From: Actinophytocola xinjiangensis
GTDB taxonomy: Bacteria; Actinomycetota; Actinomycetes; Mycobacteriales; Pseudonocardiaceae
NCBI RefSeq assembly: GCF_001921215.1
Contig: NZ_MSIF01000038.1
Coordinates: 1-60,567 of the forward strand
Length of the DNA: 60,567 nt
Direction: 5' to 3'
The notes under the pieces: model-generated
The model's database searches: none
What the model was told of the DNA's origin: nothing
What the model saw: only the letters and a program-made list of their open reading frames with translations
Program-made: the position numbers and the translations under genes
Part shown: positions 1-60,567 of the stretch, one piece after another
Layout: each line of letters begins with the position of its first letter
Position numbering within the stretch: the first letter of the stretch is position 1

Positions 1-75
1 CCCGGAAGCTAAGCCCTCCAGCGCCGATGGTACTGCACTCGACAGGGTGTGGGAGAGTAGGACACCGCCGAGCAT
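1..75 (+). rRNA. 5S ribosomal RNA, 3' part (cut by the window edge)
   Basis: The first ~75 bases match the conserved 3' half of actinobacterial 5S rRNA, with the GAAGCTAAGCCC...GATGGTACTGC core and the GGTGTGGGAGAGTAGGACACCGCCG end that closes helix I/IV. The 5' half and the rest of the rRNA operon lie outside the window. The exact mature 3' end is estimated. A terminator follows directly, so this is the end of an rRNA operon. Confidence 0.93.
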
Positions 76-81
76 TCATTC

Positions 82-120
82 CCGAAGAGCCCTCCGACAC
101 CTTGGAGGGCTCTTCGGCGT
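82..120 (+). terminator. Intrinsic terminator of the rRNA operon
   Basis: A perfect 14-bp inverted repeat (82-95 and 104-117) surrounds an 8-nt loop and is followed by CGTTT. The strength of the hairpin and its place just after 5S rRNA make it the rRNA operon terminator. Confidence 0.9.
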
Positions 121-172
121 TTCGGCATGTTGAATGATGTTCGGACGACGTCTCAGTCGGTGGAGGATTCAA

Positions 173-3100
173 GTGGCAGAGCACAGGCGACGGGACGAAC
201 GCGCCGACGGCACCCCCCGGGACGACCGTGATCGCTCCCACACCGACCGTAAACCTCACGGCAAATCACGTCGTTACGACAACGACCGCCGCTCCACCGG
301 CGGCGGCTCTGCCGGCTCGTCGAGCGGCGCCCGTCGTAACCAGGACCGTTCCCGAGGTGACCAGTCGGGTTACCGAGGCGGCTCGGGCGCAGATCGTGGC
401 TCCTACCGCCCCCGCCCCGACCGGTCCTCCTCGGACCGAGGCGCCCCCAGCCACCGCAACTCCCGCGACGGCGACCGCCGTGACTCCAGCTACCGCCCCC
501 GCGACTCGAGTTCCCGTGACTTCGACCGCCGCGACTCCGGCTCTCGGGGCTCCGGTTCCCGCGATTTCGTCCGCCGGGACTCGCCTCGCCGCGACTCCAA
601 CTCCCGTGACGGCGGCTTCCGCGAGTCGAACCGTCGAGACTCCACCTCGCGCGACTCGAACCGCCGCGATTTCGGCCGCTCCGGCTCCGACCGCCGCGAC
701 TTCGACCGCCGCGACGGTGGCCGAGGCGACGGTGGCCGCCGGGACTTCAACCGGGGGGACTCCGGCAACCGCGACTCAGGCGGCCGCGATTACGGCAATC
801 GGAACTCCGGCCGCCGCGACACCGACCGGCGCGACTTCGGCAGCGGAGATTCCGGCCGCCGCCCCTTCGGTCGGGGCGATTCGGACCGCAAGGACTTCAA
901 CCGAGGCGACTCCGGCCGCCGCGACTACGGTCGCGGCTCCTCCGGTGCCCCCAGGCGTGAAGGCTCCGGCGGCCGTGACTTCGGCCGAGGTGACTCGGAC
1001 CGCCGCGATTCGGGTCGCGGATCGTCCGACCGTCGCGACTTCGGCCGCCGGGACTCAGGCAACCGCGACTTCAGCCGCGGCGACTCCGGCCGCAGGGACT
1101 TCGGCCGCGGGGGTTCAGACCGCCGCGACTTCGGGCGAGGCGATTCCGGCCGCGATTCCGGCCGTGGTGGCTCTGACCGGCGGGACTTCGCTCGCGGAGC
1201 TTCCGGTGGTCGCGACTCCGCGCGCGGAGACTCCGATCGCCGTGACTTCGGTCGTCGCGACTTCGACCGGGGGAACTCGGACCGCCGCGACAGCCGCGGC
1301 GACTCCAACCGCCGTGACTTCAGCCGGGGTGACTCCGATCGACGCGGCTTCGACCGGGGTGACTCCGGCCGCCGAAGCTTCGATCGTGACGACTCCGTCC
1401 GGCGAGATTCCGATCGTGGAGACTCCGGTCGGCGGGACTTCGACCGCGGGGACTCAGGTCGGCGCGATTTCGGCCGGGGCGATTCCGATCGTCGGGGTTT
1501 CGGGCGGCAGGATTCCGACCGCCAGGGTTCGGACCGGCGGGAGTACCGCCCCCGCACCGATTCCGGTTACCAGCGGCGGGATTCCGGCAGTGACTCCCGT
1601 CCCGGGCGTGACAACCGTGACCGTTCCGGGTACGGCCCCGACTCGGGCGACCGTGGCTACGGCGACCGCCCGAAGCGGTCCGACAACCGGAGCGACTTCC
1701 GCTCCTCGGACCGTGGCGACCACCGCGACCGCACCGGCGGCTCCTCGCGCGGACGGTTCGACAGCGACCGGAGTTCCCGCCGTGGCCCCGGCGGCGACCA
1801 CACCGACTCCCGCGACGAGCGCACGGCCTCCCGCAGCGGCTTCGGCCGCTCAACCCCCCCGGAGAAGTCGGACCACCGCCGGGACGAGCGCCCCCGCCGC
1901 GACCACCAGTCCACCTGGTCCGACCGCCGCCCCCCACGGGACCGGGACGAGCGCCCCGCAACGGCCTACGACGACGACACGTTCGACACCACCCCGGACA
2001 CTCTCGCCGCCCCGACCGAACCCACGGCGACCAGTACCTCCGACGCTCCTGACCACGGCACACCCGACACCGAAGCCGAGCGCGCAGCCTCCGAGGCGCC
2101 CGACGCCAGCTCGACCGAGCCCGGCGCCGACACACCGGAGACCGGGTCACCCGAGGCAGCGTCCGACCCTGCCGAGAGGTTGTCGGAGCGAGACCTGAGC
2201 ACGGCGAGTCCTGCGGACGCCGGGTCCCCCGGTCCCGCCGACGCTGACTCGTCCGAGAGCCGGTCCACCTCTCCCGGTTCGTCCGAGACTGACTCGCCCG
2301 ACGTCAGCTCGCCCGGAAGGAGTGCCGGTTCCGAAACCGACTCGGTTGAGGCCGGCGCGTCCGAGAGCAACCTGACCGACGCCGACTCGAACGGGGCCGG
2401 CCCGACCGACAGCAGCACGCCCGGTGCCAGCTCTACTGGCGCAACCTCTGCCGGTGCCACCTCCACGGGTGCCGCCTCCGCCGGGGCGGGCGACACCGGG
2501 AGCGGTTCTTCCGCTGCGCATGCGGCCGAGCCCGGCTCTGTCGCACGCGACAGCGGGTTGGCCAGGGCGGGCGCCGCTGAAGCCGGCCCGACCGAGCCCC
2601 GTTCCACACGTGGCGGCTCCACCGGCGATGACGGCCCCGCCGAAGCACCCACCGATGGTGGCGCCGGTGGCGATTCGGACACCCTCGCAGGCACCCAGGC
2701 CTCTGCCGATGGCGCCGCTGGATCCGCCGGCGCCGATTCCCACAACGTCTCCGCCGATCGGGGCGCCGGATCCGCCGGGTCCGGCTCGGACCACGGCGAT
2801 CGCAGGGACGCCGCCGAGCGCGGGGACGACCGTGCCCCGGGCGGTGGCGCCGGGCCGGAAGGCACCCGGTCCGGAAACACCGGGCGACCGTCCAGGTCCG
2901 ACTTCGCTGAGCAGGACCTGCACCGGGGCGTGCCCACGCGGGGCAGCCGGCCGCGTAACGACACCGACGGCCCGGAACTCCCGGACGAGATCCAGTTCAG
3001 CGACCTCGACCCCGAGGCCCGCCGTGAGCTTCGCAGTCTCGCCAAGTCCGTGGCCGAGATGGTCGGCCGGCATCTGGTCGCCGCCGGGCAGCTGATCGAC

Positions 3101-3628
3101 GACGACCCGGAGCGTGCGCTCGAGCACGCCAGGTTCGCGCGTTCCCGCGCCGCGCGGGTCGCGATCGTGCGGGAGGCCGCCGGGATCACCGCCTACCACG
3201 CGGGGGAGTGGGCCGAGGCCCTCGGCGAGCTCCGCGCCGTGCGGCGGATGACCGGGGACTCCGCGCACCTGCCGGTCATGGCCGACTGTGAACGTGCGCT
3301 CGGCCGGCCGGAACGTGCTCTCGACCTGGCCGCGGAGGCCGGGCCGGAGCTGCCCAAGGACGTCTCGGTCGAGTTGCGGATCGTGGCGGCGGGGGCGCGG
3401 CGGGACATGGGGCAGGTCGACGCCGCGGTGGTCGCGTTGCAGGGTCCCGACCTGGACCCCGCGAAGCGCGACCCGTGGAGCGCTCGCCTCTTCTACGCCT
3501 ACGCCGACAACCTTGAGGCCGCCGGGCGCACCGAGGAGGCCGTCCGCTGGTTCCTCAACGCCGCCGAGGCCGACCTCGACGAGGAGACCGACGCCGCCGA
3601 ACGCGCCATCGAACTGGGGTCCCGGTGA
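173..3628 (+). CDS. TPR-type protein with giant disordered Arg/Asp/Gly/Ser-repeat N-terminus (Rv1691-like)
   Basis: The start is set at the GTG at 173, six bases after GGAGG (162-166); an upstream in-frame ATG at 134 lacks such a site. The product is 1151 aa. Residues ~30-580 are made almost only of R, D, G, S, F, N and Y in imperfect 10-residue units such as RRDFGRGDSG. Residues ~600-930 are a Ser/Thr/Ala/Pro/Glu/Asp-rich acidic stretch. Only the last ~200 residues look folded; they contain helix pairs like tetratricopeptide repeats and match the conserved protein that precedes the Rv1692 phosphatase in mycobacteria. The stop overlaps the next gene (GTGA), so the two are coupled. The function is unknown. 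The R/G/D-rich part resembles disordered RNA-binding or condensate-forming tails, but that is inference. Confidence 0.85.
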   Translation: MAEHRRRDERADGTPRDDRDRSHTDRKPHGKSRRYDNDRRSTGGGSAGSSSGARRNQDRSRGDQSGYRGGSGADRGSYRPRPDRSSSDRGAPSHRNSRDGDRRDSSYRPRDSSSRDFDRRDSGSRGSGSRDFVRRDSPRRDSNSRDGGFRESNRRDSTSRDSNRRDFGRSGSDRRDFDRRDGGRGDGGRRDFNRGDSGNRDSGGRDYGNRNSGRRDTDRRDFGSGDSGRRPFGRGDSDRKDFNRGDSGRRDYGRGSSGAPRREGSGGRDFGRGDSDRRDSGRGSSDRRDFGRRDSGNRDFSRGDSGRRDFGRGGSDRRDFGRGDSGRDSGRGGSDRRDFARGASGGRDSARGDSDRRDFGRRDFDRGNSDRRDSRGDSNRRDFSRGDSDRRGFDRGDSGRRSFDRDDSVRRDSDRGDSGRRDFDRGDSGRRDFGRGDSDRRGFGRQDSDRQGSDRREYRPRTDSGYQRRDSGSDSRPGRDNRDRSGYGPDSGDRGYGDRPKRSDNRSDFRSSDRGDHRDRTGGSSRGRFDSDRSSRRGPGGDHTDSRDERTASRSGFGRSTPPEKSDHRRDERPRRDHQSTWSDRRPPRDRDERPATAYDDDTFDTTPDTLAAPTEPTATSTSDAPDHGTPDTEAERAASEAPDASSTEPGADTPETGSPEAASDPAERLSERDLSTASPADAGSPGPADADSSESRSTSPGSSETDSPDVSSPGRSAGSETDSVEAGASESNLTDADSNGAGPTDSSTPGASSTGATSAGATSTGAASAGAGDTGSGSSAAHAAEPGSVARDSGLARAGAAEAGPTEPRSTRGGSTGDDGPAEAPTDGGAGGDSDTLAGTQASADGAAGSAGADSHNVSADRGAGSAGSGSDHGDRRDAAERGDDRAPGGGAGPEGTRSGNTGRPSRSDFAEQDLHRGVPTRGSRPRNDTDGPELPDEIQFSDLDPEARRELRSLAKSVAEMVGRHLVAAGQLIDDDPERALEHARFARSRAARVAIVREAAGITAYHAGEWAEALGELRAVRRMTGDSAHLPVMADCERALGRPERALDLAAEAGPELPKDVSVELRIVAAGARRDMGQVDAAVVALQGPDLDPAKRDPWSARLFYAYADNLEAAGRTEEAVRWFLNAAEADLDEETDAAERAIELGSR

Positions 3629-4623
3629 GCCTGCTCGAACGCTACGACGCGCTCCTGTTCGACCTCGACGGCACCGTCTACCGGGGCGAGCAGGCCATCG
3701 ACTCGGCGCCGGACGCGGTGGCGGCCGCGCACCGCGCCGGGGTGACCGTTCGGTTCGTCACCAACAACGCCTCGCGCGGGCCGGACGAGGTCGCGCGGCA
3801 CCTCACCGACATCGGCATCCCGGCCGAGCCCGCCGAGGTCAGTACCAGCGCGCAGGCGGCGGCCAAGGTACTGGCCGACAACCTCGCCGACAACGACAAC
3901 GGCAACGGCAACGGCACGGTTCTCGTTCTCGGGTCGCCGGCGCTGGAGCGGGAGGTCGAGCTCGTCGGGCTCCGGCACACCCGCACCGCCGGCGACGACG
4001 TGGTCGCCGTCGTGCAGGGGTTGTCCAAGGACCTGGGCTGGCGCGATCTCGCCGAGGCGTGTGTCGCGCTCAACGCCGGGGCGTTCTGGGTCGCCTGCAA
4101 CGTCGACCCGTCGCTGCCGACCGAGCGCGGTCTCTTACCCGGCAACGGATCCCTCGTCGCCGCGCTGCGCACGGCCACCGGCCGGGAGCCGGTCGTCGCC
4201 GGGAAACCGGCCATTCCGTTGATGGCCGAGGCGCTGCGGTCGGCCGGGACGGACCGGGCGCTGGCCATCGGCGACCGGCTGGACACCGACATCGACGGGG
4301 CCGTCGCCGCCGGGCTGGACTCGCTGCTGGTCCTGTCCGGGGTCACCACGGCCGCCGGCTTGCTCGCCGCGCGGACCAGGCCCACCTACCTCGCCGCTGA
4401 CGTCGCGGCGATCGGTGAGCCGGCGCGGCGGTTGGCCGTCGGCGCCCAGCCCGACTGGGACCTCGACGGTGACACGATCGTCCACCGGGGCACCGGCGAG
4501 CCCGACGCGCTGTCGTTGCTGCGTGTGCTGGCCGCCGGGGAACCGGGCCGGCGCGCGGTCCCCGGCGACGACGCTGCCAGGGCGGCACTCGCGCACCTCG
4601 GCCTGCCCGATGGGCTAGCGTGA
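3625..4623 (+). CDS. HAD-IIA family phosphatase (Rv1692-like, probable glycerol-3-phosphate phosphatase)
   Basis: The 332-aa protein has the HAD nucleophile motif DLDGT (13-17), the motif II TNN (46-48) and a late GDRLDTDIDGA motif with the Mg-binding aspartates, in the order typical of the NagD/HAD-IIA subfamily. The M. tuberculosis gene at the same place (Rv1692) has been described as a D,L-glycerol-3-phosphate phosphatase in glycerophospholipid recycling; function here is by homology and position. It starts with a GTG overlapping the previous stop by 4 nt. A short Asn/Asp/Gly-rich insert (around residues 90-98) is an oddity but should fall in a loop. Confidence 0.88.
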   Translation: MSLLERYDALLFDLDGTVYRGEQAIDSAPDAVAAAHRAGVTVRFVTNNASRGPDEVARHLTDIGIPAEPAEVSTSAQAAAKVLADNLADNDNGNGNGTVLVLGSPALEREVELVGLRHTRTAGDDVVAVVQGLSKDLGWRDLAEACVALNAGAFWVACNVDPSLPTERGLLPGNGSLVAALRTATGREPVVAGKPAIPLMAEALRSAGTDRALAIGDRLDTDIDGAVAAGLDSLLVLSGVTTAAGLLAARTRPTYLAADVAAIGEPARRLAVGAQPDWDLDGDTIVHRGTGEPDALSLLRVLAAGEPGRRAVPGDDAARAALAHLGLPDGLA

Positions 4624-4627
4624 CACC

Positions 4628-4798
4628 GTGCACCCACAAGCGCCGACCGCCGGCGACGAGGCCCTGACCGACGCCCTGGCCGACGCGCTCGCCGGCACCG
4701 AGTCACTCGACCACGTCCCGCTGGCCGACCACGTGGCCCGGTTCGACACGGTGCACACCGCCCTCAACGACGCGCTCTCGCGCATCGACACGGACTGA
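4628..4798 (+). CDS. Small conserved protein (Rv1693-like)
   Basis: A 56-aa reading frame starts at the GTG at 4628, four bases after the phosphatase stop, and ends three bases before tlyA. It encodes an acidic, mainly helical peptide rich in Ala, Asp and Leu. M. tuberculosis has a protein of nearly the same size (Rv1693) in exactly this slot, which is the main support. No domain or function is recognisable. The tight spacing implies co-transcription. Confidence 0.7.
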   Translation: MHPQAPTAGDEALTDALADALAGTESLDHVPLADHVARFDTVHTALNDALSRIDTD

Positions 4799-4801
4799 CC
4801 C

Positions 4802-5599
4802 GTGCCCCGCCGGACCCGGCTGGACGCGGAACTGGTTCGCCGAGGCCTCGCCCGATCCCGCGAGCACGCCTCGCAGCTCATCGCCGACGGTCGGGTGACC
4901 GTGCGCGGAACAGTCGCCGGGAAACCGGCGACAGCCGTCGAGACCGACGCGCCCGTCGTCGTCCGCGAGCAGCAGGGCGAGGACTGGGCGTCGCGGGGTG
5001 CGCACAAGCTGATCGGCGCGCTGGACGCGTTCGACGTGCGGGTCGAGGGCCGGCGCGCGCTTGACGCGGGCGCTTCGACCGGCGGGTTCACCGACGTGCT
5101 GCTGCGCCGCGGTGTCCGCGAGGTGGTCGCCGCCGACGTCGGCCGGGGGCTGCTGGTGTGGCGGCTGCGCACCGACGAGCGGGTCGTCGTGCTGGACCGG
5201 ACCAACGCGCGTTCCCTGACGCCCGAACAGCTCGGCGGGCCGGTGGACCTGGTCGTGGCCGACCTGTCGTTCATCTCGCTGCGCCTCGTGCTGCCGGCGT
5301 TGCTGGCCTGCGCGACCGAGGACGCCGACCTGCTGCCGATGGTCAAACCCCAGTTCGAGGTCGGCAAGGAGCGGCTCGGTTCCGGCGGAGTCGTGCGCGA
5401 CCCTGAACTGCGCGCCGACGCCGTACGTACTGTTGTCGGGGAGGCCGAGACGCTGGGGCTGCGCGTGCACGGTGTCACGGCCAGCCCTCTTCCCGGGCCG
5501 TCCGGGAATGTCGAGTACTTCGTGTGGCTTCGACGCGGCGAGCCGAATCCCGAGGCGGCGGCGCTGGTCGAGGCCGCGGTGCGGAAAGGACCTCAATGA
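4802..5599 (+). CDS. tlyA: TlyA family 16S/23S rRNA 2'-O-methyltransferase
   Basis: The 265-aa protein has an N-terminal S4 RNA-binding domain (about 4-60), the SRGAHKL segment (64-70) with the catalytic lysine, and a class I methyltransferase fold with motif I ALDAGASTGGF (from residue 86) and a DLSFIS motif. TlyA methylates C1409 of 16S and C1920 of 23S rRNA, and its loss gives capreomycin resistance in mycobacteria. The start is a GTG. The stop overlaps the nadK start as ATGA, so translation is coupled. Confidence 0.93.
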   Translation: MPRRTRLDAELVRRGLARSREHASQLIADGRVTVRGTVAGKPATAVETDAPVVVREQQGEDWASRGAHKLIGALDAFDVRVEGRRALDAGASTGGFTDVLLRRGVREVVAADVGRGLLVWRLRTDERVVVLDRTNARSLTPEQLGGPVDLVVADLSFISLRLVLPALLACATEDADLLPMVKPQFEVGKERLGSGGVVRDPELRADAVRTVVGEAETLGLRVHGVTASPLPGPSGNVEYFVWLRRGEPNPEAAALVEAAVRKGPQ

Positions 5600-6483
5600 C
5601 CGGACGTGAGGTGCTGCTCGTCGTGCACACCGGCCGGGCCGACACGCTGCACACGGCGGAGAAGGTCGCCGGCTGGTTCGGCGAGGCCGGCATCCGGCTG
5701 CGGGTGCTCGCCGACGAGGCCCCGCAGCTGGACAGCGCCTGCTACCAGTCGGTGGTGCACACCGGGCCCGAGGCCGCCGCCGGCACCGAGTTGGTGTTCG
5801 TGCTCGGTGGCGACGGCACGTTGTTGCGCGCCGCCGAACTGGCGCGTGCGGCCGGGGTCCCGGTGATCGCGGTGAACATGGGCCGGGTCGGGTTCCTCGC
5901 CGAGGCCGACTCGAACGTGCTCGAACAGGCCGTTCGCCAGGTCATCGCGCAGAACTACGAGGTCGACGACCGGATGACCGTCGACGTGAGCGCGTCGCTG
6001 GCCGGTCGCCGGCTCGCCTCGACGTGGGCGCTGAACGAGGCCAGCGTGGAGAAGAGCAGCCGCGAACGGATCCTCGACGTGCGGATCGAGGTCGACGAGC
6101 GCCCGGTGTCCTCGTTCGGCTGCGACGGCGTGCTGTGTGCGACGCCGACCGGGTCGACGGCCTACGCGTTCTCCGCCGGTGGGCCGGTGGTGTGGCCGGA
6201 CGTGCAGGCGTTGCTGGTGGTGCCGTCGAACGCGCACGCCATGTTCTCCCGGCCGCTGGTGGTCTCGCCCGGGTCGGTGGTGGCGGTCGAGGTCGACCCG
6301 GACGGCCATCCCGCCGTGTTGTGTTGCGACGGCCGGCGCACGTTCGTGCTGCCGCCCGGCGCGCGGGTCGAGGTGGTCGGCGGCGCGAAGCCGGTGCGGC
6401 TGGTGCGGCTGCGGAAGGGCCCGTTCACCGACCGGCTGGTGCACAAGTTCGAGCTGCCGGTGCAGGGCTGGCGCAACCGGTGA
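5596..6483 (+). CDS. nadK: NAD kinase
   Basis: ATP(or polyphosphate)-dependent phosphorylation of NAD to NADP. The ATG at 5596 is chosen because it overlaps the tlyA stop and follows GGAAAGGA by five bases. This gives 295 aa, and an upstream extension inside tlyA is rejected. The GGDGT motif lies at 71-75 and a WALNEASVEK segment carries the second conserved NE pair. Gene order tlyA-nadK-recN is conserved in actinobacteria. Confidence 0.95.
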   Translation: MTGREVLLVVHTGRADTLHTAEKVAGWFGEAGIRLRVLADEAPQLDSACYQSVVHTGPEAAAGTELVFVLGGDGTLLRAAELARAAGVPVIAVNMGRVGFLAEADSNVLEQAVRQVIAQNYEVDDRMTVDVSASLAGRRLASTWALNEASVEKSSRERILDVRIEVDERPVSSFGCDGVLCATPTGSTAYAFSAGGPVVWPDVQALLVVPSNAHAMFSRPLVVSPGSVVAVEVDPDGHPAVLCCDGRRTFVLPPGARVEVVGGAKPVRLVRLRKGPFTDRLVHKFELPVQGWRNR

Positions 6484-6561
6484 GCGGTTTCGGCCGGCGA
6501 ATCGAACACACATGTGGATGGATACGAGCTTTCGGCGGCCGTAGCGGATAAAGTGCGCGCT

Positions 6562-8346
6562 GTGTTGGCCGAAATGCGCATCGAGGGCCTCGGCGTGATC
6601 GACGAGGCCACGCTCGAACTTGACCCGGGACTCACCGTCGTCACCGGTGAGACCGGCGCGGGCAAGACCATGGTCGTCACCGGGCTGCACCTGCTGTCCG
6701 GCGGCCGGGCCGAGGCGTCCAGAGTCCGCAGCGGCGCCTCGAAAGCCGTTGTCGAGGGCCGGTTCGACGCCCCGCCGGGCAGCTCGGCGGCCAAGGTCGC
6801 CGGCGACGCCGGTGCGGAGCCCGATGCCGACGGAGCCCTCATCGCGTTACGGACCGTCACCACCGACGGGCGTTCCCGGGCGCATCTGGGGGGCCGGTCG
6901 GTGCCGGTCGGGGTGCTGTCGGAGCTGTCGGAGCAGCTGATCGCCGTGCACGGCCAGAACGACCAGCTGCGGTTGTTGCGGCCGGCCGAGCAGCGCGGTG
7001 TGCTGGATCGTTTCGCCGGTGAGGAGCTGCTCAACGCGCTGGCCGACTACCGTCGGGTGCGTGAGCAGTGGCACGCGGTCGCCACCGAGCTCGCCGAACG
7101 CGCCGCGCGCTCCCGGGAGCTGGCCCGCGAGGCGGACCTGCTGCGCCACGGCTTGGCCGAGATCCAGGCCGTCGACCCCCAACCCGGCGAGGACGACGAC
7201 CTGGTGGCCAGGGCACGGCGCCTGGCCGACGCCGACCAGCTGCGGGAGTCGGCCACCGCGTCGTCCTACGCGGTGAGCGGTTCCCCGGAGGGCGACCCCG
7301 ACGCGCCAGGAGCCCTGGGCATGATCGCCGACGCCCGGCACCGCCTGTCCGCGTCGGAGGACCCGCGCCTGCGCGACCTGGGTCCCCGCCTGGCCGAGGC
7401 GGAGGCGCTGCTGGCCGACGTGGGCAGCGAACTGACCAGCTACCTGGAATCCCTGGACGCCGACCCGGCGGCCCTGGAGCAGGTCCTGGCCAGGCAGGCC
7501 GAGCTGAAGGGCCTGACCAGGAAGTACGCCGCCGACGTCGACGGTGTGCTCGCCTGGGCCCAGGACGCCGAGCGGCGCCTGTCCGGCCTGGACACCTCCG
7601 AGGAGGCCCTGGCGGCGCTGGCCACCCGCCGTGACGAGCTCGCGGTGGAGCTGGCGGCCAAGGCCCACGCGCTGACGGAACTGCGCGTGGCGGCGGCCGA
7701 CCGGTTCGCCAAGGAGGTGACCGTCGAGCTGAGCGGTTTGGCGATGGGTCAGGCCAGCATCGACGTCGTGATCAGTACCAGGTGGGCCGAACCCAACGAA
7801 ACCCACGCCCTGCGCGTGGCGGGCGGCGACGGCGGCGACGCCCTGGTCCATGCGGGGCCTGACGGCATCGACGAGGTGGAGCTGCGCCTGGTCGCCCACG
7901 ACGGCGCCACCCCGCTCCCGGTCCACAAGGCGGCCTCCGGCGGCGAACTGTCCCGGGTGATGCTGGCGATCGAGGTCGTCCTGGCCCATTCCGACCCGGT
8001 GCCGACACTGGTGTTCGACGAGGTCGACGCCGGCGTCGGTGGCCGCGCGGCGGTCGAGATCGGGCGCCGGCTGGCTCGGTTGGCGGCCAGCCACCAGGTC
8101 ATCGTCGTGACGCACCTACCGCAGGTGGCGGCCTTCGCCGACCGGCACCTGGTCGTGGACAAGAGCGCCAAGGGTGGCGTGAGCCGAAGCGACGTCCGAG
8201 TGGTGGCGGACAAGGACCGCGTCGTCGAACTGGCCCGAATGCTGGCAGGCATGGATTCGACGGAGACCGGACGGGCGCATGCCGAGGAACTACTGACCGC
8301 TGCGGAGAAGGACAAGAAGGCTTCTCGTAAGCGTCGTCGTCGGTAA
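6562..8346 (+). CDS. recN: DNA repair protein RecN
   Basis: SMC-like ATPase for double-strand-break repair. The GTG at 6562 is chosen so that the protein opens with the family start (V/M)LAEMRIEGLG; longer in-frame starts extend it by 16 residues without family support. The 594-aa protein has Walker A GETGAGKT at 29-36, a long alpha-helical middle rich in Glu/Arg/Ala that should form the coiled coil, an ABC-type signature around SGGELSR, and Walker B LVFDEVDAGVGG. The Lys/Arg-rich end (KKASRKRRRR) is typical. Confidence 0.94.
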   Translation: MLAEMRIEGLGVIDEATLELDPGLTVVTGETGAGKTMVVTGLHLLSGGRAEASRVRSGASKAVVEGRFDAPPGSSAAKVAGDAGAEPDADGALIALRTVTTDGRSRAHLGGRSVPVGVLSELSEQLIAVHGQNDQLRLLRPAEQRGVLDRFAGEELLNALADYRRVREQWHAVATELAERAARSRELAREADLLRHGLAEIQAVDPQPGEDDDLVARARRLADADQLRESATASSYAVSGSPEGDPDAPGALGMIADARHRLSASEDPRLRDLGPRLAEAEALLADVGSELTSYLESLDADPAALEQVLARQAELKGLTRKYAADVDGVLAWAQDAERRLSGLDTSEEALAALATRRDELAVELAAKAHALTELRVAAADRFAKEVTVELSGLAMGQASIDVVISTRWAEPNETHALRVAGGDGGDALVHAGPDGIDEVELRLVAHDGATPLPVHKAASGGELSRVMLAIEVVLAHSDPVPTLVFDEVDAGVGGRAAVEIGRRLARLAASHQVIVVTHLPQVAAFADRHLVVDKSAKGGVSRSDVRVVADKDRVVELARMLAGMDSTETGRAHAEELLTAAEKDKKASRKRRRR

Positions 8347-8470
8347 GAAGCACGGAAATCAAGAAGAAACCCATGCACCCCAAGAAAACCCATCACCCGA
8401 AAAGGTAATCCCCAGTCACCCGCCGGCGTGGCGGGACCAGCGGCAGATCAGTCCACGTCACCATCCGCCC

Positions 8471-9655
8471 ATGAAGCTCAGTGGGCTGCTCACGCGATCA
8501 GGCCAGAACCGCCCCGGTATCGCCGGCACTGCCAGGGTCGACAAGCGCACCGGTGAGCTTCTGCGGCGCATCGATCGTCACGAGATCGTCGTTCTGGACC
8601 AGGTTGATCTCGACCGGAGCACGGCTGATGCCCTGGTCGAGGCGGGGGTCGTCGGGGTGGTGAACGCGTCACCGTCCATTTCGGGGCGGTTCCCGAATTT
8701 GGGGCCGGAGATCATTGTGGGTGCCGGGATCATCCTGATCGACGGCGTGGGTCCGGAGATTCTGCGGGTCGTCCGGGACGGGAGCAAGATCCGGCTTTTC
8801 GACGGGGGGATCTTTCTCGGGGATCGGGAAGTCGGGCGGGGGACCGAGCAGTCCGTCGAGACCGTCGCGGATCTGATGATCGGTGCGAAGGCCGGTATGT
8901 CGGCCCAGCTCGAGGCGTTCTCGGCCAACACGATCGAGTTCCTGCGCCGTGAGCGCACGCTCATTCTGGACGGGGTGGGGGTTCCGCAACTCCATCTCCC
9001 GCTGCACGGGCGGCAGGTGCTGATCGTCGCCCCGGGGCACGGGTACGACGAGGATCTGAACGCCCTGCGCCGCTACATCGGGGAGCACCGGCCGGTGATC
9101 ATCGGCGTCGACTCGGCGGCGGACACGCTTCACCAGCGCGGGTATCAGCTGCACGTGATCGTCGGTGATCCGGATCGGGTGAACAACGACACCCTGCGTA
9201 GCGGTGCGGAGGTTGTGGTGCCGGCGCATGTCGACGGGCACGCGCCGGGGCTGGGGCGGATCCAGGACCTGGGGATCGGTGCGGTCACCTTTCCCGCCTC
9301 GGGGAATCCCGAAGATCTCGCGCTGCTGCTGGCCGACGTGCACGGGGCGAGCCTGGTGGTCACCGTCGGGTTCCAGGCCACGCTGAGTGAGTTTCTCGAC
9401 CGGGGGCGCTCCGGGTCGAACCCGTCGACCTTCCTCACCCGGCTCAAGCTCGGCAGCAAGATCGTCGACGGGCGGGCCGTGGCCACCCTGCACCGCAGTC
9501 GCGTGTCATTCGGGGCGGTGCTGCTGCTCGTGATCGCCGCGCTGGTCGCGGTGCTCGTCGCGCTGGCCGTGTCCGGGGTCGGCGGCGTCTACCTCGACTG
9601 GGCCGGTGACAGCTGGAACAGCCTGCTCACCTGGATCAAGGGACTACTGCCGTGA
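8471..9655 (+). CDS. steA: SteA, cytokinetic-ring / peptidoglycan-hydrolase regulation protein (Rv1697-like)
   Basis: The 394-aa protein starts MKLSGLL like its mycobacterial counterpart. It contains a thiamin-pyrophosphokinase-like central fold and one strongly hydrophobic C-terminal membrane segment (roughly residues 345-372). SteA and SteB were described in Corynebacterium glutamicum as a pair acting in cell separation. The stop overlaps the next start (GTGA), and the partner gene follows. The 124 bp between recN and steA contain no evident Shine-Dalgarno sequence near the ATG. Confidence 0.88.
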   Translation: MKLSGLLTRSGQNRPGIAGTARVDKRTGELLRRIDRHEIVVLDQVDLDRSTADALVEAGVVGVVNASPSISGRFPNLGPEIIVGAGIILIDGVGPEILRVVRDGSKIRLFDGGIFLGDREVGRGTEQSVETVADLMIGAKAGMSAQLEAFSANTIEFLRRERTLILDGVGVPQLHLPLHGRQVLIVAPGHGYDEDLNALRRYIGEHRPVIIGVDSAADTLHQRGYQLHVIVGDPDRVNNDTLRSGAEVVVPAHVDGHAPGLGRIQDLGIGAVTFPASGNPEDLALLLADVHGASLVVTVGFQATLSEFLDRGRSGSNPSTFLTRLKLGSKIVDGRAVATLHRSRVSFGAVLLLVIAALVAVLVALAVSGVGGVYLDWAGDSWNSLLTWIKGLLP

Positions 9656-10593
9656 TCTCTCTGCGTTACCACATCGTCTCCATCGCCGCCGTGTTCCTCG
9701 CGCTCGCCGTCGGCGTCGTGCTCGGGTCGACCACCCTGTCCCGCACGCTGCTCTCCGGGCTGACCGACGACAACGACCAGCTCGTCGACCAGGTCAACGA
9801 CCTGCAGGCCGGGCGCAACGCCCAGGACGCCCGGCTCGCCGACTCCGACGAGTTCATCGGCGCGGTGTCGCCGCTGGTCGTGCGGGGTGAGCTGGAGCGA
9901 CGCACGGTCGTGATCGTCACCACCGCCGACGCCGACCCGCTGGACCGCGACGCGCTCAAGACCCAGCTCGGCAACGCCGGCGCCCGGGTCACCGGCGAAC
10001 TCCAGCTCACCGAGGCGTTCACCGACCCGGGCAAGGGCGACCAGCTCAAGGACATCGTCATCCGGCTGCTGCCGGCCGGCGTGCGGCTGCCGACGGCGTC
10101 GGACCCGGGCACCCTGGCGGGCGGGCTGCTCGGCCCGCTGCTGCTCATCGGCAAGGACGACAACCGGCCGCAGGCCTCGCCCGAGGAGACCGCCGCGGCG
10201 CTCGCCGGGCTCACCGAGGGCGGGTTCGTCAAAGCCAGCTCCGGGCTCCAGCCCGCCCAGCTCGCGGTCGTGCTCACCGGCGGGGCCGTCGAGGGCGACG
10301 GCGCGGGCGACCGGGCGGCGACCGTCGCCCGGGTCGCCATCCAGCTCGACCGGGCCGGCGCCGGCACGGTGCTGGCCGGTGCCGACGGCTCGGCCAGCGG
10401 CACCGGGCCGGTCGGGGTGATCCGCGCCGACACCTCCGCCACCGACATTCTGTCCACAGTGGACAACGTACGGACCCCGGCCGGCCGGTTGGTCACCGTG
10501 TTGGCGCTGCGTGAGCAGCTCGAAGGCGGGTCAGGGCGCTACGGCAGCGCCGGCAACGCGGCGGCGGCGGTGCCCGGCGCACCCGTGGAATGA
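9652..10593 (+). CDS. steB: SteB / MctB family membrane-anchored protein (Rv1698-like)
   Basis: The 313-aa protein begins with a short cytoplasmic segment and one membrane helix (about 8-30), followed by a coiled-coil-like stretch and an extracytoplasmic domain. This matches the copper-transporter/MctB family, whose M. tuberculosis member Rv1698 has been linked to copper tolerance and whose corynebacterial member SteB is the partner of SteA. Overlap with steA implies coupled synthesis. Which of the two proposed roles applies here cannot be read from the sequence. Confidence 0.86.
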   Translation: MISLRYHIVSIAAVFLALAVGVVLGSTTLSRTLLSGLTDDNDQLVDQVNDLQAGRNAQDARLADSDEFIGAVSPLVVRGELERRTVVIVTTADADPLDRDALKTQLGNAGARVTGELQLTEAFTDPGKGDQLKDIVIRLLPAGVRLPTASDPGTLAGGLLGPLLLIGKDDNRPQASPEETAAALAGLTEGGFVKASSGLQPAQLAVVLTGGAVEGDGAGDRAATVARVAIQLDRAGAGTVLAGADGSASGTGPVGVIRADTSATDILSTVDNVRTPAGRLVTVLALREQLEGGSGRYGSAGNAAAAVPGAPVE

Positions 10594-10637
10594 CGCCGCC
10601 CGAGAGCGTGTCGTGAGAGGAACCTCGGGGCAGGTGA

Positions 10638-10643
10638 TACGGT
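10638..10643 (+). promoter_or_regulatory. Candidate -10 element giving a leaderless pyrG transcript
   Basis: TACGGT fits TANNNT and ends eight bases before the GTG at 10652. This is the spacing expected if transcription starts at or next to the start codon. No convincing -35 is seen. Confidence 0.35.
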
Positions 10644-10645
10644 GA

Positions 10646-13070
<2,425 letters not shown>

Positions 13071-13074
<4 letters not shown>

Positions 13075-14519
13075 TCGGCCAGTTCGGACTCGGCGCGGCG
13101 GATGGCGGCGAACTCCTCCTCGGGGACGTTGGCGACCAGGTGGTGGCGGCTGTAGAAGTAGAAGTACGCCAGTGCGATCAGCAGGATCCCGGCGGTGATG
13201 GCGGCGGCCAGTTCGTCGACGAAGAAGGTGGCGATGACCGCGCCGACGGCGAGGACGGCGGCGATGCTGGTGGTCACCACGCCGCCGGGGGTGCGGTACG
13301 GGCGTTCCAGGTTCGGTTCGCGGACCCGGAGCACGATGTGCGACACGTTGAGCAGCACGTAGGACACCGTCGCGCCGAACACCGCGATGTTGATCAGCAG
13401 GGCGCCGTCCATGGTGGCCGTGGCCAGGATGAAGCCGATGGTGCCGGGGACGATCAGCGCGAGGTACGGGGTCTTGCGCCGGCCGGTCACCGACATCCAC
13501 CGGGGCAGGTAGCCGGCGCGGGACAGGGCGAACAGCTGTCGTGAGTAGGCGTAGATGATCGAGAAGAAGCTGGCCACCAACCCGGCGAGGCCGACGTAGT
13601 TGACGAACTGCGCCAGGAAGTTGTCCCCGCCGTAGGCGGCGCGGATCGCGTCCGGCAGCGGGTTGTCCGACTCGGCGATGGTCGACGAGCCGGCCGCGCC
13701 GGGCGCCACGACCAGCATCAGCGCGGCGAACACCAGCAGCGCGGCCATCGCGGCGATGATGCCGCGGGGCAGGTCCCGCCGGGGGTTGGAGGCCTCCTCG
13801 GCGGCCAGCGGCACGCCCTCGACGGCGAGGAAGAACCAGATCCCGTACACGAACGCGGCCAGCACGCCGGCGATGCCGTAGGGCAGGAACGTGCTGGCGC
13901 CGGCGGCGTCGGTCGCGGCGATGTCGAACAGGTTGTCCGGGTCGAACTTGCCGATCATGCCGACCACGAACACCACCAGCGCCACCACCGCGATCCCGGT
14001 GATCACGAACATCACCCGCAGCGCCTCGCCCACACCCCACAGGTGCACGCCGATGAAGATCAGGTAGCAGGCCAGGAACACCGGCCAGCCGCTGGTGATC
14101 CCGAACAGCCCAAGCGACTCGACGTAGCCGCCGATGAACACCGAGATCGCCGCCGGGGCGATGGCGTACTCGATCAGGATCGCCGTGCCGGTGGCGAACC
14201 CGCCGGTCGGGCCGAGCGCGCGCCGCGCGAAGCCGTAGCCGGCGCCGGCCACCGGCATCGCCGAGGCCATCTCCGCCAGACCGAAAACCATGCACGTGTA
14301 CATGACGGCCATCAGTGCGGTGGCGATGAGCAGGCCGCCCCACCCGCCTTCGGCGAGGCCGAAGTTCCAGCCGGCGAAGTCGCCGGAGATCACGTAGGCG
14401 ACGCCGAGGCCGGCCAGCAGGACCCAGCCCGCCGCGCCTCTGCGCAGCTGGCGCTGCTCCAGGTAGCTCGCCGGGGCGGTCTGGTACTCAACATTCTCGC
14501 GGTGATGCGGAGTAGACAC
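13071..14519 (-). CDS. APC-superfamily amino acid / ethanolamine permease
   Basis: The 482-aa protein has about twelve hydrophobic segments. Its opening region (YLEQRQLRRGAAGWVLL, then GLGVAYVISGDFAGWNFG and the MASAMPVAGAGYG motif) is the hallmark of the ethanolamine permease branch of the APC superfamily. The GTG start follows AGGGAGC by four bases. It is divergent from a gamma-glutamyl ligase operon, which fits import of an amine substrate. Uptake of another amino alcohol, amine or amino acid is possible. Confidence 0.8.
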
Positions 14520-14586
14520 GGCAGCTCCCTAATGGGCCAGCAGCAGTCCTTTGAGCCTTCTGAGAGTGATCCTCAGGCTGGGGCAG

Positions 14587-14649
14587 TGTCAAGACTCCAT
14601 CTGTTGACACATCCCGGTAACCCAGGTGGAATGGGTCAGGTCTGATCCA
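14587..14649 (+). promoter_or_regulatory. Promoter and operator of the amine-utilisation operon
   Basis: TTGACA (14604-14609) and TGGAAT (14627-14632) are separated by 17 bp and form a good sigma-A-type promoter for the ligase gene. An inverted TGTCAA lies at 14587-14592 and could serve as -35 for the divergent permease. Just after the -10 element, 14632-14649 is an 18-bp imperfect palindrome (TGGGTCAG-GT-CTGATCCA, 7 of 8 pairs). It covers the transcription start and is a good candidate site for the FadR-type regulator encoded at the end of the operon. Confidence 0.5.
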
Positions 14650-14663
14650 TTGGAGGAACTCTT

Positions 14664-16028
14664 ATGGGACACCGGGACGGCATGCTCACCGTCGACCGAC
14701 TACGCGTTCTGGCCGACGAGGGCGTGATCGACACCGTGCTGGTGGCCATCACCGACATGCAGGGCCGGTTGCAGGGCAAGCGGTGCTCGGCCGAGTACTT
14801 CGTCAACGAGGTACTCACCCACGCCACCGAGGCGTGCAATTACTTGTTGGCCGTGGACGTCGACATGAACACCGTCGACGGGTACGCCATGTCCTCCTGG
14901 GAGCGCGGCTACGGCGACTTCGTCATGCGCCCTGACCTCGACACGCTGCGCCTGATCCCGTGGCACCCGGGCACCGCGCTGGTACTGGCCGACGTCGAGT
15001 GGGTCGGCGGCGGACCGGTCGCCGCGTCGCCCCGGCAGGTACTGCGGCGCCAGCTCGACCGGCTGGCCGAACGCGGCCTGACCGCCCACGTCGGCACCGA
15101 GCTGGAGTTCATCGTCTTCGACGACACCTACGAACAGGCCTGGGACAGGGGATACCGCGACCTCACTCCGGCCAACCAGTACAACGTGGACTACTCGATG
15201 CTGGGCACCGGCCGGCTGGAGCCGCTGCTGCGCGACATCCGCAACGGCATGTCCGGCGCCGGGCTGTACGTGGAGTCGGCCAAGGGCGAGTGCAACCCCG
15301 GCCAGCACGAGATCGCCTTCCGGTACACCACCGCGCTGTCCACGTGCGACAACCACAGCATCTACAAGACCGGCGCCAAGGAGATCGCCGCGCGGCACGG
15401 CAAGAGCCTGACGTTCATGGCCAAGTACAACGAACGCGAGGGCAACTCCTGCCACGTGCACCTCTCGCTGCGCGGCACCGACGACGCACCCGTGCTCGCC
15501 GGCGACGGTGAGCACGGCTTCTCCCCGCTGATGACCCACTTCCTCGCCGGCCAGCTGGCGATGCTGCGCGAGCTGACCTTCTTCTTCGCGCCGAACATCA
15601 ACTCCTACAAGCGTTTCCAGCCCGGCAGCTTCGCCCCGACGTCGGTGGCCTGGGGGGTGGACAACCGCACCTGCGCGCTGCGCGTGGTCGGCCACGACGA
15701 GTCGCTGCGGGTGGAGAACCGGGTCCCCGGCGGCGACATGAACCCCTATCTCGGGGTCGCCGCCCTGATCGCCGCCGGCCTGCACGGCATCGAGAACGAG
15801 CTGGCCCTGGAGCCCGAGTTCACCGGAAACGCCTACGCCGCCGACAAACCCCGCGTCCCGGCCACGCTGCGCGAGGCGACCGACCTGCTCGCCGCGAGCA
15901 CGCTCGCCCGCACCGCGTTCGGCGACGAGGTCGTCGACCACTACCTGAACAACGCCCGCGTGGAACTCGCCGCCTACGACGCGGCGGTCACCGACTGGGA
16001 GCGGATCCGTGGCTTCGAACGCCTCTAG
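14664..16028 (+). CDS. Glutamine synthetase-family gamma-glutamyl-amine ligase (GlnA3/GlnA4 type)
   Basis: The 454-aa protein has the GS catalytic-domain motifs: a GTELEF glutamate motif, NPGQHEI, the histidine segment NSCHVHLSLRG and the VENRVPGGDMNPYL region. It is shorter and more divergent than assimilatory GlnA. GGAGG lies seven bases before the ATG. In Streptomyces, GlnA3 and GlnA4 glutamylate polyamines and ethanolamine rather than ammonia. The adjacent ethanolamine-type permease favours gamma-glutamylethanolamide synthesis here, but polyamines remain possible. It heads a five-gene overlapping operon. Confidence 0.85.
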   Translation: MGHRDGMLTVDRLRVLADEGVIDTVLVAITDMQGRLQGKRCSAEYFVNEVLTHATEACNYLLAVDVDMNTVDGYAMSSWERGYGDFVMRPDLDTLRLIPWHPGTALVLADVEWVGGGPVAASPRQVLRRQLDRLAERGLTAHVGTELEFIVFDDTYEQAWDRGYRDLTPANQYNVDYSMLGTGRLEPLLRDIRNGMSGAGLYVESAKGECNPGQHEIAFRYTTALSTCDNHSIYKTGAKEIAARHGKSLTFMAKYNEREGNSCHVHLSLRGTDDAPVLAGDGEHGFSPLMTHFLAGQLAMLRELTFFFAPNINSYKRFQPGSFAPTSVAWGVDNRTCALRVVGHDESLRVENRVPGGDMNPYLGVAALIAAGLHGIENELALEPEFTGNAYAADKPRVPATLREATDLLAASTLARTAFGDEVVDHYLNNARVELAAYDAAVTDWERIRGFERL

Positions 16029-16716
16029 CCCGCTGATCGGCCTCACCACCTACGTCGAGCAGGCCAGCTTCGGGTTCTGGGACCTGCCCTCGGCCGTCCT
16101 GCCCGGGGTCTACCTCGACGGGGTCACCGCCGTCGGTGGCACCCCGATCCTGCTGCCGCCCGCCACCACCTGGGAGGCCGCCCACCTGTCCGGTCTGGAC
16201 GGTCTGATCGTGGTCGGCGGCGCCGACATCGACCCGGCCCGCTACGGCGCGGCCAGGGACCCGGCGACCGGCCCGGCCCGCGCCGACCGCGACGCCGCCG
16301 AGTCCGACCTGGTGGCGCTCGCGCTGAAGACCGGCCTGCCGCTGCTCGGCGTGTGCCGGGGGTTGCAGATGCTCAACGTCGTGCTCGGCGGAACCCTGCA
16401 CCAGCACCTGCCCGACGTCGTGGGCACCACCGACCACGTGCCCCGGCTGGGAACCTTCGGCGAGGTCGGCGTGCGGATCGCCGAGGGCAGTCGGCTCGCC
16501 GGCATCCTCGGCGAGCAGGTCGACGTGCGCTGCCACCACCACCAGGCGATCGACCGCCTCGGCGAGGGGCTCGTCCCGGTCGCGTGGGCCGCCGACGGCA
16601 CGGTGGAGGCCGTCGAACTGCCGGGGGAGACCTTCTGCCTCGGCGTGCAGTGGCACCCGGAGATGGACGTTGACCGGCGGCTGTTCGCGGCGCTGGTCGA
16701 GGAGGCACGACGATGA
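16009..16716 (+). CDS. Class I glutamine amidotransferase-like gamma-glutamyl hydrolase (PuuD type)
   Basis: The 235-aa protein has the nucleophile motif GVCRGLQ and the late QWHPEM motif (His-Glu of the triad), placing it in the gamma-glutamyl-GABA hydrolase family. It would release glutamate from the oxidised gamma-glutamylated intermediate. The GTG start lies within the last 20 bases of the ligase gene. The stop overlaps the aldehyde dehydrogenase start (ATGA). Confidence 0.87.
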
Positions 16717-18080
16717 ACACCGAGGTGGTCAACCCGGCGACCGAGCAGGTGGTGGCGACCGTGCCGTCGACCTCGGCCGCCGACGCCGACGCGGCGATCG
16801 AGCGGGCGCACCGCGCGCTGCCGGCCTGGCGGGCCGTCGCGCCCGGTGACCGCGCCCGGCTGCTGCGGCGCTTCGCCGAGGCCGTCGACTCCGATGTGGA
16901 CAACCTGGCCTCGTTGGAGGTCGCCAACTCCGGGCACACGATCGGCAACGCGCGGTGGGAGGCCGGCAACGTCCGCGACGTGCTGCACTACTACGCCGCC
17001 GCGCCGGAACGGCTGTTCGGCCGGCAGATCCCGGTGCCCGGCGGGGTGAACGTCACCTTCGCCGAGCCGCTGGGCGTGGTCGGCGTGATCGTGCCGTGGA
17101 ACTTCCCGATGCCCATCGCCGGCTGGGGTTTCGCGCCCGCGCTGGCCGCCGGCAACACCGTGGTGCTCAAACCGGCGGAGCTGACCCCGCTGACCGCGAT
17201 CCGCCTCGGTGAGCTGGCCCGCGAGGCCGGGATCGGCGAGGACGTGTTCCAGGTGCTGCCCGGCCGTGGCTCGGTCGTCGGCCAGCGGTTCGTCGACCAT
17301 CCGTTGGTGCGCAAGGTGGTGTTCACCGGGTCGACCGAGGTCGGCCGGGGCATCATGGCGGGCTGCGCTGCCCAGGTGAAACGGGTGACGCTGGAACTCG
17401 GCGGCAAGAACGCCAACATCGTGTTCGCCGACGCCGACCTGGAGCGCGCGGCGGCGACCGCGCCCTACGGGGTGTTCGACAACGCCGGCCAGGACTGCTG
17501 TGCCCGGTCGCGGATCCTGGTGCAGCGCAGCGCGTTCGACCGGTTCCTAGGACTGCTCGAACCGGCCGTGCGCGGGGTGGTCGTCGGCGACCCGGCCAGC
17601 GAGCGGACCGAGATGGGCCCGCTGATCTCCGCCGGCCACCTGGCCTCCGTGTCGTCCTATGTGGACGACGAGGTGGAGGTGGCGTTCCGGGGCAGCGCGC
17701 CGGAGGGCCCCGGCTACTGGTTCCCGCCGACGGTCGTCCTGCCGCGAACCCCGACCGACCGGACGGTCGTCGACGAGGTGTTCGGGCCGGTGGTCACCGT
17801 GCAGGCCTTCGACGACGAGGCCGACGCGCTGAGGATGGCCAACGACACCGACTACGGCCTGTCCGGCTCGATCTGGACCCGGGACGTCGGCCGCGCGCTG
17901 CGGGTAGCGCGCGGGGTGGAGGCCGGCAACCTGTCGGTCAACTCGCACTCGTCGGTGCGGTACTGGACGCCCTTCGGGGGCATGAAGCAGTCCGGGCTCG
18001 GCCGCGAGCTCGGACCGGACGCGCTGGACGCGTTCACCGAGACCAAGAACGTGTTCATCGCCACCGAGGGGGAGTCATGA
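16713..18080 (+). CDS. NAD(P)-dependent aldehyde dehydrogenase
   Basis: The 455-aa ALDH has the VPWNFP cofactor segment, the catalytic glutamate in VTLELGGKN and the nucleophilic cysteine in [11 protein letters not shown]. In this operon it should oxidise the aldehyde formed from a gamma-glutamylated amine or amino alcohol. It overlaps both neighbours by 4 nt. The best family match is betaine- or aminoaldehyde-type, but the substrate cannot be fixed from sequence. Confidence 0.88.
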
Positions 18081-18841
18081 ATCGCTTGCGGGACAAGGTC
18101 GCCGTCATCACCGGAGCGGCCAGCGGGATCGGCCTGGCCACCGCGCGCCGCTTCGCCGAGGAAGGTGCGCTGGTCGTCGGCGTCGACCTGAACACCGAGG
18201 CGATCACCGCCCTGGCCGGCGAGATCGGCGGCGACGCGATCACCTGCGACGTGACCGACGAGCCGGCCGTCGAGGCGCTGTACGCGCAGGTCGTGGAGCG
18301 GCACGGCAGCGTGGACATCGCGTTCAACAACGCCGGCATCTCGCCACCGGAGGACGCCTCGATCCTGGAGACCGGCATCGAGGCGTGGGAGCACGTGCAG
18401 CGGGTCAACCTCACGTCGGTGTACCTGTGCTGCAAGTACGTGTTGCCGCACATGCGCCGCCAGGGCCGGGGTTCGATCATCAACACCGCGTCGTTCGTGG
18501 CCGTGCTGGGCGCGGCGACCTCGCAGATCTCCTACACCGCGTCCAAGGGCGGGGTGCTGGCGATGAGCCGGGAGCTGGGGGTGGAGTTCGCGCGCGAGGG
18601 CATCCGGGTCAACGCGCTGTGCCCGGGTCCGGTGAACACGCCGCTGCTCAAGGAGTTGTTCGCCGCAGACGCCGAACGGGCGCAGCGGCGGCTGGTGCAC
18701 GTGCCGATGGGCCGGTTCGCCGAGCCGGAGGAGATCGCCGCCGCGACCGCGTTCCTGGCCAGCGACGACGCGTCGTTCGTCACCGCGTCGACGTTCCTCG
18801 TGGACGGCGGGATCTCCGGCGCCTACGTCACCCCGCTCTAG
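18077..18841 (+). CDS. SDR family oxidoreductase (glucose/ribitol-type)
   Basis: The 254-aa classical short-chain dehydrogenase has the TGAASGIG cofactor motif near the N-terminus, the NNAG motif, and the catalytic SYTASK (YxxxK). As part of the amine operon it could oxidise the hydroxyl group of gamma-glutamylethanolamide to the aldehyde used by the neighbouring ALDH; this is inferred from context only. It overlaps ALDH by 4 nt. Confidence 0.85.
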
Positions 18842-19572
18842 TGTCAGTCCACAGAGGACCGCACGCGGCCGAGGCGGTGTTCCGGCCGGTGCGCCCCCGC
18901 AACGCCTTCGAGGAGACCGTCGAACGGCTGCTCCAGGCGATCCGGCTGGGCGTCGTGGCCCCCGGCGAACGCCTGCCCGCCGAACGCGACCTCGCCGCCC
19001 GCCTCGCGGTGAGCCGGGTGACCCTGCGCGACGCGATCCGCGCGGTGGCCGACGCCGGCTACGTCGAGTCCCGCCGGGGCCGCTACGGCGGCACGTTCGT
19101 CGCCGACGACCTGCCGGCGAGCCCGCGTCCCCGGCGCCGCGCGCCCCTGCCCGGCGCCGACATCGAGGACGTGCTGACCCTGCGCCGGGTCCTGGAAACC
19201 GGTGCGGCGCAGGCGGCCGCGGCCCGGTCGTTGAGCCCGTCGGACCGCCAGCACCTGCGGGTGCGGCTGACCGACGTGGCCGGGGTGGCGGCGGGGGAGG
19301 AGGCGGAGTACCGCCGGCTGGACTCCCGTCTGCACCTGGCGATCGCCGAGGTCACCGCGTCGCCGTCGCTGACCAGCGCCGTGGCTGACGTCCGCACGAA
19401 GGTCAACGAGCTGCTGGACGCGATCCCGTTGCTGGCCGTCAACATCGGCCACTCGAACGACCAGCACCACACCGTCGTCGAGGCGATCCTGTCCGGCGAC
19501 GCCCAGACCGCCAGGGTGGCGATGGCCGAACACCTGGAGGGCACGGAAGCGCTGCTCAGAGGCTTTCTCTAG
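18841..19572 (+). CDS. GntR/FadR family transcriptional regulator of the amine operon
   Basis: The start chosen is the GTG at 18841 that shares its G with the SDR stop, giving 243 aa. A second GTG at 18880 would remove 13 residues. The N-terminal winged helix-turn-helix (RLPAERDLAARLAVSRVTLRDAI) and the helical C-terminal FCD domain with conserved His residues mark the FadR subfamily. It is the last gene of the operon and likely binds the palindrome at 14632-14649. The end overlaps the converging DUF1707 gene. Confidence 0.86.
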   Translation: MSVHRGPHAAEAVFRPVRPRNAFEETVERLLQAIRLGVVAPGERLPAERDLAARLAVSRVTLRDAIRAVADAGYVESRRGRYGGTFVADDLPASPRPRRRAPLPGADIEDVLTLRRVLETGAAQAAAARSLSPSDRQHLRVRLTDVAGVAAGEEAEYRRLDSRLHLAIAEVTASPSLTSAVADVRTKVNELLDAIPLLAVNIGHSNDQHHTVVEAILSGDAQTARVAMAEHLEGTEALLRGFL

Positions 19573-20042
19573 TCGCGCAGCCGGCGTCCTTCGCCGTCCA
19601 CGCCGCCGTTGACGATCAGCAGGATGCCGTCGATGACGCTCCAGACGATCCCGACGAACATGAACGAGGTCAACAGCTGCGCGAGGCCGACGCCGGTGTG
19701 TCCGGTGTAGAACCGCCCGATGCCGAAGGGCAACAGGATCTGCAACACGCCCGCCGCGAGCTTGCTCTTGTCGGACATGACCGCGGGTTCGGACCTGGCG
19801 CGATGTGCCGGCAGCGGTGGTTGTCGCTGCACCGGCGGCACCATGAACGCGGGATAGGGCGGTGGCAGGTCGCGGAACAACGGCCGCAGATCGCCTCGGG
19901 TGGTGGCCTCCAGCGCGGCGCCCACCCGCTGCTCGTACTCCTCCATCGCCAGCCGGCCCTCGGAGAAGTGGTCACCGAGAATGTTCACCGCGGCCTCACG
20001 CTCGGACGTGCCGACGCGGAGGTCGTCACTGCCGATCGACAC
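19569..20042 (-). CDS. DUF1707-TM2 domain membrane protein
   Basis: I chose the GTG at 20042 over the GTG at 20075 because a GAAGGGAAGG ribosome site sits five bases upstream and a TATCGT -10 element (20074-20079, minus strand) leaves room for a short leader. The 157-aa protein has an N-terminal DUF1707 domain (DLRVGTSEREAAVNIL...HFSEGRLAMEEYEQRV), a Pro-rich linker, and a C-terminal TM2 domain of two hydrophobic helices with the PFGIGRFYTGHTGVGLAQL turn. Its function is unknown. Confidence 0.82.
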   Translation of the reverse strand: MSIGSDDLRVGTSEREAAVNILGDHFSEGRLAMEEYEQRVGAALEATTRGDLRPLFRDLPPPYPAFMVPPVQRQPPLPAHRARSEPAVMSDKSKLAAGVLQILLPFGIGRFYTGHTGVGLAQLLTSFMFVGIVWSVIDGILLIVNGGVDGEGRRLRD

Positions 20043-20163
20043 GGTTACCTTCCCTTCCCGGTGTACGAATTCCACGATACGTCAGCGCGCCACCTCCCCG
20101 GCGCCGGATGACGACGAATAGGCTGACCCGACTCCGGTGCTACGCCGCTCTGCGGGAGGTGTC

Positions 20164-21096
20164 ATGGTCGAGGTCGCGCCGGCACTGGCCGACGCCGTGG
20201 CCGCCTACCTCGACCACCTGGCCGTCGAGCGCGGCACGGCCCGCAACACCCTCGACAGCTACACCCGTGACCTGCGCCGTTACGCCGAACACCTCACCAG
20301 TTCCGGCCTGCCGGACCTGGTGGCCGTCTCCGAGCCGCACGTGTCGGCGTTCCTCGCCGTCCTCCGGGAGGGCGACGCCACCCACCCCCCGCTGGCGGCG
20401 TCCTCGGCGGCCAGGGCGCTGGTGGCGGTGCGCGGCCTGCACCGCTTCGCCGTCCGCGAAGGCATGGTCGACCTGGATCCGGCGCGCGAGGTCCGCCCCC
20501 CGGCCGCCCCCCGCCGACTCCCCAAGGCGCTGCCCGTGGACGACGTCCTGCGCCTGCTCGACACCCCCGCGCTGGAAGGCCCGGGCCCGCTGCGTGACCG
20601 GGCCCTGCTGGAGGTCCTGTACTCCACCGGCGCCCGAATCTCCGAGGCCGTTGGCCTCGACCTGGACGACATCGACAAGACGGAGCGAACAGTCCGCCTG
20701 GACGGCAAGGGCGGCAAGCAACGCCTGGTCCCGATCGGCCGTCCCGCCCTCAACGCCCTGGACGCGTACCTGGTCAGGGCCCGCCCCGGCCTGGCCACCC
20801 GAGGTCGGGGCACCCCGGCGGTCTTCCTCAACGTCCGGGGCGGGCGGCTGTCCAGGCAGAGCGCCTGGCAGGTGCTGAAGGTGGCGGCCGAACGGGCGGG
20901 GATCGCGGCCTCGGTGTCCCCGCACACCCTGCGGCACTCGTTCGCCACCCATCTCCTGGAGGGCGGCGCGGATGTCCGGGTCGTCCAGGAACTCCTGGGC
21001 CACGCCTCGGTGACCACCACCCAGATCTACACGCTGGTCACCGTCAACACCCTCCGAGAGGTCTACGCCACCGCCCACCCGAGAGCCAGGGGCTGA
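20164..21096 (+). CDS. xerD: Site-specific tyrosine recombinase XerD
   Basis: Chromosome-dimer resolution recombinase acting at dif. The 310-aa protein has the N-terminal SAM-like core-binding domain and the catalytic residues: R in [12 protein letters not shown]-x-x-R in [11 protein letters not shown] in LLGHASV and the nucleophile Y in TTQIYT. The ATG at 20164 follows GGGAGG by four bases and gives the usual N-terminus; the upstream GTG at 20137 adds nine residues. Position matches M. tuberculosis xerD. Confidence 0.93.
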
Positions 21097-21159
21097 TCCG
21101 CGACAACACGCTCCCTCACCACCCGCGACAACTGGAACACCGAGAAACGGCGAGCCTCT

Positions 21160-21189
21160 TTGCCGCTTCCGCGGCCTGATCTCTAAGCT
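21160..21189 (+). promoter_or_regulatory. Candidate promoter of the parA-scpAB-rluB operon
   Basis: TTGCCG (21160-21165) and TAAGCT (21184-21189) are spaced by 18 bp in the only sizeable gap before this gene run. An AAGGAG ribosome site follows at 21211. Confidence 0.4.
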
Positions 21190-21226
21190 GCGGCGGACAG
21201 CGCGGACGACAAGGAGCTAGGTCGAT

Positions 21227-22165
21227 ATGTCGACAATGCATCCCTCGGAACGGGAGCTCAGCCTCGCCCCACGAGCGGCTTCCGACGAGGACGAGGCGCT
21301 CGACGACAGCCCGAACGGCTCACTGGGCCCGACCGGCCGACCCAAGCGGCACATTCCCGAACCACCGCTGCTCAACGGGCACGGCCCGGCGAAGGTCCTC
21401 GCCCTGTGCAACCAGAAGGGTGGGGTCGGCAAGACGACGTCGACCATAAACCTCGGCGCCGCGCTGACGGAGTTCGGCCGGCGCGTGCTGATCGTCGACT
21501 TCGACCCGCAGGGAGCGCTCTCCGTCGGTCTCGGTATCCCCGCTCACCAGCTCGAACGCACCATCTACAACGTGATCATCGACCGTTCGGTGACCGCGTC
21601 GGACGCCGTGATCCGTACCGGTGTCGAGAACATGGACCTGCTGCCGAGCAACATCGACCTGTCCGCCGCCGAGGTGCAGCTGGTGGCCGAGGTGGGTCGC
21701 GAGCACACGCTGGTCCGCGCGCTGCGCCCGGTCATCGACTACTACGACTACATCCTCATCGACTGCCAGCCCTCGCTCGGCCTGCTCACGGTCAACGCGC
21801 TGGCCGCGGCGGACGGCGTGCTGATCCCGCTGGAGTGCGAGTTCTTCAGCCTGCGCGGGGTCGCCCTGCTGATCGACACGATCGAGAAGGTGCGCGAGCG
21901 GCTCAACCCGAAGCTGGAGATCACCGGCATCCTCGCCACCATGTTCGACCCGCGCACGCTGCACTCCCGCGAGGTGATCGCGCGCGTCGTCGAACGGTTC
22001 GAGGACATCGTGTTCGACAGCGTGATCAACCGGACCGTCCGGTTCCCGGAGACGACCGTCGCCGGCGCGCCGATCACGGTGTGGGCGCCGCGCTCGGCCG
22101 GGGCGAAGGCCTACCGGCAGCTGGCCCGCGAGGTCATTGCCCGGGAAGTGGCGATGGCCCGGTGA
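21227..22165 (+). CDS. parA: ParA/Soj-family ATPase (Rv1708-like)
   Basis: The 312-aa protein has a ~55-residue charged, Pro-rich N-terminal tail, then the deviant Walker A KGGVGKTT (64-71), Walker A' IVDFDPQG and Walker B ILIDCQP. This is the second, orphan ParA found next to scpA in actinobacteria, separate from the origin parAB pair. The stop overlaps the next gene by 4 nt. Confidence 0.9.
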   Translation: MSTMHPSERELSLAPRAASDEDEALDDSPNGSLGPTGRPKRHIPEPPLLNGHGPAKVLALCNQKGGVGKTTSTINLGAALTEFGRRVLIVDFDPQGALSVGLGIPAHQLERTIYNVIIDRSVTASDAVIRTGVENMDLLPSNIDLSAAEVQLVAEVGREHTLVRALRPVIDYYDYILIDCQPSLGLLTVNALAAADGVLIPLECEFFSLRGVALLIDTIEKVRERLNPKLEITGILATMFDPRTLHSREVIARVVERFEDIVFDSVINRTVRFPETTVAGAPITVWAPRSAGAKAYRQLAREVIAREVAMAR

Positions 22166-22500
22166 GTCGTCGTGCCTCGTTGCCGGGTGCGGCAGAGTTG
22201 TTCAGGGAGACGGGAGAGCGGGCGGAGGAGAACTGGCCGGTGACGCAGCCGCCGCCGGTCTCGTCCCGGCGCGGGTCACCGCGCCAGAAGCACACGTCCA
22301 AGATCACGGTGTACGTGTCGGACGAGGAGCTGCTGGCGCTGGAACACGCGCGCCTGGGGCTGCGGGCGACCCACGGCCTGGCGGTCGACCGGGGCCGGGT
22401 GGTGCGCGAGGCGATCGCCGTGGTCCTCGCCGACCTGGACGAACGCGGTGAGGACTCGGTGCTGGTGCGACGACTGCGCCATGACACAGCCGGGAAGTAG
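22162..22500 (+). CDS. Small ribbon-helix-helix-like protein, probable ParA partner
   Basis: The 112-aa basic protein starts at the GTG overlapping the parA stop. Residues ~43-95 have the pattern of a ribbon-helix-helix DNA-binding fold: a beta strand SKITVYVS, helix EELLALEHARLGL, then helix RGRVVREAIAVVLADL. The N-terminal half is Pro/Arg-rich and probably flexible. Position directly between a ParA ATPase and scpA suggests a centromere-binding-like partner or a regulator. I do not recognise a named family. Confidence 0.7.
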   Translation: MSRRASLPGAAELFRETGERAEENWPVTQPPPVSSRRGSPRQKHTSKITVYVSDEELLALEHARLGLRATHGLAVDRGRVVREAIAVVLADLDERGEDSVLVRRLRHDTAGK

Positions 22501-22506
22501 CGTTCG

Positions 22507-23327
22507 TTGACCGATCCCGGACCCGATCCCTCCTCACCACGGTTCACGGTGCGCCTGTCGAACTTCGAGGGCCCGTTCGACCTGCTGTTGCAGCTGATCT
22601 CCCAGCACGAGCTGGACGTCACCGAGGTCGCCCTGCACCGGGTCACCGACGACTTCATCGCCCACCTGCGCCAGGCCGGCGACGACTGGAACCTCGACGA
22701 GACCACCGAGTTCCTGGTGATCGCCGCGACGCTGCTCGACCTGAAGGCGGCCCGGCTGCTGCCGACCGGCGACGTGGAGAACGAGGACGACCTGGCGTTG
22801 CTCGAGGCCCGCGACCTGCTGTTCGCGCGGCTGTTGCAGTACCGGGCGTACAAGCAGGTGGCGGCGCTGTTCGCGGAGCTGGAGGCGGGGGCGCTGCGCC
22901 GCTACCCGAGGTCGGTGGCGCTGGAGGACCGGTTCACGTCGCTGCTGCCCGAGGTCATGCTGGGGGTCAACCCGCAACGCTTCGCCGAGGTCGCGGCGGC
23001 GGTGTTCCGGCCGAAGCCGCCGCCGACGGTGTCGATCGACCACCTGCACATGGGGAAGGTGTCGGTCCGCGAACACGTCGCGATCCTGCGCGTGCGGCTG
23101 GCGACGGCCGGTCGGGCCACGTTCACCGAACTGGTGGCCGACTGCGAGCACAGCATCGAGGTCGTCGCCCGGTTCCTGGCGCTGCTCGATCTGTACAAGG
23201 AGGACGTGATCGCCTTCGACCAGGAGGAGGCGCTGGCCGAACTCCTGGTCCGCTGGACGGGCGGGACCGTCGACGAGGCCAAGGCCGCCGCGGGCATCAT
23301 GTCCGCCGGTGACGAGGAGGAGTACGG

Positions 23328-23331
<4 letters not shown>
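22507..23331 (+). CDS. scpA: Segregation and condensation protein ScpA (kleisin)
   Basis: The 274-aa protein has the kleisin N-terminal helices ([24 protein letters not shown]) that bind the SMC neck, and a C-terminal winged helix. A TTG at 22507 is used as start; an internal GTG at 22549 is the alternative and also leaves the conserved start. It forms a complex with ScpB and SMC in chromosome condensation. The stop overlaps scpB (GTGA). Confidence 0.92.
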
Positions 23332-24189
<858 letters not shown>

Positions 24190-24200
<11 letters not shown>

Positions 24201-24924
24201 CGAAGGGGTCCGCCTGCAGAAGGTCCTCGCCCAGGCCGGGATCGCCTCGCGGCGGGCCTCCGAGGAGCTCATCGCCGAGGGGCGGGTCAGTGTGGACGGC
24301 AAGGTCGTCACCGAGTTCGGCCGCCGGGTCGACCCGGACAACGCGGTGATCCACGTCGACGGCGTCCGGGTGATCGTGCGCGCCGACCTGGTCTACCTGG
24401 CGTTCAACAAGCCGCGCGGCGTGCACACCACGATGTCCGACGACCGGGGCCGCCCGTGTGTCGGCGACTACGTGCGCGACCGCCGGGAGCGGCTGTTCCA
24501 CGTCGGCCGGCTCGACGCCGACACCGAGGGCCTGCTGCTGTTCACCAACGACGGCGATCTCGCGCACCGGTTGACGCACCCGTCGTTCGAGGTGCTCAAG
24601 ACCTATCTCGCCGAGGTGTCCGGTCCGGTCGGGCGTACGGTCGGCCGCCAGCTGCGCGACGGCGTGGTGTTGGAGGACGGCCCGGCGCGGGTCGACGAGT
24701 TCCGCGTGGTCGACACGCACGCGGGGCGAGCGATGGTCGAGGTCGTGCTGCACGAGGGGCGCAACCACATCGTGCGCCGGCTGCTGGCCGAGGTCGGGCA
24801 CCCGGTGCGCAAGCTGGTCCGCACCCAGATCGCCGGGGTGCGGCTGGGCAGCCAGCGGCCCGGTTCGCTGCGGGCCCTCACCCATCCCGAACTCGGTTCA
24901 CTGTTCGCGGCCGTCGAGCTCTGA
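24190..24924 (+). CDS. rluB: 23S rRNA pseudouridine synthase, RluB/RsuA family
   Basis: The 244-aa protein has an N-terminal S4 domain ([22 protein letters not shown]) and the RsuA-type catalytic segment [19 protein letters not shown] with the active aspartate. The ATG at 24190 is used; a TTG four codons earlier is less likely. It isomerises a uridine in 23S or 16S rRNA. The stop shares bases with the next start (TGATG). Confidence 0.9.
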
Positions 24925-26081
24925 TGCCCGACTGGGTCCGGCCGGTCGAGCGCGGCTGGGTGGTCCGCGACGAGGTTCCTGGCCCGGACGTCGACGAGTT
25001 CGCCGAGCCGGAACGGGTGATCGAGGCGTTGCGCCGGCGTTCCACCGGCACGCTGCTGGCCGTCCAGCATCCACATCGGACACCGCGGGCGATCGCGGCC
25101 GGACTGGGGCTGCACGACGCGCTGCCGGCGGCCAGGGCGACGCTGGCGACGTTGCGGCGCACCGCGTACCGGCCGGTGACCGACGTCGTCGCCCCGTACG
25201 AAGTGGACGGTCCGGACGGGACGGCGTGCGGTCTGCTGTGTCTGGTCGACCCGGCCGCGGTGGACGCCGCCGGGCACGACCGGGTCCGGCACAGCGAGCA
25301 GGTCTACCCGGAGATCGTCGCCGACCGGGGTGAGATGCTCACCGGCCTGGGTCACGCCACCAGCGCCGCCATGCTCGTCCCGGTCAGCGGGACGAACACG
25401 CTGACTGAGACGCTGCGTGCCGCCGTCGCCGGCACGCTCCCGGAGATCACCACGGTGGACTCCGGGGGGCGCCGGCACCGCCTGTGGCTGCTGGGCCCCG
25501 GCCGGTGCCAGGACACCGTGCTCGCCCGCGCCGCCGAGCACCCGCTGATGGTCGCCGACGGCAACCACCGGGTCGCCGCCGCGACCGCCGCCGGCCTGGG
25601 CGGGCTGCTGGCCCTGATCACCGCGGGCCCGGCCCTGCGCATCGGCGCCTTCCACCGTGTCATCACCGGCACCGGCCTGACCCGCGACGACCTGGTCGGG
25701 GCGTGGCGGGCCGCCGGTCTCACCGTCGAGGAGTCGGACGCGCCGCCCGAGCCGGGCACGGTGCTGGTCCGCTGTGGCGACGGGATGGTCCGGGTGCGGC
25801 TGCCGGGAACCGGCCTGGACCACGCCGCCGTCGAGGAGGTCCTGCTGCGTGACGCGCTGGGCCTGGCGCCCGACGGCCCGCACGTCCGGCCGCTGCCCGA
25901 CGGCCGCGAGCCCCCGACCGACGCCGACGCGGTCGTGCTGGTGGCGCCCGTTCCGCTGTCGACGGTCCAGGCCGTGCACGCCGCCGGCCGGCGGATGCCG
26001 CGCAAGAGCACCTACTTCACGCCCAAGCCCCGCAGCGGCCTGCTGCTCGCCGAACTGACCCGCCGCCAGGGCGGTAACTAG
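24924..26081 (+). CDS. DUF1015 family protein
   Basis: The 385-aa protein shows the DUF1015 signatures: a VAPYEV segment, the DGNHRVAAA motif (usually DGHHR) and the C-terminal PRKSTYFTPKPRSGL segment. Some members of the family (SerK) phosphorylate free serine with ADP, so a kinase-like reaction is possible. The start overlaps the rluB stop by one base. It lies where M. tuberculosis has cmk and may be an accessory addition. Confidence 0.82.
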   Translation: MPDWVRPVERGWVVRDEVPGPDVDEFAEPERVIEALRRRSTGTLLAVQHPHRTPRAIAAGLGLHDALPAARATLATLRRTAYRPVTDVVAPYEVDGPDGTACGLLCLVDPAAVDAAGHDRVRHSEQVYPEIVADRGEMLTGLGHATSAAMLVPVSGTNTLTETLRAAVAGTLPEITTVDSGGRRHRLWLLGPGRCQDTVLARAAEHPLMVADGNHRVAAATAAGLGGLLALITAGPALRIGAFHRVITGTGLTRDDLVGAWRAAGLTVEESDAPPEPGTVLVRCGDGMVRVRLPGTGLDHAAVEEVLLRDALGLAPDGPHVRPLPDGREPPTDADAVVLVAPVPLSTVQAVHAAGRRMPRKSTYFTPKPRSGLLLAELTRRQGGN

Positions 26082-27259
26082 GCGGTGGCCGTGCGGCGGA
26101 ACCGGGTCGCGGCCAGGCGCATCACGGGTTCGGCGCCCCGCGCGGCCAGCGGCCCGAACACGGCCATGATCAGCACGTAGGCCGCCGCCAGCGCCGCGAG
26201 CTGGGCGTCCACCACGTTGGCCGACACCGCCAGCCCGGCGATGACGATCGAGAACTCACCTCTGGCCACCAGCGCGGCGCCGGTGCGGGCCCGGCCCATC
26301 CTGCCGATGCCCTGCCACTTCGCCGCCCACCAGCCGGTGATCAGCTTGGTGACCGTGGTGACCAGCGCCAGCAGCAGCGCCACCCCCAGCACCGGCGGGA
26401 TCTCGGCCGGGTTGGTGTTCAGTCCGAACACGACGAAGAAGATCGCGGCGAACAGGTCACGCAGCGGTTCGAGCATCCGGGTCGCGTTCTCGGCGGTGGA
26501 GCCGGAGATCGCGATGCCGAGCAGGAACGCGCCGACCGCCGCCGACACCTGCAACTGCTGGGCGACACCGGCCACCAGCAGCGCCGCGCCCAGCACGCGC
26601 AGCAGGAACACCTCGGGGCTCTTGCTGTCGACGATCGCCGAGACGTACCGGCCGAAACGCAGCGCGAGCACCAGGACCAGGGTCACCACGGCCAGCGAGA
26701 TGCCGATGGTCGTCAACCCGCCGAGCAGGGTCGCGCCGGCCAGTACGCCGGTGAGGATCGGCAGGTAGACGGCCATCGCCAGGTCCTCGAACACCAGGAT
26801 CGAGAGGATGACGGGGGTTTCCCGGTTGCCGAGCTGACCGAGGTCGGACAGTACTTTCGCGACGATGCCCGACGAGGAGATGTAGGTGACGCCGGCCATC
26901 GCCAGCGCGCCGATCACGCCCCACCCCAGCATCAGCGCCACGATCGCGCCCGGGGCGGCGTTGAGCACCAGGTCGAGCAGACCGGCCAGCCAGGACCGTC
27001 TCAGTCCGGTGACCAGTTCGGCCGCCGAGTACTCCAGGCCGAGCAACAGCAGCAGCAGGATCACGCCGATCTCGCTGGCCAGCGAGGCGAAACCCTCGAT
27101 GCCCTCGAGTGGCAGGATCCCGCCGCTGCCGAACGCCAACCCGCCGAGCAGGTAGAAGGGAATGGGCGAGATGCCGATCTTCCAGGCCATGCGTCCCAGG
27201 ACGCCGAGGCCGAAGAAGATCGCGCCCAGCTCGATCAGCGCGATCGCGGAGTTGTGCAC
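26078..27259 (-). CDS. CPA2-type K+(Na+)/H+ antiporter membrane subunit (KhtU-like)
   Basis: The 393-aa protein has about twelve transmembrane helices and the CPA2/Kef pattern: [11 protein letters not shown] in the unwound-helix region, [16 protein letters not shown] with the acidic pair position, and [12 protein letters not shown]. The GTG start lies six bases after the stop of a KhtT-like regulatory gene, so the two should form a complex in the membrane that exchanges K+ for H+. Its own end overlaps the converging DUF1015 gene. Confidence 0.87.
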
Positions 27260-27265
27260 CGGCCG

Positions 27266-27748
27266 CTACCCGCGGTCGAGGACGTCGGCCGCTTTGGCGA
27301 GCCCTTCACTCGTGCCGATGGTCACCAGCAGGTCGCCGCCGCCCATGACGAAGTCCGGGCGGGGGGAGGGGTGCACGGTGCCCGCGCGGACCACGGCCAC
27401 CACCGACACCGCGGTGCGGCTCCGCAGCTGCGTGTCACCAAGCGTGCGCCCGTCGTACGGGGATCCGGGCACCAGGGGAAGTTGCTTGGTGTTCACGCCG
27501 CTGAGGCCGTCGTGCTCCTTGGACAGTTCGGCGACCAGCTGCGGTGCGCCGAGCAGGCCCGCCAGGGCGGCCGCCTCGTCCGGGGACAACGGTATCGAGG
27601 CCGTGCAGGTGTCCGGATCATCCCGTTTTGATACGATCAGCTCCGAACGGCCGTCCCGATACGTGATGACGCCGATGCGTCGACCGGTGCGTAACACGAA
27701 ATCCTGGCGCGTGCCGATGCCCGGCAGTGGAGTCACCTCGACGTTCAC
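27266..27748 (-). CDS. TrkA-C (RCK-C) domain regulatory subunit of the antiporter (KhtT-like)
   Basis: The start is set at the GTG at 27748, giving a 160-aa protein that begins [11 protein letters not shown] like KhtT proteins; a longer frame to 27799 would pass through the promoter. The C-terminal half has the RCK-C pattern ([27 protein letters not shown]...[14 protein letters not shown]), which binds small ligands and gates the antiporter. A TATACC -10 element ends eight bases before the GTG, so the mRNA is probably leaderless. Confidence 0.84.
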
Positions 27749-27756
27749 CACGTCAC

Positions 27757-27762
27757 GGTATA
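27757..27762 (-). promoter_or_regulatory. -10 element of the antiporter operon
   Basis: TATACC on the minus strand lies eight bases from the GTG start, so transcription should begin at or next to the start codon. No clear -35 is seen. Confidence 0.45.
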
Positions 27763-27842
27763 ACCACCCGACTGCCTTCTTTCTTCCCGGCCCGCACACT
27801 CCTACCGTGGGCTGCGTCTCGCTGGCCGATCAAGGAGCCACC

Positions 27843-29207
27843 ATGGCTGGACGAACCACGTTCCGACTCGACGAGTCCGACCTGCCGACACGGTGGTACA
27901 ACATCGTGCCTGACCTGCCGAAACCCCCTCCGCCACCGTTACATCCGGGCACCCGCGAGCCGATCACCCCCGACGATCTGGCCCCGTTGTTCCCGAGGGC
28001 GCTGATCGAGCAGGAGGCGACCCAGGATCGTTATGTGCCCATTCCCGACGAGGTCGCCGAGGTCTACCGGCTGTGGCGTCCGTCGCCGCTGATCCGGGCG
28101 CGCCGGCTGGAGCGTGAGCTGGGCACCCCGGCCCGGATCTACTACAAGTACGAGGGCGTCAGCCCGGTCGGTTCGCACAAGACCAACACCGCCGTGCCGC
28201 AGGCGTACTACAACGCCGCCGAGGGCGTGGGGCTGCTGACCACCGAGACCGGCGCCGGGCAGTGGGGCAGCGCCCTGGCGTTCGCCAGCGCACAGTTCGG
28301 TCTGGACTGTGAGGTGTGGCAGGTCCGGGCGTCCTACGACCAGAAGCCCTACCGCAAGATCATGATGGAGACGTTCGGCGCGACCGTCCACGCGAGCCCG
28401 TCGGAGCTGACCGAGTCCGGCCGCGCCGTGCTGGCGCGGACCCCGGACTCCACCGGCAGCCTGGGCATCGCGATCAGCGAGGCCGTCGAGATGGCGGCGG
28501 GAAACCCGAACGCGCGCTACGCGCTGGGCAGCGTCCTCAACCACGTGCTGATGCACCAGACGGTGATCGGTGAGGAGGCGCTGGCGCAGATGGCGATGGC
28601 CGGCGACACCCCGGACCTGATCGTCGGCTGCACCGGCGGCGGCTCCAACTTCGGCGGCCTGGTCTTCCCGTTCCTGCGGGAGAAACTGGCCGGTGGTCCA
28701 CAACCGGAGATCCGTGCGGTCGAGCCGGCGGCCTGCCCGTCGCTGACCAGGGGCGTGTACACCTACGACTTCGGCGACACCGCCGGCCTGACCCCGCTGC
28801 TCAAGATGCACACCCTGGGCCACGCGTTCATCCCGGACCCGATCCACGCCGGCGGCCTGCGGTACCACGGGATGTCGCCGCTGCTGTCGCACATCGTCGA
28901 CCTGGGCCTGGTGGAGGCGGTGTCCGTGCCGCAGAACGAGTGCTTCGCCGCCGGGATCCGGTTCGCCAGGGCCGAGGGTGTCATCCCCGCCCCCGAACCG
29001 AGCCACGCCCTGGCCGAGTGCGTCCGGGAGGCGTTGCGCTGCCGCGACTCCGGCGAGGAGAAGGTCATCCTGACCGCGTTGTGCGGCCACGCCCTGCTCG
29101 ACCTGCCGGCCTACGCCACCTACCTGTCCGGCGACATGACCGACCGCCTCCTGTCCGACGACGAGATCCGGCTGGCCATGGCGTCGGTTCCGGAAGCGGC
29201 CGGCTAG
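27843..29207 (+). CDS. TrpB-like pyridoxal-phosphate enzyme (TrpB2 type)
   Basis: The 454-aa protein is a stand-alone tryptophan-synthase beta-like enzyme. The N-terminus is longer than in classical TrpB and has the TrpB2 pattern ([21 protein letters not shown]), the PLP lysine in GSHKTN and the phosphate-binding loop [16 protein letters not shown] lies six bases before the ATG. No trpA or other trp biosynthesis genes are nearby. It faces a tryptophan/anthranilate breakdown cluster, so a role in indole rescue or serine/threonine chemistry is possible, but this is context only. Confidence 0.87.
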
Positions 29208-29211
29208 GCCC

Positions 29212-30306
29212 TCAGCGGTAGAGGTGGCGGGCGATGATCTCGCGTTGGATCTCGCTGGCGCCCTCGTAGATCCGGGGTGCGCGGACCTCGCGGTAGAGGT
29301 GTTCGAGCAGGTGTCCCTGTTCGAGCGCGCGGGCTCCGTGCACCTGGATCGCCACGTCGACGGCCTGTTGGGCGGTTTCGGTGGCGAAGAGTTTGGCCAT
29401 GGCCGACAGGTGGCCGGTGCGGCCACCGGCGTCGAAGGCGGTGGCCGCGTCGTGGACCAGCAGCCGGGCGGCGTGCAGGCGGGTGGCGACCTCGGCGAGC
29501 TGGTGGGAGACCGCCTGGAACTCGCGGAGGGGGCGGCCGAAGGCCTGGCGGTCGGCGGTGTGGGCGACGGCCGCGTCCAGCGCGGCCTGGCCCATGCCGA
29601 CGGCGAACGCGCCGACGCTCGGGCGGAACATGTCCAGGGTGCGCATCGCGACGGTCCAGCCGGCGTCGATCTCGCCGAGGACGGCGCTTGCCGGCACCCG
29701 CACACCGGCGAAGGTGAGCCGGCCGATCGGGTGGGGGGAGACCATGGACTGGCGGGTGCCGGTCAGGCCGGGGGCGTCGGCGGGGACGGCGAACGCGGTG
29801 ATCCCCCGGGCGCCGCGGTCGCTGGTCCTGGCGAACACCGAGTACACGCCGGCGTCCGGGGCGTTGGAGATGAACGCCTTCTCGCCGGTCAGCAGGTAGT
29901 CGTCGCCGTCCGGTTCCGCCAGCAGGGCGAGGGAGGCGACGTCGGAGCCGGCACCGGGCTCGGACAGGGCGAAGCCGACGGCGATCTCGCCGGCGGCGAT
30001 CGCGGGAATCCATTGGTCCACAGTGGACTGAGTGCCGGCCAGCAGGATCGGGTACGCGCCCAGACCCTGCAGGGCGAACGCCGTCTCCGCCTCGGTGCTG
30101 TGCCGGGCCAGACCCTCGCGGATCCGGCACAGGGCCATCGCCGAGGTCGGCGCGTACCGGTCGCCCTCGCGCCGGAAGATCTCGCCGAGCAGACCGTGCC
30201 TGGCCAGCCCCGCCAGCAGCGGGTGGTTGACCCGGCCCGGTTCCCCGGCGGCGGCCACCGGGCGCAGCGCGGCGCCGGCGGACTCGGCGCGCTCGGCCAG
30301 GGTCAT
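29212..30306 (-). CDS. Acyl-CoA dehydrogenase family protein
   Basis: The 364-aa flavoprotein has the ALSEPGAGSD segment, the FISNAPDAGVYSVFART region, the QAFGRPLREFQAV motif and the C-terminal IYEGASEIQREIIARHLYR that holds the usual catalytic position. It is the last gene of the eight-gene minus-strand operon and overlaps the RidA gene (ATGA). It would desaturate a CoA thioester formed after dearomatisation of 2-aminobenzoyl-CoA. Confidence 0.87.
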   Translation of the reverse strand: MTLAERAESAGAALRPVAAAGEPGRVNHPLLAGLARHGLLGEIFRREGDRYAPTSAMALCRIREGLARHSTEAETAFALQGLGAYPILLAGTQSTVDQWIPAIAAGEIAVGFALSEPGAGSDVASLALLAEPDGDDYLLTGEKAFISNAPDAGVYSVFARTSDRGARGITAFAVPADAPGLTGTRQSMVSPHPIGRLTFAGVRVPASAVLGEIDAGWTVAMRTLDMFRPSVGAFAVGMGQAALDAAVAHTADRQAFGRPLREFQAVSHQLAEVATRLHAARLLVHDAATAFDAGGRTGHLSAMAKLFATETAQQAVDVAIQVHGARALEQGHLLEHLYREVRAPRIYEGASEIQREIIARHLYR

Positions 30307-30713
30307 GCCGGGATCACCGCCGTCCCCACCAACTCCACCACGGCTTCCTCGTCGAACAGCGCGGCCACGCCCAGCAGCGCGACGGCCGGGTAATGGCGGC
30401 CGAAGTGCTCACGCCACACCGAACCCAGCTCCGGCAGCGCCGCCTTGTACCCGGGCACGTCGGTCGTGTAGATCACCAGCGACACCAGCTGGTCGGGCGT
30501 CGCGCCAGCCGCCGCCAGCGCGGTGACGACGTTGCCGGCCGCCACCCCGAACTGCTCGGCCATCGTCGTGCCGATGATCACGCCGTCGGGGCCCTGGGCG
30601 GTCTGCCCGCCCAGGTACACCGTGCGGCCGGGGGCGGCGACCACCGCGTGCGCGAAGCCGACGGGCGCGGCGAGGCCCGGGGCGTTGACGATCTCGTTCA
30701 CCGGCCGCTCCAC
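30303..30713 (-). CDS. RidA family (YjgF/L-PSP) protein
   Basis: The GTG at 30713 with GGGAGG eight bases upstream gives 136 aa; a longer frame to 30737 overlaps the previous gene more. The fold is recognisable from TVYLGGQTAQGPDG, the QF...NVVTALAAAGATPDQLV helix and the C-terminal VELVGTAVIP strand. The conserved Arg seen in deaminase-active RidA (around the IYTTDV strand) is not obvious. RidA proteins hydrolyse enamines/imines, and a similar gene occurs in the Azoarcus 2-aminobenzoate clusters, so it may remove the amino group here. Confidence 0.85.
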   Translation of the reverse strand: MERPVNEIVNAPGLAAPVGFAHAVVAAPGRTVYLGGQTAQGPDGVIIGTTMAEQFGVAAGNVVTALAAAGATPDQLVSLVIYTTDVPGYKAALPELGSVWREHFGRHYPAVALLGVAALFDEEAVVELVGTAVIPA

Positions 30714-31525
30714 CTCGGCTTCCTCCCGGCCGTCCACGCGGCGTAGAACTCCGCGTGGTCGTCGCTTTTCATCAGCAGGGCCTGGGTCATCGCCTCCAGC
30801 TCGATCGAGCTGCCGAGGTCCATGTCCAGCTCCCTGGTCAGCAGGACCTTCGTCGACGAGTAGGCGAGCGCGGGGCCGTCGGCCAGCCGCCTGGCCAGCT
30901 CGGCGGTGTGCTCACCCAACTCGGCGTCGGGGACGACCCTGGTCGCCAGGCCGATCCGCTCGGCGTGCGCGGAGTCGACCTTGTCGCCCAGGATCAGCAG
31001 CTCGGTGGCCCGGCCAAGGCCCACGAGCCGGGGCAGCAGGTACGCCGAACCCATGTCGGCGCCGGCCAGCCCGACCCTGGTGAACAGGAACGCGAACGAC
31101 GCCGACTCGGCCAGCAGCCGGAAGTCGCTGGCCAGCGCGATCACCGAACCGGCCCCGGCGGCGATCCCGTTGACCGACGCGATCACCGGCAGCGGGCACT
31201 CGCGCAGCGCCTTGACCACCGCGCCGGTCATTCTGGTGAACTCCAGCAACTCGGCCGGTGCCATCCGTCGCAGCTCGCCGATGATCTCCTCGACGTCGCC
31301 GCCCGAGCAGAACCCCCGGCCCTCGCCGGTGATCACCACGACCCGCGCGTCACCCCGGTGGGGGAGTTCGGCGAGCAGGTCGCGCAGGTCGGCGTAGACG
31401 TCGAAGGTCAGCGCGTTGAGCTTGTCCGGCCGGTTCAGCGTGACCGTGGCGACGCCGTCGGCCACCACCAGGTCGAAGTGCTTCCAGTCACCGGTGAACC
31501 CCGGCGACGCCCTGAAGGGACTCAC
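30698..31525 (-). CDS. Enoyl-CoA hydratase/isomerase family protein
   Basis: The 275-aa crotonase-fold protein starts at a GTG overlapping the SDR stop. It has the oxyanion-hole segments GFCSGGDVEE and GIAAGAGSVIALASDFRL, and retains an acidic residue in the AGADMGSAYLLPRL region. The long N-terminus and operon context point to hydration or ring cleavage of an alicyclic CoA ester in the 2-aminobenzoyl-CoA route. Confidence 0.86.
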   Translation of the reverse strand: MSPFRASPGFTGDWKHFDLVVADGVATVTLNRPDKLNALTFDVYADLRDLLAELPHRGDARVVVITGEGRGFCSGGDVEEIIGELRRMAPAELLEFTRMTGAVVKALRECPLPVIASVNGIAAGAGSVIALASDFRLLAESASFAFLFTRVGLAGADMGSAYLLPRLVGLGRATELLILGDKVDSAHAERIGLATRVVPDAELGEHTAELARRLADGPALAYSSTKVLLTRELDMDLGSSIELEAMTQALLMKSDDHAEFYAAWTAGRKPRWSGR

Positions 31526-32208
31526 GTCTGTACTCCTCCTCCGTCCAGGACGATCGTCTGGCCGTTGATCGCGCCGGCATCCGGGGAGGCCAGGAACGCC
31601 ACCGCGAACGCGACCTCCTCCGGTTCGAGCAGCCGGCCCAGCGGGGACAGCGCGGCCAGCGACGCCACACTGTCCTGTTCGGACTTCCCGGTCACCTCGG
31701 CGACCTTCGCCGCGCTGCGGGCGGTCATGTCGGTGCGCACGAACGTCGGGCACACCGCGTTGGCGGTCACGCCGGTCCCGGCGACCTCGGCGGCGACCGA
31801 GCGCATCAGGCCCAGCGCCGCGTGCTTGGAGGCCGTGTAGCCGGCGGTGTAGGCGGTGCCGACCAGGCCGACGGTCGAGGCGACGGTGACGATCCGGCCG
31901 CTGTCGCGTTCCCGCATGCCGGGCAGCACCGCGCGGGTGCACAGGAACGCGCCGGTCGCGTTCACCTCCAGCTGCGCGCGCCACTGCTCGACCGAGGTCC
32001 GGTGCACCGGCGCGCTGGCCGAGATACCGGCGTTGTTGACCAGCACGTCCACCCGTATCCCGTCGAGCACCGACCGCACGGCGTCCTCGTCGGTGACGTC
32101 CAGGTCGGTGTGGTTGAGCGCCACCACCCGGTCGCCGGCGTCGGTGAAGCGCCGCGCGACGGCCGCGCCGATTCCCTTGGTGCCGCCCGTGACGACGACT
32201 GTCCTCAC
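31522..32208 (-). CDS. SDR family oxidoreductase (3-oxoacyl/3-hydroxyacyl type)
   Basis: The 228-aa short-chain dehydrogenase has TGGTKGIG for cofactor binding, NNAG, and YTASK as catalytic pair. The start is a GTG overlapping the ligase stop by 4 nt and the end overlaps the hydratase start. In this operon it should oxidise or reduce a hydroxy/oxo-acyl-CoA intermediate. Confidence 0.86.
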   Translation of the reverse strand: MRTVVVTGGTKGIGAAVARRFTDAGDRVVALNHTDLDVTDEDAVRSVLDGIRVDVLVNNAGISASAPVHRTSVEQWRAQLEVNATGAFLCTRAVLPGMRERDSGRIVTVASTVGLVGTAYTAGYTASKHAALGLMRSVAAEVAGTGVTANAVCPTFVRTDMTARSAAKVAEVTGKSEQDSVASLAALSPLGRLLEPEEVAFAVAFLASPDAGAINGQTIVLDGGGVQT

Positions 32209-33752
32209 GAGAGCGTCCGCAGGGCACGCCGGTCGAGCTTGCCGTTGGTGGTGCGTGGCAACCAATCGGTGAACACGATCTCCTGTGGACGTTTGTGTCC
32301 GGACAGTCGCTCGCCGACGTAGTCGCGCAGCGCCTGGCCCAGCTCCGGGGTACCGGTGACGCCCTCGCGGGCCACCACGTAGGCCCTGGTGCGGACCAGG
32401 CCGTCGGTCTCCTGCCCGGTGACCGCGCACTCGACGACGTCCGGGTGGCCGATCAGGCAGTGTTCGATCTCGCTGGGCGCCACCCAGATCCCGCCGACCT
32501 TCAACAGGTCGTCGGCGCGGCCGTGGTAGGTGAAGTACCCGTCGGCGTCCCGACTGAACAGGTCTCCCGTGTGGACGGTCCGGCCGCGGAACGTCGCCGC
32601 CGACTTCTCCGCGTCCCCGTGGTACTCCAGGGCGACCGTGCCGCCGGTGACCTCCAGGGTGCCGACCTGCCCGTCCGGCGCCTCGGCTCCCTCGTCGTCC
32701 ACCACCCGCGCCAGGTAGCCGGGGACGGCCTGCCCGCAGGTGCCCCGGCGGGCCGCGTCCGGCCGGTTGGAGATGTAGATGTGGTACGCCTCCGACGATC
32801 CGATGCCGTCGACCACCGGCACGCCGAACGTCTCGTCCCACTTGCGGTGCAGCTCCGCCGGCAGCGCCTCGCCGGCCGAGGTGGTCAGCCGCAGACAGCT
32901 CAGGTCCTGGCTGGACGCGTCGGGATGGGCGACCATCGCGCTCATCATCGTCGGCACGTTCACCAGGATCGTCGGCCGGTGCCGGGCGATCAACTCGAAG
33001 ATCCGGTCGGCCGTGGAGCGTTCCGGGAAAGCGATCCCCGCGCCGCCGACCCCGAACGGGTAGAGCGCCGCGAGGTCACGCGCGTAGCCGAAGAACAGCT
33101 TCGGCACCGGCAGCACCACGTCCCGAGGGCCGAGGTCGAGCACCCCGCGCGCGTAGGACAGGTGGGAGATCACCGGGGTCGCCACGGTGTGCACACACGC
33201 CTTGGGCGCCCCGGTACTGCCGGTGGTGAACTTCCAGATGGCCACGTCGTCCCTGGTGGTCGGCGCCGCCTCGACCGTCTCCGGCGCGCCGGCCGCCAGC
33301 TCGGCCAGGGTGAACTCGCCGTCGCGCGGCTCGACGTCCCCGGCGACCAGCAACCGGTGCCGGCCGCCGGCCGCCTCGCGCATCCGGTCGACGGTCACCG
33401 CGTCGACGACCACGACCCGGGGGCGCACGTAGTCCAGGTAGTACTCGTAGTCCTTGGCCGGCAGGAACGTGTACACCTCGGCGGTGACCGCGCCGATGCG
33501 CTGCGCGGCGTACCAGGTGGCGACGAACTCGACGCCGTCGGACAGCGCCAGCAGCACCCGGCCGCCGGCCGACACCCCCACCGAGCGCAGCGCGTGGGCG
33601 ACCCCGCGCACCCGGTCGGCCAGTTCGGCGTAGGTCAGCGTGCCGCCCGGGGTGATCAGCGCCGTGCGGTCACCCAGACCGGCGTCGAGGTTGCGGTCGA
33701 TGAAGTACGTGGCGACATTGAGGTCCTCGGGCAGGTCGTCGTACCCGTGCAT
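32205..33752 (-). CDS. Benzoate-CoA ligase family, probable 2-aminobenzoate (anthranilate)-CoA ligase
   Basis: The 515-aa adenylate-forming enzyme has the AMP-binding P-loop TTGSTGAPK, the GSSEAYHIYISN motif and the YHGRADDLLKVGGIWV hinge, plus the late catalytic lysine in TTNGKLDRRAL. These features and its order match the benzoate-CoA ligase subgroup. It sits next to a 2-aminobenzoyl-CoA monooxygenase gene, so anthranilate is the most likely substrate; salicylate or benzoate cannot be excluded. The start shares one base with the previous stop (TGATG). Confidence 0.84.
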   Translation of the reverse strand: MHGYDDLPEDLNVATYFIDRNLDAGLGDRTALITPGGTLTYAELADRVRGVAHALRSVGVSAGGRVLLALSDGVEFVATWYAAQRIGAVTAEVYTFLPAKDYEYYLDYVRPRVVVVDAVTVDRMREAAGGRHRLLVAGDVEPRDGEFTLAELAAGAPETVEAAPTTRDDVAIWKFTTGSTGAPKACVHTVATPVISHLSYARGVLDLGPRDVVLPVPKLFFGYARDLAALYPFGVGGAGIAFPERSTADRIFELIARHRPTILVNVPTMMSAMVAHPDASSQDLSCLRLTTSAGEALPAELHRKWDETFGVPVVDGIGSSEAYHIYISNRPDAARRGTCGQAVPGYLARVVDDEGAEAPDGQVGTLEVTGGTVALEYHGDAEKSAATFRGRTVHTGDLFSRDADGYFTYHGRADDLLKVGGIWVAPSEIEHCLIGHPDVVECAVTGQETDGLVRTRAYVVAREGVTGTPELGQALRDYVGERLSGHKRPQEIVFTDWLPRTTNGKLDRRALRTLS

Positions 33753-34492
33753 CAGCCGCGCCCCACTTCCCGGATCAGTTCGACCAGCATGTCGGTCAGG
33801 GTGTCGAAACTGGACTGTCCTTCCTCGACGGTCGCGCCGGCGGGCGAGCCGCAGTAGGCGCGGTCCATGCCGAGTTCGGCGAAACTCCCGTGGCCGGCGG
33901 CCATCATCGCCGGCAGGTCGACCGGCACGTCGGGCAGCGCGCCGGCCACCGGCCGGTCGACCAGGTCGGGCCGGTCGGCGAGCACCAGCGAGGTCTCGTA
34001 CTGGCCGGCGTGGCATGACCCCGAGCGGAACTCCTCGGTCAGCCGCGCGGCGTTGCGCCGGCGCACCAGGTCCAGGTAGGCGACCCCCGCCGCGGCGGTC
34101 GCCTCGCGCAGCGCGGTCACGTGCGCCGGCTCGAAGTGGTTGTTCACCACCACGATCCGGTGCAGGCCCTGGGCGGTGAGCGCCCGGCAGACGTCGGTCA
34201 CCAGCGCCCGCAGCGTGTCCGCGCCGATCGACACGCACCCGGCGAACGCGGCGGCCAGGTCGGTCACGCCGTAGCCGATGGCCGGCAGGACCAGCACCCG
34301 CAGCGTCGGGTCGTCGGCCAGCCGCCCGGCGGCACGCTCACACATGCCGGTGGAGATCAGCCCGTCGGTGCCCAGCGGGGCGTGTGGGCCGTGCGGCTCG
34401 ACCGCGCCGACCGGCAGCAGCAGCACCGGCACCCTCGGCCCGGTCAGCAGGCCGGCGACCTGGGTGGTGGTCAGTTCGGCGAACGCGCTCAC
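33752..34492 (-). CDS. Creatininase family amidohydrolase
   Basis: The 246-aa protein starts at a GTG overlapping the previous stop. It has the creatininase metal motifs: LLPVGAVEPHGPHAPLGTDG, a VNNHFEPAHV segment and a GSCHAGQYETS segment, with Glu/His/Asp ligands for two divalent metals. Family members include ArfB and MftE, which hydrolyse formamide or peptide bonds. No recognisable N-formylkynurenine formamidase lies in the cluster, so this enzyme may fill that step, or may open the ring of a later intermediate. Both are inference. Confidence 0.82.
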   Translation of the reverse strand: MSAFAELTTTQVAGLLTGPRVPVLLLPVGAVEPHGPHAPLGTDGLISTGMCERAAGRLADDPTLRVLVLPAIGYGVTDLAAAFAGCVSIGADTLRALVTDVCRALTAQGLHRIVVVNNHFEPAHVTALREATAAAGVAYLDLVRRRNAARLTEEFRSGSCHAGQYETSLVLADRPDLVDRPVAGALPDVPVDLPAMMAAGHGSFAELGMDRAYCGSPAGATVEEGQSSFDTLTDMLVELIREVGRG

Positions 34493-36543
34493 GGCACCGC
34501 CTCCAGCGGCGTGGGCGGCGGCTCGAACAGACACAGGTCCGCGCGACCGGCGGCCACCACGGTGTTCACCTCGTCCGGCGTGGTCAGGTAGCCGCCGACC
34601 AGGGTCGGCACGCCGGCCTCGTTGCGGATCCGGTCCGACAGTGTCGTCAGGTAGCCCCGCCGGTACTCCGGGCGGGAGGTGCCGCTGCTGTGACCGGCGC
34701 GCACGTGCACCAGGTCGACGCCGTGCTCGGCCAGCGCGCGGGCGTGCTCGATGCCCTCCGCCACACCCAGGCCGCCCCGGGCCCAGTCGGTGGCGGTGAG
34801 CCGCGCGGCGAGCACCCCTGGCCACACCGCCCGCACGTCGTCCACGACCGACAGCGGGAAACGCAGCCGGTCGGTGCCGTGGACGTCGGTACGCCGGTTG
34901 GCCAGCGGCGACAGGAAACTCGCCAGCAGGTAGCCGTCGGCCAGGTCCAGTTCCAGCACGTCGAACCCGGCGGCGGCGGCCCGCCGCGCGGCAGTGACGA
35001 ACTCGGCGCGCACCCGTTCCATGCCCTGCTCGGTCAGCTCCGCCGGCACCGCGCCGAACGGCGCGTAGCGCAGCGGGGACGCCGAGACCAGCGGCCAGCC
35101 CGCGCGCAGCGCGACGTCCACACCGGACGACCGGACCGCGCCGCGCCGCCCGGCGTGCCCCAGGCGCAGCCCGGCCAGCGCCCCGGCGGCGTGCACCCCG
35201 GCGACGTGCGGGGCCCACGAGTCGTCCATCACCGGGCAGTCCTCGGTGGTGCGGCCCTCGGCACTGACCGCGACCAGCCCGGTCAGCACCAGCCCGGCGC
35301 CGCCCGCCGGCCCGCCGACGCGCACGATCCGGTTCCGCACGGTCTTCTCGCCCAGCCGCAGCGGCGCGAACATCGGCGGCGGCGCCACCGAGCCGGGCAG
35401 GGCCGTCTGTCCGGTGGCGGTCGCCGTGAACCAGGCGTCCAGCACCCGGATCAGCTGCGGGTCGCGCTGGGTGAGGTTGGCGTGGCTGATCCGGCCGCTG
35501 CGGGTCAGCAGGTTGAACGCGAACTGGATCGGCGCCAGCGACTGGTAGTGGCGCACCCGGCCGAAGTAGGCGGCGCTGTCCCCGGCGGCCTGCTGGAAAC
35601 GGTCCACCACCGGCTGGCGTTCCAGTTCGTAGTCCACCAGCGCCTGCTCGACGCTGCCAGGGTGGCGCACGAAGCCGTTCGCCAGGCCGATCGCGTCCTC
35701 CATGGCGAGCTTGGTGCCCGAGCCGATCGAGAAGTGCGCGGTGTGCGCGGCGTCGCCGACCAGGACGACGTTGCCGTCGTGCCAGCTCCTGTTGCGCACC
35801 AACGGGAAGTCCAACCAGACCGACCGGTTGGACATCAGCCGGTGACCATCCAGGTGGGACGCGAACAGCTCCGAGCAGAACGCGATGCTGTCCTGTTCGG
35901 ACATCGTGTCCAGCCCGGCGCGCCGCCAGGTCTGTTCGGTGGTCTCCACGATGAACGTGCTGGTGTGCTCGTCGAACGGGTAGGCGTGCACCTGGAACAG
36001 CCCGAACTCGGTCTGCTCGAAGATGAACGTGAACGCGTCGAACACCAGGTCGGTGCCGAACCAGACGTACTTGCAGCCCTGCGGCCGGGACGTGGTGCCG
36101 AACGACCCGGCCCGGCGCAGCGCGCTGTTGGCCCCGTCGGCCGCCACCACCAGGTCGACGTCCTCAGCGGACTCCTCGGCCGCGACCTCGGTGTCGAACC
36201 GCAGTGCCACACCGAGTTCGCGTGCCCGGCGTTGCAGGATGTCCAGCAGGTGGGTGCGCCGGATCGCGGAGAACGTGTGCCCGGTCGAGCGCAGCACCTG
36301 GCCCTGGTAACGGATGTCGATCGCCGACCAGCGGGCGAACGAGTCGGTGATCTCCAGATGGGTCGGGTAGTCCGCGTCCCGCAGCGCGCCCAGCGTCTCC
36401 TCGGAGAACACCACACCCCAGCCGAACGTGGCGTCCGGGGCGTTGCGCTCCAGCACGGTGATCTCGTGCGCCGGGTCGGCCTTCTTCAGCAGGATCGCCA
36501 GGTACAGCCCCGACGGTCCCGCGCCGACCACCCGTACGCGCAC
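34489..36543 (-). CDS. 2-aminobenzoyl-CoA monooxygenase/reductase-like bifunctional flavoprotein (ACMR / salicylyl-CoA 5-hydroxylase family)
   Basis: The 684-aa protein has two parts. Residues 1-~375 are an FAD aromatic hydroxylase with GAGPSG (7-12), the VVFSEETLGAL region and the late GDAAHTAHF motif. Residues ~385-684 are an Old-Yellow-Enzyme-like FMN domain. This fusion is typical of 2-aminobenzoyl-CoA monooxygenase/reductase and of salicylyl-CoA 5-hydroxylase/oxidoreductase, which hydroxylate and then reduce the ring of a CoA thioester. The length is slightly below the usual 750-780. The GTG shares its G with the preceding stop (TAGTG). Confidence 0.88.
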   Translation of the reverse strand: MRVRVVGAGPSGLYLAILLKKADPAHEITVLERNAPDATFGWGVVFSEETLGALRDADYPTHLEITDSFARWSAIDIRYQGQVLRSTGHTFSAIRRTHLLDILQRRARELGVALRFDTEVAAEESAEDVDLVVAADGANSALRRAGSFGTTSRPQGCKYVWFGTDLVFDAFTFIFEQTEFGLFQVHAYPFDEHTSTFIVETTEQTWRRAGLDTMSEQDSIAFCSELFASHLDGHRLMSNRSVWLDFPLVRNRSWHDGNVVLVGDAAHTAHFSIGSGTKLAMEDAIGLANGFVRHPGSVEQALVDYELERQPVVDRFQQAAGDSAAYFGRVRHYQSLAPIQFAFNLLTRSGRISHANLTQRDPQLIRVLDAWFTATATGQTALPGSVAPPPMFAPLRLGEKTVRNRIVRVGGPAGGAGLVLTGLVAVSAEGRTTEDCPVMDDSWAPHVAGVHAAGALAGLRLGHAGRRGAVRSSGVDVALRAGWPLVSASPLRYAPFGAVPAELTEQGMERVRAEFVTAARRAAAAGFDVLELDLADGYLLASFLSPLANRRTDVHGTDRLRFPLSVVDDVRAVWPGVLAARLTATDWARGGLGVAEGIEHARALAEHGVDLVHVRAGHSSGTSRPEYRRGYLTTLSDRIRNEAGVPTLVGGYLTTPDEVNTVVAAGRADLCLFEPPPTPLEAVP

Positions 36544-37370
36544 TACGCCAGCACCTCCACCAGCCGGGCGAGGTCGTCGAGGTCGGCGACCGTCGGGTAC
36601 AGGATCAGCTCGTCACAGCCCTGCGCCTCGTAGCCGCGCACGAAGTCCTTCACCGCGCGCGCCGAGGTCAGGTTCCCGGCCGCGATCTTCTCCGCGAACG
36701 GCCCGGTGAACGCGTAGTAGTCACGCAGGTACGCACTGCCCCGGTCGGGGTCGCCGAGGGCGAAGTAGCCCTGGCCCCACAAGATCGGCTCGCCTGGCCG
36801 CTCCAGGTCGCGCCAGGCCGCCCGCGCCCTGGCCGCCGCCGAGCCGAACGCGCGCGGTGGCCCGCCGCCGTGCGCGTAGCCGTCGGCGTAGCGGGCCACC
36901 CGCGCGAACGCCGCCCCGCTCGCCCCGCCGACCAGCAGTTCGACCGGCGGCCGGGCCGGCCCGACCCCGGACTCGTCGAGTTGTCCGCGCAGGTAGGCCA
37001 GCTGTTCGGAGAGCACCGCGCCTCTGGTGCGCCGGTCGACCCCGGCCGCGGCGTAGTCGTCGCGGCGCGCGCCGACCCCGAGGCCCAGGGTGAGTCGCCC
37101 GTCGGACAGGGCGTCGACCGACAGCGCCTGCTTGGCCAGCATCGCCGGTGAGCGCAGCGGGCCGATGGCGATGTTGGTGGCCAGCCGCACCCGCTCGGTG
37201 ACCGCCGAGGCGGCGCTGAGCGCGGCGAACGGGTCGACGCTGTCGTAGACCAGCCGGTCGAGCACGGCGACGGTCGAGAACGGCCCCGTGTCGGCCCGTC
37301 TCGCCCACTCGACGAGCAGTGCCCCGGGGGTCCCGGGAATGGTGTTCGGAAGTCCGATGCCCACCCTCAC
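36543..37370 (-). CDS. LLM class (luciferase-like) flavin-dependent oxidoreductase
   Basis: The GTG at 37370 is used, giving 275 aa that begin RVGIGLPNTIPG; a GTG at 37379 lies inside the -10 element and is rejected. The protein has the LLM barrel pattern (VAVLDRLVYDSVDPFAALSAAS, LATNIAIGPLRSPAMLAKQ, RLTLGLGVGARRDDY). The cofactor could be FMN or F420. First gene of the eight-gene operon; its role in the pathway is unknown. Confidence 0.83.
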   Translation of the reverse strand: MRVGIGLPNTIPGTPGALLVEWARRADTGPFSTVAVLDRLVYDSVDPFAALSAASAVTERVRLATNIAIGPLRSPAMLAKQALSVDALSDGRLTLGLGVGARRDDYAAAGVDRRTRGAVLSEQLAYLRGQLDESGVGPARPPVELLVGGASGAAFARVARYADGYAHGGGPPRAFGSAAARARAAWRDLERPGEPILWGQGYFALGDPDRGSAYLRDYYAFTGPFAEKIAAGNLTSARAVKDFVRGYEAQGCDELILYPTVADLDDLARLVEVLA

Positions 37371-37377
37371 GTGCGAC

Positions 37378-37414
37378 ACATTACGGTTGACCAGGCTGAG
37401 GCGTCAACTATGCT
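37378..37414. promoter_or_regulatory. Overlapping divergent promoters with a PaaX-type operator palindrome
   Basis: On the plus strand TTGACC (37387-37392) and TATGCT (37409-37414) are 16 bp apart. On the minus strand TTGACG (37407-37402) and TAATGT (37383-37378) are 18 bp apart. Both -10 elements end six to seven bases before the ATG at 37421 and the GTG at 37370, so both mRNAs should be leaderless. The two -35 elements lie in an inverted repeat GTTGAC-N11-GTCAAC (37386-37391 and 37403-37408), a likely PaaX-family binding site covering both promoters. Confidence 0.65.
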
Positions 37415-37420
37415 CACACC

Positions 37421-38239
37421 ATGTCCGACCTGCTGCGCGGCTTCGAGCCGGCCCCGCAGGGCCTGGTCCTGACGCTGCTCGGCGCCTACCTCGAACCGCG
37501 CGAGAGCGCCGAGGTCTGGTCCGGCGGTCTGGTCCGACTGCTCGGCGAGTTCGGCTTCTCGCCGGGCGCCGCCCGGGTCGCGCTCAACCGGCTGGTCGGC
37601 CGCGACCTGCTCGCCCGCACCCGCGACGGCCGGCACGTGCACTACGCCCTCACCCCCCGCACGATCACTGTCCTCGCCGAGGGCGACCGGCGCATCTTCA
37701 GCCTTGGCAGATCAGCGCGCGCCGAGACCACCTGGACCGTGCTCTGGCACGCCATCCCCGAGGAACGCCGCCTGGCCCGCACCCGCCTGGTCCGCCGCCT
37801 GCGGTTCCTGGGCTTCGGCCCCGTCCAGGACGGCACCTGGCTCGCCCCGCACGACCGCGAGCACGAGGTCGCCACCCTGCTCGCCGAGCACGACGTCACC
37901 GAGTACGCCGGCGTGCTGCTCGGCCGCCCGGCCACCGCCGTGGACTTCGCCGTGTTCGTCACCAGGGTCTGGGACCTGGCCGAACTGGCCGCGCACTACG
38001 AGTCCTTCGTGGACCGGTTCCGCCGGCACACCGCCACCGACGACCGGGAGGCGCTGCTGCTGCGCACCCGCCTGGTGCACACCTTCCGCGAGTTCCCGTT
38101 CCTCGACCCCGAACTGCCGGCCGACCTGGTCCCGCCGCCACGCCACCGCGCCGAGGCGCTCGCCCTGTTCCACGACCTGTACCCGGCGCTCGCCGAGCCC
38201 GCCCGGCGCTACTTCGACCACGCGACATCGATGAGGTGA
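37421..38239 (+). CDS. PaaX family transcriptional regulator of the tryptophan/anthranilate cluster
   Basis: The 272-aa protein has the PaaX architecture: an N-terminal winged helix (ESAEVWSGGLVRLLGEFGFSPGAARVALNRLVGRDLL), a middle CRISPR-Cas2-like fold (TTWTVLWHAIPEERR...RLRFLGFGPVQDGTWLAP) and a C-terminal helical domain with REFPFLDPELP. PaaX proteins are repressors that respond to aryl-CoA thioesters, which fits control by anthraniloyl-CoA. The mRNA appears leaderless. The stop is four bases before the dioxygenase start. Confidence 0.88.
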   Translation: MSDLLRGFEPAPQGLVLTLLGAYLEPRESAEVWSGGLVRLLGEFGFSPGAARVALNRLVGRDLLARTRDGRHVHYALTPRTITVLAEGDRRIFSLGRSARAETTWTVLWHAIPEERRLARTRLVRRLRFLGFGPVQDGTWLAPHDREHEVATLLAEHDVTEYAGVLLGRPATAVDFAVFVTRVWDLAELAAHYESFVDRFRRHTATDDREALLLRTRLVHTFREFPFLDPELPADLVPPPRHRAEALALFHDLYPALAEPARRYFDHATSMR

Positions 38240-38242
38240 CCC

Positions 38243-39058
38243 ATGACCGACCCCGTGAACGACCCGCTGGCCGACGAGACCGCCGCCCTCACCTACACCT
38301 CCTACCTCGCGCTGGACGAGGTCCTCGCCGCCCAGCGGCCGCGCTCCGACGAGCACGACGAGATGCTGTTCATCATCATCCACCAGGTCTACGAGCTGTG
38401 GTTCAAACAGCTCCTGCACGAGCTCAAGCACCTGCAGAACAAGCTGGAGGAGCCGGACACCCCGCACTCGGTGCGCGCGCTGCGCCGCACGCTGACCATC
38501 CTCAAGGTCGTCGTTGCCCAGATCGACGTGCTGGAAACCATGACGCCGCGTCAGTTCACCAGCTTCCGCGCGCTGCTCGACGCCTCCAGCGGATTCCAGT
38601 CAGGACAGTTCCGTGAACTGGAGGCCGTTCTCGGCCGCCGCGACCGGCGCGCGTTCGGCCACTATCCACAGGGGAGCGTCGCGCGCGAGCGGATCACCTC
38701 GGCGATGTCGCGGCGCTCGGTGTTCGACTCGTTCCTGCACTACCTGGCCGGCAACGGCTATCCCGTCCCCACCGAGCACCTCGAACGCGACGTGCGGGAG
38801 ACCTGGAAGCCCTCCGAGGAGGTCCAGCGGATCCTCGTCATGGTCTACCAGGACGACGCCGGACCGTCCACAGTGGCCGATCTGCTGGTCGACCTGGACG
38901 AGGGACTCCAGGAATGGCGCTACCGGCACGTGAAGATGGTCGAGCGGACCATCGGCGGCAAACCAGGAACCGGCGGCTCCGCCGGCGCCGCCTACCTGCG
39001 CTCCACCCTGTTCCAGTCGGTGTTCCCCGACCTGTGGGCCGTGCGGAGCGAACTGTGA
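38243..39058 (+). CDS. kynA: Tryptophan 2,3-dioxygenase
   Basis: Haem enzyme converting L-tryptophan to N-formylkynurenine. The 271-aa protein has the distal segment HDEMLFIIIHQVYELWFKQL, the proximal-haem segment RHVKMVERTIG and the GTGGSAGAAYLRS loop near the C-terminus. The stop overlaps the kynureninase-like gene by one codon frame (GTGA), so the two are coupled. Confidence 0.93.
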   Translation: MTDPVNDPLADETAALTYTSYLALDEVLAAQRPRSDEHDEMLFIIIHQVYELWFKQLLHELKHLQNKLEEPDTPHSVRALRRTLTILKVVVAQIDVLETMTPRQFTSFRALLDASSGFQSGQFRELEAVLGRRDRRAFGHYPQGSVARERITSAMSRRSVFDSFLHYLAGNGYPVPTEHLERDVRETWKPSEEVQRILVMVYQDDAGPSTVADLLVDLDEGLQEWRYRHVKMVERTIGGKPGTGGSAGAAYLRSTLFQSVFPDLWAVRSEL

Positions 39059-40254
39059 CGACCACACTGGACTCGCTGCGCCGCACCCCCAACGCGCTTT
39101 CCCCGCACTACAGCCGTTTCCGGGTCGCCGACCGGCTGCTGCTCACCGGCCACTCCCACCAGGCCTGGCCGGACGTCGCTCTCGCGGGCCAGGTCGACGC
39201 GTTCACCGACGCCGCGCAGGCCGTCGACGCCAAGTGGGACCTGGCCTTCGCCAAGGCGCAACGCCTGCGCGCCGGCTTCCGCGCCCTGCTCGGCGACCCC
39301 ACCGCCGACCTCGCCCTCGGCGGCTCCACCCACGAACTCGTCGTCCGGTTCCTGTCCGCGCTGGACCTGCGCGCCCGCCCGAAACTGCTGACCTCCGACG
39401 GCGAGTTCCACACCCTGCGCCGCCAGCTCGCCCGGCTCGCCGAGGCCGGCGTCGAAGTCGTCCGCCTGCCGGCCGCCCCGGCCGACACCCTCGCCGAACG
39501 CCTGGCCGCCGAGGTCGACGACCGGACGGCGGCCGTGCTGGTCTCCTCGGTGCTGTTCGCCACCTCGCGGATCGTGCCGAACCTGGGGGCACTCGCCGGC
39601 GCCTGCGCCAGGACCGGCACCGAACTGCTCGTCGACGCCTACCACGCCCTGGGCGTCGTCCCGTTCTCGCTGCCCGACGATGGCCTCGCCGACGCCTGGG
39701 TCACCGGCGGCGGCTACAAGTACCTGCAACTGGGGGAGGGCAACTGCTTCCTGCGCCTGCCCCCGCACGCCGCCACCCTGCGCCCGGTGGTCACCGGCTG
39801 GTACGCCGAGTTCGGCGACCTGTCCACCGCCCCCGCCGGCCAGGTCGGCTACGCGCCGGGCGGCGACCGGTTCGCCGGCTCCACCTACGACCCCACCAGC
39901 CACTACCGCGCCGCGCGGGTCCTGGACTTCTTCGCCGAACACGGGCTCGTCCAGCCGCTGCTGCGCGCGGTGTCCCTGCACCAGACCACCCGCCTCGCCG
40001 ACCGGTTCGACGCGCTCGACGCGCCGCCGTCGGTGATCACCCGGGACCGGGACGCGCCCCGCGAGGCGCACGGCGGGTTCCTGGCGCTGCGCTCACCCCG
40101 GGCGGGGGAGCTGGCGCTGGCGCTCGCCGAGCGTGGCGTGCTGACCGACAGCCGGGGCGAGTACCTGCGGTTCGGTCCCGCGCCCTACCTGGCCGACGAC
40201 CAGCTGGACCAGGCCATGGCCACGCTCGGCGAGCTGGTGAACGTGCCGCGTTAG
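39055..40254 (+). CDS. kynU: Kynureninase-like class V aminotransferase-fold enzyme
   Basis: The 399-aa PLP enzyme starts at a GTG overlapping kynA. The Asp that binds the PLP nitrogen is in LLVDAYHALGVVPFS and the PLP lysine in TGGGYKYLQLGEG. Kynureninases normally have YKYLNGGPG, so this one belongs to a diverged branch. Placement with tryptophan dioxygenase supports cleavage of kynurenine to anthranilate and alanine. A different C-C or C-S lyase activity is possible. Confidence 0.75.
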   Translation: MTTTLDSLRRTPNALSPHYSRFRVADRLLLTGHSHQAWPDVALAGQVDAFTDAAQAVDAKWDLAFAKAQRLRAGFRALLGDPTADLALGGSTHELVVRFLSALDLRARPKLLTSDGEFHTLRRQLARLAEAGVEVVRLPAAPADTLAERLAAEVDDRTAAVLVSSVLFATSRIVPNLGALAGACARTGTELLVDAYHALGVVPFSLPDDGLADAWVTGGGYKYLQLGEGNCFLRLPPHAATLRPVVTGWYAEFGDLSTAPAGQVGYAPGGDRFAGSTYDPTSHYRAARVLDFFAEHGLVQPLLRAVSLHQTTRLADRFDALDAPPSVITRDRDAPREAHGGFLALRSPRAGELALALAERGVLTDSRGEYLRFGPAPYLADDQLDQAMATLGELVNVPR

Positions 40255-40817
40255 TCGACGACGACCGTGCCGGTGTCGGCCAGCGTGCCGAGGAAACCGC
40301 TGCGGTACAGGCTCTGCACCCGGCTGGCCTCGGTGCTGTTCGGGTACGGGTTGGTGCAGGCCACGCCCGCCGAACTGCCCGACATCAGGCTCGTGCACGG
40401 GCCGGGCTTCATGTCCGGCAGCCCGAGGGTGTGCCCGAACTCGTGCGCGGCGATCCGCACCACGGAGTACCCCTGGTTGACGGCCTGGCGGCCCATCCAG
40501 ACCGTGCCGCTGCCACCGGGACGCACCGGCCCGAGGGTCGCGCGCGGCCAGCCGTCGTCGGCGATCACCCGGACGTCGGCGCGCGTGCCCGGAGCGGCCC
40601 GCACGATCCGCACGTTGGTCACCGTCTCGTTCCAGATCGCCACGCCCTGGGCGACCGCGTCGACGAACTCCCCGGCCTGGCTGTCGTTGTAGGTGATGGT
40701 GACGGCAGCCACGCCGACGTCCGCCGCGGCCTTCGGCGCCGCGACGGCCGGCTGGGCCACCACGGCGACGAGAGCCAACGCGAACGCGAGCAGGGAGATG
40801 ACTGTGCGTCTGATCAT
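40251..40817 (-). CDS. Secreted snapalysin-like zinc metalloprotease
   Basis: The 188-aa protein has a typical signal peptide (MIRRT then a hydrophobic stretch to AQPAVAA, about 27 residues). The mature domain carries the metzincin motif HEFGHTLGLPD and a downstream Met-turn-like LMSGSS segment, as in Streptomyces small neutral protease (family M7). AGGAGG lies five bases before the ATG. The 3' end overlaps the kynureninase-like gene, facing it. Two cysteines (PGPCTSL and GVACTN) could form a disulfide. Confidence 0.87.
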   Translation of the reverse strand: MIRRTVISLLAFALALVAVVAQPAVAAPKAAADVGVAAVTITYNDSQAGEFVDAVAQGVAIWNETVTNVRIVRAAPGTRADVRVIADDGWPRATLGPVRPGGSGTVWMGRQAVNQGYSVVRIAAHEFGHTLGLPDMKPGPCTSLMSGSSAGVACTNPYPNSTEASRVQSLYRSGFLGTLADTGTVVVD

Positions 40818-40991
40818 CGTTACCTCCTGTTATTGCCCTCGTTCCGGATGCTAGGCCGCAGGTCAGGGCCTTGAGATCCGCTGATAGTGGGGTGTGTCGG
40901 GTTCACCAGTTGCCAGCTACCGGTCCCTGACGACCACCTCGGTGCCGCACCAGGCACAATGGATGAGGGGCTGGCGGGACGGAGGAGAACC

Positions 40992-41723
40992 GTGGTGGTT
41001 GAGGGCGAGCTGCGTGGCGTGATCGCGCTGGACGGCCCGTCGGGAACCGGGAAGTCCACGGTGGCGCGCCGGTTGGCGACCGCGCTCGGCGCCGGCTACC
41101 TGGACACGGGTGCGATGTACCGCACGGTCACGCTGGCCGTGCTGCGCGCCGAGGTCGACCCCGGCGACGCCGCGGCCGTCGGCCAGGTCGCCGAGGACGT
41201 CGACCTGCGGATCAGCACCGACCCCGTCGACCAGGACGTCCGGCTCGGCGACGAGTCGGTCAGCGCGGAGATCCGCGGCCAGGCCGTGACGATGGCCGTG
41301 TCGGCCGTGTCTGCCGTGCCGAAGGTGCGTGAGGTCCTGCGGCTGCGCCAGTGGCGGATCATCGAGGACGTGTGCGCGGTCCAGGGCGGGATCGTCGTGG
41401 AGGGCCGCGACATCGGCACCGCCATCGCCCCGGACGCGCCGCTGAAGGTCTTCCTGACCGCGTCGGCCGACGCCCGGGCGCTGCGCCGGGCCAACCAGGA
41501 CGCCGCCGAGGGCCGCCGCTCCACCCTGGAGGCGACCCGCGCCGACGTCGAGCGCCGCGACGGCCTCGACTCCTCGCGCGCCGCGTCCCCACTGCAACCG
41601 GCCGACGACGCGGTGTGGCTGGACTCGACGGACCTGGACATCGAGGGCGTGCTGGGCCGCATCCTCGACCTGGTCGACGAGCGCGGCCTGCGCGGGGTGG
41701 CGGCCGGCCCCGGTCGGTGGTGA
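40992..41723 (+). CDS. cmk: Cytidylate kinase
   Basis: Phosphorylates CMP and dCMP. The GTG at 40992 with GGAGG six bases upstream is chosen over earlier starts and gives 243 aa. The P-loop DGPSGTGKST, the YLDTGAMYR substrate loop and the VEGRDIGT segment identify the family. Resumption of the cmk-der order marks the end of the inserted catabolic region. Confidence 0.94.
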   Translation: MVVEGELRGVIALDGPSGTGKSTVARRLATALGAGYLDTGAMYRTVTLAVLRAEVDPGDAAAVGQVAEDVDLRISTDPVDQDVRLGDESVSAEIRGQAVTMAVSAVSAVPKVREVLRLRQWRIIEDVCAVQGGIVVEGRDIGTAIAPDAPLKVFLTASADARALRRANQDAAEGRRSTLEATRADVERRDGLDSSRAASPLQPADDAVWLDSTDLDIEGVLGRILDLVDERGLRGVAAGPGRW

Positions 41724-42364
41724 CCGGGCAGCTGCCTGAGGGCACCGTCCCGTGGCTGCACGACGTCGGCCGGTGGATCGGCCGGTGGGTGCAGCGCCCG
41801 TGGTACCGGATCACGGTGACCGGTGTGGAGCGCGTGCCGCTGACCGGCCCGGTGGTGTTGGTGGCCAACCACAGTTCGCTGGTGGACCCGCAGGTGATCT
41901 TCGGAATGCTGCCGAGGCGCGCGGTGTTCCTGGTGAAGAGCGAGCTGTTCGTCGGCCCGCTCGGCAGGGCACTGCGCGCGATCGGCCAGGTGCCGGTGAC
42001 CAGGGGGAGCCCTGACCGCACCGCGCTGGGCACGACCGTGCGGGTGCTGGGCGCGGGTGGGTTGGTCGGCGTGTTCCCCGAGGGCACCAGGGGAGCGGGT
42101 GACGTCGACCGGGCCGAGCAGGGCGCGGCCTGGCTGGTGCGGATGTCCGGCGCGGTGGTGTTACCGGTGGCGACCAGGGGGACCAGGCGACCGCCGGGGA
42201 GCCGGCGGCGGTTGCGCCCTAAGCTGGACGTGCTGGTCGGTGAACCGTTCGAGCTGGCTGTCGGCCGTGGACGGACCGGGCTCGCCGAGGCGACCGAGGT
42301 GATCCGCCGCGGCCTGGCCGACCTGGTGCGGGAGTTGGACGAGCAGCGCACCGACGCTGTGTGA
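41720..42364 (+). CDS. 1-acyl-sn-glycerol-3-phosphate acyltransferase (PlsC family)
   Basis: The 214-aa protein has the acyltransferase motifs NHSSLVD (HX4D) and FPEGTRG. The GTG overlaps the cmk stop by 4 nt. It transfers an acyl group to lysophosphatidic acid or a related lipid. cmk, this gene and der form one transcription unit. Confidence 0.88.
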   Translation: MTGQLPEGTVPWLHDVGRWIGRWVQRPWYRITVTGVERVPLTGPVVLVANHSSLVDPQVIFGMLPRRAVFLVKSELFVGPLGRALRAIGQVPVTRGSPDRTALGTTVRVLGAGGLVGVFPEGTRGAGDVDRAEQGAAWLVRMSGAVVLPVATRGTRRPPGSRRRLRPKLDVLVGEPFELAVGRGRTGLAEATEVIRRGLADLVRELDEQRTDAV

Positions 42365-42370
42365 TGAGAA

Positions 42371-43792
42371 ATGACGGACATGACTGAGCTGGATGGCACC
42401 TGGGCCGAGGAGTCCGACTGGACCGCCGTCGACGAGGAGTTCGGCCACCCCGACGAGGACGGCGGGCAGCCGCCCCAGCCCGTGCTCGCGGTGGTCGGAC
42501 GGCCCAACGTCGGCAAGTCGACCCTGGTGAACCGCATCATCGGCCGCCGCGAGGCAGTCGTACAGGACAAACCCGGCGTCACCCGTGACCGTGTGGCCTA
42601 CGACGCGCTCTGGTCCGGCCGGCGTTTCACCGTCGTCGACACCGGTGGCTGGGACCCCAAGGCCGAGGGTTTGCAGGCGTCGGTCACCCAACAGGCCGAA
42701 CTGGCCATGATGACCGCCGACGCGGTGCTGCTGGTGGTCGACGCGGCCGTGGGCGCCACCGCCACCGACGAGGCGGCCGCGAGGGTGCTGCGTCGGGCCA
42801 AGCAACCGGTTCTCCTGGCCGCCAACAAGGTCGACGACGAGCGCCTGCTGGCCGACACGGCGTCCCTGTGGTCGTTGGGCCTGGGGGAGCCGCACCCCGT
42901 CAGCGCTCTCCACGGCCGCAACAGCGGCGACCTGCTGGATGCCGTGTTGCACGCGCTTCCCGCCACCCCCCGAGAATCCCTCGGCGAGTCAAGGGGCCCC
43001 CGCCGGGTGGCCCTGGTAGGCAAGCCGAACGTGGGTAAGAGCAGCCTCCTCAACCGCCTGACCGGCGAAAACCGGGCCGTGGTCGATGCCGTGGCAGGCA
43101 CCACGGTCGACCCCGTCGACTCCCTGGTGGACCTCGACGGCGAGATGTGGCGCTTCGTCGACACAGCCGGCCTCCGCAAACGCGTCAAGACGGCCAGCGG
43201 CATGGAGTACTACGCGTCGCTGCGCACCCGAGCCGCCATCGAAGCCGCCGAAGTGGCCATCGTCCTGCTCGACGCGTCAGAACCCATCTCCGAACAGGAC
43301 CTCAGAGTCCTGACGATGGTCGTGGACGCCGGCCGGGCGTGCGTCCTGGCCATGAACAAATGGGACCTGGTCGACGAGGACCGCCGCCACCAACTCACCA
43401 AGGAACTCGAACGGGGCCTCGTCAGACTCCCGTGGGCCGAACGGATCAACGTGTCCGCGCTGACCGGCCGCTCGGTCCGCAAACTGGCCCCCGCGCTACG
43501 CACCGCGCTGACGTCCTGGGACCAGCGAGTGCCCACGGGCCAGCTGAACTCCTGGCTCTCCGAGCTGATCGCCGCGACCCCCCCGCCCGTACGTTCAGGC
43601 AAACAGCCCAAGGTCCTGTTCGCCACCCAGGCCCAGACCAGACCCCCCACCCTGGTCCTGTTCACCAGCGGTTTCCTCGAGGCCGGATACCGCCGCTTCA
43701 TCGAACGCCGGTTCCGGGAGCGGTTCGGCTTCGTCGGCAGCCCGGTCCGCATCTCGGTCCGAGTCCGCGAGAAGCGCCCCCGCAAGAGCTGA
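42371..43792 (+). CDS. der: GTPase Der (EngA), ribosome assembly
   Basis: The 473-aa protein has the two consecutive GTPase domains that define Der: first G1 GRPNVGKS with DTGGW, second G1 GKPNVGKS with DTAGL, NKVD and NKWD motifs, then a KH-like C-terminal domain. An acidic 35-residue N-terminal tail is typical of actinobacterial Der. It acts in 50S subunit maturation. Confidence 0.95.
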
Positions 43793-43818
43793 GGATCGAC
43801 CTACGCTAAGCTGATCCC

Positions 43819-43842
43819 GCACCCCGACAGGACGTGGGGTGC
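43819..43842 (+). terminator. Hairpin between der and tRNA-Pro
   Basis: A perfect 7-bp inverted repeat GCACCCC (43819-43825) / GGGGTGC (43836-43842) with a 10-nt loop stands directly before the tRNA. It has no T-run, so it may be a weak terminator or a tRNA precursor hairpin. Confidence 0.4.
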
Positions 43843-43845
43843 GGC

Positions 43846-43920
<75 letters not shown>

Positions 43921-43926
43921 CGGTGT

Positions 43927-43973
43927 GGGCCGTTGACTTGGTGGTTGTTTCGCCAGGTCAGCGGCCCTTTCTT
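43927..43973 (+). terminator. Terminator after tRNA-Pro
   Basis: GGGCCGTTGAC (43927-43937) pairs with GTCAGCGGCCC (43957-43967) with a single G-T wobble, followed by TTTCTT. It lies within the island side of attL and also ends transcription coming from the integrase direction. Confidence 0.6.
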
Positions 43974-44003
43974 GTTGGTGTGGTTGATCTTTGGTGATCG
44001 TGG

Positions 44004-45377
44004 TCAGGTGTGTGCTTGATCGGGTTTGGGGTGGTTGTGGGGCGTGGCTGCTCCATGTCTGATCTTTCCTCGTCCGGTTGTTGGGGTGTTCGTGCTGGTC
44101 GGGGCCCTTGGGTTGGGTATGTGGGTGGAGGAGCCCGTGATGGTGCTTGCGGGGTGCGTGCCGGTGTCGTGGTCGGGTAGGTGTCGGCGGACGAAGCCGG
44201 TGCGGGGTGTGACCGGTGGTGGTGTGGGGTGTGCGGCGATGGTGTGGCGGGCGTCGAGCCAAGCCTGTTTGAGGGCGGTTTGGATGCGGGCTTCGACTCC
44301 GTTTGCGATGTGGCTGTAGACCTCGACGACGCGTTTGTCCAGGCGATGGCCGAGGCGTCGGGCTTGGGCGATTTCGGGGATGCCGGCGGTGATGAGTCAG
44401 GTTTTGTGGCTGTGTCGTAGCTCGTGGAAGGTAAGGCCTGGCCGGATGGGATGGAGCCGTGTGTGTGGGTTGGGCAGGTGGTGGTTGCCGTCGAATGCGG
44501 GGTTGAAGGTTCGGGTGCGCCAGGTGGAGCGCCAGAGGAACCCGCCGTCGGTGTTGGGGAAGACGGGGGAGTGGTCGTGTGTCTCGAGATGGTGTTTGAG
44601 TAGGACGGCGAGGAAGGCGGGCAGGGTGATGGTGCGGGCGCTGGCGGCGGTTTTGGGTGGGCCGAGCCATTGGCGTCGGGAGCTTTCCTTGAGTGTGCCG
44701 GTGTCGGGGTCGATGACGATGGTGCGGTCGTCGGGGTGGGTATTGTGGCGTTGGAGTGCGGCGAGTTCGCCCCAGCGGCAGCCGGTCCAGGCGGCGGTGA
44801 CGATGAGTAGAGCGCTGCTCTGGTGGTGTAGTTGTGCTGCTTGCAGGGCGCCGCGGAGGACTTCTTCGGGTGTGGCCCAGAGCATTTCGCGGATGATGTG
44901 GTGGGCGCGTTTGCCGCGGTTGCGGTGGTGACGGACGGGGTTGGCGGGGATGAGTTCGTCGTCGACCGCGTCGCCGAGGATTCGGCCGAGAAGGCTGAGT
45001 AGGCCGTGGACGGTGGTGTGTTGGTAGCCGCAGGCGTAGAGGTCGGCGGCCCAGCGCTGGATGTCGCTGCTGCGGATGTCGCCCAGCGTGGTGTGGCCGA
45101 ACCGAGGACGGATGTGTTTGCCGATGAGGTAGGCGTAGTTCTCGACCGTGAGGTCGTCCACGGACAGGGTGTGCCACCAACGGGTGAGCCAGTCATCGAG
45201 AGTCGTCCGTGCCGGCGCCGGGTCGCGAAAGGCTCGGTGCCGGAGGCCGACTTCGATCTCGCGGGCGCGGTGCTGGGCGGCTGTCACGCTGGTGAACCCG
45301 CCTTCCGACGTGACCGATCCGTTGCTGCGGTAACGGACTCGCCAGTGCTCACCACTAGTCCGCTCGATCCACGCCAC
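44004..45377 (-). pseudogene. Tyrosine-type site-specific integrase, interrupted by TGA
   Basis: The GTG at 45377 follows GGAGGT by eight bases. The first 326 codons contain the AP2-like arm domain, the SAM-like core domain and the first catalytic arginine (TAAWTGCRWGELAAL) and HELRH box. Codon 327 (44399-44397) is TGA where relatives have TGG (Trp) in the HSHKTWLI segment. The same frame then continues for 130 codons with the expected LGH and VYSH motifs carrying the last histidine and the tyrosine nucleophile. The protein as read lacks these and should be inactive unless the stop is read through or is a sequencing error. Confidence 0.88.
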
Positions 45378-46000
45378 GACACCCACCTCCACGCAAGACC
45401 AGCCACTATCTCTGTGATCCTCCGACGACGACGAGAACGCAAGCACCCAAGCGGCTGACCGTGATGACACCCGAAAGAGTGACATGGGGCCGGTCTGTTA
45501 GCGGAGCTGTGGTTGGAATGGCGCAGAGGGGATGGTTTTCCTGTGTGCGACAACGGCTGCCTGTCGCCGTGGAAATTCTCATAAATGTAGATCAAGTAGC
45601 GTGCTGACCTGCAGGATCGTGACTCCGGCAGGTCGGTGTACGTTTGTTCAGGCCGGATGAGCGCATCGGCGGCGGCAAGGACCATGGTGGACCCAGGGGC
45701 GGCGATGTCGTCGAGGGTGTCGTACTGAGCTTCAGGCATCAATTGCGCGGGTCGTCGAGTAGTAATCAGGTCGAGGTGTGGGTGTCGTCGTGGGGGTGGA
45801 GAAACGGGGGGAGCAGTAGCATGGCGGGCCCCGGCGGTACAGGGCCGCCGGGCGGCCGGTGGTGGCCACCCGGAAGTCCCCGGTGGGTTCGAGGAATCCG
45901 TCCGTGCGTGTCAGTTTCCGCCGGAAGTTGCTGGGTCGAGGCCGAAATCCCAGATCACCTCGTAGACCCGGCGAACGGCCCACTCCTCCCTTCCGTCCGC
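45378..46000. other. Island region without a recognised gene
   Basis: The gap upstream of the integrase contains no ORF with a recognisable product. A plus-strand frame running from 45644 into the HINT remnant is open but its first ~115 residues are low-complexity Gly/Trp/Pro-rich and look non-coding. Confidence 0.4.
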
Positions 46001-46389
46001 ACCGCCATTGCCTACAACCTCACCGTCGACGACATCCACACGTACTATGTACTGGCCGGTAGCGCGCCGATCCTTGTTCACAACAGTGGATGTTCGCCGT
46101 TTACTGATGGAGGAATCTGGGATGGTTCGTTTGACGTCGGTGGTCAGAATATTGAAACCATGGCGACGGTCAGGATGGTGGGGGATACTGTGCATCTTGA
46201 CGGGCTGATAGTATTTGCGAAAGGGGCGCAAGGGCTTAATCAAGAACCAGTCGGATCTGATGCGATTCGGCAAATCAAGCGTCCGATTCCGGAGCAGGCA
46301 AGAAATCAAGGATTTAAGACTGTCGTGCTAATTATGAGCACCATATTCCGAAGGTGAATGGCACCGGCTACACGCGTTATCCCGGGTAG
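46001..46389 (+). pseudogene. C-terminal remnant of a HINT-domain polymorphic toxin
   Basis: Residues encoded from 46001 read TAIAYNLTVDDIHTYYVLAG and then APILVHNSG, the C-terminal signature of a pretoxin-HINT (intein-like) domain with its His-Asn cleavage site. About 85 residues of a toxin domain follow. The frame ends early at 46357; a single missing T near 46345 would restore a tail reading EHHIPKVNGTGYTRYPG and ending at 46389, directly against the next ATG. The large N-terminal part of the toxin is missing. The toxin class is not recognised. Confidence 0.7.
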
Positions 46390-46428
46390 ATGACGCTCGA
46401 TGTTTCCAAATTCTGGGAGAGTGGAAGT

Positions 46429-46668
46429 ATGGATCGGATTCGCTTGGATAGATTGATATCAAGCATGGCGGATCGTCCGAAAAATGAACCGGAGATAGTG
46501 TTTCGAGAGCTGCGTGAACTAGGTTTGTCGCCAATTGAAACAATATATGCTGCCGCAGGTGTTCTTGATATGACGTTGCCTGAGGCTAAAAGCGCGATCT
46601 ACGAGAGTTCTGCATGGCGCGATCACCGGGAAGATTGGTATCGATTTCAGTCCGGGTTTAATGAGTGA
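46429..46668 (+). CDS. Small protein, probable immunity partner of the HINT toxin remnant
   Basis: The 79-aa protein starts at the ATG at 46429 after a purine-rich stretch; an ATG at 46390 would add 13 residues. It is acidic and helical, and its DNA is clearly less GC-rich than the backbone. It lies directly after the toxin tail, the normal position of an immunity gene. The family is not recognised. Confidence 0.55.
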   Translation: MDRIRLDRLISSMADRPKNEPEIVFRELRELGLSPIETIYAAAGVLDMTLPEAKSAIYESSAWRDHREDWYRFQSGFNE

Positions 46669-47232
46669 GGCAGTGTCATTCGATGGTGGGATCTCAGCGG
46701 GTCAGACCTCATCTTTCGTTTAGCGATCTACCAACGGGTCTACGCCCAGCTGGGCGCCAAGTTGCGCCGTGAACTGGTCGCGCCACGGTCCGGCCGCGCG
46801 GTGTGGCACGGACCCAGGCCAGCGCTCGCTCCGCATAGGCGGGACCTCGCGATCGTCCGTCGTCAACACCTCGACCTGAGTTGCGGCCGTTGGTGGTGCT
46901 CGCCGGTTTCCAGCAGCGGGACGTGCGACCGCGCCGCCCGAGCCCGCTGCTGATCGCCTGTGCGTCGAGCCAGGGCAGCCGGCCGACGGTGGACGGCTCG
47001 GGCGTCGGGGCGCAGCGACCCGTCCGCCTGCGCCGCGCGCCATACGCGCGGATGAGGTCGGTGACCCGCGTTCGTCGCCGGGGACGGTCACGATGCGTTG
47101 GGGTGCGGGTGGTCGTGCCGCAAGCTCGCGACGGCGTTGCCGAGGTGATCGCGGCTAGGCAGGGCTCCAACGAGTGCACGAACACCTCAGGCGACGAGCC
47201 ACGAGCACTCACTACCTCCGCTGGCACCTTCC
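46669..47232. other. Island region without a recognised gene
   Basis: Frames are open on both strands here, but the encoded sequences are Arg/Pro/Thr-rich with no motif I recognise. The segment is bounded by an immunity-like gene and a transposase fragment and is probably decayed DNA. Confidence 0.4.
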
Positions 47233-47600
47233 CTAGCTGTGCTGCTGTTGTTGGTCGTTGACAGGTTGGGTGTGGGGTTGGGTCTTCTGTAGCAGCCTCT
47301 CATAAGGTGTCTGACCGGCGAGGCTGCCGTGGGGGCGGTGGTAGTTGTAGTAGTCCTCCCATTCCTTGAGTTTGTCGTTGAAGACGGCGAGGTCGCCTTG
47401 GACGACGCCGTCGAGGAGGCGGTAGAACTCTTCGGAGTCGATCTGGTGGGAGCGTTCTACTTTGCCGTTGAGCCGCGGTGTGGCGGGCCGGATGTAGACG
47501 TGGCCGATGCCCTGGTCCAGGACGTGCCAGTGGAAGGTGGACTGGAACTCCGCACCGTTGTCGGTCTGGATCTTCTCGACCACTCCAAGCGAGGGCTACC
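47233..47600 (-). pseudogene. IS481-type transposase, C-terminal fragment
   Basis: The minus-strand frame (116 residues from 47583) encodes the end of an rve/DDE integrase core: IQTDNGAEF with the second catalytic Asp, then PRLNGKVERSH with the final Glu and the YYNYHRPHGSLAGQTPYE tail typical of IS481/IS3-like elements. The N-terminal half with the helix-turn-helix and first Asp is absent. The fragment lies directly upstream of another immunity-like gene and the truncation point is about 47590-47600. Confidence 0.82.
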
Positions 47601-47668
47601 TTGGTTCGGTGGCAGGCGACTGAATGTTAAAGTCAGGCATTGGGACCTTTGGTCTGGGAAGTAGATGT

Positions 47669-48073
47669 ATGGAACAGAATGCAGGCGAGCTTTATCGCAG
47701 CCTTGTTGAAATCCTGGAGAGGTGCGCTTCGGCGAAAGAGATGGAGGTATCGACTTTTCAAGTCGAAGGCGATGCTGCACTGTCCGCGAAATCCGCCGCT
47801 GCTTACGGCGATGTGGTCAACATCCGACTGAATGAGGCCACCATTCTGTTGGACATAAATGACTCTGATGCCGTCGAGTTTGATGCCGATGATCCGGATG
47901 ACGAAACAATGATCCTCGAGACAGTAAAGGGGTTCTGCGAGAAAACCCTAGAGTTGCACGTTGGTCATGACGATCACGCATGTTTCGGCTGGCGGAACTC
48001 TGGAAGAGAAGTACGCGTCTCGGAGCCCATGTTTCGCAAGCGGTCCTCGAGAATCTGGAGGAGGGTGCGATAA
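47669..48073 (+). CDS. Immunity-like acidic protein of unknown family
   Basis: The 134-aa product starts MEQNAGELYRSLVEIL. The first ~110 residues are acidic with alternating strands and helices (DVVNIRLNEATILLDIND) and resemble small immunity proteins in composition. The last ~25 residues become Arg-rich, which suggests a frame change near 47990. AT content is higher than in the backbone. There is no clear ribosome site. Confidence 0.5.
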   Translation: MEQNAGELYRSLVEILERCASAKEMEVSTFQVEGDAALSAKSAAAYGDVVNIRLNEATILLDINDSDAVEFDADDPDDETMILETVKGFCEKTLELHVGHDDHACFGWRNSGREVRVSEPMFRKRSSRIWRRVR

Positions 48074-48589
48074 TACCCGCCACGATGCCGCTCCGTAACG
48101 CGCCGCTAGAGGTCACAGTGTTCGGTGCCGGGCTTACCCTCATCGACAACGCGCCGACGACGTTACGGCCGCTGGGTCTTGGCGGCGGCTCTCATGGTGA
48201 TCATCAAGCCATCTCACCTTCGGCGCCGTCCAAGTCGAACAGGCGGTCAGTTGCGTGTGCTCGACGGTGGTGTCAACCTTCGGGGCCGCGGCCAGCGGTC
48301 CAGGCGTTTCGGGACAACCTGAGTGAGAGGTTCCCCAAGCTGAGGATGTCTCAGACGTTCGCCGTTCAGCAGGCCGTCCGTATGGCGGGCCCGGAAGAAG
48401 GCCTGGGTCTCGGTTTTCTCGGGCTGTCGCTTCTGGATGGTCTGGAGCTGGATTGCATGAGGTTGCCGAGTCATAAGATGATCGTCCTGTCGTCGCGCTC
48501 GGCTGAGGCGCGGGCAGTGTGCTGGTCGAGCTCCGGCACGAAGGAACACCTGGCAGCGGGGGAGAAGTGTTCGCCGCAGGGGGAGAACG
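48074..48589 (+). other. Decayed region with a flavin-monooxygenase-like scrap
   Basis: Around 48107-48180 the plus strand reads VTVFGAGLTLIDNAPTTL, which looks like an internally deleted piece of the N-terminus of an FAD-dependent monooxygenase (usually VTVFERA...GAGLTL). Nothing else in this stretch forms a recognisable product. Confidence 0.35.
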
Positions 48590-49162
48590 ATGGCCAACGA
48601 TCCTCTGAATCTCGACGAGTCGGGCGAGTGGGCTGGCCTGTGGTGGCTGCCGGACAACACTGACGAGCAGGTCCCGGGAGTGCTCCGGTACGACCTTGAG
48701 GGTGGCCTCTCGCTCTCTCTGATCGGCGCCTTCGAGGACCGCATCACGTCGACCCCTGCTCGGGGGGTGACGATGTATCACGAGGGCACCAGGACGTGGG
48801 ACGTCATTCACGGCGTAGCCGAGCAGCGCGAGATCACCCTTCTAGGCTGTGCTCCCAAGAGCGTGAAGCGGACGATGTTCGCGCGGGTGAAGAGCCCTGA
48901 CAAGCAGACCGTGGCGTCCATCACCGCGATCATCGGTGCGCACGTGAGCGGCGACGACCGCGCGATCAGCGCAGCGCCGGCCTTCAGCGTCCTCGACGGC
49001 GGCCAACTGCGCGCCCGTGAGTGGCTGGGCGTAGGCGCCCGGCTCGGCCGGCGCCTTCGGCGGGATGCCCGGCGAGGCCCTGCGAAGTGTCGGTCACGGT
49101 GCACCGTAGGTCAGGTGTCCACACCTGCCAGGTCGGCCACCACGAATGCCCTCTGCTTGTGA
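48590..49162 (+). pseudogene. Truncated ApeA-like antiphage protein (N-terminal domain only)
   Basis: GGGGGA lies five bases before the ATG. The first ~145 residues match the pattern of the ApeA N-terminal domain: WAGLWWLPDN, VPGVLRYDLEGGLSLSLIGAF, then WDVIHGVAEQREITLLG and ARVKSPDKQTV. ApeA proteins normally continue for several hundred residues to a C-terminal HEPN ribonuclease that causes abortive infection. Here the frame runs into Arg-rich unrelated sequence after ~49040 and stops at 49162, so the effector is gone. Confidence 0.7.
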
Positions 49163-49311
49163 GGGTGAGGGGTGTGGGCTAAACGCGTCGGCGACCAGTC
49201 GCCGAGCAGGGCGGATAGTTTGGCGGGCGGCAGCTTGTCCGTGCACTGCCGTAACTCGTCGGCTGGCCACCAGCGGCGTTCGAAGCTAACGGTGTTAGCC
49301 CGTCAGAGGTT
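49111..49311 (-). pseudogene. C-terminal fragment of an unidentified protein
   Basis: The minus strand is open from an upstream TGA to the stop at 49113-49111 and reads FERRWWPADELRQ and later PTRLAHTPHPHKQRAFVVADLAG, which looks like a genuine protein end. There is no start codon or upstream part. It marks the junction where the ApeA-like gene was cut. A 6-bp inverted repeat (GCTAAC at 49285-49290, GTTAGC at 49294-49299) lies in it. Confidence 0.35.
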
Positions 49312-49408
49312 GTGGTTACGCGTCATCTGACACAGAGTCCGACGGCCGGGCGGGCCATCATGGCCTGAGTTCCACGGTGCTTGGGCGTTCTCCCGACGGA
49401 GGATCGAT

Positions 49409-50791
49409 ATGGCTGACGCTGGTCACTTCGCGGTTCACCACACCATGGTTCTGGTCGACGTCGAGGGGTTTGGGGCCTCGTCGCGCACCCTGCCCCACCA
49501 GGTGCGCACGCGGGCGGGGCTGTATGCGATGGTGGCCGAGGCGTTGGCCGCCGCCGGGGTGCCCTGGGACGAGTGCTACCACGAGGACCGGGGCGACAGC
49601 GTGTTCGTGCTCGTGCCGCCGAGGTTTCCGAAGGCTCCGATGGTGGAGGAGTTGCCTGGGGCGCTGGCACGTGCGGCGCGTGGGCATAACGCCACCAGTC
49701 ACAGCGCGGCCGCGACCCGACTGCGCCTGGCGATCCACGCCGGCGAGGTCGCCTTCGACGATCACGGTGTCACGTCCACCGCGCTGACAACGGCCTTCCG
49801 GCTGCTCGACGCCGAGCCGTTGAAGCAGGCGCTGGTTCGATCGCCTGGCGTCGTGGGAATGATCGTGTCCCGACTGATTTTCGACGATGTCGTGCGGCAC
49901 AGCGCAAGGGTGGATCTGGCCACGTTCCGGCCGGTTGACGTGACCGTGAAGGAGGTCCACGACCGTGCGTGGATCGCCCTGCCCGACTGCCCGTACCCAC
50001 CCGATTCTGACAGCCTCGACATTGCGGAATCGGGCGACCCGGCTGTGCTTTCGGAGCCGCTGACCGCCCCCATCCCTCTCCCTGTGGGCATGCCGGCCGT
50101 CCATCAGGGCAATGTCGGACAGGCGGGGCGCTACCACCCCGTGAATGTCAGTGGCGGCAGCGGGCGCCTGTCGATTCGCGGAGCCGATTTCGCCGGGGGA
50201 AACATCGATAAGCGCCGCAACATCCGCATCGGCACCGGCGGCCTGGTCTGGTTGGTCATAGCCGCCGTGGTCCTGTTGGGTGGCGCGACCGGGGCGGTGG
50301 TCGCCGCCAGCAGCGGCCCTCCGGATCCGACCACGATCGGCACGGAGCGCGGTGCGGCTGGTGCTCAGGAAACCGCCGAAGCGGTACTGGATGCGTTCGC
50401 GGACCGGGACGTCGAACAGCTGTGTGGCCTGATGTCCGACGAGAGCAAAATGGAATTCGAGGATGCCATCCCCTCGGGGACATGGACATTTGGTAAATGT
50501 GATCAAGGAATGGATCGATGGCTCGATGAGTTGTATGGGGAAAATCCGGATCTGGAAGAATGGATCCAGAGTCTGGCAGTGGAGGATATCGAGCTAAGCG
50601 ACCTTGTGGGCGAGGAGTCAGGCGAGGTCAGGGAGGACAGTGCCGCAGAGATCAAGATAGTCAGCGCCATCCCCGGCGTCATCAACGAACAATGTCGGAT
50701 CGAGGAACTCGACCTGAATCGAGAGAACGGTCGCTGGGTGGCGGATATCATGAGTTTCTCATCTGTCGGATGCTCCGGGCTCGAGCGATGA
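49409..50791 (+). CDS. Membrane-anchored nucleotide-cyclase-like protein
   Basis: GGAGGA lies five bases before the ATG. The 460-aa protein has a cytoplasmic class III cyclase-like domain (residues ~12-195) with DVEGFG (17-22) and EDRGDSVF (59-66), where the two metal-binding aspartates would be, and an IHAGEVAFDDHGVTSTAL segment. A linker follows, then one membrane helix (278-300) and a C-terminal outside domain resembling DUF4878/NTF2-like lipoprotein-type domains. Actinobacterial proteins of this type occur near caspase and NTPase conflict genes. Whether it makes a cyclic nucleotide is unknown. It is the largest complete plus-strand gene of the island. Confidence 0.7.
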   Translation: MADAGHFAVHHTMVLVDVEGFGASSRTLPHQVRTRAGLYAMVAEALAAAGVPWDECYHEDRGDSVFVLVPPRFPKAPMVEELPGALARAARGHNATSHSAAATRLRLAIHAGEVAFDDHGVTSTALTTAFRLLDAEPLKQALVRSPGVVGMIVSRLIFDDVVRHSARVDLATFRPVDVTVKEVHDRAWIALPDCPYPPDSDSLDIAESGDPAVLSEPLTAPIPLPVGMPAVHQGNVGQAGRYHPVNVSGGSGRLSIRGADFAGGNIDKRRNIRIGTGGLVWLVIAAVVLLGGATGAVVAASSGPPDPTTIGTERGAAGAQETAEAVLDAFADRDVEQLCGLMSDESKMEFEDAIPSGTWTFGKCDQGMDRWLDELYGENPDLEEWIQSLAVEDIELSDLVGEESGEVREDSAAEIKIVSAIPGVINEQCRIEELDLNRENGRWVADIMSFSSVGCSGLER

Positions 50792-51269
50792 CCAGCGGCG
50801 ATCCGTGCGAGAAAGTGGGTATGGGTGCGCCGGAGGACCTCGGTGATGTCGACGGTCCACTGGTTGACGTAGTCGTACACGGTCGGCCCGCCGTGTAGCT
50901 CTGATATAGGGTGATCGTGTCGTCGTTTGTCAGGTCGTTCTCGCGGGCACCGGATGGTGGCGGGTTCGCAGCGTCCGGTCGCGCAGGACCACAAGCGTGG
51001 CGGCGGCCAGCGCGGCGGCTACGGCGATCGTGATGCGAAGGTGGCTCGTCCGTCTTCGGGCGGCAGGCCGGTGCGACTGGCGAGCAACACGTGGGTCCAG
51101 GTCTGCCCGCTCTTGGGCTGCTCGTACAGCTGTTCAGCACGGCCTGCAACGGCGTGCGTCAGGTCGTCTGCTGCCGCCAACACCGGGCCTCCGGATCGGC
51201 GCTGGTTGAAGTTCGATTCGTGCATGTTGGTTTGTGGTCACCTCGGCGCACTTTTGACAAAATGACCGG
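50792..51269. other. Island region without a supported gene
   Basis: A minus-strand frame (51225-51019, 68 aa, starting MHESNFNQRRSGGPVLAAADD) looks more protein-like than its neighbours but is short and has no ribosome site. A minus-strand segment near 50800-50890 reads VYDYVNQWTVDITEVLRR out of context. TTGACA occurs at 51254-51259. No gene is claimed. Confidence 0.35.
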
Positions 51270-51281
51270 GTGGTTGGAAGC

Positions 51282-51761
51282 GTGACGGAACCTGGTCGGT
51301 TTCGGGATCGGCGGGAGCGTAAGTACGGGTATGATTTCGTCGACGAGGTGCTGGTGGTCTGCCCTCACTGCGATGGCTGTGCGGTTGTCGCGCCGTGCCC
51401 CGAGAGGTCGAGCGTCCGACGGCGCCTGCGCTGCGCGGCGTGTGGTTACGCCAAGGACAAGACGGTCAACTCCGTCGTTGTTGGCGGCCCGGTCGATCCC
51501 TGGTTCCGACGGCCGGTCTGGTTACGGGCGACATGTCGAGGACATGTGTTGTGGGCGTACAACGGCCGCCACCTCGACCTGCTGAAGTCGTACGTGGCGG
51601 CCCGGTTGCGTGAGCGCGGCAGGATGGAACCCGGAGCGCCGCAGAGCTTGGTCGAACGACTACCTACCTGGCTCAAGACTGCGAAGAACCGCGACGAGAT
51701 CCTGCGAACGATCAGACGCCTGCGGTGCGCCATCCCGTCGTCACCGCCGCCACCGACGTGA
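51282..51761 (+). CDS. Zinc-ribbon protein (TFIIB-type)
   Basis: The GTG at 51282 gives 159 aa; the GTG at 51270 adds four residues. Four cysteines in CPHCDGC and CAACGY spacing form a zinc ribbon at the N-terminal end (CPHC ... CAAC). The later WFRRPVWLRATCRGHVLWAYNGRHLDLL and WLKTAKNRDEILRTIRRLR segments are seen in a family of actinobacterial small zinc-ribbon proteins of unknown role, often near mobile or defence genes. It converges on the caspase operon. Confidence 0.65.
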   Translation: MTEPGRFRDRRERKYGYDFVDEVLVVCPHCDGCAVVAPCPERSSVRRRLRCAACGYAKDKTVNSVVVGGPVDPWFRRPVWLRATCRGHVLWAYNGRHLDLLKSYVAARLRERGRMEPGAPQSLVERLPTWLKTAKNRDEILRTIRRLRCAIPSSPPPPT

Positions 51762-51781
51762 CATCGGCTGGTCTGTACCGG

Positions 51782-52225
51782 TCAGCGTCGGACGCGGCGT
51801 TCGTGGAAATCTTCTGCGGTGTCGAGGATGTGGTCGATGGTGGCGGCGACACGGGCATCCGTGTTGGTCAGGTGGCGCACGATCGCCGCGCCGGCGTTGG
51901 ACAGTGCGGCGGGTGGCGGCTGGAAAGTCCGGAAGAGCGGTGGGAACCCGTAGATCTCGCGCAGGATTTCCTCGATCACGAACTCGTTGACCGGCCGTCG
52001 CTCACGGCGGTGCGCGGTCGCGACCTGTTTGCTGAACCTGGCGATGTCGTTGATGTCGCTGGGGTTGGCCAGTCGTGGTCCGACGAGCACTGCGGTCACG
52101 GAGACGAGGAATCCGTTGAAGGCGATTCTGTCTTCCGGTGAGAGGGCGTCGTTGAGTGCCTTCGTCCGGCGGTCCTTGAGGACGAGGCATCTGATCTGGT
52201 CACGAAACCGCGGTTCCACTGGCAC
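51782..52225 (-). CDS. Conserved-looking protein of unknown function, last gene of the caspase operon
   Basis: AGGAGG lies five bases before the GTG. The 147-aa protein is mainly helical with regularly placed Arg/Leu/Ala, a segment AVLVGPRLANPSDINDIARFSKQV and a short Pro-rich turn (FQPPPAALS). I do not recognise the family. It follows the 92-aa gene by nine bases and should be co-transcribed with it. Confidence 0.65.
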   Translation of the reverse strand: MPVEPRFRDQIRCLVLKDRRTKALNDALSPEDRIAFNGFLVSVTAVLVGPRLANPSDINDIARFSKQVATAHRRERRPVNEFVIEEILREIYGFPPLFRTFQPPPAALSNAGAAIVRHLTNTDARVAATIDHILDTAEDFHERRVRR

Positions 52226-52234
52226 GGTGGCCTC

Positions 52235-52513
52235 CTATTCGAGGTGGGTGAAACTCATCAGGACGTCGAGCACCGCATCCTCGAACGATTCGTGGCGGCG
52301 GCCGACCTCGTCCACACGGAGAAGTCCGGTGTTTCGGACGACGGCGAAGGCCGACCACAGGCCGAGGTGGTGTTCCGCCCAGCCGGCGTGGAAGGTCTCC
52401 GCGTTCTCCTCGCAGACCACGTCCACCTTGTCCTCGCCGAGCCTTGGTCGTAGCGAGAACCGATGACGTTCGAGGGATTGGCGGAGTTCCGGGCTGACGT
52501 CGGGGGTCGTCAT
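52235..52513 (-). CDS. Small protein of unknown function in the caspase operon
   Basis: The 92-aa protein starts at an ATG that overlaps the caspase stop (ATGA), so synthesis is coupled to the protease. It is acidic in parts (GEDKVDVVCEENAETFHAGWAEHH) and contains one cysteine. A regulator, substrate or inhibitor of the protease would fit this position, but nothing in the sequence proves it. Confidence 0.65.
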   Translation of the reverse strand: MTTPDVSPELRQSLERHRFSLRPRLGEDKVDVVCEENAETFHAGWAEHHLGLWSAFAVVRNTGLLRVDEVGRRHESFEDAVLDVLMSFTHLE

Positions 52514-54069
52514 GGTGCTCTCCTGGGGTGTGGTTGGGTCACCTCGTTGCTCGGTGTCGTGCGGGGGAGTCCGGCTGCGTGGTCGCGGAGCTTCCCCGGG
52601 CCGGCGGCGTTGTAGTAGTCGCGCGCCGCGCGCGCCAGAGTGGCCTTGGGGGGCCGTTGGGCGAGGAAGTCGATGAGGACGCGCTCCTGCTCTGGGGTGG
52701 TGAGGGTGGACCACTCGCCGTGCGGACCGCCGCAGGCGTCGAGGAGGACGTCGAGGCACTGAGCGGTTGCCAGCGCTGTACTGCCATCCCAGTCGGCCAG
52801 CCAGCCTTGGCGTGACGTCTCGGCGGTGGGGCGGGGGCGTGTGGGCGCCGACTCTTTCTCGTGGCGCACGGTCTCGGGGTCCGTGGAGGCGATCCCGAGG
52901 CGGATGCGTTGCCGTAGTCCTGCCAGTAGTTCCTTGGCGGCGCCGTTGCCTCGGCGCGCGGCGAGGTCATACCAGAACACGGCCTGGCGCGGATCCTTGT
53001 ATCGCTGCTCGTAGAGCTGTCCGAGGTGTAGCGGACCGACGGGGTCGCCGGCCTCCGAGGCCTTCGTGTACCAGTGCGTGGCTTCCAGGAGGGCTTTCCC
53101 GGTAATCGGCCCTGGCTCGACACCCTGCATCCTGGCCTGGATTCGGCCCTCGGCGATCTGCCCGAGCCGGTTCATCGAAGGAGCGTGACCGGCTTCGGCT
53201 GCCGCGCGGTACGTCGCGGTGATCATCGGCAGTCTCTCGATTCCGTCTCTGGTCTCCTGGCGGTAGGCCTCCTGGAAGACGGTGTTCAGGTCGGTGGCGG
53301 GCCCGGTCGGGAGGTCGGGGGAGTTGTTGTTGGCGAACACCCAGTTGGCCGCGTGATCCTCGATGCGTCGGCCAGGCTCGGGTCTGCCGTCCTCGATCAG
53401 TCGGTCGGCGACCACGGTGAAGATGTGGTCGAAGGTGAGTTGGGTGGGTGCGCCGGGGATGCCCTCGCGCACCGTTTGGACAAGGGCCTTGGTGAAGCAG
53501 GTCTGTGCGTCAGCGACCGTCTCCGGCTCGTGCCAGGAGGTCTCGAACGCGCTGCTGCTCATCAACACGTAGGCACCGGACACCGGGGGCAGACGGCTGG
53601 CGGACAGACGGCCGTACTCCTCGGTGGCGAGTCCCGCGTAGCAACAGTCGAGCACCGCGATCTTGACGGTGGCCTTGCTGGCACGGAACGCGTCCCGCAC
53701 GGCCTCGAACGGCAGGCCCGTGGCAGCGACGTAGTTCGTATCGGTCCGGGTGTCGCCCACGGTGAGGTGCAACCGTTCGCGGTGATCGTAGATCCCGTGT
53801 CCGACGTAGTAGAAGAACAGGACGTCGGTGGCTTCGAGGAACGTGTCGATGAGTTCGACGCGGATCTTGTCGAGGGTGGGACGGTTGGCGAACAGCCTGA
53901 TGGCGGAGTCGTCGTTCGGCCATGGGCCGCACACGGGGTCATGGAGCAGGTCCAGCATCCGGTGGAAGCTGCGGTTGACCGCGGGAACCTGGTCGAAGTC
54001 CTGGTATTCCCATGTGCCCATGAGGACCGCACGTGACCGGGAAAAGTCCCGGTGCGCCAGGTCAGTCAT
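52510..54069 (-). CDS. Caspase-like (peptidase C14) protein with Sel1-like repeats
   Basis: The 519-aa protein has a caspase/metacaspase fold in residues 1-~250. YYVGHG carries the catalytic His91 and AVLDCCYAG carries the catalytic cysteine (C143), each at the end of a hydrophobic strand. Residues ~300-380 contain Sel1/TPR-like helical repeats (MNRLGQIAEG, ATHWYTKASEAGDP, AVFWYDLAARRGNGAAKEL). The C-terminal ~130 residues are helical and unknown. The start overlaps the EACC1-like gene by 8 nt. Such proteases act as death effectors or processing enzymes in bacterial conflict systems. Confidence 0.85.
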   Translation of the reverse strand: MTDLAHRDFSRSRAVLMGTWEYQDFDQVPAVNRSFHRMLDLLHDPVCGPWPNDDSAIRLFANRPTLDKIRVELIDTFLEATDVLFFYYVGHGIYDHRERLHLTVGDTRTDTNYVAATGLPFEAVRDAFRASKATVKIAVLDCCYAGLATEEYGRLSASRLPPVSGAYVLMSSSAFETSWHEPETVADAQTCFTKALVQTVREGIPGAPTQLTFDHIFTVVADRLIEDGRPEPGRRIEDHAANWVFANNNSPDLPTGPATDLNTVFQEAYRQETRDGIERLPMITATYRAAAEAGHAPSMNRLGQIAEGRIQARMQGVEPGPITGKALLEATHWYTKASEAGDPVGPLHLGQLYEQRYKDPRQAVFWYDLAARRGNGAAKELLAGLRQRIRLGIASTDPETVRHEKESAPTRPRPTAETSRQGWLADWDGSTALATAQCLDVLLDACGGPHGEWSTLTTPEQERVLIDFLAQRPPKATLARAARDYYNAAGPGKLRDHAAGLPRTTPSNEVTQPHPRRAP

Positions 54070-54433
54070 CGCCGATCAGACGCTGGGTGATCTCCAGGAC
54101 TTCCTCGGGGTCAGGGAGGTTGGTGCCGTCGACGGTCACCGACCGGTCGCCTCGGGTGATCGTCACGGTGACCGACGAGCGCCGGGACCGGATGAATGCC
54201 GGCAGAGTCCGGATGACGAGGCTGAGCACCGCTGCGGACGGCACGAGCAGTTGTAGGACCTCGGCGCCGCCGAGTTCGTCGTCTTCGGGGCGGGCGTGTT
54301 GCCTGGTGACGGTGGCCTCGGGGATGGTGGTGAGGCGGCGGAACAGCGGACCGACGTCGGCCAGCTCGGAGACCGTCACCGTGCAGGCGTACGGCACGCG
54401 GGCGGCACCCTGGTCGGGAAGCGGTTCAGGCAT
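54062..54433 (-). CDS. EACC1-like effector-associated small protein
   Basis: The 123-aa protein has a C-terminal half LLVPSAAVLSLVIRTLPAFI followed by RRSSVTVTITRGDRSVTVDG and a final helix, the pattern of the effector-associated constant component (EACC1) found beside caspases and trypsin-like proteases in actinobacterial conflict systems. The hydrophobic helix may insert in or touch the membrane. It follows the 70-aa gene by two bases and overlaps the caspase gene. Confidence 0.7.
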   Translation of the reverse strand: MPEPLPDQGAARVPYACTVTVSELADVGPLFRRLTTIPEATVTRQHARPEDDELGGAEVLQLLVPSAAVLSLVIRTLPAFIRSRRSSVTVTITRGDRSVTVDGTNLPDPEEVLEITQRLIGDD

Positions 54434-54435
54434 GG

Positions 54436-54648
54436 TCAGATCTCCACCCGTCGGTTCACGTTGTAGTAGAGCGTGATGTCTTCGGGAGCGTGCAGGCGAT
54501 AGTCCTCGCCGTCGACGCTGACCACGCAGACCCAGTGGGGCGGAGCTGAGTCGGGCGCGGCGAGAATGAAGGGACCCTGTCCGTTGATACCCCACACGGT
54601 GGCGCCCAGGCCCACGGTGTGACCGTCCTTGGTGCGGTAGGTAGCCAT
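54436..54648 (-). CDS. 70-aa protein of unknown function, first gene of the caspase operon
   Basis: The ATG at 54648 is chosen; upstream frame sequence (to 54705) is unlike protein and crosses a palindrome. The product is rich in strands (TVGLGATVWGING, HWVCVVSVDGEDYRLH) and has no cysteine pair or membrane segment. Function unknown. Its promoter region holds an inverted repeat abutting the start codon, so it may be where the operon is controlled. Confidence 0.6.
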   Translation of the reverse strand: MATYRTKDGHTVGLGATVWGINGQGPFILAAPDSAPPHWVCVVSVDGEDYRLHAPEDITLYYNVNRRVEI

Positions 54649-54661
54649 ACGACAAGTCGTA
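54648..54661. promoter_or_regulatory. Palindrome at the start of the caspase operon
   Basis: TACGAC (54648-54653) and GTCGTA (54656-54661) form a 6-bp inverted repeat with a 2-nt centre that abuts the ATG of the first gene. It is placed to act as an operator on a short-leader or leaderless mRNA. Confidence 0.45.
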
Positions 54662-54796
54662 CCACGGGCTTGGGGGCACGGGGGTGGTTGGCACATGGAG
54701 GCCATGCGGTCACGATGGTTCGGCCGGGGAGAAACACGGAAAATATTCGGCTGTGGGCGATCAAGTGTGGATGAAGGAGAAGGAGAAAATCGGGAG

Positions 54797-54825
54797 AGTT
54801 CACTATGCTGTTGGTGACGTGAACT
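54797..54825. repeat. Inverted repeat near attR
   Basis: AGTTCAC (54797-54803) and GTGAACT (54819-54825) form a perfect 7-bp inverted repeat with a 15-nt spacer in the non-coding DNA before attR. It could be a site for an excision or regulatory protein. Confidence 0.4.
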
Positions 54826-54852
54826 GCATTCAACAGACTTGAACTACCCTCC

Positions 54853-54962
54853 TTTACGCAGGGGATTCTCTATTTCCGCAGGTCAGGGGATTGTGATAAC
54901 GACGCTGGGGGTCAAGGGGTCGCAGGTTCAAATCCTGTCAGCCCGACGGTCGTTTACGCAGG
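54853..54962 (+). repeat. Direct repeats flanking attR (candidate integrase arm sites)
   Basis: TTTACGCAGG at 54853-54862, TTTCCGCAGG at 54873-54882 and TTTACGCAGG at 54953-54962 lie 20 and 80 bp apart around the attR core. The second and third continue with TCAGG. A related TTTCGCCAGGTCAG occurs just inside attL at 43948-43961. Confidence 0.5.
54905..54947 (+). repeat. attR: 43-bp direct repeat of the tRNA-Pro 3' half
   Basis: This copy is identical to 43878-43920 but lacks the 5' half of the tRNA, so it is the far end of the island and not a tRNA gene. Confidence 0.95.
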
Positions 54963-54999
54963 TCAGGCCCTGTTCGCAGTTCAGCGGACAGGGCCTGAC
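54962..54999 (+). terminator. Strong hairpin after attR, probably the original tRNA-Pro terminator
   Basis: GTCAGGCCCTGT (54962-54973) and ACAGGGCCTGAC (54988-54999) pair perfectly over 12 bp around a 14-nt loop. Before the island entered, this hairpin would have stood directly after tRNA-Pro. Confidence 0.65.
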
Positions 55000-55050
55000 G
55001 CGTCTCCGAGTGACTAACTGAGTGACTATGCGATGCCAGTTGGGTCCGGC

Positions 55051-55599
55051 CTAGTAGAGGCGGGGAGCCTGCCCCTTGAAGGGCTGTGGTTGTATCTGGC
55101 GGGGCTCATCGACACACCATTGATGCCCGGCGGCATCGCTCCAGCGCAGCCGCCATGCCGTCAGTGCCAGAGGCGGAGGTGTCGGGGTGCTCACCTTCAT
55201 CATGAAGTAGCGCTTTGGCTCTGCTGGTTCTCCGGGTTGAACGATCTCAGATTGGACCGCCCAGCTTGGTTGCTTGTCCACTGCTGTGCCCGACGGCCAC
55301 ACCTCCGCGTGGACGTCGAAGATGGGTTGTTCGCTGTAGTTCGTGAAGTAGATCATCAGTTCGTATTGGTATCCATTTTCATCATGTCCAACCTCTCTGA
55401 CGCCAGTGCCGCCGACTCGAACCATGCGGGCTTCGCGCCACGACTTCTCCGAGTCCGCTCGCGTCTGTCGTCGACGATCCGAAAGCGCGATCCATAGGGC
55501 AACAGCGACCGCTGCTGCGGTGAACACTGCGCCGACTGCTTGCCCGATGGCCGCAATCCAGTCGGCTGCCGTAGCTTCGTCGGCAAGGCTGATTAGCAT
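55051..55599 (-). CDS. Membrane-anchored protein of unknown function
   Basis: The ATG at 55599 gives 182 aa beginning MLISLADEATAADWIAAIGQ. One hydrophobic segment (about residues 14-36) is followed by a basic stop-transfer (DRRRQTR) and a soluble strand-rich domain (YQYELMIYFTNYSEQPIFDVHAEVWP). Small membrane proteins of this shape are common in actinobacterial accessory DNA and some accompany defence genes. The family is not recognised. Confidence 0.65.
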   Translation of the reverse strand: MLISLADEATAADWIAAIGQAVGAVFTAAAVAVALWIALSDRRRQTRADSEKSWREARMVRVGGTGVREVGHDENGYQYELMIYFTNYSEQPIFDVHAEVWPSGTAVDKQPSWAVQSEIVQPGEPAEPKRYFMMKVSTPTPPPLALTAWRLRWSDAAGHQWCVDEPRQIQPQPFKGQAPRLY

Positions 55600-55711
55600 G
55601 GTGAACAGTGTCGACTCTCGGGCATGGTGGCGGTGAACGACGCGCGCTGTGGCTGGCAACATTCTTGCAACGCGAGGTAACGGAGTGTCGTTCAGTTTCG
55701 ATGGAACGTCC

Positions 55712-56227
55712 ATGAGTGACCCGTGGGCTATAGTGAAGCACTTTGTGCGCTGTTACTACTGCAAAAAGGCGGTAAACGCGACTGAGGCAGGTGTTGTGCA
55801 TGATGACGGTCCACGTACCTTCATTCCGGAAAGGACCACCCTGGTATCATGTGACGAATGCGGGGGTCCGCTTGTCTTTAGGCAATATCAAGCTGATGGA
55901 GATGCCTGGGATGACATGGACAGGGTTTGGCCAGGAGCGCCTAGGAGGCTTAGCTGGTCGATACCTAAAGAGTTGAGGCAAGAGCACGCGGAGGCCACTA
56001 AATGCTTGGAGGCGAATGCCTTCACGGCGGTCGTGGTTATGGTTCGTAGAACCTTGGAAGGCGTGGCGGCTCTTCATGGAATAGCGGAGCGAAATCTAAT
56101 GAAATCGCTCGCGATGATGCAGGATAGTGGAGCGCTTGATCCGCGCCTCGTTGAGTGGTCGAAAGCGCTTCGTGTTCTTGGGAATGAGGGAGCTCGAGAA
56201 TATCAAGAGGAACTGGGATCCGGGTGA
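55712..56227 (+). pseudogene. DUF4145 domain protein, 3' end replaced
   Basis: The frame starts MSDPWAIVKHFVRCYYCKK with paired cysteines (CYYC and CDEC) and the DUF4145 helices IPKELRQEHAEATKCLEANAFTAVVVMVRRTLEGVAALHG...LMKSLAMM and ALRVLGNEGA. Family members go on with a His-containing tail after GNEGA. Here the frame meets toxin-like sequence at about 56197 and stops after a short unrelated peptide. Recombination or deletion has therefore fused two accessory genes. DUF4145 is often found in restriction and defence contexts. Confidence 0.65.
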
Positions 56228-56433
56228 TCTCGATGACGATGGCTATCATGCGTCGCGAGGAAATCAGGCAGAGAACAAGGAATTCAGGGGATGCGCTGCA
56301 CGAGGTCGAACGAAGCATTGGTCGGGAGATAACGCCCGCAGAGCGTCGATCCCTGCATGATAGAGTCACTAGGCAGGGGTACGACTATCACCGAATCGTG
56401 GAAGAGGGAAAGGGGTTGTTCGGTGGCTGTTGA
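56180..56433 (+). pseudogene. C-terminal domain of a polymorphic toxin, frameshifted
   Basis: In one frame the DNA reads DPGDLDDDGYHASRGNQAENKEF and, after a one-base shift in the GGGG run at about 56286-56289, continues DALHEVERSIGREITPAERRSLHD and GYDYHRIVEEGKGLFGGC. Together these make one continuous domain like C-terminal toxin modules of Rhs/WXG-type polymorphic toxins, with the usual LHD...GYDYH...IVEEG pattern. The upstream carrier is missing and the extra G breaks the frame. Confidence 0.6.
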
Positions 56434-56881
56434 CGATCAGATGGCTGAGACCCGAGGACTCCTCCAGGGTGCGAAAGTTCACTCTGTCGGCAGGGCTGCA
56501 GGCATGGGTGTGGTTGAGTTTGCTGGGCTTCGTGGTGACGTGATCGGTTTACACATGCAGTGTCCTTTTCGGATCTTGCAGGAAGGGCAGGTGATTCTGG
56601 GGTCTCGCGACATGAGGTATCCGCAACGGGGAGCGGGTTCGGAAGCATTTGAACAGTTCGGGACCGTATATGATTCGCGGGCTGCGAAGTTGAATGGGAT
56701 CTTCGAGCGGCTTCGGCCGGTCGTGTCGGAGGTGACCTTCGGTGACTCCGGACATCTCGCTGTGGGTTGGGAACCTCGTTTTCGGATTGAGGTCTTTCCT
56801 GACTGTTCCGGCAGCATGGAAGCTTGGAGAGTTTTTCGGCGGGGAGGTCCTCACTGCGGGTTTCCTCAGGGCGTCATCTGA
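56423..56881 (+). CDS. Immunity-like protein (DUF6188-like)
   Basis: The GTG at 56423 overlaps the toxin tail stop; an ATG at 56441 is an alternative. The 152-aa product has the pattern GLLQGAKVHSVGRAAGM, LHMQCPFRIL, VTFGDSGHLAV and RIEVFPDCSGSMEAWRVFR, similar to a family of actinobacterial small proteins found after polymorphic toxins. The position supports an immunity role. It appears intact. Confidence 0.6.
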   Translation: MAVDDQMAETRGLLQGAKVHSVGRAAGMGVVEFAGLRGDVIGLHMQCPFRILQEGQVILGSRDMRYPQRGAGSEAFEQFGTVYDSRAAKLNGIFERLRPVVSEVTFGDSGHLAVGWEPRFRIEVFPDCSGSMEAWRVFRRGGPHCGFPQGVI

Positions 56882-57154
56882 GCTGAGGGCTGGAGGATTC
56901 ATTCGAGCTGAATTCTCCAGTCTGGATACTGTCTCGAGCAGGGATTCATCCGGTTGTGTCCCCGGCCGGCGACTCGGAATGGCTGGCGGAAATCTCGTAG
57001 CCCATCGCCACCAAAGACGGCCGATTCGGAAGACTGCCCGAGACGGGAGGGTCCATGACAAACTCAGTGACCGCTACGGGGTTCCGATTGATGAATACAA
57101 AAACACATTCGATTATCGTCAAGATCTAGATTTTCGGATTCTGAGAAGGCAGAG

Positions 57155-57535
57155 ATGGATTATCCAGAATATTTCAGTGTAGCGCACAGGTCACCTGCGG
57201 CTCTCGGTTTGGATGGATCATTTGTGACTGCTGCCGCGTTCGTTTCAGGTTGCGATGTGGGTAGTTCATGGCGGCTTTTGGATGGTTCTCGAGAGTGGCT
57301 TGTGCTTGAACTCGGCAGGGGTCTGAACTTGGGATGGCAGCCTCTTGTGCTTCTCAATGTAATGCCTAGTGGATTCCGAAAATCTTCGACCGCCAAACTT
57401 GATAGCGAGGAGAATGCGATAGCCATCGATGGACTCTTTCGTTTGCTGAGGACGTTCTGGGAGGTTCGAAATGTGCATGGCCTGGAGTGGATTCAGGTTC
57501 GCTATGCGGCTCTGAGTGAGGAGCTCAGCCGGTAA
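57155..57535 (+). CDS. Small protein, possibly an orphan immunity protein
   Basis: The 126-aa protein starts MDYPEYFSVAHRS after AAGGCAGAG. It is mixed alpha/beta with Trp-rich strands (WRLLDGSREWLVLELG, LNLGWQPLVLLNV). Base composition is below the backbone GC. Upstream DNA (57040-57150) reads VHDKLSDRYGVPIDEYKN in one frame, possibly another toxin scrap. The family is not recognised. Confidence 0.5.
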   Translation: MDYPEYFSVAHRSPAALGLDGSFVTAAAFVSGCDVGSSWRLLDGSREWLVLELGRGLNLGWQPLVLLNVMPSGFRKSSTAKLDSEENAIAIDGLFRLLRTFWEVRNVHGLEWIQVRYAALSEELSR

Positions 57536-57614
57536 GCGTTCTCCATGGTTGTTCGTTGTGGCAGGTGCGTTTCTCGGTAACGGAACGGTCGCGGTGAGGC
57601 GGTCGAGAGTGGCC

Positions 57615-57799
57615 TTAGAGCGTGTTTGAGATCTTGGTCGGTGTGGCCGGTTGATCTTGGTGGCGGGTTCGGCCAGGTGTGGTGGATGGCGCGTGAGCAG
57701 CGGTACCCGTCGGATCTGACTGATGCGGGGTGGGCGGTGGTGGAGCCGTTGCCGCCTGCTCCGGCCAGTCAAGGAATCAGACGATGGGTAAGGCACTGA
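57615..57799 (+). pseudogene. IS5-type transposase, N-terminal stub with possible IS end
   Basis: The ATG at 57686 starts AREQRYPSDLTDAGWAVVEPL, the well-known N-terminus of IS5/IS112-like transposases. After about 27 residues the sequence changes and stops at 57799. GAGCGTGTTTGAG at about 57618 resembles the terminal inverted repeat of such elements. The rest of the IS was lost in the rearrangement that also cut the next gene. Confidence 0.7.
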
Positions 57800-57951
57800 G
57801 CGGTGACCGGTTGCGGGCGAAGTGGGACAAGTACGCGCCGCGGTATGGCCGCGACATTGGGTTCTTCGAGCGGGTGCAGTTCGGCGGCGGCCGGGAGTCG
57901 GTTTGTTCGCAGGCACACAGGGACAGCGGCAGCGGGCGGCGGGTTTGGTAG
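57784..57951 (+). pseudogene. Class I methyltransferase, N-terminal fragment
   Basis: The ATG at 57784 begins a frame with KWDKYAPRYGRDIGFFERV and FGGGRESVCSQA, the N-terminus of a UbiE/MenG-like SAM-dependent methyltransferase. The frame stops at 57951 without motif I; the next part of the gene lies inverted just downstream. Confidence 0.6.
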
Positions 57952-57954
57952 TCG

Positions 57955-58160
57955 CCGAGCATCGCCTCGCGCAAGTCGATCTCGCGACCCAGTTCGGCCG
58001 CCCGAGGCCGGGCGTGCTCCAGCACGGCCGGACTGAAGTCGGTCCCGGTCAACCGCACGCCGTCCGGGTAGAACGCCAGGTTGCGGCCGTGCCCACCGCC
58101 ACCTCGAGAACGTAGTTGTCGAGAATGCGTTGCCGCAGAAGGGCTTGCTCGGCCGTCCTG
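57955..58160 (-). pseudogene. Class I methyltransferase, inverted middle fragment
   Basis: On the minus strand the DNA reads LEVAVGT, then after a one-base deletion GRNLAFYPDGVRLTGTDFSPAVLEHAR and RAAELGREIDLREA: SAM-binding motif I and the acidic loop of the same kind of methyltransferase whose N-terminus lies on the plus strand at 57784. An inversion plus a frameshift has destroyed the gene. Confidence 0.6.
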
Positions 58161-58270
58161 GGCGGGACGACCGCAAGGTTCTGCGCGGCACGGGCAGGCT
58201 GTGCCGCGACACAACAACGGCACCGTGGCTGACGCGGCACGAGCCATGCAGGGACTTGACTGTCCAGCTC

Positions 58271-58293
58271 CGTTAGTGAACTCTAACCGTTAG
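58271..58293. promoter_or_regulatory. ArsR-type operator before the ArsR-SRPBCC operon
   Basis: GTTAG (58271-58275), CTAAC (58283-58287) and GTTAG (58289-58293) form two overlapping inverted repeats that end at the GTG start. TTAGTGAACTCTAA is a typical layout for operators of ArsR regulators of SRPBCC genes. Confidence 0.55.
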
Positions 58294-58628
58294 TGGATAC
58301 TGACCGAGTAGGAGACGGTTGGAGCGCGCTGGCGGATGGCACCAGGCGTGCCATCGTCAGCCGCCTGGCCGAGGGACCGCAGGCGGTGGGACAACTCGCC
58401 GCGCAACTGCCCGTCACCAGGTCCGCGGTCTCCCAGCACCTGAAGATCCTCAAGGACGCCGGCCTCGTCAGCGAGCACCCGGCCGGCACGCGACGGATCT
58501 ACCGGCTCAACCCCACGGCGGTGGCCGCGTTGCGCGATCAGCTCGACACCTACTGGCAGCGGGCGCTGACCAGCTACGTGGATGTCACCGAACACGCTGC
58601 CGACGAAATGACGGAGGAGGGTTCATGA
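58293..58628 (+). CDS. ArsR family transcriptional regulator
   Basis: The 111-aa protein is a winged helix-turn-helix of the ArsR/SmtB type: ALADGTRRAIVSRLAEGPQAVGQLAAQLPVTRSAVSQHLKILKDAGLVSEH, then the wing GTRRIYRLNP. It has no cysteine metal-binding motif, so it belongs to the non-metal group usually paired with SRPBCC proteins. Its stop overlaps the first SRPBCC gene (ATGA), and the repeated GTTAG/CTAAC sites at its start suggest autoregulation. Confidence 0.88.
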   Translation: MDTDRVGDGWSALADGTRRAIVSRLAEGPQAVGQLAAQLPVTRSAVSQHLKILKDAGLVSEHPAGTRRIYRLNPTAVAALRDQLDTYWQRALTSYVDVTEHAADEMTEEGS

Positions 58629-59107
58629 CCCGAACCGAGGCCATGGCGGTCCGCAAACAGGTCGTGGTCAACGCCGCGGTCACGCAGGCTTTCACGACGT
58701 TCACCGAACGATTCGGCGACTTCAAGCCACCGGAACACAACCTGCTCCAAACGCCCATCACCGAGACGGTGTTCGAGCCGCGCGTCGGTGGGCACATCGT
58801 CGACCGCGCGGCCGACGGCAGCGAATGCCGCTGGGCACGTATCCTGGCCTACGAACCACCACATCGCGTGGTGTTCAGTTGGGACATCGGCCCGCAGTGG
58901 CAGATCGAGACCGACCCGGAACTGACCAGCGAGGTCGAGGTCCGATTCGTCTCCGAAGGCCCGACCCGAACCCGGGTCGAACTGGAACACCGCCACCTCG
59001 ACTGTCATGGCCCCGGATGGCAGTCGGTCGGCGAGGGCGTCGACGGCGACCAGGGCTGGCCGCTGTACCTGGCTCGCTACGCCGCCCTGTTCGAGCAGGA
59101 GAGCTGA
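58625..59107 (+). CDS. SRPBCC (AHSA1/START-like) family protein
   Basis: The 160-aa protein has the SRPBCC hydrophobic-cavity pattern: VVVNAAVTQAFTTFTERFGDF, VFEPRVGGHIVDRAADG, RWARILAYEPPHRVVFSWDIG and the C-terminal helix LARYAALFEQE. The family binds small hydrophobic ligands. It is coupled to the ArsR regulator, as in many actinobacterial ArsR-SRPBCC pairs. Confidence 0.86.
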   Translation: MTRTEAMAVRKQVVVNAAVTQAFTTFTERFGDFKPPEHNLLQTPITETVFEPRVGGHIVDRAADGSECRWARILAYEPPHRVVFSWDIGPQWQIETDPELTSEVEVRFVSEGPTRTRVELEHRHLDCHGPGWQSVGEGVDGDQGWPLYLARYAALFEQES

Positions 59108-59108
59108 C

Positions 59109-59567
59109 ATGTCGCCGGTCATCGCCACGGTGGACGTGGACCGGCCCGCTGCCGAGGTCTTCGCCTATGCCACCGACCCGACTCGATTTCCGGAATGGCA
59201 GGCAGGCGTCGTTGACGGTCACATGGACCATGCCGGTGCCCTGCGGTCGGGCACCAAGTGCGTGACCACCCGCCGTATCGGCGGAGCCGAACGGCCGGTG
59301 ACTTCAGAACTGACTCACATCGACCCACCGACGACGTGGGGAGTGCACGGTCTCGACGGACCCATCGGCGCCACCGTCGACCTCGCGGTGGCACCGCTGA
59401 CCGAGACCAGGTCCAGACTGACCATCGCGGTCGGCTTCGAGAGGCACGGCATCGGCAAGGTGCTGGTCCCGCTGCTCTTGCGCCGTCAAGGACAGAAGGA
59501 AATGCCGACCAACGTCGCGAACCTGAAGCGACACCTCGAATCCCAGCAACAGCGATCCGGGGCGTAG
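59109..59567 (+). CDS. SRPBCC family protein (polyketide cyclase/dehydrase-like)
   Basis: The 152-aa protein starts one base after the previous stop. It has the pattern IATVDVDRPAAEVFAYATDPTRFPEWQ and ends in a long basic helix (KEMPTNVANLKRHLESQ), as in START-like proteins. Probably co-expressed with its neighbour; ligand unknown. Confidence 0.85.
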   Translation: MSPVIATVDVDRPAAEVFAYATDPTRFPEWQAGVVDGHMDHAGALRSGTKCVTTRRIGGAERPVTSELTHIDPPTTWGVHGLDGPIGATVDLAVAPLTETRSRLTIAVGFERHGIGKVLVPLLLRRQGQKEMPTNVANLKRHLESQQQRSGA

Positions 59568-59677
59568 GACGGCGTGTCCCAAGGGAGCCCTTACAGGTCG
59601 TGGGCCGCATCGCCCAGAAGATGAACACCGGTATGCCCGGTCCGACACCGCCTCGAAGAAGATGCGAAGAAGTTGAG

Positions 59678-60290
59678 TCAGGTGGCTACCGGCAGGTCGG
59701 CCAGGCGCCATTCGAGCATGCCGTCGGCCAGCCGGCGGGGCACGCCGGTCGTGGGTGGTGAGCAGGAAGACCGCGTCGTGGGCGAGCACGCAGTAGGCGC
59801 TGCGGCAGTAGGCGACGATCTCCCGGTCTGAGGGCAGATCGGCGAGCCGGTCGACCAGTTCCTCGACCGGGATGGAGATCGCGCCGGGGATGTGGCCGGC
59901 CTCGTATTCCTCGCGCGGTCGTACGTCGAGCACGGTCACCGTGCCCGACTCGGCGCGGCGCAGCAGCTCGGTCCGGGTGACCTGCTCGGTGTCCGGGCCG
60001 AGGTAGGCGGCGCGGGCAGCTTCGACATCGGCAGATGCTCGTTCGCGACCGCGCGGACCAGCGTGTAGAGCGCGGCGACGTCGGTACCGGCGAGCCGGTA
60101 GTAGATCTTGGTGCCCTCGCGGCGGATCGCGACCAGGTTTGGCCTGTATGAGGGTCTGCAGATCTCCCTGGACTCGGCGACGCCGGAGTTGCGCGACCGG
60201 CACCGGTCCGCAGGATCCTTCGCCCGCGCCCGAGCCGGCATCACCCTGGCCCGGTCGCTGGCGCGGGCGGCCGGGCTGGGGTGACCACGG
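59678..60290 (-). pseudogene. Decayed ArsR-rhodanese fusion protein
   Basis: On the minus strand, pieces in different frames read LVAIRREGTKIYYRLAG and ALYTLVRAVANEHL (wing and dimer helix of an ArsR regulator), then TVLDVRPREEYEAGHIPGAISIP and IVAYCRSAYCVLAHDAV (rhodanese with the catalytic cysteine in CRSAYC), then ADGMLEWRLADLPVAT before the stop at 59680-59678. At least two or three frameshifts separate them. The intact form is a known actinobacterial ArsR-rhodanese protein; this copy cannot be translated whole. Confidence 0.75.
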
Positions 60291-60483
60291 CCTCGGCGCA
60301 CCTACAGCCCGCCGACCGGCCCCTCCTGTTCTCCCATCTCGCACACAGCAACGCCGCCGTGTCCTCCAAGACCAGCCCTGCCAGGCGCAAAGCACCGGCA
60401 CCACCAACGCCCAGCTCGGCGAGCTCGTCCGCTGGATCAACGACAACTGCACCCGGCACGGCCGCACCGACCGAATCCCGTTG
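60291..60483. other. Region without a recognised gene
   Basis: Both strands are partly open here, but no frame gives a recognisable protein. The plus strand contains a stretch reading LVRWINDNCTRHGRTDRIP that faintly resembles a recombinase or integrase; this is not enough for a call. Confidence 0.35.
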
Positions 60484-60567
60484 GTCAACAGCCACGATCG
60501 CGACCTTCTGCCGGTTTCCCTTGGAGTAGGTGCGGCCCTTCTTGGTCGGGTCGAGGTCGAACCGCTC
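60484..60567 (-). pseudogene. ABC transporter ATP-binding protein fragment at the window edge
   Basis: The minus strand entering from the right edge reads ERFDLDPTKKGRTYSKGNRQKVA, the segment with the ABC signature (YSKGNRQ), but where the Walker B aspartate region should follow the sequence changes to an unrelated peptide after about residue 24. The N-terminal part lies outside the window. The gene seems cut at its 3' side. Confidence 0.55.

Follow-up and report, generated by a model that had tools for sequence, protein, structure and literature searches.

The stretch of DNA analysed here (hereafter the window; 60,567 nt of Actinophytocola xinjiangensis, GCF_001921215.1, NZ_MSIF01000038.1 positions 1 to 60,567, forward strand) carries five touching genes on its minus strand at 51782-54648, encoding p70, EACC1, a caspase-Sel1 protein, p92 and p147 (Table 1). 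Successive genes from p70 to p147 are spaced by +2, -8, -4 and +9 bases, which confirms the initial annotation in describing five minus-strand genes joined by overlaps or by gaps of at most nine bases; the upstream end that it gave, 54661, had to be corrected, as it falls within a promoter-like motif, 13 bases ahead of the p70 start codon (ATG, 54648). A crude codon-usage caller covered 100% of 51782-54648, compared with 56% of 44000-51780, 15% of 54960-58200 and 89-96% of the first 43 kb. Throughout, we compare eight operons, namely the window's own, six from Streptomyces and one from G185, a genome of another genus in the window's family; the full five-gene form is present in seven of them.

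Table 1. Features of the operon and of the island around it (window coordinates)
Feature	Position	Strand	Basis
tRNA-Pro(GGG); its 3' part, 43878-43920, is the left att-like repeat	43846..43921	+	ARAGORN
Tyrosine-recombinase (integrase) gene, premature in-frame stop	44397..45392	-	phrog_1 integrase, E 7.5e-47; frame reading
p147, 147 aa, probably helical, hydrophobic stretch at 34-52, unnamed family	51782..52225	-	8/8 operons
p92, 92 aa, alpha-beta5-alpha, unnamed family	52235..52513	-	8/8 operons; AlphaFold2
Caspase (residues 12-225), Sel1 repeats (about 287-400) and conserved C-terminal segment, 519 aa	52510..54069	-	NF047832, PF00656
EACC1 (Effector Associated Constant Component 1), 123 aa	54062..54433	-	PF19953
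p70, 70 aa, unnamed family	54436..54648	-	7/8 operons
Promoter-like motif GTGGTACGACT, 6 bases before the p70 ATG	54655..54665	-
Right att-like repeat, 43 bp identical to the tRNA-Pro 3' part	54905..54947	+	blastn 43/43

The two core proteins both score above curated family cut-offs, in agreement with the EACC1-caspase system proposed in the initial annotation. EACC1 matched PF19953 at 67.1 bits (E 1.6e-18, cut-off 23.6; the L054 copy reached 69.2 bits), and the caspase matched PF00656 at 33 bits (cut-off 21.4) and the NCBIfam model NF047832, 'caspase, EACC1-associated type', at 179.8 bits (cut-off 140). The PADLOC 'caspase' model PDLC02987 aligned to residues 59-171 only (E 2.9e-05, 21.5 bits), a generic match, and EACC1 matched no PADLOC model. 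His91 (YYVGHG) and Cys143 (DCCYAG) of the caspase are kept, as the earlier reading had it, and the pair is conserved in all eight operons; across 16 other caspases, His aligned in every row and Cys in 15, the exception being an Ala in L084. The Sel1 model PF08238 stayed below its cut-off in the single protein (20.4 bits against 30.7), and a profile built from eight caspase sequences reached solved Sel1 proteins (PDB sequences) at E 2.6e-16. The EACC1 and caspase genes overlap by exactly 8 bp in all eight operons. The best 19-residue hydropathy of EACC1 is 1.86-2.12 in the eight operons versus 1.38-2.12 in other EACC1 proteins, and the hydrophobic segment lacks glycine in all eight, compared with at least one glycine in each of ten other EACC1 segments. 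The same genome encodes a second, distant EACC1-caspase pair (27% identity) on contig C16 (G000:C16; L050:8075-9538), followed 2 bases on by a gene that by eye resembles one for a solute-binding protein.

The initial annotation had proposed checking whether the small genes co-occur with the caspase elsewhere, and largely they do; neither outcome that it had named as refuting, a lack of co-occurrence or a loss of the catalytic residues in close relatives, came about. In the window's family, of which 249 genomes were sampled, p147 matched strongly in the window, G185 and G161, p92 in the window and G185, and p70 twice in the window's genome. G185 encodes EACC1, caspase, p92 and p147 in this order at 59-67% identity; a profile search of its operon for p70 found none. 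A tyrosine recombinase gene (PF00589; L047:7285-8469) converges on p147 there, 22 bases away. A scan of one genome per species for 84,980 species, which used two short conserved p147 peptides and thus finds close relatives (G185 and G161 were not listed by it), returned seven loci, all in Streptomyces. In six of these, all five genes follow one another as in the window; L055, the seventh, has only p147. This nearly full-length solo copy (L055:10013-10432) and another of the same lineage with an unlike N-terminus (L048:9752-10147) are both located downstream of a tRNA-Arg(CCG), at about 0.6-1.1 kb, in genomes of different families; no att duplication was found beside either. Taking the best 13-20 candidates per Streptomyces genome, strong matches to p92 (295 genomes) and p70 (286) came from G297 and G422 only, both with the operon, and strong matches to p147 (286) from these two, with a broken remnant in G451 in addition. 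G297 is the centre of the Streptomyces sample and holds L051, and G422's contig of 4244 bases is apparently the one of L053. On those best 13-20 candidates, the cassette is rare, occurring in 2 of 286-295 sampled Streptomyces genomes, one of them the sample centre.

Beyond these operons, no profile match to p70, p92 or p147 at E under 0.5 was found beside 16 other related caspase loci (15 plus L050, out of 79 related matches besides the window's own). EACC1 was detected beside 11 of the 16, ten times by a narrow profile at E under 0.5 and in L050 by PF19953, and Sel1 is also present in two (L077 and L081). Searches of PLSDB plasmids (p147, p70), INPHARED phages (p147) and IMG/VR (caspase) returned no match. 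Several candidates were dropped: for p147, those in G208, G042 and G004 (E 0.002-0.009) and in G321, G551, G368, G417 and contig 1 of G451 (E 0.0007-0.009, partial matches in long proteins); for p92, those in G012, G183 and G236 (E 0.003-0.005) and in G453, G463, G500 and G593 (E 0.002-0.005); and for p70, that in G282 (E 0.0036).

In a tree of 24 caspases, the eight operon copies form one clade (100/100) on a long stem. Because the G185 caspase is nested in a well-supported group of Streptomyces copies (99/97), the unit was probably transferred between families; support is weak (82/79) for the basal position of the window's caspase. Across the seven full operons, the pairwise protein distances of each gene correlate with those of the others (r 0.55-0.95; 1 to 111 of 5040 permutations reached as high a value). 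Compared with the other operons, each of the five window genes has a dN/dS within 0.18-0.53. The p92-p147 gap is 9-12 bases in seven of eight operons and 54 in L057. At codons identical in all other operons, the window shows 14 non-synonymous and 28 synonymous private changes, against an expectation of 77% non-synonymous in the absence of constraint (p 1.7e-9); the counts for single genes are low (non-synonymous/synonymous: p70 0/3, EACC1 2/2, caspase 7/11, p92 2/5, p147 3/7). This pattern clearly argues for purifying selection on the window copy since the split, as a branch average in which very recent decay would not show. These data bear on whether the two-gene EACC1-caspase core is the whole system, with p70, p92 and p147 as co-transcribed passengers without a functional link: p70 is absent in G185, and p147 stands alone in L048 and L055 and is broken in G451, all of which would suit such a reading. 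Passengers would drift away, however, and p92 and p147 are present in all eight operons of the clade across two families (p147 being the gene by which the operons were located), and both have low dN/dS and distances that correlate, so that we regard mere co-transcription as improbable.

The perfect 43-base repeat of the tRNA-Pro 3' part places the operon just inside the right att-like end of an island of about 11 kb, whose G+C content is 0.56-0.68 per kb compared with 0.66-0.77 in the preceding 43 kb; the operon occupies the right end of this island, some 260 bases separating p70 from the repeat. Only part of the island has decayed: its integrase gene is broken, its IS481-type transposase is reduced to a C-terminal fragment (the last third), and a 460-aa ORF at 49409-50791 (+) is open with coding-like codon usage. 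The product of this ORF has one strong hydrophobic segment at 282-300 and no family above cut-off. The initial annotation had seen selective survival of the operon within a graveyard, and this holds in part, favoured by purifying selection on the window branch and by the broken integrase and opposed by the 460-aa gene, which is also open. Just outside the right att-like end, a DUF4145 gene (55649-56227, +) lies in a stretch lower in G+C and with little coding density.

A relic of the same island end is present on contig C25 of the same genome, comprising an att-like 3' tRNA piece, p70, EACC1 residues 2-52 and a 72-bp caspase scrap. The p70 DNA is 98% identical (209/213) between the window (54436-54648) and C25 (39393-39605; L049:9394-9606), whereas the flanking 5' part of EACC1 (134/158) and the leader (89/122) are 73-85% identical, a contrast that points to recent gene conversion or recombination confined to p70. 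A non-coding block of 49 bases about 120 bases upstream of p70 (54770-54818) is identical to C25 at 48 positions, between divergent stretches; it contains the inverted arms AGTTCAC and GTGAACT (by eye) and is possibly an operator. The position of the operon beside the right att-like end, and the relic of this end with p70 elsewhere in the genome, are what one would expect of a maintenance (addiction) module that stabilises its carrier island. Against this, the operon persists despite the broken integrase of the island, and around the six Streptomyces operons no integrase was seen in the flanks (by eye) and no tRNA-end motif within 4 kb (the L053 and L051 flanks being short), which leaves addiction very unlikely in our estimate. 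Transposase-like genes lie 6-9 kb from the operon in the L052 flank. With the island's integrase broken, the system, as its cargo, is probably now a fixed part of the genome.

The promoter-like motif GTGGTACGACT, or a near form of it, recurs in the window, in the C25 relic and in all six Streptomyces operons, each time 5-6 bases ahead of the p70 start codon; two of the Streptomyces copies read GTGGTAGGACT and one (L057) reads GTGTTACGACT. From the spacing between motif and ATG, we infer a leaderless p70 transcript. The pattern GTGGTASGACT-N(3-8)-ATG gave nine matches in seven genomes, six of them before p70 (one being the C25 relic), and the reversed pattern, used as a control, gave none. Because the remaining three fall elsewhere, two in an orthologous lipase-like coding region and one before a TetR-like gene (by eye), we dropped the reading of the motif as marking a regulon.

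No model in Pfam, NCBIfam, PHROGs or PADLOC matched p70, p92 or p147, in line with the earlier remark that they belong to no family that could be named. p70 is 71-81% identical to its counterparts in the six Streptomyces operons. Structure prediction, suggested in the initial annotation, succeeded for p92 and failed for p147: AlphaFold2 gave p92 a confident fold (mean pLDDT 87.1; helix, five strands, helix), for which PDB and BFVD held no convincing relative, and gave p147 predicted helices in an unreliable model (mean pLDDT 44.2). The best hydropathy of p147 is 1.5-2.4 across ten sequences.

Weaker Streptomyces relatives were found for p92 (E 5e-5 to 0.001) and p70 (E 3e-7 to 2e-6), and the five examined, three of p92 (L071:5654-6199, L072:5915-6217, L073:5721-6038) and two of p70 (L102 and L103, both 1483-1713), had no adjoining caspase in the flanking DNA inspected. 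They represent small unnamed families used outside the caspase operon. Two of the p92 relatives adjoin genes that by eye resemble SARP regulators. Such relatives away from caspases would fit a protease with a role in regulation instead of immunity (for instance in development, stress response or protein quality control), with p92 and p70 as ordinary small regulators, as would the different chromosomal places of the cassette and the lack of an evident defence neighbour in the Streptomyces loci (by eye, from crude gene calls). The cassette is nevertheless rare, patchy, moved between families and partly decayed, which better fits accessory conflict genes, and we consider a regulatory role a serious but unlikely alternative.

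The closest described system is the two-gene EACC1 'System 4' (Kaur et al. 2020; PMC7159879), in which EACC1 is predicted to sense at the membrane and to activate the caspase, whose trigger-induced self-cleavage is proposed to release a C-terminal effector; such pairs occur in 671 organisms and are widespread in multicellular actinobacteria, with a function that is predicted only (PMC7159879). The operon shares with System 4 its actinobacterial setting, a 5' EACC1 gene and a 3' gene encoding an N-terminal caspase and a variable C-terminal module (PMC7159879), here Sel1 repeats with a conserved segment in the effector position; its caspase is of the EACC1-associated type and keeps His and Cys. 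It departs from the two-gene organisation in having five genes (four in G185), the text section on System 4 describing no further ones, and its EACC1 lacks the glycine patch, one of the grounds for the membrane-sensor idea (PMC7159879). Since the extra genes extend the core without core loss, we class the operon as a variant of System 4 and not as a plain member. The EACC2-caspase and TRADD-N systems likewise pair a caspase with a constant domain and end in a variable C-terminus, but there a single protein carries both EACC2 and the caspase (PMC8195603), unlike the separate EACC1 gene here. We did not find the five-gene form in print within the open-licence literature, a scope that leaves out most subscription journals. 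On the evidence of sequence comparison, the five genes form one conserved, transferable operon, a variant of a predicted EACC1-caspase system.

Taking these lines together, we lean, with somewhat better than even confidence, towards an enlarged, horizontally spread EACC1-caspase conflict cassette in which the caspase acts on a partner and the outcome is arrest or death; an immunity or suicide role is what we infer. One transcript, probably leaderless, would yield all five proteins. EACC1, tightly coupled in translation to the caspase, would keep it inactive at or near the membrane until it senses a trigger, most likely phage or other invading DNA, and the active caspase would then cut a target presented on its own Sel1 scaffold, leading to arrest or death of the hyphal compartment. 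We think of the caspase as acting on a separate partner because a Sel1 scaffold is unlikely to be a killer in itself and three small proteins are constant. The target would most likely be p147, with p92 and the dispensable p70 as regulators or adaptors: it stands out among the three small proteins in that no relative of it turned up beyond the operons, two solo copies of the same lineage and one broken remnant. This choice is a guess from the pattern of occurrence, and the solo copies in L048 and L055 count against it. The conflict reading as a whole has further points against it, namely the rarity of the cassette in the sampled genomes, the lack of matches in the plasmid, phage and viral collections searched, and the glycine-free segment of EACC1. 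A more elaborate version, in which p147 is a dedicated killer with one hydrophobic helix, silenced by p92 and freed by caspase cleavage to make a self-contained suicide cassette, seems to us improbable; if true, it would give bacteria a counterpart of caspase-activated pore formers and add a protein family not previously described.

The operon defines three small protein families unnamed in the four libraries searched. As a compact 2.9-kb unit with three constant partners, it offers concrete regulator and substrate candidates, through which the EACC1-caspase prediction becomes testable.
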